Assembly (NCBI GenBank): GCA_905479115.1 | Contig: CAJQLF010000029.1 | Location: 1 to 40,094, forward strand | Source: an uncultured Flavobacteriales bacterium | GTDB taxonomy: Bacteria > Bacteroidota > Bacteroidia > Flavobacteriales_D > Sanyastnellaceae | Direction of reading: 5' to 3' | Length of the DNA: 40,094 nt | In this document: positions 1 through 40,094 of the stretch, one piece after another | Numbering within the stretch: the stretch's first letter is position 1 | Layout of the letters: each line of letters opens with the position of its first letter | Program-made: the position numbers and the translations under genes | The notes under the pieces: model-generated | The model's input: only the letters and a program-made list of their open reading frames with translations | Database searches by the model: none | What the model was told of the DNA's origin: nothing

Positions 1-2017
1 GATCCTTCGCCAAATCGACCAATTTCACTTTCTCATCCGGAATGATAACATCATTCAAGTTAAATGAAAGGCCACCCTTGAATGCCATGTAGAAGCCGAG
101 CTTCTTAATGTCATCCAAGAATTGAGCCGTCCGAGGAACGTTCGTACTGTTCAAGACATGCGAAATGATGCCTCGCAGCGATTTCTTCGTGAGCAAGTCG
201 TTAATGTAGCCTGCCTCAGCAGGAACATGATCATTAAAGAGCACACGTCCACAGGTCGTGTCTATGACGCTCGCATTACCGGTGTTGTCAACGAAACGCA
301 TCTTGATTTCAGCGTGTAAACCCAGCTTTCCTTCTTGGTAGGCAATTCGCACCTCTTCCGCAGAATAGCACGTCATTCCTTCTCCTGCTACGGGCTCGTC
401 CTTGGTTCCCTTTCGGACTTTCGTCATGTAGTAGAGACCCAACACCATGTCCTGCGACGGCACTGCAATTGGAGCACCATTGGCGGGATTTAGAATGTTA
501 TGAGAAGCCAACATCAGCAACTGCGCTTCCAAAATTGCCGCACTTCCTAAGGGCAAGTGCACCGCCATTTGGTCACCGTCAAAGTCAGCGTTGAATGCTG
601 TACATGCGAGCGGGTGCAATTGGATGGCCTTGCCTTCAATGAGTTTCGGCTGAAATGCTTGAATACCTAATCGGTGAAGCGTCGGTGCCCGGTTGAGTAA
701 GACGGGATGCCCCTTCATTACATTTTCCAAGATATCCCAGACCACCGGTTCTTTGGCATCAACAATTTTCTTCGCCGATTTCACCGTCTTGACAATACCA
801 CGTTCAATCATTTTTCGAATGATGAACGGCTTGTACAATTCTGCTGCCATGTTTTTCGGCAACCCACACTCGTGCAATTTCAAATCTGGTCCGACGACGA
901 TGACAGAACGGGCAGAATAGTCCACTCGCTTTCCCAACAAATTTTGACGGAATCGGCCTTGTTTTCCCTTCAAGCTGTCTGAGAGGGACTTCAGTGGTCG
1001 GTTGCTTTCCGTCTTAACGGCACTTGATTTTCGGCTGTTATCGAACAGGCTATCGACTGCCTCTTGAAGCATTCGCTTTTCATTCCTCAAAATAACCTCA
1101 GGCGCCTTGATCTCTACCAATCGTTTCAATCGATTGTTTCGAATGATAACACGTCGGTATAAATCATTCAGATCAGACGTGGCAAAACGACCTCCGTCCA
1201 ATGGGACCAATGGCCGAAGCTCTGGTGGAATGACCGGAACAACTTTGACAATCATCCACTCCGGCTTGTTGACGATGCGAGAATTTGCATCGCGGAGGGA
1301 TTCCACAACTTGAAGTCGCTTCAACGCCTCGCTCTTTCGCTGCTGAGAAGTCTCTGTATTAGCTGAGTGACGAAGGTTGTAGGACAGCTCATCTAAATCG
1401 AGGTTTGCGAGCATATCATGCAACGCCTCTGCCCCCATTTTCGCTACGAATTTATTTGGATCCTTCTCATCCAAGTATTGATTCTCCTTGGGCAACGTCT
1501 CCAAAATATCCAAGTACTCCTCCTCCGTTACGAAATCATTCACACTGAGCTCACTGTCCTCAGGACCCTTTGCGATACCAGGTTGGATAACGACATATCG
1601 CTCGTAGTAGATGATTTGATCCAGTTTCTTCGAAGGAAGACCAAGCAAGTATCCGATTTTATTCGGCAGGCTCTTGAAGTACCAAATGTGGGCAACAGGC
1701 ACCACCAATTGGATGTGTCCCATGCGCTCGCGACGTACTTTCTTCTCCGTCACTTCGACACCACATCGATCGCAAACAATTCCTTTGTATCGGATTCGCT
1801 TGTATTTACCGCAATGGCATTCAAAATCCTTGACAGGACCAAAAATTCGCTCACAAAACAGGCCGTCACGCTCGGGCTTGTACGTCCGATAGTTGATGGT
1901 CTCAGGTTTCAATACTTCGCCGTGTGACTGCTCGAGAATCATCTCGGGTGAAGCCAACGAAATAGTGATGGTATTGAAGTCGCTCGAAAGCTGTTTGGGT
2001 TGCTTTTGCTGAAACAT
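1..2017 (-). CDS. rpoC: RNA polymerase subunit beta', N-terminal part (cut by window edge)
   Basis: This is the largest catalytic subunit of RNA polymerase. Only the first 672 or so codons are present; the reading frame runs off the left edge without a stop. The translation begins [13 protein letters not shown] and contains the N-terminal zinc-finger cysteines (CHCGKYKR followed by CDRCG) and the active-site Mg2+ motif NADFDGD at about 572-592. The ATG at 2015-2017 lies 22 bases after the rpoB stop, with no Shine-Dalgarno, as is usual in Bacteroidota. It is cotranscribed with rpoB. The full-length protein in this phylum is about 1,430 residues, so roughly half is missing here for positional reasons, not decay. 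Confidence 0.98.
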
Positions 2018-2039
2018 GAATGGCTATTCTATGCGGTAA

Positions 2040-5000
2040 TCAATCTAGTGAAATGGTCAAGCCCAATCCGCGAAGCTCGTGGAGGAGGACATTGAATGAT
2101 TCGGGGATGCCTGGAGCAGGCATGTTGTCCCCTTTAACAATGGCTTCATAGGCGCGCGCTCGACCCATGACGTCATCCGATTTGACAGTCAAAATCTCTT
2201 GAAGAATGTTGGCTGCACCGAAGGCTTCGAGTGCCCAAACCTCCATCTCTCCAAAACGCTGACCACCAAACTGTGCTTTACCACCGAGTGGCTGCTGCGT
2301 AATGAGCGAGTACGGACCGATGGACCTGGCGTGCATCTTATCATCAACCATGTGGCTCAGCTTGATCATGTATATGATTCCCACAGTCGCCGGTTGGTCA
2401 AAACGCTCACCCGTACCTCCATCATGCAAGTAGGTTACACCGCATTCTGGAACACCCGCTTCATTGGTAATCGCTGTGATTTCATCCAATGAAGCTCCGT
2501 CGAAGATGGGTGTCGCATAGGTTGTACCTAAGTTCATGCCTGCCCAGCCCAAAACGGTTTCATAAATCTGACCTAGGTTCATCCGAGAAGGTACACCCAG
2601 TGGATTCAATACGATGTCAACGGGGGTTCCATCCTCGAGGAATGGCATGTCTTCTGCACGGACAATTTTGGCGACAATTCCTTTGTTTCCGTGACGGCCC
2701 GCCATCTTATCTCCCACCTTGAGCTTGCGCTTTTTGGCTACATATACTTTCGCTAGCTTCACAATTCCAGTTGGCAACTCATCGCCTACTGTGACTTGGA
2801 ATTTCTTGCGCTTGTATGCACCCAGCACATCGTTGTACTTCAGGTGATAGTTGTGGATGACTCGGCGAACGAGAGCACTGTTGTCATCATCACGCACCCA
2901 TCCGTCGCTGTTGATGGTTAAGTAATCGAGGCTGTTGAGGATTTTCTGCGTGAATTTCACACCCTTCTTGACCTGCTCCTCCTTGTAGTGGTTGTTCACT
3001 CCTTGGCAAACCTTACCGCCAACCAACTTCATCAACTTCTCAACCAGCACTTTCTTGAGTACCGCTGCTTCCGCGTCAAATTCCTTGTCGATGGTTTCGA
3101 GAACAGCCTTGTCAGCCGCTTTTGATTTTCGGTCCTTGATGGCACGAGAAAACAGCTTTTTGTCAATCACCACACCCTGTCCGGATGGTGGCATTTTCAA
3201 AGAGGCATCCTTTACATCGCCTGCCTTATCGCCAAAGATTGCACGCAGTAGCTTCTCCTCTGGACTCGGATCAGATTCCCCTTTTGGAGTAATCTTTCCG
3301 ATGAGGATGTCTCCCTCTTTCACCTCAGCTCCGATTCGGATCAAGCCATGCTCGTCCAAATCACTCGTCGCTTCTTCGCTAACATTGGGTATGTCTGCAG
3401 TCAATTCTTCGACTCCTCGCTTGGTATCGCGAACTTCCAATACGTATTCATCAATGTGAAGCGAAGTGAAGACATCTTCCCGCACAACACGCTCATTGAT
3501 CACAATCGCATCCTCGAAGTTGTAGCCTTTCCAAGGCATGAAGGCGACACGCATGTTTTGTCCAAGTGCCAATTCTCCTTTATCGGTGGAATACCCCTCG
3601 ACAAGAATTTGACCTTCATGGACCGACTGACCCTTCTGGACCATCGGCTTCAAATTCATACACGTCCCTTGGTTCGTTCGAATGAACTTGGGCACTTTAA
3701 GAACGTTGATGGCATCTTCGAATGACACAAGTTCGTCCATTTCGTCGCGGTTGTACTTGACGTGAATCTCGTTCGCATCAACGAATTCAACCACTCCATC
3801 TGCTTCAGCACGAAGTAAAATTCGAGAATCCTCCGCAACCGCCTGCTCTAGGCCTGTTCCGACAATTGGTGCTACGGGGCGCATCAATGGCACCGCCTGA
3901 CGCATCATGTTCGACCCCATCAACGCACGGTTCGCATCATCATGCTCCAAGAATGGAATCAAGGATGCGGCAATCGAAGCGATTTGGTTTGGAGCAACGT
4001 CCATGTAGTGCAGTTGATCCGGCGACACCTGGGGGAAATCTCCTTCCAGTCGAGCCTTGACAATGCTGTTTTCAAATGTTCCATCCTTGGCCACCGGAGC
4101 ATTGGCTTGAGCAATCAGATTCGAATCCTCATCCTCGGCAGAGAGATAGATTACATCCTCTGGCTTCGAGGATACCTTTCCATTCTCAACCTTGCGGTAG
4201 GGCGTTTCGATGAATCCAAGGCGATTGACCTTCGCGAAGACACACAATGAACTGATCAGTCCAATGTTTGGTCCCTCTGGAGTCTCAATCGTGCAAAGTC
4301 GTCCGTAGTGGGTGTAGTGCACGTCTCGAACCTCGAAACCTGCGCGCTCACGAGAGAGACCTCCTGGTCCGAGCGCGGAAATTCTACGTTTGTGTGTGAC
4401 CTCACTCAGTGGATTCGTTTGGTCCATGAATTGAGACAACTGATTCGTTCCAAAGAAACTGTTGATCACAGAGCTCAACGTCTTCGCATTGATCAAATCT
4501 GTCGGGGTGAAAACCTCGTTATCACGAACATTCATTCGTTCCCGAATGGTTCGAGCCATTCGTGCCAATCCAACACCGAATTGACTGTAGAGTTGCTCAC
4601 CTACTGTTCTTATTCGACGATTCGAGAGGTGGTCAATATCGTCCACATCTGCATTCGAATTCACCAAATCAAGCAAGTACTTGATGATGAGTAGAATATC
4701 GTCTCTTGTCAACGTTCGATTTTGAACGTCGTCCTTAATGTCCAGTTTGCGGTTAATTCGGAAACGTCCAACTTCACCCAAATCATACCGCTGCTCTGAG
4801 AAAAACAGCTTGTCGATGACGCCCCTTGCCGTATCCAAATCTGGTGGCTCAGCATTTCGAAGTTGACGGTAGATGTACTCGACCGCTTCTTTCTCCGAAT
4901 TGGAACTGTCTTTTTGCAGGGTGTTGTAGATGATAGCGTAGTCCGACTGGTTGATGTCTTCCTTGTGCAAAATGATGGTCTTCGCACCTGACTCGGTGAT

Positions 5001-5858
5001 CAATTCCATGTGATCCTTTTCGAGGACCGTCTCCCGGTCCAGGATTACCTCATTTCGCTCGATGCTAACAACCTCACCTGTATCCTCATCCACGAAGTCT
5101 TCCACCCACGTCTTCAGCACACGTGCTGCAAGACGACGGCCGATGACGCGCTTCAGTCCTGTTTTCGTCACCTTGACCTCGTCAGCCAAATTGAAGATAT
5201 CCAAAATGTCCCGATCGGTTTCAAATCCGATCGCACGCAACAAGGTGGTGACAGGTAATTTTTTCTTTCGGTCAATGTAAGCGTACATGACACTGTTGAT
5301 GTCCGTCGCAAACTCGATCCATGATCCTTTGAAAGGAATGATTCGCGCGCTGTACAGCTTCGTTCCATTTGCATGTCGACTCTGTCCGAAGAAAACTCCA
5401 GGAGAGCGGTGCAGTTGATTTACAATAACCCGCTCGGCGCCGTTAATAACGAACGACCCTTGGGGTGTCATGTATGGAATGGTGCCCAAGTAAACGTCCT
5501 GAACGATGGTCTCGAAGTCCTCGTGTTCAGGGTCCGTGCAATACAGCTTAAGCTTTGCCTTCAAGGGCACGCTATAGGTTAATCCACGCTCGATGCATTC
5601 ATTGATAGAATAGCGCGGTGGATCAACAAAATAATCCAGGAATTCCAGTACAAACTGGTTCCGGGTATCTGTAATTGGGAAATTCTCGCTAAAAACCTTA
5701 AAAAGGCCTTCTGATTCTCGGTTTTCAGGGTTGGTCTCCAACTGGAAGAACTCCTGAAAAGAGCGCAATTGAATGTCCAAGAAATCAGGTCGTGAAAGCG
5801 GCAGCTCTACTGAAGAAAAGCTAATCCGTTCCGGGGTATTTGGTTTCACCAGAGTCAT
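2040..5858 (-). CDS. rpoB: RNA polymerase subunit beta
   Basis: This is the second-largest RNA polymerase subunit, 1,272 residues, somewhat shorter than the E. coli protein and normal for Bacteroidota. Recognisable segments include the fork and rifampicin-binding region ([19 protein letters not shown], then [12 protein letters not shown]), the [12 protein letters not shown] motif near the active site, and the C-terminal clamp segment [20 protein letters not shown]. The ATG at 5856-5858 is preceded by a 120-base spacer after rplL that contains a strong intrinsic terminator. No promoter of the Bacteroidota type was seen between that terminator and the start, so expression probably depends on partial read-through. 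The rifampicin cluster keeps the common wild-type residues. Confidence 0.99.
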
Positions 5859-5914
5859 GGTGTTTGTGATCTATAGTGGAAACAGGCGGCGATGATTGCA
5901 GGTTCAGACAACGC

Positions 5915-5956
5915 AAAAAAAGGTCTGGGTGGGGAACCTGCTTCCCCACCTAGACC
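5915..5956 (-). terminator. Strong intrinsic terminator or attenuator between rplL and rpoB
   Basis: Read on the minus strand, a 15-position stem with a single A/C mismatch and a 5-base loop is followed at once by seven U residues. The arms are at 5942-5956 and 5922-5936, and the run of seven A (plus strand) is at 5915-5921. It lies just downstream of rplL. E. coli also has an attenuator between rplL and rpoB that cuts rpoBC transcription relative to the ribosomal proteins; the same role is inferred here. Confidence 0.9.
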
Positions 5957-5978
5957 TGAAATCAGTTAAAGTATGGGC

Positions 5979-6359
5979 TTACTTAAGCTCAACTTCAGCA
6001 CCGGCTTCTTCGAGTTGTTTCTTGAGCGCTTCGGCTTCGTCCTTAGCGACTCCTTCCTTCACAGGACCTGGAGCGTTATCAACGATTTCCTTCGCCTCTT
6101 TCAACCCGAGACCGGTCAGTTCCTTCACCGCTTTTACCACTGCGAGTTTCGCAGCGCCAGCAGCCGTGAGGATTACATCGAATTCAGACTTTTCTTCAGC
6201 ACCTCCGCCTTCACCACCAGCACCAGGGCCAGCAGCAACAGCTACTGCAGCAGCAGCAGGCTCAATACCGTATTCGTCTTTTAAAATTTCGGCAAGCTCA
6301 TTCACCTCTTTTACTGTGAGGTTGACTAGGCTTTCTGCCATTGTTTTCAAATCAGCCAT
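5979..6359 (-). CDS. rplL: Ribosomal protein bL12 (L7/L12)
   Basis: This is the 126-residue stalk protein of the large ribosomal subunit, which recruits translation GTPases. It has the expected three parts: an N-terminal dimerisation helix region ([21 protein letters not shown]), an Ala/Gly-rich hinge at about residues 35-53, and a C-terminal factor-binding domain with the conserved stretch [18 protein letters not shown]. The start ATG lies 42 bases after rplJ, with no Shine-Dalgarno. A strong terminator follows 22 bases after the stop codon. Confidence 0.99.
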
Positions 6360-6401
6360 GATTGTTGATTGAATTGTGTGTTTCTAAATTATTGAGTAGT
6401 G

Positions 6402-6926
6402 TCAAGCACCTCGGGACTCCAAGGCTTTGACTAAACCGGAAATGGTGTTGCCACCAGATTGCAATGCGCCCAAGACATTCTTGGCCGGTGATTGCAAGAG
6501 CATAACAATATCTCCCAGAAGTTCATCCTTCGATTTGATCGAAGTCAGCACATCAAGGTGATTTGCTCCTACATAACAGGCTTCTTCGACGTATGCAGCT
6601 TTCAGAACTGGCTTCTCGTGTTTCTTAGCGAAATCCTTGATTAGTTTGGCAGGCACGTTGCCTACATCCCCAACCATCAAAGCTGTTTGTCCCACCAGGG
6701 AACCATACAACTCCTCGAAATTCCTTTCTTCCACACGCTCCATGGCTTTGCGAAGAAGCGTATTCTTCACAACCCGAACCGTGAGGTTCTTTTTGACACT
6801 TTCTCGGCGCAATTCAGTGGTTGTCTCCGCATCCAGACCCGAAGCGTCTGTCAGATAGAACACACTTTTTGCCCGCAACAGATCAGAAAGTTCGTCGATC
6901 AATTGATTTTTCTCTTGTCGATTCAT
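6402..6926 (-). CDS. rplJ: Ribosomal protein uL10
   Basis: This is the 174-residue stalk base protein, which anchors bL12 dimers to 23S rRNA. It begins MNRQEKNQLIDELSDLLRAK and contains the N-terminal globular domain (VVKNTLLRKAMER, then ALMVGDVGNVPAKLIKDFAKK). The C-terminal part is the bL12-binding helix. The start is 10 bases from the end of rplA, so translational coupling is likely. In E. coli the L10-L12 complex represses this operon by binding the leader; the very short spacer here leaves no room for that leader between rplA and rplJ. Confidence 0.98.
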   Translation of the reverse strand: MNRQEKNQLIDELSDLLRAKSVFYLTDASGLDAETTTELRRESVKKNLTVRVVKNTLLRKAMERVEERNFEELYGSLVGQTALMVGDVGNVPAKLIKDFAKKHEKPVLKAAYVEEACYVGANHLDVLTSIKSKDELLGDIVMLLQSPAKNVLGALQSGGNTISGLVKALESRGA

Positions 6927-6936
6927 GATTTTCTAA

Positions 6937-7632
6937 TTAAGCGGTTGCCGATTTTTGATCCACCAAAATTCCAGGCCCCATGGTTGAGCTCAATGAGATG
7001 CTCATCATGTACATACCTTTCGCTGCAGCTGGCTTCAATCGCATCAACGTGCTAAGCACCTCAAACGCGTTTTCTTCCAGCTTTTTCGCATCGAAAGACA
7101 CTTTACCAACAGAGGCATGGATTATTCCATACTTGTCGACCTTGAAATCAATCTTTCCAGCTTTCACGTCCGTAACAGCCTTGCCAACATCCATCGTCAC
7201 GGTTCCGGATTTGGGGTTTGGCATGAGTCCTCGTGGTCCGAGAACACGGCCTAACGCACCTACCTTTCCCATTACTTGGGGTGTGGTAATAATTACATCA
7301 ATGTCGGTCCAACCTCCCTTGATTTTGTCAATGTACTCATCGAGTCCTACGAAATCCGCACCTGCGTCCTTTGCATCCTGCTCTTTGTCAGGATTGCATA
7401 GAACCAATACGCGTACTGTTTTTCCCGAGCCGTGAGGCAGGGAAACTGTACCACGTACCATTTGGTTCGCTTTTCGGGGGTCTACGCCGAGTCGCACAGC
7501 AATATCCACTGTCTCATCGAATTTAACACTCGCACACTCTTTTACTAAAGCCGAGGCCTCAGCAAGCGTGTAAGTCTTTTCAAAGTCGACTTTGCCAGCG
7601 TATGCTTTTTGGTTCTTTGTTAATTGTCCCAT
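6937..7632 (-). CDS. rplA: Ribosomal protein uL1
   Basis: This is the 231-residue L1-stalk protein of the large subunit, involved in release of deacylated tRNA. Conserved blocks include [20 protein letters not shown], the segment [11 protein letters not shown], and [15 protein letters not shown] in the middle domain. The ATG is 19 bases from the end of rplK. In many bacteria L1 represses the rplK-rplA mRNA by binding a leader that mimics its rRNA site. I could not identify such a site with confidence in the 84-base nusG-rplK gap. Confidence 0.98.
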
Positions 7633-7651
7633 TTTGCGCAGTTATTGACGT

Positions 7652-8089
7652 TTAGAAGGGAGGAGTTCCTTCGACTCGAAGCCCCATACTCCGTGCAGTA
7701 CCGGCCACCATTTTCATGGCAGACTCTACGGTAAAGCAATTCAGATCGGGCATCTTGTCTTCTGCAATTAAACGAACCTGGTCCCACGTGACTTTTCCAT
7801 TCTTGATGCGATTAGGTTCAGGAGAGCCGCCTTTTAATTTGGCAGCTTCCATCAACTGCACCGCGGCAGGAGGAGTCTTAATAACAAAGTCAAAAGACTT
7901 GTCACTGTAGACCGTGATCGTAACAGGGCAAACTTTGCCAGCCTTATCTTGGGTTCTGCCGTTGAATTGCTTGCAGAATTCCATGATATTCACCCCTTTC
8001 GCACCGAGAGCCGGTCCGACAGGAGGTGCTGGGTTGGCAGCGCCACCTCTGATTTGCAGTTTAATGAGTCCAGCTACTTCTTTAGCCAT
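7652..8089 (-). CDS. rplK: Ribosomal protein uL11
   Basis: This is the 145-residue component of the GTPase-associated centre, which binds 23S rRNA together with thiostrepton-class antibiotics. The N-terminal domain carries the proline-rich helix ([15 protein letters not shown], then [13 protein letters not shown]). The C-terminal rRNA-binding domain ends in [12 protein letters not shown]. The length matches the family. It is the first gene after an 84-base gap downstream of nusG, and no Bacteroidota promoter was found in that gap, so it is probably cotranscribed from the tuf-secE-nusG side. Confidence 0.98.
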
Positions 8090-8173
8090 TGGTCATTTAT
8101 ATTGAACAGTCCAAAAACACGCGCAAATGGGAAGCATTTAGGGGCATCGCGAGGTTAAGGCTGTCTGTTCCAG

Positions 8174-8725
8174 TTATAATTCTTTTTCCACTTGTAAATA
8201 GCCCAACTCTACTGGCGTTTTCCGCCCGAAGATTTTGACCATTACCTTTAATTTCTTCTTTTCTTCGTTCACTTCTTCAATGCTGCCATTGAATCCATTG
8301 AACGGTCCATCTGTCACCTTTACAAGCTCACCTTGTTTGTAAGGGATATTGATTTCTTCTTCGCTATCCGCCATGTCATCAATCACACCAAGGATGCGGT
8401 TGATTTCATTTTGACGGACCGCCAGGGGTTCTCCACGCTTTTCAGCTCCTAAGAATCCAATGACTCCCGTAGCATTTCGAATGACGTGAGGGACCTCTCC
8501 AACGAGTGATGCCTCCACATAGATGTATCCAGGAAACAAATTTCGCTCCTTGCTCACCTTTTTACCATTGCGAATCTGGAACACCTTCTCGACCGGAATC
8601 AAGATTTGTCCAACGTAATGTTGTAAACCGGCAGCAGCGATTTCGGCCTCAAGAACATCTTTGATCTTCTTTTCTTGACCGCTGATCGCGCGAACCACAT
8701 ACCACTTTTTGTCGATATCACTCAT
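8174..8725 (-). CDS. nusG: Transcription elongation/antitermination factor NusG
   Basis: This protein binds the RNA polymerase clamp and links it to Rho or the ribosome. I chose the ATG at 8723-8725 (MSDIDKKWYVVRAISGQEKK), giving 183 residues. A longer frame from a TTG at 8749 overlaps secE and adds eight unconserved residues. The N-terminal NGN domain covers about residues 7-115, and the C-terminal KOW domain contains LVKVTDGPFNGFNGSIEEV. The start lies 20 bases after the secE stop, and secE-nusG is the normal bacterial order. Confidence 0.97.
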   Translation of the reverse strand: MSDIDKKWYVVRAISGQEKKIKDVLEAEIAAAGLQHYVGQILIPVEKVFQIRNGKKVSKERNLFPGYIYVEASLVGEVPHVIRNATGVIGFLGAEKRGEPLAVRQNEINRILGVIDDMADSEEEINIPYKQGELVKVTDGPFNGFNGSIEEVNEEKKKLKVMVKIFGRKTPVELGYLQVEKEL

Positions 8726-8745
8726 AGTTGGTTGCACTGCTTCAA

Positions 8746-8964
8746 TCAAAACAATTCATAGACCAAACCAATGACGCCTCTCCAAATCGAGTCCGGTGCA
8801 TTTACGCCGAAAACCCAATCCATAACGAATACAAATCCTGCAATGACCAGTGAAGCAACAAATACAAGGACCGAAGACCCTTGCAATTCCTTCCAAGTAG
8901 GCCAAGTTACCTTGGTTACCAGTTCTTGGTAAGACTCTTGCAGATATTGTGTGAATTGTGACAT
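8746..8964 (-). CDS. secE: Preprotein translocase subunit SecE
   Basis: This is a small 72-residue inner-membrane subunit of the SecYEG channel. The sequence starts MSQFTQYLQESYQELVTKV and has the amphipathic segment with the conserved VTWPTWKEL motif. One transmembrane helix follows (about residues 29-52, SSVLVFVASLVIAGFVFVMD). It is the single-helix short form. A longer frame runs upstream to 9006 but goes through the tRNA-Trp gene, so the ATG at 8962-8964 is taken as the start. It sits between tRNA-Trp and nusG. Confidence 0.96.
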   Translation of the reverse strand: MSQFTQYLQESYQELVTKVTWPTWKELQGSSVLVFVASLVIAGFVFVMDWVFGVNAPDSIWRGVIGLVYELF

Positions 8965-8979
8965 TTCATTCAGTTTTTG

Positions 8980-9052
8980 CACGGGCGGCAGGACTCGAAC
9001 CTGCAACCAATGGTTTTGGAGACCACTACTCTACCAATTGAGCTACGCCCGT
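8980..9052 (-). tRNA. tRNA-Trp (anticodon CCA)
   Basis: This is a 73-base cloverleaf on the minus strand. The acceptor arm is ACGGGCG paired with CGCCCGT, with discriminator G. The anticodon loop is CTCCAAA and the T-arm GCAGG-TTCGAGT-CCTGC. No 3' CCA is encoded. It lies between tuf and secE, a position found in many bacteria, and secE starts only 15 bases downstream of the mature tRNA end. Confidence 0.97.
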
Positions 9053-9058
9053 AGATGA

Positions 9059-9096
9059 GGAAGAAGGCACTCTCCAAAAGGAGCGTGCCTTCTTCC
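9059..9096 (-). other. Long hairpin without U-tract between tuf and tRNA-Trp
   Basis: A near-perfect inverted repeat has an outer stem of 12 pairs (9059-9070 with 9085-9096), one T/C mismatch, an inner stem of four pairs and an AAAA loop. It sits 26 bases after the tuf stop codon and ends seven bases before the tRNA-Trp 5' end. On the transcribed strand it is followed by CTCATCT, not a U-run, so classic intrinsic termination is unlikely. An RNase processing site or mRNA-end stabiliser is the better guess. Confidence 0.75.
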
Positions 9097-9122
9097 GTTC
9101 GATTCAAGTCCAGAGACCGGTA

Positions 9123-10310
9123 TTACTCGATCACAGTAGTTACCTGACCCGCACCTACGGTTCGACCACCTTCACGGATTGCAAAACGCAACCCCGTGTC
9201 CATGGCCACTGAATTGATGAGGTGTACCTCAATGGTGACGTTGTCACCAGGCATGACCATCTCACGTCCTGCTTCCAAAACAATCTCACCCGTTACGTCC
9301 GTAGTTCGGAAGTAAAATTGTGGGCGGTACTTGTTGTGGAATGGTGTGTGACGACCTCCCTCTTCTTTCTTCAAAATGTACACCTCTGCTTTGAATTTGG
9401 TGTGAGGCGTAATCGATCCTGGCTTGGCAACAACCATGCCGCGTCGGATATCCGTCTTCTCAATACCTCGTAACAACAGACCGACGTTGTCGCCTGCCTC
9501 ACCGCGATCCAAGATCTTACGGAACATCTCTACACCGGTAACAGTAGAAGTCAATTTCTCGTCGCCCATACCCAAAATCTCAACCGGATCACCTGTATTG
9601 GTAACACCTGTTTCAATTCGGCCTGTTGCAACTGTTCCGCGACCTGTGATTGTGAATACGTCCTCAATGGACATCAAGAAAGGCTTCTCGTTGTCACGTG
9701 GTGGGATCTCAATCCACTCATCCACAGCATTCATCAAGTTCATGACCGTGTCAACCCACTTTCCTTCGCCGTTTAGAGCGCCCAGGGCAGAACCTTGGAT
9801 AACAGGACCGTTGTCTCCATCGTACTCGTAGAAGCTCAACAGCTCGCGAATCTCCATTTCAACAAGTTCAAGCAACTCCTCATCATCTACCATGTCAACT
9901 TTGTTCATGAAGACGACGATGCGTGGAATACCAACTTGGCGTCCCAACAGGATGTGCTCACGCGTCTGAGGCATGGGACCATCAGTTGCAGCAACAACCA
10001 AAATGGCACCGTCCATCTGGGCAGCACCCGTTACCATGTTCTTCACATAGTCGGCGTGACCTGGACAGTCAACGTGCGCATAGTGGCGACCCGCCGTCTG
10101 ATATTCAACGTGAGAAGAGTTGATCGTGATACCACGTTCTTTCTCTTCAGGAGCGTTGTCAATCTGATCGAAAGATCGAGCCTCACTGTGTCCCGCATCT
10201 GCGAGAACTTTCGTAATTGCCGCAGTAAGTGTTGTCTTACCGTGGTCGACGTGTCCGATTGTACCGATGTTTACGTGCGGTTTGGACCGGTCAAACGTTT
10301 CTTTAGCCAT
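9123..10310 (-). CDS. tuf: Translation elongation factor Tu
   Basis: This 395-residue GTPase delivers aminoacyl-tRNA to the ribosome. The G1 P-loop GHVDHGKT is at residues 19-26, followed by DCPGHADY (G3) and NKVD (G4). Domains 2 and 3 are complete, with the C-terminal [13 protein letters not shown]. It lies 45 bases downstream of tRNA-Thr(GGT) with no separate promoter visible. It is therefore probably cotranscribed with the four upstream tRNAs, as in the E. coli thrU-tyrU-glyT-thrT-tufB operon, whose gene order is identical. Confidence 0.99.
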
Positions 10311-10355
10311 TGCCTAACTGTTTTAGTTACTGTTTGATTTTACATTAAATGTTCG

Positions 10356-10427
<72 letters not shown>

Positions 10428-10445
10428 TTTAACCCTTTCGGGTGG

Positions 10446-10518
10446 AGCGGAAGACGAGATTCGAACTCGCGACATTCAGCTTGGAAGGCTGATGCTCTAC
10501 CAACTGAGCTACTTCCGC
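10446..10518 (-). tRNA. tRNA-Gly (anticodon TCC)
   Basis: This is a 73-base cloverleaf on the minus strand. The acceptor is GCGGAAG/CTTCCGC with discriminator T, the usual base for glycine tRNAs. The anticodon loop is CTTCCAA and the T-arm GCGAG-TTCGAAT-CTCGT, with one G-T pair at the base of the arm. The three bases after the discriminator (10443-10445) read CCA, unlike the other four tRNAs here, so the 3' CCA may be encoded. Confidence 0.97.
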
Positions 10519-10553
10519 TTTTTTTTGACTGTTCGCGTTCGAACGGTCGGTTG

Positions 10554-10636
10554 TGGGGGTAATAGGATTCGAACCTATTCAGTCAGAGACAACAGATTTA
10601 CAGTCTGCCCCGGCTCTCCAACTCCGGCGTACCCCC
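10554..10636 (-). tRNA. tRNA-Tyr (anticodon GTA)
   Basis: This is an 83-base class II tRNA on the minus strand with a long variable arm. The acceptor is GGGGGTA/TACCCCC with discriminator A. The anticodon loop is CTGTAAA in stem CAGA/TCTG, and the T-arm is AATAG-GTTCGAATC-CTATT. No CCA is encoded. It is second in the Thr-Tyr-Gly-Thr cluster. Confidence 0.97.
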
Positions 10637-10686
10637 ATTCCGTTTAAAACCTATCCGCCAATGAGTGGACAAATTGGTTTCATTTG

Positions 10687-10760
10687 AGCCGATGGAGGGA
10701 TTCGAACCCCCGACCCGCTGATTACAAATCAGCTGCTCTGGCCAACTGAGCTACATCGGC
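10687..10760 (-). tRNA. tRNA-Thr (anticodon TGT)
   Basis: This is a 74-base cloverleaf on the minus strand. The acceptor is GCCGATG/CATCGGC with discriminator T. The anticodon loop is TTTGTAA in stem GCTGA/TCAGC, and the T-arm is CGGGG-TTCGAAT-CCCTC with one G-T pair. It is the first gene of the tRNA-tuf operon, about 50 bases downstream of a promoter. Confidence 0.97.
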
Positions 10761-10808
10761 ATCGTGTCAAAGAACTGAGACACTAAAGCGCCTCGGTTTT
10801 CAGGACGG

Positions 10809-10838
10809 CAAATGTATGAAAGAAATTGTTGGATTCAA
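10809..10838 (-). promoter_or_regulatory. Promoter of the tRNA-Thr-Tyr-Gly-Thr-tuf operon
   Basis: On the minus strand there is a -33 TTG (10838-10836), a 19-base spacer, and a -7 element TACATTTG (10816-10809). This matches the Bacteroidota sigma-A consensus TTTG/TAnnTTTG described for Bacteroides and Flavobacterium. The predicted start lies about 40 bases before tRNA-Thr(TGT). The same -7 octamer and spacer recur at glnN in this window. Confidence 0.85.
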
Positions 10839-10903
10839 TGCCTCAGTCGTCGTTTTGTTGAGACGAAAATATTGAGGTACCTAATTTACAGAATAACAGG
10901 CAC

Positions 10904-11206
10904 TTAGACACCCACGGGACGTAGCTTTTTCTGCTTCCGAATCTGCCTTCGAATCGCCTCAAGCGAATCATCTATGCCGGCTTCGAAACTAACCGCCCTC
11001 TTCTTCGCAAAAAAATCGGCTCCTGGCACGTGAATCTTCACTTCAGATACCTTGTTCTCCCGGTCATCACTTTTCTCAACTCTCAAAAACACTTCGCATG
11101 AAATAATCTGATCATGAAACGTGTTTAGTTTTTCAACTTTGTTCTCGATAAAGTCGAGCAATCGACGCTCGGCATCGAAGTGAATGGAGTGAATCTGAAG
11201 TTGCAT
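10904..11206 (-). CDS. hpf: Ribosome hibernation-promoting factor (short HPF/RaiA family)
   Basis: This 100-residue protein binds the 30S decoding region and stabilises inactive ribosomes in stationary phase. It begins MQLQIHSIHFDAERRLLDFIENKVEKL and shows the beta-alpha-beta-beta-beta-alpha pattern of the family, with VFLRVEKSDDRENKVSEVKI in the middle strands. The C-terminal helix ends in the basic tail RRQIRKQKKLRP. It lacks the C-terminal dimerisation domain of long HPF. It lies 15 bases after xerC and upstream of the tRNA-tuf operon, an arrangement I recall as common in Bacteroidota. Confidence 0.93.
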   Translation of the reverse strand: MQLQIHSIHFDAERRLLDFIENKVEKLNTFHDQIISCEVFLRVEKSDDRENKVSEVKIHVPGADFFAKKRAVSFEAGIDDSLEAIRRQIRKQKKLRPVGV

Positions 11207-11221
11207 TAAATGAAGTTTAAG

Positions 11222-12118
11222 TTATTTCTTTGGACGAACATCCAACGGACTCGCTGCATGCAGCTGCTTCATTCGAGTAAGAGATTGGTGCGTATACACT
11301 TGCGTCGAGCTCAATGACGCATGCCCCAACAAATCCTTGACAGCAGATAATTCTGCTCCGCGGCTCAGTAAATGTGTTGCAAACGTATGACGCAAAACGT
11401 GGGGGCTCATTTTCTTCAAAGAGCTCACAAGCGAGAGGTAATAATGCACCCTGCGGTAGATGAACGACGCATATAATGAACGCCCAGCATCTGTCACGAA
11501 CAAAAAGTTCGATTTGAAAGGGCGCTCTTTAATGTGATCGTTGATGCTTTGCATGGTTTCTTGAAGCAATGGAATCCGTCTTTCTTTCGATCCTTTACCC
11601 ATAACGCACAATTCCATCCTTTCCGTATCCAAATCGGAAATTTGCAACCCAATTATTTCACCTTGACGCATTCCCGTCTCGTACATCAAAGCAATTAAGC
11701 TTTTGTCGCGTCTTCCTTTCCAGTCATCAGCGAATACATTTTCTTCGAACAAATCCCGCATAGCGTGTTCTGGAACAACACTCGGCAATCGCTTCGACAG
11801 CTTTGGCAGGGAGATCGACTCTGATGGATCCTCCATCATGTCGCCGCACCGTTTTGCAAACTTCACATAGGTTCGGTAAGCACTCACCTTTCGGTGGATT
11901 GTTCTTGGCGACTTTTGCTTTCTCATCATCTCCACGACGTAGGAGCGCAGCCACTCCGATTTCACCTCATGAAGGTTGTCGCAATCAAAGTCTTTCTTCA
12001 TGAAACGCGCCATCTGTCCCAAATCTGACCTATAACAGCGGAGCGTGTGGACGCTGCCTCTTTTTTCCTTGAGGAGGTAATCCAGGAAAAGTTCTATGTC
12101 AGGAGATACTTGGTTCAA
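11222..12118 (-). CDS. xerC: Tyrosine recombinase XerC
   Basis: This 298-residue recombinase resolves chromosome dimers at dif with XerD. The N-terminal core-binding domain (FLDYLLKEKRGSVHTLRCYR) is followed by a catalytic domain with the full set: Arg151 (TGMRQGEI), Lys175 (MGKGSKERR), His240 and Arg243 (HVLRHTF), His266 (LLGHAS) and nucleophile Tyr275 (QVYTH). The start is TTG at 12116-12118. It is the only usable start after the in-frame stop at 12131-12133, and later ATGs would remove the core-binding domain. Its neighbours rpsU and hpf make a housekeeping Xer more likely than a phage integrase. Confidence 0.93.
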   Translation of the reverse strand: MNQVSPDIELFLDYLLKEKRGSVHTLRCYRSDLGQMARFMKKDFDCDNLHEVKSEWLRSYVVEMMRKQKSPRTIHRKVSAYRTYVKFAKRCGDMMEDPSESISLPKLSKRLPSVVPEHAMRDLFEENVFADDWKGRRDKSLIALMYETGMRQGEIIGLQISDLDTERMELCVMGKGSKERRIPLLQETMQSINDHIKERPFKSNFLFVTDAGRSLYASFIYRRVHYYLSLVSSLKKMSPHVLRHTFATHLLSRGAELSAVKDLLGHASLSSTQVYTHQSLTRMKQLHAASPLDVRPKK

Positions 12119-12131
12119 AACAGGCTTGGCT

Positions 12132-12161
12132 CAAACAAAAAAGACGAAACTGCCGGAACAA
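12132..12161 (-). promoter_or_regulatory. Candidate xerC promoter nested in the rpsU terminator
   Basis: On the minus strand, TTG (12161-12159) is followed by exactly 19 bases and then TTTGTTTG (12139-12132), one base off the TAnnTTTG consensus. The -33 sits in the loop of the rpsU terminator hairpin, and the spacer and -7 run through its 3' arm and U-tract. The predicted transcript would begin only a few bases before the TTG start of xerC, so the mRNA would be nearly leaderless. Confidence 0.55.
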
Positions 12162-12173
12162 TTTCGTCTTTTT
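12138..12173 (-). terminator. Intrinsic terminator after rpsU
   Basis: A perfect 12-base inverted repeat (12138-12149 and 12162-12173) encloses a 12-base loop. On the minus strand it has a GACGAAA/TTTCGTC core flanked by A- and T-runs, ending in six T. It lies 22 bases after the rpsU stop codon. Because the A- and T-runs are symmetrical it could also work on the plus strand, but no plus-strand gene leads into it. Confidence 0.87.
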
Positions 12174-12195
12174 AAGATGAAAAACAAAGGATTTC

Positions 12196-12387
12196 TCAAT
12201 CGTTTTTCAAGTTTAATCCGTTTTTATATACTGCCTTCTTTCGTTGCTCCCGATTAATCACGCTCGGCTTCGCAAATTCGCGCCGCGTTCGCAACTCTCG
12301 CATTCGCTTCGTGCGATCGAACTTTTTCTTAAAACGCTTAAGGGCGCGCTCGATGTTGTCTCCTTCTTTTACGGGAATTGAAAGCAT
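12196..12387 (-). CDS. rpsU: Ribosomal protein bS21
   Basis: This is a 63-residue basic protein of the small subunit near the 3' end of 16S rRNA. The chosen start is ATG at 12385-12387 (MLSIPVKEGDNIERALKRFKK). An upstream TTG at 12408 overlaps the promoter and is rejected. Tyr54 is present; in Flavobacterium johnsoniae this residue helps bS21, bS18 and bS6 hide the anti-Shine-Dalgarno. The predicted leader is only about a dozen bases and has no Shine-Dalgarno, unlike many Flavobacteriia rpsU genes. It is transcribed from its own promoter and followed by a terminator. Confidence 0.96.
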   Translation of the reverse strand: MLSIPVKEGDNIERALKRFKKKFDRTKRMRELRTRREFAKPSVINREQRKKAVYKNGLNLKND

Positions 12388-12405
12388 AGTGTCAAAATTG
12401 GACGG

Positions 12406-12436
12406 CAAATTTACGCTTCATCAAGTAAAAGACAAA
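12406..12436 (-). promoter_or_regulatory. Promoter of rpsU
   Basis: On the minus strand, TTTG (12436-12433) is followed by a 19-base spacer and TAAATTTG (12413-12406). This is a full match to the Bacteroidota consensus TTTG/TAnnTTTG. The -7 element ends 18 bases before the rpsU ATG, implying a leader of roughly 12 bases. Confidence 0.85.
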
Positions 12437-12448
12437 ACAAATCTCCTT

Positions 12449-13600
12449 TTAATCTTTCATGATTTCTCGCGCAATGACAAGCTTTTGGATTTCACTTGTA
12501 CCCTCTCCGATGGTACAGAGCTTACTATCACGGTAATACTTCTCCGCAGGAAAGTCCTTTGTGTAACCATAGCCACCCAAAATTTGCACCCCTTCTGTTG
12601 CGACGTGAACACACATTTCAGAGGCCTGGTATTTCGCCATGGCCGAGCTCTTGGTCACAGGCTCACCACGATCTTTCAGCCAACACGACTGTGCGATGAG
12701 CAAATCAGACGCCTCTATTTGAGTGTGCATCTCGGCCAACTTAAATGCAATGGCTTGGAACTCACTGATGGGTCTGCCAAATTGCTCTCGTTCCTTGGCA
12801 TAAGATTTGGCCGTTGCATAGGCTCCTTTTGCAATACCTAAGGCCAATGAGGCAATTGAGATTCGACCTCCATCCAAGATTTTCATCGCCTGAACGAATC
12901 CTTCTCCTTCAACACCCAGTAATTGATCATCAGGCACCCAGCAGTTATCAAAAATCATCTCGGCCGTCTCAGACGAACGCATACCCAATTTATTTTCTTT
13001 CTTACCACCAGAAAAGCCCTCTTGGCCTCTTCGCACGATGAATGCCGATATGCCTCGGCTGTCGAGCAATTCACCCGTGCGAGCCAACACGACGGCAACG
13101 TCACCTGAAATCCCGTGCGTAATCCAATTCTTCGTGCCATTGAGTATCCAACCACCACGTTGGTCGTCTCGAACGGCTGTGCACCGCATGCGCATAGCAT
13201 CACTCCCCGTATTCGCCTCCGTCAATCCCCATGCACCAATGTGCTGCCCACTGGCCAGTTTGGGCAAGTACGTTTGCTTCTGCTCCTCTGATCCGAACAT
13301 CAGAATGTGATTGGTGCACAAGCTGTTATGAGCCGCCATAGATAAACCAATTGAACCGCAAACTTGTGCGATTTCATCAATCGCTGCCTTGTATTCGAAA
13401 TACCCCATACCGGCGCCGCCGTATGCCTCTGGCACCAACATACCAAGCAAACCGAGCGCACCCATTTTCGAGAACAGCTCGCGCGGAAAATGCTGCTTTT
13501 CATCCCATTCCATTCGAAAAGGCAAAATTTCTTTTTGAGCAAAATCTCGAACTGTGGCTCGAATGGCTTGTTGACTTTCTGTTTCCTTGTGGTCCATCAT
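12449..13600 (-). CDS. Acyl-CoA dehydrogenase (short-chain/butyryl type)
   Basis: This 383-residue FAD flavoenzyme oxidises acyl-CoA to trans-2-enoyl-CoA in fatty-acid or branched-chain amino-acid breakdown. Family segments are present: the FAD-binding [12 protein letters not shown] and NWITHG, the C-terminal helix bundle [17 protein letters not shown], and the catalytic Glu366 in [15 protein letters not shown], at the short-chain/butyryl position. Chain-length preference cannot be read from sequence alone. The start ATG overlaps the apt stop by four bases, so the two are coupled. It begins with two consecutive ATG codons; either could be used. Confidence 0.93.
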
Positions 13601-14169
13601 TGAATTGTCAAATACGTATGTAAAATTGCGTTAGGCTCCTTAGTCTCTATCTCGGCTTCTCCCTTCAAAAATGCCAGTTCGAGCAGAAACGAAAACCCCC
13701 AAACTTCTGCATCCAATTTTCGAACCAACTGTGCGGCGGCACTGGCCGTTCCGCCCGTGGCCAAAACGTCATCATGAATCAATACCTGACTACCGGCAGG
13801 AAATGCCTCCACTGCACATTCAAGCGATGCTTGACCGTATTCAAGCGAATAGTCCACAGAACATGTCGGAGGTGGGAGTTTCCCTTTTTTGCGAAAGACT
13901 ACAAACGGAATCCTCATTGAAATAGCCATTGCCATCCCATAAATAAATCCCCTGCTTTCGATCCCAACAATGCAATCAGGCCCTCCATTTGGTTGACCCT
14001 GGAATTTTGTGCACGCCTCCTCCACGATCCGCTGATTCATTCCTGGAACTGACCATACGCCAGCTAGGTCCTTAAAGGTCACACCATCTTTGGGGAAGTT
14101 AGGAACATCTCTGATGCCGCGCTCTAAATCAAGGACTAAGTCTTCAGGGGGAAGGGACAATCGGTTCAC
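13597..14169 (-). CDS. apt: Adenine phosphoribosyltransferase
   Basis: This 190-residue purine salvage enzyme converts adenine and PRPP to AMP. It has the N-terminal [16 protein letters not shown], the adenine-binding ESRGFIYG, the flexible-loop region [20 protein letters not shown], and the PRPP-binding motif [14 protein letters not shown] at residues 129-142. The start overlaps the end of the ComEA-like gene by 26 bases. No internal ATG would keep the N-terminal family sequence, so the overlap seems real. The 3' end overlaps the acyl-CoA dehydrogenase start by four bases. Confidence 0.95.
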
Positions 14170-14800
14170 AGATTCGAAGATAAGGACTCCACCGCCGAAT
14201 TAGACTGTCTGTGATTGGAATGGCATTCCGAAGGGCATTGATGGAATCCAGCGGGTGGTAACGGCGGTAACGCTCGATGGCTCGAGCTCCTTCCGTTCCG
14301 ATGTACGGATGAGCGCGCAAATTTGACCAAGAAGCGGTATCCGCGCACAAGAACCGAAACACCCCATCACCCAAATGAAACCATGGGATGACCTCCTCAG
14401 CCACCTCGGGTTGAAGCCCCCAAATTTCTTTCAACTGATCTGTCGAATGATACCCCCCTAAGGACTCCCTGAATTTACAAATCCGAGCAGCCAGCACAGG
14501 ACCAAGTCGAGGCAATCCCTCAAGCTGAGCACTGTCAACCTTATTTAAATTCAAGGATGCCGGCTTAGGCCAAAGCGATCTCGGACGGCGAGGTAGTTGG
14601 GCTTTCATTTCAACCTCTTTTTTTCGCGGTTCGGAGAAAACTTGATAGCAGTTGAGCCCCTCTAACAGCAGCGCCACCTCATTGAACTCAACCGGCTCGT
14701 TCGGCCATTTCCCCAAGAGACCTTCTCCCCCAGCTTTAGCGATAAAAAGGGCCCATGACAAAACGACGAACCCCATCAACACCTTCTGCTCTCTCCTCAT
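14144..14800 (-). CDS. ComEA-like helix-hairpin-helix protein
   Basis: This 218-residue protein has an N-terminal hydrophobic anchor (VLMGFVVLSWALFIAKAGG), a linker, and at least two helix-hairpin-helix DNA-binding segments. The first is LNLNKVDSAQLEGLPRLGPVLAARI with GYHSTDQLKEIWGL after it. The second, around HPYIGTEGARAIERYRRYHP, is more divergent. The layout fits ComEA, the periplasmic DNA receptor for natural transformation, but many Bacteroidota carry such proteins without known competence. No other competence gene is in the window. It lies 26 bases after the symporter gene and overlaps apt by 26 bases. Confidence 0.8.
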   Translation of the reverse strand: MRREQKVLMGFVVLSWALFIAKAGGEGLLGKWPNEPVEFNEVALLLEGLNCYQVFSEPRKKEVEMKAQLPRRPRSLWPKPASLNLNKVDSAQLEGLPRLGPVLAARICKFRESLGGYHSTDQLKEIWGLQPEVAEEVIPWFHLGDGVFRFLCADTASWSNLRAHPYIGTEGARAIERYRRYHPLDSINALRNAIPITDSLIRRWSPYLRICEPIVPSP

Positions 14801-14826
14801 CCTTCCCCAACAATTGCAAAAGCGGA

Positions 14827-16368
14827 TTACTTGAACCGCTTGATTTCTCCTGATTTGATGCGCTTGAAATAATCTGCGACGTCCTGTTTTACTTCACCCA
14901 TTAAGAAGTACAGCCCCAGGACATTTGGGAAGCACATGGCAAAGATCATGGCGTCTCCGAAGTCAAAAACACTCTGAGCAGAAATGGCTGACCCGAGGAT
15001 GACAAACATGCAAAAAATCGCCTTGTACGATAGGTCTGCCATCTTCGATTCTCCGAATAAGAAAGTCCATGACTTCAATCCATAGTAGCTCCAGCTGATC
15101 ATGGTCGACAGGGCAAACAAAATCACAGCGAAAGAAAGCACGACAGGGAACCAACTCATTGTCTGCGCAAATGCACTGCTCGTCAGCTCAATCGCCTGCA
15201 AGTCTCGGGCTTGCGCCAATCCCAATGCCGTCTCTTGTCCGATTTCACCGTAACCCGATATAACAATCACCAACGCCGTCATGGTGCAAATGACCACCGT
15301 ATCAATGAACGGTTCCAGTAACGCCACGATTCCTTCACTCACCGGTTCATTGGTCTTGGCTGCGGAGTGCGCTATAGAAGCAGAACCGATGCCGGCTTCA
15401 TTGGAGAAAGCGGCACGTTGGAACCCTACAATCAAAACTCCAATGAGTCCACCATACGCCGCTTCAGGTGAGAATGCACTTGAAATAATCAGTCCAAAAG
15501 CAGCGGGTATTTCGGTGAAATTACCCCCCAACACGATAAGGGCACCGAGCACATAGATACCAACCATGAAAGGCACAACTTTATCCGTCACACGCGCAAT
15601 GCTCTTGATTCCACCTATGATAATCAGCCCCACTAAAACAGCCATGATTGCACCAAAAATCCAGCTTTGTCCTGCAAGAAAAGAAGCTTCTCCTCCTGTG
15701 ACTTCAATCAATTGCTTCGTGGCTTGGTTGATCTGCACCATGTTTCCACCACCAAAACTTCCACCAATGCAGGCGATGGCGAATAAGACTGCCAGCACCT
15801 TCCCCAAACCCGCCTTGCCTTGTTTGGCCAATCCGTCTCGTAAGTAATACATCGGACCACCAGAAACCGAACCGTCCGAATTTTCCTGTCTGTATTTGGT
15901 TCCAAGCGTGCACTCGACAAATTTGGAACTCATTCCCAACAAGCCGGCTACGATCATCCAGAACGTCGCACCGGGACCTCCAAGCGAAACCGCGAAAGCC
16001 ACACCGGCGATGTTTCCAACGCCAACCGTTCCGCTCAGTGCAGCAGTTAAAGCTTGAAAATGACTTACCTCTCCAATATCATTCGGGTCATCGTATCGGC
16101 CTCGCACCACGTCCAAGGCATGCCTGAATCCGCTGATGTTGATGAACTTAAAATAAAAAGTGAAGAAGATGGCGCCTGCCAACAACCAAATCAACACAAA
16201 AGGAACGGATGTGCCCCCAAACGAGATTTCGAAGAAAATGACCTTCATGATCACGTTCGTCAATGGCTCCATGACGGCATTGATTTTTTCATCAACGGAC
16301 GAGGCCATCGCCATAAAGGGTTGAATTACAGCTCCGAATAACAATAAAAAAGGTAGAAATTTGCGCAT
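14827..16368 (-). CDS. Sodium:alanine symporter family protein (AGCS)
   Basis: This 513-residue inner-membrane transporter couples Na+ (or H+) influx to uptake of alanine, glycine or related amino acids. Family sequences include [33 protein letters not shown] and [16 protein letters not shown], with about ten to twelve hydrophobic helices. The first 23 residues look like an extra N-terminal hydrophobic segment ending AMAS, as in several Bacteroidota homologues. A 60-base gap separates it from the K+ channel gene upstream. A weak TTGGTTTG box at 16406-16413 lacks a matching -33. The substrate is inferred from family only. Confidence 0.92.
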
Positions 16369-16428
16369 GAATCGTAGGGTTAGCTCTCAAGAGTCCTCCA
16401 ATATACAAACCAACGAAGATGGGTTGAA

Positions 16429-17448
16429 TTACAGCGAAGGACTTTGTATTCCTACAAACTCATTTAACTGCCGTATCTGATCGGCCGTACCCAAAACGAA
16501 TAACTTCATGGAAGCTCGTAATTCTGTGTTCTTAGGTGGGTTAATCACCATTTCACCTGAGGCCTTGCGGAGCCCAATAACATTGACTCCAATTCGGTTT
16601 CTGGCATCTATTTCAGCTAGGGTCATGGATTGCAAACGGTCGGGCAACTGTCGCACTTCGATTTCCTCCAAATTCACTTCATCCGCCCCTTGGATGCGGA
16701 TATGATCTAAAAACTCCATGACGTCCGGGATGGCAACCAATGAAGCCATATGCGCTCCACCCACTTGATCTGGCATGATCACATTTTGAGCACCTGCCAC
16801 TTTAAGCTTGCTCACCGCATTGGCGTTGGAGGCCCTGCTAATGATTAACAAATCCTTTCGGCGTTCTTTCGCAGCCAAAACGACATACAAGTTTTGAGCG
16901 TCATCGGGCAATGTAGTAATCAAGGCCCGGGCGCGATCCAATCCGGCATTCAGCAAATTCTCGTCCTCGGTGGCATCTCCCTCGAGAACGTGAACCCCTG
17001 AATCACGAAGCTTTCGGACCAGTTCGATGTTGGATTCGATGATCACCACTTCGCGGTCGTGATCCTGCAATTCTTGCGTCGCTTTTTCTCCGACACGGCC
17101 ATACCCGCAAACGATGATGTGGTTATCCATTTCATTCATGATTCGTTGAATTCTCTTTAGGCGAATGCGCTCACGGTAGTCTCCCTCGAGAAAAAATTGT
17201 GTGACCGCAGAGGCCGCAAACGTGAAGGTTCCAATGGAAGACACAATTAAAACTGCGGTGAAAAGCATACCCCCATCGGAGAGTGAGCGTACTTCTCTAA
17301 ATCCAACAGTTGACACCGTGATCACGGTCATGTAAATCGCTTCCAAGGCCGAGTACCCCTCAATCCATACATAGCCCAAGCTACCAAAGCACAGCACGCC
17401 TCCTAACAAAGCTGCTGCGATTTGAAGACGCTTGAATGAAGGTGTCAT
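16429..17448 (-). CDS. Two-helix potassium channel with RCK (TrkA-N/TrkA-C) domains
   Basis: This 339-residue channel subunit is of the MthK type. Helix 1 spans about residues 8-29. The pore helix and filter read TVITVSTVGFREV (Thr47-Val53), and helix 2 spans about residues 61-87. A Rossmann RCK domain follows with GYGRVG at 115-120, then a TrkA-C domain to the end. The filter differs from the usual TVGYGD: Gly79 of KcsA is replaced by Arg51 and the Asp by Glu52. It starts on the pyrF stop (ATGA overlap). The ligand that gates the RCK domain is not evident. Confidence 0.88.
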   Translation of the reverse strand: MTPSFKRLQIAAALLGGVLCFGSLGYVWIEGYSALEAIYMTVITVSTVGFREVRSLSDGGMLFTAVLIVSSIGTFTFAASAVTQFFLEGDYRERIRLKRIQRIMNEMDNHIIVCGYGRVGEKATQELQDHDREVVIIESNIELVRKLRDSGVHVLEGDATEDENLLNAGLDRARALITTLPDDAQNLYVVLAAKERRKDLLIISRASNANAVSKLKVAGAQNVIMPDQVGGAHMASLVAIPDVMEFLDHIRIQGADEVNLEEIEVRQLPDRLQSMTLAEIDARNRIGVNVIGLRKASGEMVINPPKNTELRASMKLFVLGTADQIRQLNEFVGIQSPSL

Positions 17449-18263
17449 CGTTCGGGATTCGATTCAAAGTAAGGTGCCATAGCCCGTTGCATGCGCTCAG
17501 CCTCGCGGCCGGCAGCGTCAGCAAAATCTTCTTGATCACTTGCATACAAAATACTCCGAGAAGCATTAATGAGCAACCCGCCAAACGAAGTCCACCCTGC
17601 CTCCATCACCTCCGTCAGACTTCCGCCCTGCGCACCCACACCTGGCACCAAGAAAAAATACGCTGGAGCGAGCGAGCGGATGTGCCGCAAACGATCAGGC
17701 CTGGTGGCTCCAACGACGAACATCATTTGATTGAAATCTCCCCATGTTTGACAGCGCTCAATCACCCGTTCATACAACGGTGGGTTGCCGTGAAATTCGA
17801 AATCCTCAGCTCCTGCATTGGACGTCAAAGCCAGAACAATGGCCCAATGGTCCTCGTGTCCTTCAATAAAGGGTTTCACACTGTCCTCTCCCATATATGG
17901 CGCAACCGTAACGGCATCGGCACCGAGTTCTTCGTACATAGCCAGTGCATAGCGCTTGGCCGTATTTCCGATGTCTCCTCGTTTGGCATCAGCAATGACC
18001 AAGGTGTCTTCTGGAATCGACTGAATAATGCGCTTTAACGCCGCCCAACCCGCCGCACCATATTGTTCAAAGAAGGCCAAATTGGGCTTATATGCCACGG
18101 CAAAATTTTTCGTAGAAGAGACAATGGCTTTGCAAAAGGCCTCCATTCCAATAACCCCTTCGCCACAACTGGACGGAATGCGGTCCACATCAGGATCCAA
18201 GCCCACGCAGAGACAAGATCGCTTCTTGACCATTAATTCGTACAAGCGTTGGCGATTTTCCAT
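17445..18263 (-). CDS. pyrF: Orotidine 5'-phosphate decarboxylase
   Basis: This 272-residue enzyme makes the last step of UMP synthesis. It is the longer type 2 form. The catalytic block DAKRGDIGNTAKRY begins at Asp92, with Lys94 and Asp97 as the expected charged network, and the N-terminal strand has CVGLDPDVDRIP. The phosphate-binding region LVPGVGAQGG is present near the C-terminus. The ATG lies nine bases after the prfA stop, and the 3' end overlaps the K+ channel start by four bases, so it is part of the prfA-pyrF-channel operon. Confidence 0.96.
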   Translation of the reverse strand: MENRQRLYELMVKKRSCLCVGLDPDVDRIPSSCGEGVIGMEAFCKAIVSSTKNFAVAYKPNLAFFEQYGAAGWAALKRIIQSIPEDTLVIADAKRGDIGNTAKRYALAMYEELGADAVTVAPYMGEDSVKPFIEGHEDHWAIVLALTSNAGAEDFEFHGNPPLYERVIERCQTWGDFNQMMFVVGATRPDRLRHIRSLAPAYFFLVPGVGAQGGSLTEVMEAGWTSFGGLLINASRSILYASDQEDFADAAGREAERMQRAMAPYFESNPER

Positions 18264-18272
18264 GGTTCAAAG

Positions 18273-19355
18273 TTAGGAGTGAGCGGCCAGAAGTTCTGCC
18301 TGTTCCGCCATCCGCAATGCTTCGATAACAGGAAGGAGGTCACCACCCATGATGGCTGTTAAGGCGTGGGATGTGAATTGAATGCGATGATCGGTCACCC
18401 GTCCTTGGGGATAATTGTACGTGCGAATCTTCGCTGAACGATCTCCAGTACTCACCAGTGATTTGCGCTGTTCCGCACGTTCCGCGTTCTGGCGATCTCG
18501 CTCCTGCTCAAACAACCGAGTGCGAAGTACTTCCAAAGCATATTCATAATTCTGATGCTGCGAGCGACCGTCTTGACACTCCACTACGATTCCCGAGGGA
18601 GCATGCGTCAATCTGACCGCTGATTCCGTTTTATTCACGTGCTGTCCTCCTGCACCACTCGCGCGAAATGTGTCTCGGCGTACCACGGACAGATCCAATT
18701 CCACATCGACATCCTCGGCGACAGGCAATACCGCTACAGTCGCAGCACTGGTATGCACGCGGCCCTGTGATTCAGTCTCCGGCACACGCTGAACCCGGTG
18801 CACGCCACTTTCAAATTTCAACCAACCAAATACTCCCTCTCCTTCGACCCGCACTGTTATCTCTTTGAATCCTCCAGCCGTTCCTTCATTGGCATTGACC
18901 AATTGCCACCGCCACCCTCGGCCTTCGCAATGGCGCTGGTACATTCGATATAAATCACCTGCAAATATTGCCGCTTCATCGCCACCCGTTCCAGCGCGAA
19001 ACTCCATCATGACCGGACGATCATCGACCTCATCTTTCGGCAGCAACATGATTCGCGCCTCAGCATAACCTGCCTCCAGCTGCTCAATAATACCCGGTAA
19101 TTCGATGTTCGCTAACTCCTTAAACTCAGGGTCGTCGCCTTGGGCCCAAGCCTCAGCTTGCTTTCGATCCGATTCCCATGCGCGCAGCTCCTTGAATTGA
19201 TCCACGATAGGTCCAAGTCGTTTATACTCGCGCATTAAATCACGGTACCGTTTTTGGTCTGCGATCACCTCCGGATCTCCGACCTGTTTTTCTACTTCCA
19301 GAAAACGGTCTGAGATGGAGGCCAGCTTTTGCATTAAAGCATCCTCTTTTTTCAT
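18273..19355 (-). CDS. prfA: Peptide chain release factor 1
   Basis: This 360-residue factor recognises UAA and UAG stop codons. The GGQ hydrolysis motif is at residues 236-238 (SGAGGQHVNKTES). The stop-codon recognition tripeptide of the PxT type is at 192-194 (PET), which distinguishes it from RF2 with its SPF motif. No internal frameshift is present, as expected for RF1. The ATG at 19353-19355 lies six bases after the purM stop, and pyrF follows after nine bases. Confidence 0.98.
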   Translation of the reverse strand: MKKEDALMQKLASISDRFLEVEKQVGDPEVIADQKRYRDLMREYKRLGPIVDQFKELRAWESDRKQAEAWAQGDDPEFKELANIELPGIIEQLEAGYAEARIMLLPKDEVDDRPVMMEFRAGTGGDEAAIFAGDLYRMYQRHCEGRGWRWQLVNANEGTAGGFKEITVRVEGEGVFGWLKFESGVHRVQRVPETESQGRVHTSAATVAVLPVAEDVDVELDLSVVRRDTFRASGAGGQHVNKTESAVRLTHAPSGIVVECQDGRSQHQNYEYALEVLRTRLFEQERDRQNAERAEQRKSLVSTGDRSAKIRTYNYPQGRVTDHRIQFTSHALTAIMGGDLLPVIEALRMAEQAELLAAHS

Positions 19356-19361
19356 CTCAGG

Positions 19362-20534
19362 CTAATTTTCGTAAGCGAAGGTTCCATGCTCACCACTGAC
19401 CGTGACACGACTGCCTGTATGAGCTTCACAGCGACCTATGATTTGAGCACCCACGCCCATGGCATTTGCCTCTTCGATGATGGCCGCTGCCGCAATTTCG
19501 TCCGTGTAAATTTCCATGCGGTGTCCCATATTGAACACTTGATACATTTCCTTCCATTCCGTCCCTGAATTGGACTGGATCATCCGAAACAATGGCGGTG
19601 TTTCAAACAGGTTATCTTTTATGACATGCACATTCTCAACAAAGTGCAACACCTTGGTTTGCGCACCCCCTGAACAATGGACCATGCCCTTAATTCGAGA
19701 GCGCCATTCCGGCAAGATCTTAGCAAGCAAAGGAGCATAGGTACGGGTTGGAGAGAGCACCAATTTTCCGGCGTCCAACGGAACACCATCCACTGAATCC
19801 GTCAACTGCTGAGCACCTGTGTACACCCACTGGGCATCCGTACCGGGGTCAAAACTTTCCGGGTATCGGTGCATGAGCTCTTTGACAAATACGTCGTGCC
19901 GTGCTGAAGTCAATCCATTGGATCCCATCCCCCCATTGTAGGACGATTCCCATTGAGCTTGGCCATCACTCGCCAAACCGACAATTACCTGCCCCGGGGC
20001 AATCTTGGCATTGTCAATCACCTCATCTCTTCGCATGCGTGCAATCACCGTGGAATCCACAATGATCGTGCGAACGAGGTCCCCTACATCTGCCGTTTCT
20101 CCTCCCGTGCTTTGAATGTCAATGCCGAACCCGCGCAGCTCCTCTAAAAGCGATTCTGTTCCTTGGATGATCGCTTTAATTACCTCACCCGGAATGAGGT
20201 GTTTATTCCGTCCAATTGTGCTCGAAAGCAAAATGGGTCCAGTGGCACCCACACAAAGCAGGTCATCGAGATTCATCACCAACGCATCCTGGGCGATTCC
20301 TTTCCAGACCGACATATCCCCAGTCTCCTTCCAATACATATAAGCAAGCGAGGACTTTGTGCCAGCGCCGTCTGCATGCATGACCACACAGTGCTCTTCA
20401 CTTCCCGTTAAATAATCCGGAACAATTTTGCAAAATGAGCGCGGAAACAGTCCTTTATCGACACCTTCTATCGCCGCATGTACCTCTTCTTTTCCCGCAG
20501 AAACCCCGCGTTGGGCATACCTCGATTCGTCCAC
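19362..20534 (-). CDS. purM: Phosphoribosylformylglycinamidine cyclo-ligase (AIR synthetase)
   Basis: This 390-residue ATP-dependent purine biosynthesis enzyme converts FGAM to AIR. Conserved segments are HADGAGTKSSLAY, DLLCVGATGPILLSS, the STGGETADVGDLVRTI loop and GMVHCSGGAQTKVLHF. It belongs to the longer Bacteroidota form, about 45 residues longer than the E. coli enzyme. The start is GTG at 20532-20534, directly abutting the stop codon of the upstream OmpA gene (TAAGTG). The sequence right after it (DESRYAQRGVSAGKEEVH) is conserved in the family, so this start is favoured. Confidence 0.95.
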   Translation of the reverse strand: MDESRYAQRGVSAGKEEVHAAIEGVDKGLFPRSFCKIVPDYLTGSEEHCVVMHADGAGTKSSLAYMYWKETGDMSVWKGIAQDALVMNLDDLLCVGATGPILLSSTIGRNKHLIPGEVIKAIIQGTESLLEELRGFGIDIQSTGGETADVGDLVRTIIVDSTVIARMRRDEVIDNAKIAPGQVIVGLASDGQAQWESSYNGGMGSNGLTSARHDVFVKELMHRYPESFDPGTDAQWVYTGAQQLTDSVDGVPLDAGKLVLSPTRTYAPLLAKILPEWRSRIKGMVHCSGGAQTKVLHFVENVHVIKDNLFETPPLFRMIQSNSGTEWKEMYQVFNMGHRMEIYTDEIAAAAIIEEANAMGVGAQIIGRCEAHTGSRVTVSGEHGTFAYEN

Positions 20535-22535
20535 TTAGTTCCCTGGTTGATAGTCGAAGCGCAAAATTCGGAACACCGTTCGGCGATTCGCCTGATGGCC
20601 TCTTTCCTTCTCATCTTCAGACGACATTTTAGCGATGTCCGCATCAGAAATGAGCAAGCGCTCTTTGCCGAGACCCACGGCCTCTAAGCGACCTGGTTCA
20701 ACCCCGCGACCGATCAAGTAATCGACGCAGGTCTGTGCTCGTCTTTGAGAAAGCTCTTTGTTGTAAGAGGCATTTCCACGGCTATCCGTATGAGCCTCCA
20801 ATTGAATCACAAACGTCTCATTGCGCTCCATGATGCCAAGCAGGTAGTTCAGCGAATCCGCGCTGTTGACCTCAGCATTGATGAGCAGTTCAGCCTCATT
20901 GAATGGATAAAAAACCAGTGGCATATCGTATTCTACATCCAAAACAACTTCCTTCATAGGAAATTCACGGGTCATGGTCGTGCTGTTGCTCAGCCCTACA
21001 GTGGTAAATCGATCACCCGTGACGATATAGCCCTCATAATTTACTTCCACATCGTACGAGGTGTTGCCTTTGATCTCCTTGTCACACAAAGCGAAGGTTC
21101 CATCGGTATCTGCTGTTAAAGTGAATGAATCGCCGTTCGATCCGTTGACCACTACCGTCGCGCTCAGCGGATTGCCCGTATACGAGTCGAAGACATCCCC
21201 TTGGTAACAGAATTCCATTTCCGGCAAGCGGAAAGAATACAAATCATCCTTGCCCTTTCCACCGGTTCTGCCTGAGGTGAAGATTCCACTGTCTTCGTTA
21301 TCTCGAAAAACCAGGCTAAAGTCATCGTTGCTGCTGTTAATCGGATACGGCATAGGTTCAGCTGTTTGGAACTGCATTACGCCTTCATCGGGCATCGCTC
21401 GAACAATATCCAACCCACCCATTTTCCCTAATGTCGTGGATGAATAATACAAAGCTCCATCATACCGCATGGCAGGGAACATTTCGTCGCCTGCTGAATT
21501 GACATTGGGGCCCATGTTGACTGGCTCACCGAAGGTGTCCTCCTTGTCGTCATATGCAACATACCACAGGTCTTTTCCACCAAATCCACCAGGCATGTCC
21601 GAAACAAACATCAGGTAGCTGTTGTCGACGGTAAAACAGGGATGACCCACCTGCGAACTGTCATTCTCATCGCGATTGATCAGCTCAACGACCTCAGATG
21701 GACCGTATTTATTTCCCATCAAACTCGAACGATAGATATCACATGCATAGGAGTTATCCTCATCTGAAACGCAACGCGTGAAGTAAAGCTGTCGGTATTT
21801 CTTATCAAATGTCACGGTCCCTTCATTGTAATCCGTGTTGATCGTAGAGTTCAACGGCTCAGGCGTGCTCCAATTCCCCTTCTTGTCCTGCGCAGCAGAA
21901 AACAAGTCCATGTAGCGCTCTCCTGTAATGGGGTCCTCCCCTGAGCCTGTTGCAGATTCTCGCGACGAAGAAAAAACGATTTCATCTGATTTTTTCGAAG
22001 CGAAACCCACCCCATAATCGAAACTCGAAGAGTTCAAACGAAGCAGGTTGTCCACAATGTATCGACTAGACGGCTCCATTAGCTCCAAGGCGTCTTCATC
22101 CGCTTGGGCAATCAAGGCATCAGCGAGCGAGGGGTCACCTCCATTTTCTTTATAGGCGATGTACCATTCGATGGCCTCGTCGAACTCCTGTTGCATGCTC
22201 ATGGCTTGCCCATAATGCAAGTAAACCTCAGGATTTTCAGAACCAAACCGAAGTCCAATAGCCTTCTCGTACCATTCCTCCGCTCCTTGAGGTTCCATCA
22301 ATTTCAAAAAACTCTCCCCCGCCATGAAGGCGATGCGGCCCTTTTCATCGATATCCTTGACCTTGGCATAGACCTTAATGTACTCTTGAAGAGAGGTGCT
22401 ATAGGCTCCACGGGCGTAGGCTATATCAGCTTCGGCAGATAAATCGCCTTGCGCGGATATGAATCCCGTCATGAAGATTATGAATAAACCGACCAGTGCG
22501 GTCCGTGTCCAACAAGCTTGCAGGTAGTTGTGCAT
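20535..22535 (-). CDS. PorE-like OmpA family protein (TPR, PD40 propeller, carboxypeptidase-regulatory, OmpA)
   Basis: The product is 666 residues from the ATG at 22533-22535; a TTG at 22583 is less likely. The order of domains is a signal peptide ending FISAQG, TPR-like helices (about 30-150), a PD40/beta-propeller region (about 165-430, repeats such as LYFTRCVSDED and HPCFTVDNSYLMFVSD), a carboxypeptidase-regulatory-like domain (about 440-530), and a C-terminal OmpA peptidoglycan-binding domain (AHTDSRGNASYNKELSQRRA). This is the layout of PorE of the type IX secretion system, though many paralogues share it. It lacks the lipobox cysteine of PorE. A weak TACATTCG box at 22561-22568 may be its -7 element. 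Confidence 0.82.
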   Translation of the reverse strand: MHNYLQACWTRTALVGLFIIFMTGFISAQGDLSAEADIAYARGAYSTSLQEYIKVYAKVKDIDEKGRIAFMAGESFLKLMEPQGAEEWYEKAIGLRFGSENPEVYLHYGQAMSMQQEFDEAIEWYIAYKENGGDPSLADALIAQADEDALELMEPSSRYIVDNLLRLNSSSFDYGVGFASKKSDEIVFSSSRESATGSGEDPITGERYMDLFSAAQDKKGNWSTPEPLNSTINTDYNEGTVTFDKKYRQLYFTRCVSDEDNSYACDIYRSSLMGNKYGPSEVVELINRDENDSSQVGHPCFTVDNSYLMFVSDMPGGFGGKDLWYVAYDDKEDTFGEPVNMGPNVNSAGDEMFPAMRYDGALYYSSTTLGKMGGLDIVRAMPDEGVMQFQTAEPMPYPINSSNDDFSLVFRDNEDSGIFTSGRTGGKGKDDLYSFRLPEMEFCYQGDVFDSYTGNPLSATVVVNGSNGDSFTLTADTDGTFALCDKEIKGNTSYDVEVNYEGYIVTGDRFTTVGLSNSTTMTREFPMKEVVLDVEYDMPLVFYPFNEAELLINAEVNSADSLNYLLGIMERNETFVIQLEAHTDSRGNASYNKELSQRRAQTCVDYLIGRGVEPGRLEAVGLGKERLLISDADIAKMSSEDEKERGHQANRRTVFRILRFDYQPGN

Positions 22536-22617
22536 TTCGTAACGCTTAAAAATCAATTCCCGAATGTAAGGCAAAGACGTCAATCAGAAGCAACCTCCAA
22601 GACAAAAGGTCAAACGA

Positions 22618-22648
22618 AAAAATGACCGAGAGATCCCCGGCCATTTTT
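22618..22648 (-). terminator. Intrinsic terminator after glnN
   Basis: An 11-base stem with one G-U pair (22638-22648 with 22618-22628) encloses a 9-base loop on the minus strand. It ends in a run of six T. It lies 25 bases after the glnN stop codon and before the OmpA gene, so glnN is a single-gene transcript. Confidence 0.85.
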
Positions 22649-22673
22649 ATTTTTATCTTTTATTGGTTCGCGC

Positions 22674-24860
22674 TTATCGCGTGAAAAGCAATTCCGAGAA
22701 TTTTGGAAGAGGCCAATCCGCATCGTCAACGAGCATCTCCAATGCTCCGCACACACCTGCTAAATGCTCCATACTGGGCACCACCTTCTCGGCAAACATA
22801 CGTGCGTTCACCATCTGTGTCTTGCCAGATTCCGCCTCATCGTGCAAGGACTCTAACTGGTCGCAAGCACCGTGCAAATCTTGAATAAGCTGTCCCGCTT
22901 TTTTGATCAACTCCACTTGTGCCTCGGAGTATTTACCGGCATCTTTCCCAAGCACATCATTGAGCTGACTCACATTGGCCAGCAGCCCACTTTGGAACCG
23001 AACCGCTGCAGGCAAAATCATGTTGCGGCTCATATTCATTAAGACACGGCATTCAATTTGGCGCTTCAAGATGTAATTCTCAAGCTCCACCTCGACGCGG
23101 GCTGCGACCTCCTCTTTTCGCAAGACTCCCTGAGCTTCAAACAACTCCACTACCTCTTTTCGGTTGAACACTTCGAGTGCCTCTGGCGTATTCTTCAAAT
23201 TGGATAAGCCGCGCTTTTTCGCCTCTTTCACCCATTCATCCGAATAACCATTGCCTTCAAATCGAATGGCTTTGCTTTGAGAAATAAGCTTTTGCAATTC
23301 CTTGAGAATCGCATCGTCTTTCTTATCGCCGCTTTCTATGCGAGCGTCGACGGCCACTTTAAAATCAGTCAGTTGCTCAGCCACAATCGTATTCAATACG
23401 GTCATGGGCACCGCGCAGTTGGCCGTACTGCCCACTGCCCTTAGCTCAAATTTATTGCCCGTAAAGGCAAACGGTGAAGTTCGATTTCGATCGGTATTAT
23501 CCAGCAAAACCTCAGGGATTCTGCCAATTTCCAGCTTCAATGCGGTCTTGTCTTCCGGTGTCAACTTGCCCGCTTTGATGCTCTTTTCCAGCGCGTCGAG
23601 CAACTCCGACAATTGCGAACCAATGAAAGCACTGATGATCGCAGGGGGCGCCTCATTGGCCCCCAAGCGGTGGTCGTTCCCAACTGACGCGATGCAAGCT
23701 CGAACAATATCAGCATGCTTTTCCAAGGCAGCGAGGGTGTTCACAAAAAAGGTCAGGAACCGCAAGTTCGTTTTGGGGTTGTTGCCCGGCTTCAAAAGAT
23801 TCACCCCGGTGTTGGTTCCGAGTGACCAGTTGTTGTGCTTACCCGAGCCGTTGAGTCCAGGATAGGGCTTCTCATGCAGCAACACCCTGAAGTTGTGTTT
23901 GCGTGCGACTTGCTCGAGAACCTCCATCAACATCAAGTTGTGGTCATTGGCCAGATTTGCTTCCTCAAATACCGGAGCGCACTCAAACTGGTTCGGCGCG
24001 ACTTCGTTGTGACGGGTCGTAACAGGGATGCCCAGCTTGTGGCATTCAAGCTCGAACTCTTTCATAAATGCAGTTGCTCGTGCAGGGATGCTTCCAAAGT
24101 AGTGGTCATCTAGCTGCTGTCCCTTTGCAGGGGTCGCCCCAAAAATGGCGCGACCTGTCATTTGTAAATCAGGACGAGCCGCATGAAGCGCCTTGTCCAC
24201 AAGGAAATACTCTTGTTCCCATCCCAACGTTGCCACCACCTTGGTAACGTTCTTATCGAAATATTGGCATACCGATGTGGCGGCATCGTCGACCCGTGCA
24301 AGCGCCTTGAGAAGAGGCGTTTTGTTGTCCAATGCGAAACCTGTGTAACTAATAAATATCGTCGGAATGCACAAGGTTTCTCCCCAAACAAATGCCGGAG
24401 AGGTCGGGTCCCAAAGCGTGTAGCCTCTCGCCTCAAACGTGTTGCGAATGCCTCCATTTGGGAACGAGCTCGCGTCGGGCTCTTGCTGAACGAGCAGGGA
24501 ACCGTCAAACTTCTCAATCACCTGACCATTGGCTACCGGTGTGATAAAACTGTCGTGCTTTTCGGCTGTCGCTCCAGTCAACGGCTGAAACCAGTGGGTA
24601 TAGTGTGTCGCACCGCGAGAAATCGCCCATTCCTTCATCGCCGAGGCTACCTGGTCTGCAATCGCTCGGCTGATGGACGTGTGATTTTCCATGGCGTCGA
24701 CGATGCCATCGCATGCTTCGTCCGTTAAGTACTCACGCATCCTGCTCAAGTTGAACACGTTCTCCCCGTAGTAGTTGGAAATCTTATTGTCCGGACGCTC
24801 GACAATGCGCGGAGTTCTCTCCAAAACATCTTGCAAAGCTTGCTTTCGTGAAATGCTCAT
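22674..24860 (-). CDS. glnN: Type III glutamine synthetase (GlnN)
   Basis: This 728-residue enzyme condenses glutamate and ammonia to glutamine with ATP. The great length and the sequence blocks WDPTSPAFVWGETLCIPTIF, GWEQEYFLVDK, RHNEVAPNQFECAPVFEEAN and HEKPYPGLNGSGKHNNWS identify the GSIII class typical of Bacteroidota and cyanobacteria. This class forms large double-ring oligomers and is not adenylylated as GSI is. The start is ATG at 24858-24860 (MSISRKQALQDVLERT); a TTG at 24887 lies within the promoter. It has its own promoter and terminator. Confidence 0.97.
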   Translation of the reverse strand: MSISRKQALQDVLERTPRIVERPDNKISNYYGENVFNLSRMREYLTDEACDGIVDAMENHTSISRAIADQVASAMKEWAISRGATHYTHWFQPLTGATAEKHDSFITPVANGQVIEKFDGSLLVQQEPDASSFPNGGIRNTFEARGYTLWDPTSPAFVWGETLCIPTIFISYTGFALDNKTPLLKALARVDDAATSVCQYFDKNVTKVVATLGWEQEYFLVDKALHAARPDLQMTGRAIFGATPAKGQQLDDHYFGSIPARATAFMKEFELECHKLGIPVTTRHNEVAPNQFECAPVFEEANLANDHNLMLMEVLEQVARKHNFRVLLHEKPYPGLNGSGKHNNWSLGTNTGVNLLKPGNNPKTNLRFLTFFVNTLAALEKHADIVRACIASVGNDHRLGANEAPPAIISAFIGSQLSELLDALEKSIKAGKLTPEDKTALKLEIGRIPEVLLDNTDRNRTSPFAFTGNKFELRAVGSTANCAVPMTVLNTIVAEQLTDFKVAVDARIESGDKKDDAILKELQKLISQSKAIRFEGNGYSDEWVKEAKKRGLSNLKNTPEALEVFNRKEVVELFEAQGVLRKEEVAARVEVELENYILKRQIECRVLMNMSRNMILPAAVRFQSGLLANVSQLNDVLGKDAGKYSEAQVELIKKAGQLIQDLHGACDQLESLHDEAESGKTQMVNARMFAEKVVPSMEHLAGVCGALEMLVDDADWPLPKFSELLFTR

Positions 24861-24884
24861 GTAGCTGGTTTTTTTAAGGATTCG

Positions 24885-24914
24885 CAAATGTACCCCCCAA
24901 TTTTAAGAGTACAA
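24885..24914 (-). promoter_or_regulatory. Promoter of glnN
   Basis: On the minus strand, TTG (24914-24912) is followed by a 19-base spacer and TACATTTG (24892-24885). The spacer contains a run of six G immediately before the -7 element. The leader to the ATG would be about 20 bases. Confidence 0.83.
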
Positions 24915-24943
24915 TCAAGCAAAAAATTAAAAATTACCAACAG

Positions 24944-24964
24944 ACCCCCTATAATTTTGGGGGT
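24944..24964 (-). terminator. Short C5/G5 hairpin between the PNGase F-like gene and glnN
   Basis: A six-pair stem (ACCCCC with GGGGGT) encloses a nine-base AT-rich loop, 12 bases after the stop codon of the large upstream gene. A U-rich stretch follows only after a gap of about ten bases, so it would be a weak terminator. The same G-run plus TA pattern recurs in the glnN promoter spacer, so the C-run could alternatively pair with it. Confidence 0.5.
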
Positions 24965-24976
24965 AAACTCAGGGAT

Positions 24977-27900
24977 TTACTGAATCTGAACCCACTTCGA
25001 TAGCTTTTGACCGAATTCACCAATCGCCAAGACAGCGTACGCCCCCGGGCGCAACCCTTGAAGGTCCCACGTGATCAATCCTTGGTTTGGAGCCGTCCAT
25101 TGTCCGGTCTTCACTTCCCTCCCCATCGCGTCATAGCACGTCCAATCTAAGCGACTTCCTGCCGCGAAGCCGGTGAGCTTGACTTGAAACTCCCCATTGG
25201 AAGGATTCGGAAAAACCGAAAATGCCTGCTCCACCGCAGGCAGCTCCTCTTCCACTGACACCAAGTTGGTCTGGAAGAAAAATGCTTGGGAAATGAACTT
25301 GCCAAAATCTGGTTCAAAATTGATGAAATTTCCACCTGCGACTTTTTTCAAGCGCGTGTAGCCACTCCCGTCCGAATTGGCCCAAAATCCCTGACCATCG
25401 TCTCCCACATCATTGATTGTGAATCGGTAGCAGCCCTGATTCAAAGACAGCGTATCGCGGAACGTCAAATTCGCTCCGGAATATCCTCGCTCCCACACCA
25501 CATTCCCATCGCCGTCCAACAATTCAACCGACGTCTCCCATGGAGCTGAATTCGTTTTAGTCCACACAATCAGCCGGTTGTCGTCCAAATCAGGATAGGA
25601 CCACGTTGGCACGCGATGGAAGCGAGAGGACGATGCGTTGTTGCTCGGCTCTTCGTCCACCATGCCATTGGGCTGATTTACCGTGACCGAAAACGTCACC
25701 CACTCTTCATCATCTCCCTCCCAAAGCGCCGCATCCTGGTAAGGTAAATCGACCTCTTCCGATTCGAGGAACGCCAATTCTCCTGACCACTCATAGGTTG
25801 CCTCAGAGCCTCCCGTTACACTGTACGTGAACAAGCAGTTGGTCAAGGTTTCTGAACCGTTGTTTCGGATTCGCACTTTCGGGGATTCGCAGATCGGATT
25901 CCAGCGCGACTCCAATTTGTCGGCAGAAGGGGCCAAGATTTGAGACACCTCGACATCGTAACTCATGTTGGGCGAACCGTAGGCGACCACCTGTCCTTCA
26001 AACCGATAATTACCATCGGGATCATAGGTGATGTCATAATCAACCGCAAAGGACTCCTGGCCTTCGACCCATGGAGTCAATTCAAAGTCCTTGGTATCCA
26101 CCACCGCACCGGGACACCAACCCGCGCGGTCGTAGATCCAGGTTCCTCCTTGAGGGTACAAGGCATTGTCTGCACATTCCCGCATGATTTCCCAACTCCA
26201 CTGTGTTTCACCGTTGACTTTGACCGAATGGGTATTGAAACAGAATTCGCCGCAATTGTTTCCGGACCCGAATCCATGTCCACTAGCCCGTGTTTTGAGG
26301 CGAAACATTTCTTCTCCCTCTTCGGGCGTAAATACATGGTCGGTAACATTCCCGTCGAAATTAGCCAAGCTATACTGGCCCTTCCAAAATGCATCCATCC
26401 GCTTCACATCTCGAGGAGGTGTGCCTTCAATAAAAGCAAACCGCATGTCCAAGAGCTCTTGCCAGTTTCCCGCTTGGAGCTCAACACTATCGCGCAAAAG
26501 ATGGGCATAATCTGACACATCAAAAATCCATGTCCAGCCGTCATCTCCCAGGGTCAAGCCAATTCCGTAGGGTGTAATGTAACGCGCCAATTCATAGCGG
26601 TCCACAACTTCAAATGCCGGCGAGAAATACGATAGGGTATCGTTCGAAAACACTTGAGATTCGCCGGAAATGGGGTATGTGGCCAAAATTTCACCTCCAG
26701 AAGTCCGGGTCTCCCTCATCGTTTCTGCAGGCCATCCGTACGACAGCGATTCCCATTCTACTCCATTTCCTGCTACCGCCCATTCCACCACACTCAAAGC
26801 AGGAATAGGGGCTGTATGATCCACCACCACATCAACAGCTGCACCAGCCGAACCTGTCAACCAACTGAAGACCGGGCGTGAATCACCTGGCATTTCGCCT
26901 GGCTGCCAAAACGCTGTCGCAGCTGTGTGTTGATAGGCTCCCGCATTCCCGTGCGAATAAACCCCCATCGCATCACCAATGGCGCCAATAGCCTCGTTGT
27001 AGTCCATGGAAAGATCGACCATGAGCTCAGCGAAGCTGGGATGCTCAGCGGTGACCGGTTCATTGAAGTGTTCTCCAATCGTTTCAGGCGACAAAGCCGT
27101 CGACCACATCCGAAATTCATCTACATCTCCGCGATAATCATTTCCACCATTGCCGTTGCAACCAATGTGAAATCGAACCATCTCACCGAAAGCATTGTCT
27201 TTATCCACGCCGCTGTGCCACAACGATCCATTCAAGTATATAGACATGATACCTGCAGAGGCATCCTTCGTAAACGCCCAGTGATTCCATTTGCCCTCAA
27301 ACTGGTCAGCACTAGCCGCTTGATCAATGCGGTCGTACCCTCCATCGAATCCAGCATCCCAGTACACCCGGCTGTTGGACCAGGGCAAATGGATGTTGAT
27401 CTCCCGCTGGTTGCTGGCATTTACACCTTCACAGATGCTGTTGTTTTCCGGCTGAAATTCAGCTGTGCCGCGCTGCCAAAACTCCACTGTCACTGCATCC
27501 TGAATGGAATCAAGCCACTCCGCAGCGACTTCCATGCGATCGTTGCCATCAAAACGAACAAATTCACCTGCTGTTCCCGCCTGCCATGTTTTTTGAGGGG
27601 CCTGCTCCACAGGAAGCAAAGCAGACCAATCACCCGCTCCATCCAACTCGAACCGCGCCTCAACCACCAAATGACTCGTGCCATCCCAAGCGAGCGGTTC
27701 GTTCAGGACAAACTGACCCGGAATCGCGTCGTCAGAGACATGGCATACCGCAGCAGGAATGCCTTCCAAAAATGCATTGAGCGTATCAACCTCGGTCCAA
27801 TGAAACGCCCATTGTACCGCGTCGCGAGAAGCGCTCAAACCTGCTAATTCCGGCCAATTCAACCCGGAAACCTCCGCACCTGCCCAGCCCATGGCTTGCA

Positions 27901-28477
27901 GCTCATCCGCACTCCACAGCCATTGCATCCGACCACGCTGCGCTCCATTCTCTCCCAACCAATGAAGTTCTGCACTGGGCAAGGTATCGGTGGCTTCGGC
28001 AACCAGCAATGGCATGGCATTGTCCAGTGTGAATGAAGGATAGTTCCAACGCACCGTATCCACAGGCAAGGAAGTTGGATTCATCACCAAGGTGTCTTCG
28101 AGAAAATTTGCGTCATCGATTAGCCAATGCGGATGCGTCAATAAATTGCTGTCCAACAATCCAGTGTGGTCAAATAAGTAAGTGTACGTGAGATAGTCCC
28201 ACTCCCCGCAGGCATATCCCAACCCTCCTGCCGTGCCATCCTCAAAGCATTTAAGCGTGTAGTACATTAACACCTTCTGGTAGGTGCTGTCGTTGTCACT
28301 TGATGGGAAGTCAAACCATCGGCGACCAGGGCTGTCGTAGGCCGTCTGCGGGTTGTTTTGTTCCTCCCATGTAAAAGATTGAACCCAGGTGGTATCTGCT
28401 CCTTGCGCGTGCATTTCTGTCTGCACAATGCAAGTCAAAACGAAAGTAGCAACCAGAGCAAAAGCAAATCGAACCAT
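24977..28477 (-). CDS. Secreted PNGase F-like protein with LamG-type insert and type IX sorting domain
   Basis: This is a 1,166-residue secreted protein. Signal peptide: about 1-25. A PNGase F-like half-site follows: Cys77, Cys90 and Asp94 in CGEWDYL match the CDEWDRY motif that carries catalytic Asp60. A LamG/concanavalin-like domain lies at about 304-472. The PNGase fold resumes at Arg632 (RYITPYGIGL, FDVSDY, IEGTPP), then CGEFCFNTH (Cys742, Glu744, Cys746; matching Glu206) and DRAGWCPG (Cys768-Cys788 pair). The C-terminus (about 1086-1166, SVFPNPSNGEF) is a type IX sorting domain. By family it would remove N-glycans from glycoproteins, but no equivalent of PNGase F Glu118 is obvious, so activity is uncertain. 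It is transcribed on its own or with aspC (81-base gap). Confidence 0.82.
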   Translation of the reverse strand: MVRFAFALVATFVLTCIVQTEMHAQGADTTWVQSFTWEEQNNPQTAYDSPGRRWFDFPSSDNDSTYQKVLMYYTLKCFEDGTAGGLGYACGEWDYLTYTYLFDHTGLLDSNLLTHPHWLIDDANFLEDTLVMNPTSLPVDTVRWNYPSFTLDNAMPLLVAEATDTLPSAELHWLGENGAQRGRMQWLWSADELQAMGWAGAEVSGLNWPELAGLSASRDAVQWAFHWTEVDTLNAFLEGIPAAVCHVSDDAIPGQFVLNEPLAWDGTSHLVVEARFELDGAGDWSALLPVEQAPQKTWQAGTAGEFVRFDGNDRMEVAAEWLDSIQDAVTVEFWQRGTAEFQPENNSICEGVNASNQREINIHLPWSNSRVYWDAGFDGGYDRIDQAASADQFEGKWNHWAFTKDASAGIMSIYLNGSLWHSGVDKDNAFGEMVRFHIGCNGNGGNDYRGDVDEFRMWSTALSPETIGEHFNEPVTAEHPSFAELMVDLSMDYNEAIGAIGDAMGVYSHGNAGAYQHTAATAFWQPGEMPGDSRPVFSWLTGSAGAAVDVVVDHTAPIPALSVVEWAVAGNGVEWESLSYGWPAETMRETRTSGGEILATYPISGESQVFSNDTLSYFSPAFEVVDRYELARYITPYGIGLTLGDDGWTWIFDVSDYAHLLRDSVELQAGNWQELLDMRFAFIEGTPPRDVKRMDAFWKGQYSLANFDGNVTDHVFTPEEGEEMFRLKTRASGHGFGSGNNCGEFCFNTHSVKVNGETQWSWEIMRECADNALYPQGGTWIYDRAGWCPGAVVDTKDFELTPWVEGQESFAVDYDITYDPDGNYRFEGQVVAYGSPNMSYDVEVSQILAPSADKLESRWNPICESPKVRIRNNGSETLTNCLFTYSVTGGSEATYEWSGELAFLESEEVDLPYQDAALWEGDDEEWVTFSVTVNQPNGMVDEEPSNNASSSRFHRVPTWSYPDLDDNRLIVWTKTNSAPWETSVELLDGDGNVVWERGYSGANLTFRDTLSLNQGCYRFTINDVGDDGQGFWANSDGSGYTRLKKVAGGNFINFEPDFGKFISQAFFFQTNLVSVEEELPAVEQAFSVFPNPSNGEFQVKLTGFAAGSRLDWTCYDAMGREVKTGQWTAPNQGLITWDLQGLRPGAYAVLAIGEFGQKLSKWVQIQ

Positions 28478-28558
28478 GTTGAAATGGGGGATTAATGAGT
28501 TGGAAAGTTACAAATTGGTTGGCAGTGGCCGCAGCTTAAGCCATCTAAATACCCCTCC

Positions 28559-29755
28559 TTACGTTCTGTCGGGATATGCCGCTAAAGCAGCTTGAACACA
28601 TGCAACGGCCCTGTTGATTTCTTCCACGTCCAAAACATAGGCCATTCGCACTTCGCGCTTGCCCAAGCCTGAGGTCGCATAGAATCCTGTATTGGGCGCC
28701 ATCATCACCGTGCACCCTTCCCATTCAAAGGACTCCAAAATCCACTGACAAAACCGATCCGCATCGTCGATGGGCAATTGAGCTACCGCGTAAAACGCAC
28801 CGCCGGGTGTCGGGCAATGCACACCTTCAATCGCGTTTAAACCACTCACCAAAGCATCCCGCCTAGCCTTGTACTCTTTCCGCACATCCTCGAAATATGC
28901 ATCTGGTGTATCCAAAGCGGCTTCAGCAGCAATTTGCGCCATCGTCGGAGGACTTAATCGAGCCATGGCAAATTTCATGGCCGCACGATGCACCTTCTTA
29001 TTTTTGGTCACAAGCGCACCGATTCGAGCTCCACACATGCTGTAGCGCTTGGATACGCTGTCTACCACAATTGCATGCTCCTCTAATCCCGCGATGCCCA
29101 GGATACTTTTAGCGATGGATCCGTCGTACGTGAACTCCCGGTAGACCTCATCTGAGAATAAAAACAAATCATGTTGCTGGACAAGTGATGCCAAATCCGA
29201 CAGGGATGACTCGGCGTATTTAGTTCCCGTAGGATTGCCCGGATTGCAAATCAAAATCCCCTTGGTTCGGTCGGAGATGGCAGCCTCGAATTCCGCCATC
29301 GGCGGAAGGGCAAAACCATCTTCAATGTGCGCGGTGACCGGCACCACTTTCACTCCTGCTAATTCTGCAAAACCATTGTAATTGGCATAAAAAGGCTCCG
29401 GAATAATCACCTCATCCCCCGGGTTTAAACAGGTCATGAAGGCAAAGACCAACGCTTCCGACCCACCGGTTGTGACCAAAATCTCCGTCGCTGTGACCGG
29501 CACACCAACCGCTTGGTAATACCGGGCCAACCCTTCCCTGTATGAAGCGAACCCTTCACTTGGACTGTATTCCAATACCGTTCGATCCATGTCACGCACG
29601 GCTTGCATCGCAGCCGCTGGGGTCGCAATGTCGGGTTGTCCTATGTTTAAGTGAATGACATGGGTTCCGCGCGACTTCGCTGCATTGGCAAACGGTGTGA
29701 GTTTGCGAATGGGGCTGTCTGGCATGCGCTGTCCCTTATGTGAAATAGTTGGCAT
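28559..29755 (-). CDS. Class I pyridoxal-phosphate aminotransferase (aspartate aminotransferase-like)
   Basis: This 398-residue transaminase contains NPGNPTGTKYAESSL and the PLP lysine Lys236 in SVSKRYSMCGARIG. The N-terminal LNIGQPDIATP is typical of the aspartate or multi-substrate subgroup (fold type I). The exact amino donor cannot be fixed from sequence. The ATG lies 23 bases after the GNAT gene, and a TAAATTTG box (29773-29780) overlaps the end of that gene, without a good -33 element. It may be read through from the S4 and GNAT genes. Confidence 0.92.
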   Translation of the reverse strand: MPTISHKGQRMPDSPIRKLTPFANAAKSRGTHVIHLNIGQPDIATPAAAMQAVRDMDRTVLEYSPSEGFASYREGLARYYQAVGVPVTATEILVTTGGSEALVFAFMTCLNPGDEVIIPEPFYANYNGFAELAGVKVVPVTAHIEDGFALPPMAEFEAAISDRTKGILICNPGNPTGTKYAESSLSDLASLVQQHDLFLFSDEVYREFTYDGSIAKSILGIAGLEEHAIVVDSVSKRYSMCGARIGALVTKNKKVHRAAMKFAMARLSPPTMAQIAAEAALDTPDAYFEDVRKEYKARRDALVSGLNAIEGVHCPTPGGAFYAVAQLPIDDADRFCQWILESFEWEGCTVMMAPNTGFYATSGLGKREVRMAYVLDVEEINRAVACVQAALAAYPDRT

Positions 29756-29777
29756 GTGTCAAAAATCAACGGCAAAT

Positions 29778-30251
29778 TTAGAGCTTCCGCGCCATCATTC
29801 GATGAGGGCCAATTTGGGCCACTTCGTATGGCTCGGAGACAAACGAAAAGCCAACCTTTTCATAGAAGTCAAAGGCCACTTCACGGGCATCGCACCACAA
29901 CCATGACGCGCCCTCTTTCCGGCACCAATCACAGGCATACTCAATGATGGCGGCTCCCGCTCCCTGGCCTCTCACCTCCGGCAAGGTTCCCATGACGCGC
30001 AGGCGATAAACGCTTTCACCCAGCGGCAACACGGAAGGATACCGTTCTGAACGTTGGGCGAACAGGGAACACACACCTACATGGTGCCCTTGCGGGTTGA
30101 ACGCGCCAACATGGTGCGCGTGGGCCGCCTGATCAATGTCAATGGTGCATTCATGGGAAGCGGCCTTGTGCGGCCACAAGATTCGGTGACGCAGCACCTG
30201 AGTTTCGTGGTGTTCGATTGCTCGAACGTGGAAAACAGATTCCTCGTTCAT
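29778..30251 (-). CDS. GNAT family N-acetyltransferase
   Basis: This 157-residue protein shows the GNAT acetyl-CoA site LPEVRGQGAGAAIIEYACDW (R/Q-x-x-G-x-G/A type). The C-terminal AFDFYEKVGFSFVSEPYEV is usual in the family. The substrate is unknown. It contains several histidines near the N-terminus (HHETQVLRHRILWPHKAASH). The ATG lies four bases from the stop of the S4 protein gene, and aspC follows after 22 bases, so these genes form one operon. Confidence 0.88.
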   Translation of the reverse strand: MNEESVFHVRAIEHHETQVLRHRILWPHKAASHECTIDIDQAAHAHHVGAFNPQGHHVGVCSLFAQRSERYPSVLPLGESVYRLRVMGTLPEVRGQGAGAAIIEYACDWCRKEGASWLWCDAREVAFDFYEKVGFSFVSEPYEVAQIGPHRMMARKL

Positions 30252-30255
30252 CGTT

Positions 30256-30615
30256 TTATTTAAAGTGCTTTTCCCAGTCCCTTCTGTCGCGCTTCGTGGG
30301 GCGTCCTACAGGACGAATTAAATCTCGCTGGGCCGCTTGAATGTCCAGCAACTTTTGCCGCTCTGATTCCGGCGTAACGTCTCGTGCAAATTCTGGCACC
30401 TTGGCACCGGCCATTCGGCTGCGAGGGAATTCAATGATCTCCCACTCGAAATACACCGCCCCCTTTCGAACCTTGATGCGCTCGTGCCCTTTGAGTTCTT
30501 GAGACGGCTTGACTGCTTTTTCCCCAATAAAAACCTTCCCTTCCCGGCAATGAGCCGATGACTGAGAACGGGTTTTGAACGCACGGATGCACCAAAGGAA
30601 TTTATCTATGCGCAT
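30256..30615 (-). CDS. S4-domain RNA-binding protein, Hsp15 (HslR)-like
   Basis: This 119-residue basic protein starts with the S4 RNA-binding fold (MRIDKFLWCIRAFKTRSQS, then GKVFIGEKAVKPSQELKG). It ends in a lysine- and arginine-rich tail (GRPTKRDRRDWEKHFK). It matches the Hsp15 type, which in E. coli binds 50S subunits carrying a stalled nascent peptidyl-tRNA. It is 23 bases after the TonB receptor gene and four bases before the GNAT gene. The specific role is inferred from family. Confidence 0.88.
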   Translation of the reverse strand: MRIDKFLWCIRAFKTRSQSSAHCREGKVFIGEKAVKPSQELKGHERIKVRKGAVYFEWEIIEFPRSRMAGAKVPEFARDVTPESERQKLLDIQAAQRDLIRPVGRPTKRDRRDWEKHFK

Positions 30616-30638
30616 AAACTCGAAGGTACCGCAGATTT

Positions 30639-33056
30639 TTAAAGTTCGATGATCATGCCCAATGCGGGTAAGACCGCACCCGAACTCGGATCCAATTCAC
30701 GCGCATCGTAATAGCCTGGTTGATCCAAAGAAGGTATCGGTTGACCGGTCAGTGGGTTGCGAACGACATCGAGAAATGCCGGCTGAGGAACAGCTGCTCC
30801 AGTCGCATTTTGCACCTCCAAAAAGACATCCAATGACCACTTTTTAAAGAACCACTTTTTATCAATCCGAATATCGAGCTGATGAAACGACTTATTCCGC
30901 TCTGTATTAAGTAAACTGTAATCCAGCAGTGGACGCCCATAAAAATCCCAAGATTCCGTGCTTAAAGACTCCAAGTCGACAGGCGTGAAAGGCAAACCAC
31001 CGCTGAAGAGCAGTCTGGACCCCACTTCCCAGCCTCCTTCAAACTTCTTGCCTCCAGTCACACTCAATATGTGGCGGTTGTCCCAGCTCGAAGGCGTGAA
31101 ATCCCCCGACGGAGTCGCGTATTCGCTTCGAACATACGTGTAGGCCAGCAAGCCATATAATCCATTGTACAATCGCTGCTGCAACAGTACTTCAGCTCCA
31201 TACGAACGGCCTTGCCCATCAAACGTCACCGCTTCATTTCCGACGACGCCAAAATCAGCTCCGAGGTTCGCCAAGGGTACGCCTTGCAACTGACTTACAG
31301 GCGCTCCATCGTAATCCTTCCAAAAGCCCTCTATGGATGCCACTATGTTTCGCTTTCCTCCCTCCCATCGAACACCTGCCACAGCCTGCGTATTCGCCAA
31401 ATACCGTGCGCTTTCTCCGGCATTGACACGCATTCCGCCCTCCTCAAATCCCAAGATGGTGTAGGCTGGAAGCTGAAAGTATCGACCCGTGTTCGCATTC
31501 AGCGTCCAACCGGGTGCAAACGCATAAGACAAGGAAAATCGGGGAGAGAATTGTTCCAATGGATTTTGCAGCCCTGTCGCTAGGGAAGAACCATCCAAGC
31601 GAAATCCAGTGGACAATGTCAACCGCTCGTCCATGAACCGCTTGTTGGCCGTTGCAAAGGCTGCATATTTATGGGCCTTGAGATCGGTCTGAAACTCAAC
31701 GGGTTCGAGCACACCTTCCGAAGGGTTGAACCGTTGTTCTGCCGTTGAGTTATTGTACTTGACATATTCGTAGCCACCTCCGAACATGCCCTCCCATCCA
31801 GAATCGGCAAATACTTTTCGCTCCACTCGGAATTTATTCTCGATTTCCTGAGAGAGGTAATCCCGAATGAGAGGAGCCGAATCGTCGTTGTCGAGGTGCT
31901 TAAATGCCCGGTTATTGAGCATGTTACGGCTGGCTACCATCGTCCACTTGCCATTGTCCATGTAGCGATCCCATTTGACACCCTGGCTGTAGTTCCATTG
32001 CTTTTGGACATCCAAGAAGCCTAAAATTGCGACCTGGTCTAAATAGTTCGTGGCGGAGGTATCATCCGCGATCGCTAAGTTCAATTCAAAATCATCCAAC
32101 GCCCCAAGCCCGATGACTGTAATCGCGTTCTTATCATCTGGCCGCGCCGTCCATTTGAATTGATAGTCATTGTAGATAGGTAAAAAAGGCAGTCCCAGCG
32201 CCTTGAACACGAACTGCAAGTAACTCCGGCGCATGCTGAAAATCAAGGATGAATTTTCGCCCGTTGGCCCTTCCAAGGTGAGACCGAGGTCACTCGTGCC
32301 CACGACCATGTTTGCCGTCCATTCGTCGGTCCTCGCCTCCTTGAAACTGAACTCCATCACTGAGCTGAGGGCATTGCCCCGTGCAGCGGGAAAAGCGCCT
32401 GCATAAAAATCAATATTTTCCACCAAGTCGACATTGATCATCCCGACAGGACCGCCGCTGGCTCCTTGGGTGGCAAAGTGATTGATGTTGGGAATTTCGA
32501 TGCCGTCAATGTAAAATCGGTTTTCGTTTGGCGCACCTCCACGGACGACGATGTCATTGCGGAAACTGGGGATTGCTGCCACTCCTGGAAGGGTTCGCAA
32601 CGCCCGACTGATGTCCCGCCCTCCGCCTGGGTTGCGTTTGATTTCGTTGGTTCCCAAGCTGCGCACGCTGAGCGGAGCTTCCGCGACGTTCGGTCTCCGT
32701 GAGCCGACCACTTCCGCTTCCTCAATCTCAACCGCAGAAGGCTTCATCACGACATTCACCACGGCTGGACGTGCAGGGGTGACTTCAATTTCAAAAACAG
32801 TTTTGGGCTCGTAACCAACAAAGCTGACTTGAATGTTCCTGAGCCCTGGCGGCACATTTGTCAGTTCAAAATTGCCGTCAAAATCTGTCGTTGTCCCAAC
32901 AGCGGACCCTTGTAATACCACGTTGGCAAAGGGTATAGGCTCATTGGTCTGTTGATCATTGATGCGCCCGCGAATGATGCCCTCTGATTGAGCCGCGACA
33001 TCATTCAAAAAACACATGAAACAGGCAGCAAAAAGAAGAAGCTTAGTCGATTTCAT
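30639..33056 (-). CDS. TonB-dependent outer-membrane receptor with carboxypeptidase-regulatory-like N-terminus
   Basis: This 805-residue outer-membrane receptor has a signal peptide (ends NDVAAQ), a carboxypeptidase-regulatory-like domain (about 27-110, with SFVGYEPKTVFEIEV), a plug domain (about 120-235, IVVRGGAPNENRFYIDGIE) and a 22-strand-type barrel ending LGMIIEL. It is not a SusC-type partner: no SusD gene lies beside it, and its length is below the 1,000 or so of SusC proteins. The substrate could be a metal chelate, vitamin or other nutrient; the sequence does not say which. The gap upstream (33057-33161) shows no clear TAnnTTTG promoter. Confidence 0.93.
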   Translation of the reverse strand: MKSTKLLLFAACFMCFLNDVAAQSEGIIRGRINDQQTNEPIPFANVVLQGSAVGTTTDFDGNFELTNVPPGLRNIQVSFVGYEPKTVFEIEVTPARPAVVNVVMKPSAVEIEEAEVVGSRRPNVAEAPLSVRSLGTNEIKRNPGGGRDISRALRTLPGVAAIPSFRNDIVVRGGAPNENRFYIDGIEIPNINHFATQGASGGPVGMINVDLVENIDFYAGAFPAARGNALSSVMEFSFKEARTDEWTANMVVGTSDLGLTLEGPTGENSSLIFSMRRSYLQFVFKALGLPFLPIYNDYQFKWTARPDDKNAITVIGLGALDDFELNLAIADDTSATNYLDQVAILGFLDVQKQWNYSQGVKWDRYMDNGKWTMVASRNMLNNRAFKHLDNDDSAPLIRDYLSQEIENKFRVERKVFADSGWEGMFGGGYEYVKYNNSTAEQRFNPSEGVLEPVEFQTDLKAHKYAAFATANKRFMDERLTLSTGFRLDGSSLATGLQNPLEQFSPRFSLSYAFAPGWTLNANTGRYFQLPAYTILGFEEGGMRVNAGESARYLANTQAVAGVRWEGGKRNIVASIEGFWKDYDGAPVSQLQGVPLANLGADFGVVGNEAVTFDGQGRSYGAEVLLQQRLYNGLYGLLAYTYVRSEYATPSGDFTPSSWDNRHILSVTGGKKFEGGWEVGSRLLFSGGLPFTPVDLESLSTESWDFYGRPLLDYSLLNTERNKSFHQLDIRIDKKWFFKKWSLDVFLEVQNATGAAVPQPAFLDVVRNPLTGQPIPSLDQPGYYDARELDPSSGAVLPALGMIIEL

Positions 33057-33161
33057 TTAATCCTAACAGATTCGTGCAGCTTCCGTTCAATGTCAAAGAC
33101 AAGAAAAGGACCAAACACCGAGATTTTCTGATGGAAAAGAGAAAGCAACAGCTTCAATAAC

Positions 33162-34931
33162 TTAACCGATTAGATCCAAATCCAGGCGTTTCCGCAACGT
33201 GTCAAGGGCAGGATTTTTCATCACCATGGCATCGTAGCGCTCCCGATCGTTCATGAACTCTTGGCTAACATCGCCCTTTTCAACTTCTTTAACGACCACC
33301 TCGAATTGGAGCTGATCATTCTTCAACGCATTGGAAAAAAACTGCATCATATCCAATTGCGAGCTCCTTATTTGCTCAACTTGAAGCTTATTCAACACTT
33401 GAAACTTCAGGACATTGCCCTCTGAAGCCAAGGTGGTCGCCTTCAGCGTTGTGTGAAAGTTGAACTGCCCTTCCTCCTCTGTCTGGGAAACAAATTCAGT
33501 CCAGACCTTCTGAACATCCTCACCTGAAAACGCTTCTGTACGCTCCACCTTGTTCAGTTCTTGGGCGGGCGCTTTGACTTCATCCAACAAGGTCGTCGGC
33601 GCCAAAATCTTCGTTCTCGCAGTGCGACGAGGAGAAGAGGATGAGGCGGGAGGATTTACAGGAGTTGAGAGAGGGACAGCTGGAGCTGACGCGACCGCTA
33701 TAGGTTTGGGAGGATCTACTTCGGGTGATGGAACGGATTCGACCAAGTCGCTTGTCGTCGTTTCTTCCCTCTCCGAATCTGCATCGGACTTCAGTGCACG
33801 ATCCAGCACATTGGAAGACCAGGCATCTTGAGCAATGGGATTCAGACTAGGCTTTTTTTTTTGAACCTCACTCAGTGAAGCCATTTGCATGAGGGTCAAT
33901 TCAACCAGCAAGCGCTGATGATTACTGCCTTTGTATTGCACATCTGCTTGGTTAATCAAATCCAACGCCCGCACCAGAAATTTCAAATCAACGGATGCCG
34001 ACTGAGATCGGAATTGAGCTTTAACGTCTTCCGTCACCTCCATAAGTTGAATGGTGCTCTCGTCCTTGCTCACCAGCAAATTGCGCACGTGCGTGCCAAG
34101 TCCTGCGATGAAATGATGGGGATCAAACCCGCGAGAGACAATCCCGTCCAGTACGATCAACGATTTTGCGATGTCACCCTTTTGGACGGCATCGAGTACA
34201 TCAAAATACGTCTGCTGGTCAAGAACATGAAGGTGCTCAGCTACCGTCTCATAGGTCAGATTCGTTCCCGCAAAAGCCACTAACTGATCAAAAATACTCA
34301 GTGCATCCCGCAAAGCACCATCCGCTTTGACGGCCACTACATGCAATGCTGCCTCCTCCGCTTCAATGCCCTCCTTCCCGCAGATGCCCTTGAGATGCTC
34401 CACCATATCTGGGACGGTAATCCTGTGGAAATCAAAAATTTGACACCGTGATAGGATGGTCGGTAGAATCTTGTGCTTCTCCGTTGTCGCCAGAATAAAA
34501 ACGGCGTGTGGCGGAGGCTCTTCTAACGTCTTCAGGAAGGCATTGAAGGCCGCCTGCGAGAGCATGTGGACCTCATCGATGACGTAAACCTTGTATTTAC
34601 CCTGCTGAGGTGGGATTCTCACCTGTTCAACAATGGATCGAATGTCCTCTACTTTGTTGTTCGATGCGGCGTCTAATTCGAATACATTAAAGGCATAATC
34701 TTCCGTTTCACTTGCCTCAAAACCGTTGATTGCACGGGCAAAGATCCGCGCCGAAGTCGTCTTGCCAACTCCACGCGGTCCGCAGAACAAATACGCTTGT
34801 GCCACCTGATCTTGTTGAATCGCTTGCTTCAGCGTGCGCGTAATCCCATCCTGTCCTACCACAGCATCCCAATGCTGGGGTCTGTACTTTCGCGCAGAGA
34901 CGGTATAAGTGGGCTGTGAGGGCGTCTTCAT
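33162..34931 (-). CDS. dnaX: DNA polymerase III subunit tau (with probable gamma by slippage)
   Basis: This 589-residue clamp-loader ATPase carries Walker A GPRGVGKT (51-58), DEVH (119-122) and the SRC sensor motif (161-163). The zinc-binding cysteines of E. coli tau are absent: residues 68-84 contain no Cys. Domain III ends near 355. A run of ten A (33853-33862; Gln357-Lys360) follows, then a Pro/Ser-rich linker and a tau-specific C-terminal domain. A one-base slip at the A10 tract gives a stop within a few codons, so a short gamma-like protein of about 361 residues is expected. Downstream 33057-33161 has no clear terminator. Confidence 0.97.
   Translation of the reverse strand: MKTPSQPTYTVSARKYRPQHWDAVVGQDGITRTLKQAIQQDQVAQAYLFCGPRGVGKTTSARIFARAINGFEASETEDYAFNVFELDAASNNKVEDIRSIVEQVRIPPQQGKYKVYVIDEVHMLSQAAFNAFLKTLEEPPPHAVFILATTEKHKILPTILSRCQIFDFHRITVPDMVEHLKGICGKEGIEAEEAALHVVAVKADGALRDALSIFDQLVAFAGTNLTYETVAEHLHVLDQQTYFDVLDAVQKGDIAKSLIVLDGIVSRGFDPHHFIAGLGTHVRNLLVSKDESTIQLMEVTEDVKAQFRSQSASVDLKFLVRALDLINQADVQYKGSNHQRLLVELTLMQMASLSEVQKKKPSLNPIAQDAWSSNVLDRALKSDADSEREETTTSDLVESVPSPEVDPPKPIAVASAPAVPLSTPVNPPASSSSPRRTARTKILAPTTLLDEVKAPAQELNKVERTEAFSGEDVQKVWTEFVSQTEEEGQFNFHTTLKATTLASEGNVLKFQVLNKLQVEQIRSSQLDMMQFFSNALKNDQLQFEVVVKEVEKGDVSQEFMNDRERYDAMVMKNPALDTLRKRLDLDLIG
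33853..33862 (-). promoter_or_regulatory. A10 slippery tract in dnaX for gamma production
   Basis: On the minus strand the in-frame codons read CAA AAA AAA AAG CCT AGT (Q-K-K-K-P-S). Adding one A, or a -1 frameshift, gives GCC TAG immediately after the lysines. Deleting one A gives AGC CTA GTC TGA. Both alternative frames therefore stop within four codons. Thermus thermophilus makes gamma by transcriptional slippage on A9, and E. coli by a -1 frameshift with an immediate stop. The same role is inferred here. Confidence 0.8.
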
Positions 34932-35006
34932 TGGTTCTGCGAATATCGCACCGATTCAAATGCAACCCCAAACCGCTTTATGAACAGGTTACCCACCAAA
35001 TAACGC

Positions 35007-35037
35007 TTGTTTTTTAGCTTTGACCTCCGTACTTTTG
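35007..35037 (+). promoter_or_regulatory. Promoter of the rpsF-rpsR-rplI operon
   Basis: TTG (35007-35009) is followed by a 20-base spacer and TACTTTTG (35030-35037), fitting the Bacteroidota consensus. The predicted transcription start is 20 or so bases before the rpsF ATG. On the opposite strand of this 133-base divergent spacer, dnaX has only a weak TGCATTTG box (34957-34964). Confidence 0.78.
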
Positions 35038-35064
35038 CCCCCCATTAAACAAACCCCGTTCTAC

Positions 35065-35433
35065 ATGAACCGTTACGAAACTGTTTTCATTATGACTCCC
35101 GTGCTATCTGTTGATCAGGTGGCGGAAACAGTAGAGAAGTACAAGGCATTCCTCAAAGAGCACAAGGCAACTATCGTGCATGAGGAATCCTGGGGATTGC
35201 GGAAGTTGGCTTATCCAATCCAAAAGAAATCAACTGGTTTCTACCAGCTTTTGGAATTCGAAGCCGATGCTCCCGTGATTCTGCCCTTCGAAACTGAATT
35301 CCGTCGGGATGAGCGCATCATTCGCTTCCTATCCACCCGGATGGAAAAGCACCACGTTACCTACGCTGAATCGCGCAGGAACAAATCAAAGGACGCCCCC
35401 GTGGCCGCTCCAGAAACAACCGAAGAGGCTTAA
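35065..35433 (+). CDS. rpsF: Ribosomal protein bS6
   Basis: This 122-residue small-subunit protein pairs with bS18. I chose the ATG at 35065-35067 ([19 protein letters not shown]). An earlier TTG at 35020 would overlap the promoter. The conserved core [21 protein letters not shown] and [15 protein letters not shown] are present. The C-terminal tail is acidic ([11 protein letters not shown]). It is first in a plus-strand rpsF-rpsR-rplI operon; no ssb or priB lies between rpsF and rpsR. Confidence 0.97.
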
Positions 35434-35452
35434 TTCCTAAAACGACACAATC

Positions 35453-35716
35453 ATGGCTGACAAGAACGTACGCTATCTGAATCCGATTAGCATTGACACG
35501 CAAAAGGAGAAGTACTGTCGCTTCAAGAAGAAGGGCATCAAGTACATCGACTACAAGGACGCAAGTTTCCTTTTGATGTTGTGCAACGAACAAGGCAAAA
35601 TTTTGCCACGTAGACTTACCGGAACTTCATTGAAGTACCAGCGCAAAGTCTCACAGGCTATTAAAAAAGCACGTCACTTGGCATTGATGCCATACGTGGC
35701 GGATAACCTCCGTTAA
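35453..35716 (+). CDS. rpsR: Ribosomal protein bS18
   Basis: This 87-residue small-subunit protein contains [21 protein letters not shown] and [20 protein letters not shown], typical of bS18. In F. johnsoniae bS18 works with bS21 and bS6 to cover the anti-Shine-Dalgarno. The leader reads CCTAAAACGACACAATC before the ATG, with no Shine-Dalgarno. It lies 19 bases after rpsF and 11 bases before rplI. Confidence 0.97.
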
Positions 35717-35727
35717 AACCGACGATC

Positions 35728-36174
35728 ATGGAAATCATTCTCAAAAAAGACGTTGATCGACTCGGAAGCCAGCACGACATCGTGACGGTGAAAAGCGGGT
35801 TTGCTCGGAACTTCCTGATTCCTCAGGGTATGGCAGTTGCTGCTACACCTTCGGCGAAAAAAGTAGTTGCTGAAGTCATCAAGCAACAATCGCACAAAGC
35901 GGCAAAAGCCATGGAGGAAGCGACTAAAATCGCTGCGAAATTGGAAGGTCTCTCCATCAAGATTGGTGCGAAAGCGGGCGAAAGCGGAAAAATCTTTGGC
36001 TCCGTAAATTCAATACAGATTGCGGATGCTATCCAAGCTGCTGGTCAAACTGTAGATCGAAAGAACATCCATATCTCAGAAGACATTATCAAGGAGTTGG
36101 GTTCTTACGAAGCCACGATCAAACTGCACAAAGAAGTTACCGCAACGGTGAAATTCGAGGTTGTCGCCGATTAA
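35728..36174 (+). CDS. rplI: Ribosomal protein bL9
   Basis: This 148-residue large-subunit protein has the N-terminal domain MEIILKKDVDRLGSQHDIV and VKSGFARNFLIPQGMAVAAT, a long connecting helix rich in Ala/Lys (about 40-75), and a C-terminal rRNA-binding domain (GKIFGSVNSIQIADAI). It is last in the rpsF-rpsR-rplI operon and is followed after 19 bases by a strong terminator. Confidence 0.97.
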   Translation: MEIILKKDVDRLGSQHDIVTVKSGFARNFLIPQGMAVAATPSAKKVVAEVIKQQSHKAAKAMEEATKIAAKLEGLSIKIGAKAGESGKIFGSVNSIQIADAIQAAGQTVDRKNIHISEDIIKELGSYEATIKLHKEVTATVKFEVVAD

Positions 36175-36193
36175 AGCGACTTCCGTGTGATAG

Positions 36194-36225
36194 AAAAAAG
36201 CCAGGCTTGCGAGCCTGGCTTTTTT
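36194..36225 (+). terminator. Intrinsic terminator of the rpsF-rpsR-rplI operon
   Basis: A perfect nine-base stem AGCCAGGCT/AGCCTGGCT closes a TGCG loop of the stable UNCG type. It is extended by A5/T5 at the base and followed by T-rich sequence. It lies 19 bases after the rplI stop and 51 bases before uvrB. Confidence 0.93.
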
Positions 36226-36261
36226 GTTGCTGCTAACTTTCAACACCCTTCACAGCCGCCA

Positions 36262-36269
36262 TACCTTTG
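36262..36269 (+). promoter_or_regulatory. Candidate uvrB -7 element
   Basis: TACCTTTG fits the TAnnTTTG consensus and ends seven bases before the uvrB ATG, which would give a leaderless or nearly leaderless mRNA. No TTG is found at the expected 17-23 base distance upstream, so the call is tentative. The rplI terminator just upstream argues that uvrB needs its own promoter. Confidence 0.5.
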
Positions 36270-36276
36270 TAGCACC

Positions 36277-38298
36277 ATGAAGTTTGAACTCCAGAGCGAA
36301 TATCAGCCTGCCGGTGACCAACCTGAGGCCATCAAACAATTGGTTGAGGGGATTCAAAATGGCACCCAACATCAAACGCTATTGGGTGTCACAGGGTCCG
36401 GAAAGACGTTCACGATGGCGAACGTCATCGCTCAGACGCAGCGCCCGACGCTCGTCTTGAGTCACAACAAAACGCTCGCAGCACAACTTTACAGTGAATT
36501 CAAGGAATTCTTCCCTAACAACCTCGTTGAGTACTTCGTCAGTTACTATGACTATTACCAACCCGAGGCTTACATCGCCACAACAAATACCTACATCGAA
36601 AAGGATTTGGCTATTAATGAGGAGATTGAAAAACTGAGGCTCAGCACGACATCCTCCTTGCTCAGTGGCCGCCGCGACGTCATCGTCATTGCATCCATTA
36701 GTTGCATTTACGGTATTGGCAATCCGGTAGAATTTCACAAAAGTGTTATTCCACTGAAGGTTGGTCAAAAATGGGGGCGCAATGCCTTCTTGCATACCCT
36801 GGTTAGCTCTTTATACAGCAGAACACGCGCTGAGTTTAAACGAGGGACATTCCGGGTCCAAGGGGATACGGTGGATGTTTTTTTGGCTTACGCCGACCAT
36901 GCGCTCCGCGTGCACTTTTGGGGCGATGAAATCGAGCAGTTGGAAACCATTGACCCCGAGACTGGAGCACGTATTCATGCGTTCGATGAACTCATCATTT
37001 ATCCGGCCAACTTATTCGTTGCCAGCAAATCAACAACAGATCAAGCCGTTTGGGAAATTCAACAGGATCTGGAAAAACAGAAGGTATTTTTTACTGAACA
37101 AGCCAAATATCTCGAAGCAAAGCGGCTCGAGGAGCGGACGCTGTATGATTTAGAAATGATCAAGGAAATTGGATTCTGCAATGGAATTGAGAATTACAGC
37201 CGATACTTTGATCGACGCAAGCCGGGTGAAAGGCCATTTTGCCTCCTCGATTATTTCGCGGATGATTTCTTATTAATGGTAGATGAGAGCCATGTAACCG
37301 TGCCTCAAATCGGCGCGATGTTTGGGGGAGATCGCTCGCGCAAAATGGCACTCGTAGAGTACGGATTTCGGCTTCCTTCAGCGATGGACAACCGTCCATT
37401 GAAGGCGGATGAATTCAACACCATTACCCATCAGATAGTGTATGTGTCAGCTACCCCAGCGGATTATGAATTAGAGCAATCGGAGGGCGTCATTGTGGAG
37501 CAAGTCATTCGTCCGACCGGTTTACTTGACCCCCCCATCGATGTGCGACCATGCACGCATCAAGTGGATGACCTCATTGGTGAAATCCGGATTACCATTG
37601 AAAAGGGAGAACGCATTCTCGTCACAACGCTGACCAAACGCATGGCAGAAGAACTAACGAAATACCTCGACCGCTTGAGCATTCCAGCGCGGTACATCCA
37701 TTCGGATGTTAAAACACTCGATCGCGTTGAGATCATTCGGGAACTTCGAGACGGAGTATTCGACGTTCTTGTCGGCGTCAACTTGCTCCGAGAGGGATTG
37801 GACATTCCTGAAGTTTCCTTGGTAGCGATCATGGATGCCGATAAAGAAGGGTTTTTAAGATCGGATCGTTCGCTCACCCAAACCGCTGGACGCGCTGCTC
37901 GAAATGTGAACGGGCGGGTCATCATGTATGCCGATAAGATTACCGATTCGATGGCACGAACCATGGACGAAACAAAGCGAAGAAGGGAAAAGCAAGAGGA
38001 GTACAATTCGGAGCATGGAATCACTCCGCAACAAATTAAGAAGCAGAAAAAAACCATCTTTGAACAAAGTCGTCAAATCGACGATCGACCTCGCCACATG
38101 GTCGCTGAGCCTGCACCGGTAGCTGCGGATCCCGTCTGGCAAACCATGTCTGATGCAGCGCTGGAAAAATCAACGGAACACACCAAACAAAGGATGGAAA
38201 TAGCGGCCAAAGAGTTGGACTTCATGGAAGCCGCTCGGCTGCGAGATGAGTATTTTGCCTTGAAGGAGATCATGGACCTACGCAAATCCAGCAAATGA
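36277..38298 (+). CDS. uvrB: Excinuclease ABC subunit B
   Basis: This 673-residue nucleotide-excision repair helicase verifies DNA damage and loads UvrC. The ATG at 36277-36279 (MKFELQSEYQPAGDQPEAI) fits the family start; the frame is open further upstream to 36187 but that part crosses the terminator. Walker A GVTGSGKT is at 37-44, the beta-hairpin region has YYDYYQPEAYI, the Walker B box is VDESH, and helicase motif VI is QTAGRAARN. The C-terminal UVR domain (EIAAKELDFMEAARLRDEY) binds UvrC. The last four bases overlap the next gene. Confidence 0.98.
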   Translation: MKFELQSEYQPAGDQPEAIKQLVEGIQNGTQHQTLLGVTGSGKTFTMANVIAQTQRPTLVLSHNKTLAAQLYSEFKEFFPNNLVEYFVSYYDYYQPEAYIATTNTYIEKDLAINEEIEKLRLSTTSSLLSGRRDVIVIASISCIYGIGNPVEFHKSVIPLKVGQKWGRNAFLHTLVSSLYSRTRAEFKRGTFRVQGDTVDVFLAYADHALRVHFWGDEIEQLETIDPETGARIHAFDELIIYPANLFVASKSTTDQAVWEIQQDLEKQKVFFTEQAKYLEAKRLEERTLYDLEMIKEIGFCNGIENYSRYFDRRKPGERPFCLLDYFADDFLLMVDESHVTVPQIGAMFGGDRSRKMALVEYGFRLPSAMDNRPLKADEFNTITHQIVYVSATPADYELEQSEGVIVEQVIRPTGLLDPPIDVRPCTHQVDDLIGEIRITIEKGERILVTTLTKRMAEELTKYLDRLSIPARYIHSDVKTLDRVEIIRELRDGVFDVLVGVNLLREGLDIPEVSLVAIMDADKEGFLRSDRSLTQTAGRAARNVNGRVIMYADKITDSMARTMDETKRRREKQEEYNSEHGITPQQIKKQKKTIFEQSRQIDDRPRHMVAEPAPVAADPVWQTMSDAALEKSTEHTKQRMEIAAKELDFMEAARLRDEYFALKEIMDLRKSSK

Positions 38299-38834
38299 GC
38301 ACAGAACGCAATCGACTGAGTTCGGAAGCCTATGCCGATGCACCCAAGTTGGGGGTTCGGTTTGTCCTTGAAAACATACGCTCGGGGCAAAATGTAGGCG
38401 CCTTCTTTCGAACAGGCGACGCTTTTCGAATTGAGGGGATCGACCTCTGCGGATACACCGCTCACCCCCCACATCGAGACATCCTGAAAAGTGCCCTTGG
38501 CGCCTCTGAGCATGTCGCATGGAGGGGCCACGAATCCGCCGCAGAAGCCATTGCTGTGCTCCGCTCCGAGGGGTTCCATATCGCGGTAATCGAACAAACC
38601 GATTCAAGCATCATGCTGCAAGATTGGTCCCCCAAGGCTGGCGAAAAATGGGCCTTGGTTTTTGGAAATGAAGTCCGAGGAGTTGAACTGAATACCACTG
38701 AAGCGGCGGACATAAGCATCGAAATTCCTCAGTTTGGCGTCAAACAGAGCCTCAACGTCAGTGTCTGCGGAGGAATGGTCTTATGGGAGGCGGCGCGCAA
38801 GATGGGCCTGCCTCAAGTCAATTCAGTCGGCTAG
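38295..38834 (+). CDS. SpoU/TrmH family RNA 2'-O-methyltransferase
   Basis: This 179-residue SPOUT-fold enzyme uses S-adenosylmethionine to methylate a ribose in tRNA or rRNA. The three SPOU motifs are visible: NIRSGQNVGAFFRTGDAF (motif 1), ALVFGNEVRGV (motif 2) and IEIPQFGVKQSLNVSVCGG (motif 3). It has no extra N-terminal RNA-binding domain, so it is a minimal form, and the target nucleotide cannot be assigned. It starts on the uvrB stop (ATGA) and its 3' end overlaps the convergent peptidase gene by 12 bases. Confidence 0.93.
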   Translation: MSTERNRLSSEAYADAPKLGVRFVLENIRSGQNVGAFFRTGDAFRIEGIDLCGYTAHPPHRDILKSALGASEHVAWRGHESAAEAIAVLRSEGFHIAVIEQTDSSIMLQDWSPKAGEKWALVFGNEVRGVELNTTEAADISIEIPQFGVKQSLNVSVCGGMVLWEAARKMGLPQVNSVG

Positions 38835-40094
38835 CAAGCCCTGAATCGGCACACCCAGCCAGCGTTCCAAAGATTCCCGGACAGCCTCCCTTTGTCCCTC
38901 GGACATGTTCCGAATTCGCGCGGTACCATGGCTTTGATCTTGCAGGAAGAAATACAATGCATCTCGGTCTTGGTTTTCAGGCATGGCCGTCGCACTCCAG
39001 GTATCGAGTGCTCCATTGATGTGGATGAACTCATCCCCTTCCGCCTCGACCCAATGGTATACCGAATCTGCCAATGCTCCCCCATCGTATTCGACTTCCA
39101 TTTGGTTAGGTGTAAAAATCGCGGAAGGATTCGGGGTAATGGGCAAAGCGCGAAGCAATCCCGCAAACGCTTCTGTTTCGTATCCATAGTAACCAAATTC
39201 AGCAGCGCACTGATAGTAATGAGACGCATAGCTCTCCATACCATCATCTGAGAAAAATCCCAATCCACTCACCGTCAAAAAATGATCGAGCACTTCTTCC
39301 AAATCAGCATTCGGATTCGGAATGTCACCGCAATCTGAACCCCACTGCCAAAAGGAAAACGGGTATTCAAGGACGGCATATTCAAAAGCCTCTTCCAGCG
39401 TCAAATATTCGAACCGCAATCCCTCTCCTTTCGCGTGCCACTTCAACCTCAATAAGCTCGCATCGTATTCGGTCAGAATCCTCGATTGAATCGCCTCAAT
39501 GCGCTTCCGACATGCTCTGCTGCCTGCGGTATTCAAAAACTCGTAGATCCGATCGTCCTCCAGCGCCAAGTTAATGGGCGCAACATAGGGCACGCTCGCC
39601 GCGACATCATCCGGGTAAAAGTACCGGTAGTAAATCGTTGTCTGTCCCCCCTTGCTGATACCCGATGCTACCCAAGGCGCATCAAAATACATTCCCAACA
39701 ACGTCCGAATTCGATGCAAATCCGCCACAGCCTGACGAATGTTCAAATACCGGTAATCCAATGAATCCGGCATGCTTTCTCCGTAAAACCGATGCTCCAC
39801 GACCACTTGATTGGCGCCAATTTGACGCGCCAACTCACTCGCATAGTTAGCCCCTCTGCTGTAGCCCTCGGTCACCAGCACAGTCGGTTGGGTAACATCC
39901 CATTGAGAGACATAAACCCGTTGCCAGAAGCTTCCGGCCTCTGGATTAGCATGGTCCAGCGGCTGACGTATTTGCAAAGCCCAGGCCGCTTGAAAAGGAG
40001 CGGGTGGGGCAATGGATTCAAACCGAACATCCGGTAAATCAAACAAAAATTCCTCAACCGTCTTGACATCATTTTGAGCAAACACAGGCTCCAA
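38823..40094 (-). CDS. Serine peptidase of the S37 (PS-10/tripeptidyl aminopeptidase) family, 5' end cut
   Basis: At least 423 residues are present; the frame is open at the right edge and the true start lies outside. The alpha/beta-hydrolase nucleophile elbow is GISKGG, with Ser147 counted from the window edge. The flanking sequence VVVEHRFYGESMPDSLDYRYL and YFYPDDVAASVPYVAP resembles the Streptomyces PS-10 tripeptidyl aminopeptidase family S37, related in fold to S28. C-terminal His and Asp of the triad are probably in QDQSHGTAR and NGALDTWSA. Export is likely but the signal peptide is not in the window. Confidence 0.82.
   Translation of the reverse strand: MEPVFAQNDVKTVEEFLFDLPDVRFESIAPPAPFQAAWALQIRQPLDHANPEAGSFWQRVYVSQWDVTQPTVLVTEGYSRGANYASELARQIGANQVVVEHRFYGESMPDSLDYRYLNIRQAVADLHRIRTLLGMYFDAPWVASGISKGGQTTIYYRYFYPDDVAASVPYVAPINLALEDDRIYEFLNTAGSRACRKRIEAIQSRILTEYDASLLRLKWHAKGEGLRFEYLTLEEAFEYAVLEYPFSFWQWGSDCGDIPNPNADLEEVLDHFLTVSGLGFFSDDGMESYASHYYQCAAEFGYYGYETEAFAGLLRALPITPNPSAIFTPNQMEVEYDGGALADSVYHWVEAEGDEFIHINGALDTWSATAMPENQDRDALYFFLQDQSHGTARIRNMSEGQREAVRESLERWLGVPIQGLLAD

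Follow-up and report, generated by a model that had tools for sequence, protein, structure and literature searches.

The window, the whole stretch of 40,094 nucleotides analysed here, carries a dnaX gene on its minus strand. The gene product is identified by TIGR02397 (388.8 bits, above the cut-off), and residues 8–587 match NCBIfam PRK14971 with 641.7 bits, under the cut-off of 685 for that model. Five tRNA genes (Trp, Thr, Gly, Tyr and Thr) are also found on the minus strand, at positions 8979–10760. The features of the dnaX locus are the following.

33162–34931, minus strand: dnaX (DNA polymerase III gamma/tau), open reading frame; the genomic frame gives tau, 589 aa
33853–33862, minus strand: predicted A10 slippage site, codons 357–360, CAA AAA AAA AAG (direct reading)
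33847–33849, minus strand: TAG at which the product of a +1 A (or ribosomal −1) change would end, with 361 aa and the tail KKKA (direct reading)
33842–33844, minus strand: TGA at which the product of a −1 A (or ribosomal +1) change would end, with 362 aa and the tail KKSLV (direct reading)
33849–34256, minus strand: domain III (collar) of the clamp loader, the final domain that the predicted gamma has in full (PF12169, residues 226–361)
33162–33852, minus strand: tau-specific linker and C-terminal part, missing from the predicted gamma (PRK14971 extends to residue 587)
33866–33869, minus strand: GAGG, a Shine-Dalgarno (SD)-like sequence 3 nt before the A10, possible ribosomal stimulator (direct reading)

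The plus strand shows T10 at 33853–33862, i.e. A10 in the dnaX sense. From codon 357 the dnaX frame reads CAA AAA AAA AAG CCT AGT CTG AAT, and the two alternative frames stop within 1 and 3 codons. A preliminary description had placed an A10 tract with stops in both other frames at codons 357–362, at the end of domain III, and had predicted a product of about 361 residues. Direct reading confirms the tract and both stops, the codon numbers and the product length are right, and the position agrees with the extent of PF12169. The E. coli gamma and tau chains can be aligned up to residue 348, and the E. coli-type heptamer A_AAA_AAG is present in frame at the site.

The window DnaX also differs from that of E. 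coli at residues 69–88 (34668–34727, minus strand), where the segment is NGFEASETEDYAFNVFELDA and the cysteines of E. coli DnaX are missing. These cysteines belong to the zinc module of the E. coli protein. Fewer than three cysteines are found in this segment in 95/95 rows from the window's family, and three or more in 55/57 rows from the named loci described below.

Conservation of the run in relatives

That the tract would be hard to explain by chance, as had been claimed, does not hold for the run by itself. Dinucleotide shuffles of the window contain a mean of 0.59 A10 runs, and 34 of 100 shuffles display at least one; the A10 alone is weak evidence and within chance for the composition of the window. 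There are five A10 runs in the 2.27 Mb of the genome, where about 33 would be expected on scaling up the window shuffles, with one window standing for the genome; such runs thus seem to be avoided genome-wide. Of these five, only that of dnaX is a sense-strand A10 deep within a long open frame, as judged roughly from the longest open frames. The claim stands through the relatives: chance is rejected because they keep the run, compared with 0/760 runs of A≥9 in upstream 300-nt windows of the same dnaX genes.

The relatives consist of 254 distinct Bacteroidota dnaX loci, with the window's family over-represented among them, and were read with one script throughout. The family set consists of 98 loci, taken from the 102 genomes that gave a dnaX match; four genomes with partial matches only (G034, G075, G084, G097) were left out. 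Loci from other families of the order (40), of the class (33) and from other classes of the phylum (27) were hand-picked for family spread among the matches listed, and are not a random sample. The named set was drawn from the best 80 of 589 loci. Before counting, 22 duplicate named loci and two loci ending short of the site (L140, L128) were removed. Runs of A≥9 were searched for in a zone of −60 to +240 nt around the end of domain III, and the tau frame was defined as the longest frame downstream of the run.

With this sampling, weighted as it is to the family, a run of A9–A12 near the end of domain III is found in 218/254 loci, 6–97 nt past the end of the domain. The lengths are A9 in 25 loci, A10 in 165, A11 in 27 and A12 in one. 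Runs of A≥9 are present in 96/97 loci of the family and, among the hand-picked loci, in 39/40 from other families of the order, 30/33 from other families of the class and 7/27 from other classes of the phylum; the further named loci (from the best 80 of 589) show 46/57. Niastella yeongjuensis and N. vici, both cultured, carry the run in their dnaX genes. All 11 named loci without the run are titled Bacteroidales or Bacteroidaceae. Within the class it is otherwise missing from L187 in the family set, from L259 in the order set, and from L285, L287 and L291 in the class set.

Within the genus, a dnaX gene reaching the site is found in 19 of 22 genomes, the other three giving weak matches only, and A10 or A11 is present in 19/19 loci. 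The flanks have diverged, with a mean pairwise identity of 52% and 49% over 30 nt on each side. The stops are kept by way of differing codons: GCCTAG provides TAG, GCCTGA provides TGA, and in A11-TAG the stop follows directly. Conservation of the run and of both stops with varying flanks, proposed beforehand as a check, is seen in the genus, in the family and in most sampled families of class Bacteroidia. The contrary outcome, no run and no nearby stops, occurs in some lineages only, mainly Bacteroidales and most of the other classes.

The run in the genus codes for K-K-K, and might be a by-product of codon use where the protein itself requires three lysines, the stops being accidental. However, upstream of the run the dnaX genes of the genus prefer AAG (181 AAG vs 117 AAA), yet inside the runs AAG appears as the last codon only. 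The 0/760 upstream windows and a zero-frame stop after the run in 85/218 loci also argue against a lysine patch, and this explanation is scarcely credible.

Stops, frame changes and the proposed slippage model

In 150/218 loci with the run, each of the two non-tau frames meets a stop within 5 codons, compared with 9–10% at random positions of the same genes; within 9 codons this is so in 199/218 (random positions 21–25%). Among 132 loci with tau in the zero frame, the +1 A frame stops within 3 codons in 90%, and the −1 A frame within 5 codons in 82% (random 28–34%). When the loci are split by architecture, each non-tau frame is richer in stops within 5 codons, 62–97% vs 28–34% in controls. A one-way shift would need close stops in just one non-tau frame, not both. 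The likeness to the Thermus slippage site suggested by the preliminary description is borne out by the run of at least nine A, which is A10 in the window and is shared by 218/254 relatives, and by the paired stops (150/218 within 5 codons).

The genomic frame itself is variable. The change in A number needed to reach tau is 0 in 133, +1 in 52 and −1 in 33 of the 218 loci, so that 85 loci have a genomic frame ending at the run, with the C-terminus of tau encoded in one of the other two frames; such relatives seem able to produce tau only through slippage. The tau frame leaves the contig or the end of the stretch in 11/218 loci, and five of these show less than 50 codons of it. Matches of the downstream frame to the tau C-termini of relatives with a single open reading frame are found for 81 of the 85 split genes (E-value ≤ 1e-3; 78 at 1e-10). 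The four without a match are L328, which is outside the class, and L177, L182 and L185, which leave the contig.

On a quick tree (FastTree, N-terminal domains, 217 tips), the frame relation shows at least 30 parsimony changes, nine of them inside the family; the number of changes is 14 once 17 single tips, which are possible assembly errors, are dropped. L187, which displays A8 and A7 and a disturbed frame that may reflect an assembly fault, was removed manually before the tree was built, and one more row dropped out as too short. What the loci show directly is the run with its stops, the conservation of both, and the changes of frame.

Close species differ in run length and in frame, as would be expected if genomic run length varied within a population and turned tau on and off (phase variation). 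In the window's genus, L020–L023 show A11 with tau in frame. L026 (genome G013, same genus) shows A10, its genomic frame reading KKKT and then a stop, with the tau C-terminus in the frame with one A fewer. This represents either a genuine switch of frame in nature or an indel introduced during assembly. However, in genus g20 all 14 located loci share one common split frame, so no tau would be made there unless by slippage, and dnaX is essential in the bacteria studied, which counts against phase variation. Such variation is a highly improbable account of the run.

The A10 is probably a programmed slippage site, acting mainly on RNA polymerase, through which two clamp-loader subunits, gamma and tau, would be produced from one gene. 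RNA polymerase would lose register at the A10/T10 and give transcripts with 9, 10, 11 or more A. In-register transcripts (10 or 10+3n A) would yield tau, and out-of-register transcripts would stop within three codons and yield a gamma ending just after domain III. As all three frames would be present in the transcript pool, the genomic frame would be of little matter, and in relatives the run could have drifted in length from 9 to 12 and still be long enough to slip. A run that is kept together with a frame that is not kept is what transcript slippage predicts. From these patterns we infer the slip itself, its mainly transcriptional nature, the gamma:tau ratio, and that gamma would be made and used in this bacterium.

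A different origin for gamma would be slippage of ribosomes on A_AAA_AAG, aided by the upstream GAGG and ending at the TAG as in E. coli, with uniform transcripts. The window has both the heptamer and the SD-like GAGG, and SD-like 4-mers are found upstream of the run in 17/19 genus loci (89%) vs 12% of control positions. Their frequency is 49% in 77 other family loci, 38% in 39 order loci, 40% in 30 class loci, 29% in seven phylum loci and 17% in 46 named loci, where controls give 8–13%. Of the 33 loci in which tau requires −1 A, 82% have them. However, the heptamer is in frame in just 75/217 loci with the run, and tau would take a ribosomal +1 shift in 33 loci and a −1 shift in 52. A one-way ribosomal shift could not serve both the +1 and the −1 architectures, and the frame that a −1 shift leaves unused also has a nearby stop.

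The known E. coli signal is not seen either. A search of Rfam with the window site gave no match up to E = 1, and at the gathering score RF00382 matches neither the window nor 18 Bacteroidota loci, while the E. coli K-12 positive control scores 96.8 bits. Predicted RNA folding downstream of the run is barely above the control (mean z −0.47 vs −0.32), and upstream it is slightly above controls (−0.81 vs −0.32). Ribosomes in Bacteroidia are reported to ignore SD sequences in the available portion of PMC9976891. This does not exclude a ribosomal share, because an SD-bearing prfB shift site (+1) is common in the class, with 523/726 Bacteroidia given in the corresponding portion of PMC8710568. Ribosomal slippage as the source of gamma is unlikely, but ribosomes may contribute a share beside transcriptional slippage.

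Bacteroidales loci without the run

Three Bacteroidales families were read at the 30 best matches each, out of 79 genomes for the family of G565, 74 for that of G567 and 79 for that of G569. The G565 family shows an in-frame TAG after domain III, with tau continuing in the same frame, in 14 of its 30 best loci (L339–L345, L350–L353, L355, L356, L361); the same is found in L120, and L127 is the same place as L339. The sequence TAGATWGCHAG is conserved at the UAG site in 14/14 loci. A short GC stem comes next, for example GCC-GAGA-GGC, CCC-GAAA-GGG or CGCC-TGA-GGCG, and this hairpin is weak in several members when single sequences are folded. The part downstream of the UAG matches Bacteroidales tau C-termini in 14/14 loci, and the first in-frame start codon is 12–91 codons away. 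Frame and conservation suggest that these UAG loci are candidates for readthrough.

The other 16 loci of the G565 family are of mixed form. Twelve have a single open frame, L362, L366 and L367 carry A10 in one open frame, and L365 is split and lacks a long run. One of the twelve, L364, displays T9 near the place of the A-run within its one open frame, which is a possible T-run slip site.

In the G567 family, a 15-nt element AGGCAAYCVCRGGRG (short form AGGCAATCACGGGAG) is found in 30/30 best loci (L369–L398, L369 being the same place as L086), and also in L107. The zero frame meets a stop 15–30 nt from the first base of the motif, and the long frame that continues downstream is +1. A shift point common to all of these loci would lie between −2 and +15 of the element. 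The +1 frame matches tau C-termini in 25/30, and frame and conservation point to a +1 shift at the element. In 7/30 loci a start codon is possible just before it in the +1 frame, and separate initiation of the downstream frame is possible in these seven.

A search of 22 genomes showed the element in 17/20 genomes of the G567 family, most of them already among the loci read, and in 0/2 others. Seventeen of the 18 matches adjoin a dnaX match, compared with one match in total for the backward motif as control. The three family genomes without the element (G687, G662, G660) have long open frames. Since at least 11 of the 44 genomes of the family outside the 30 best matches have open frames of more than 550 aa, the split form is not universal there.

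The G569 family, which includes Bacteroidaceae bacterium Horse_feces23, shows neither an A-run nor an early zero-frame stop in its 30 best loci (L399–L428). The palindrome GGGC-N3-5-GCCC is situated at the place of the A-run in 28 of the 30.

It is an evenly balanced proposition that selection in class Bacteroidia keeps the run and the stops and not the genomic frame, which would have switched many times since polymerase slippage gives all three frames, and that run-less Bacteroidales dnaX genes gained other recoding signals, an in-frame UAG in one family and AGGCAAYCVCRGGRG in another. At least three recoding mechanisms for gamma and tau would then exist in one gene. If the run is kept in most sampled families of the class with a drifting frame and with replacement signals where it is lost, selection would hold the two-product outcome and not one mechanism. 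Automatic gene calling in many Bacteroidia would, if this is true, give a truncated DnaX and a stray downstream open reading frame. The importance of gamma was for a long time disputed in E. coli, according to the available portion of PMC5009743. Genetic tools exist for Bacteroidota such as Flavobacterium johnsoniae, and the question is directly testable.

Comparison with known dnaX recoding systems

The preliminary description knew of no report of such a site in Bacteroidota, which is only partly safe. No description of dnaX slippage or readthrough in Bacteroidota was found in the literature covered, mostly titles and opening lines of abstracts of open-access articles, and within the same scope the UAG and 15-nt recoding signals of Bacteroidales dnaX were not found in print. 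However, Antonov et al. 2013 (PMC3711429), in the portion available, report 17 dnaX genes from 12 genera that depend on recoding to yield tau; nine of these genes have 10 A, for which transcriptional slippage was proposed. Their scan covered 22 Bacteroidetes genomes among others, and the portion available names Chlorobi for three shorter runs; an overlap of the A10 species with the loci described here is possible. The split genes with one A too few belong to the same type as this GeneTack dnaX cluster. As far as the cluster is described there, it shows one shift direction, whereas both directions and the unsplit form are found here in one class, with repeated switching.

The dnaX gene of Thermus thermophilus undergoes transcriptional slippage at an A9 run (Larsen et al. 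2000, as described in the available portions of PMC1088944 and PMC5009743). From what these sources give, the window shares with Thermus a sense-strand run of at least nine A in dnaX, a genomic frame that gives tau, and close stops in both other frames. It differs in phylum and in the position of the run, which coincides with the end of domain III in the window and is seven-eighths through the gene in Thermus. Moreover, many relatives of the window have gamma as the genomic frame, and slippage is experimental in Thermus whereas the site here is known from sequence.

With the −1 ribosomal frameshift of E. coli dnaX, the window shares the gene, the predicted outcome, the A_AAA_AAG heptamer and an SD-like sequence. 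Unlike E. coli, it gives no RF00382 match, its run exceeds the heptamer in length, both frames have stops, and both shift directions occur among relatives. Thus the site is of a known kind, and its breadth, its independence of the genomic frame and its replacement by other signals are new as far as searched.
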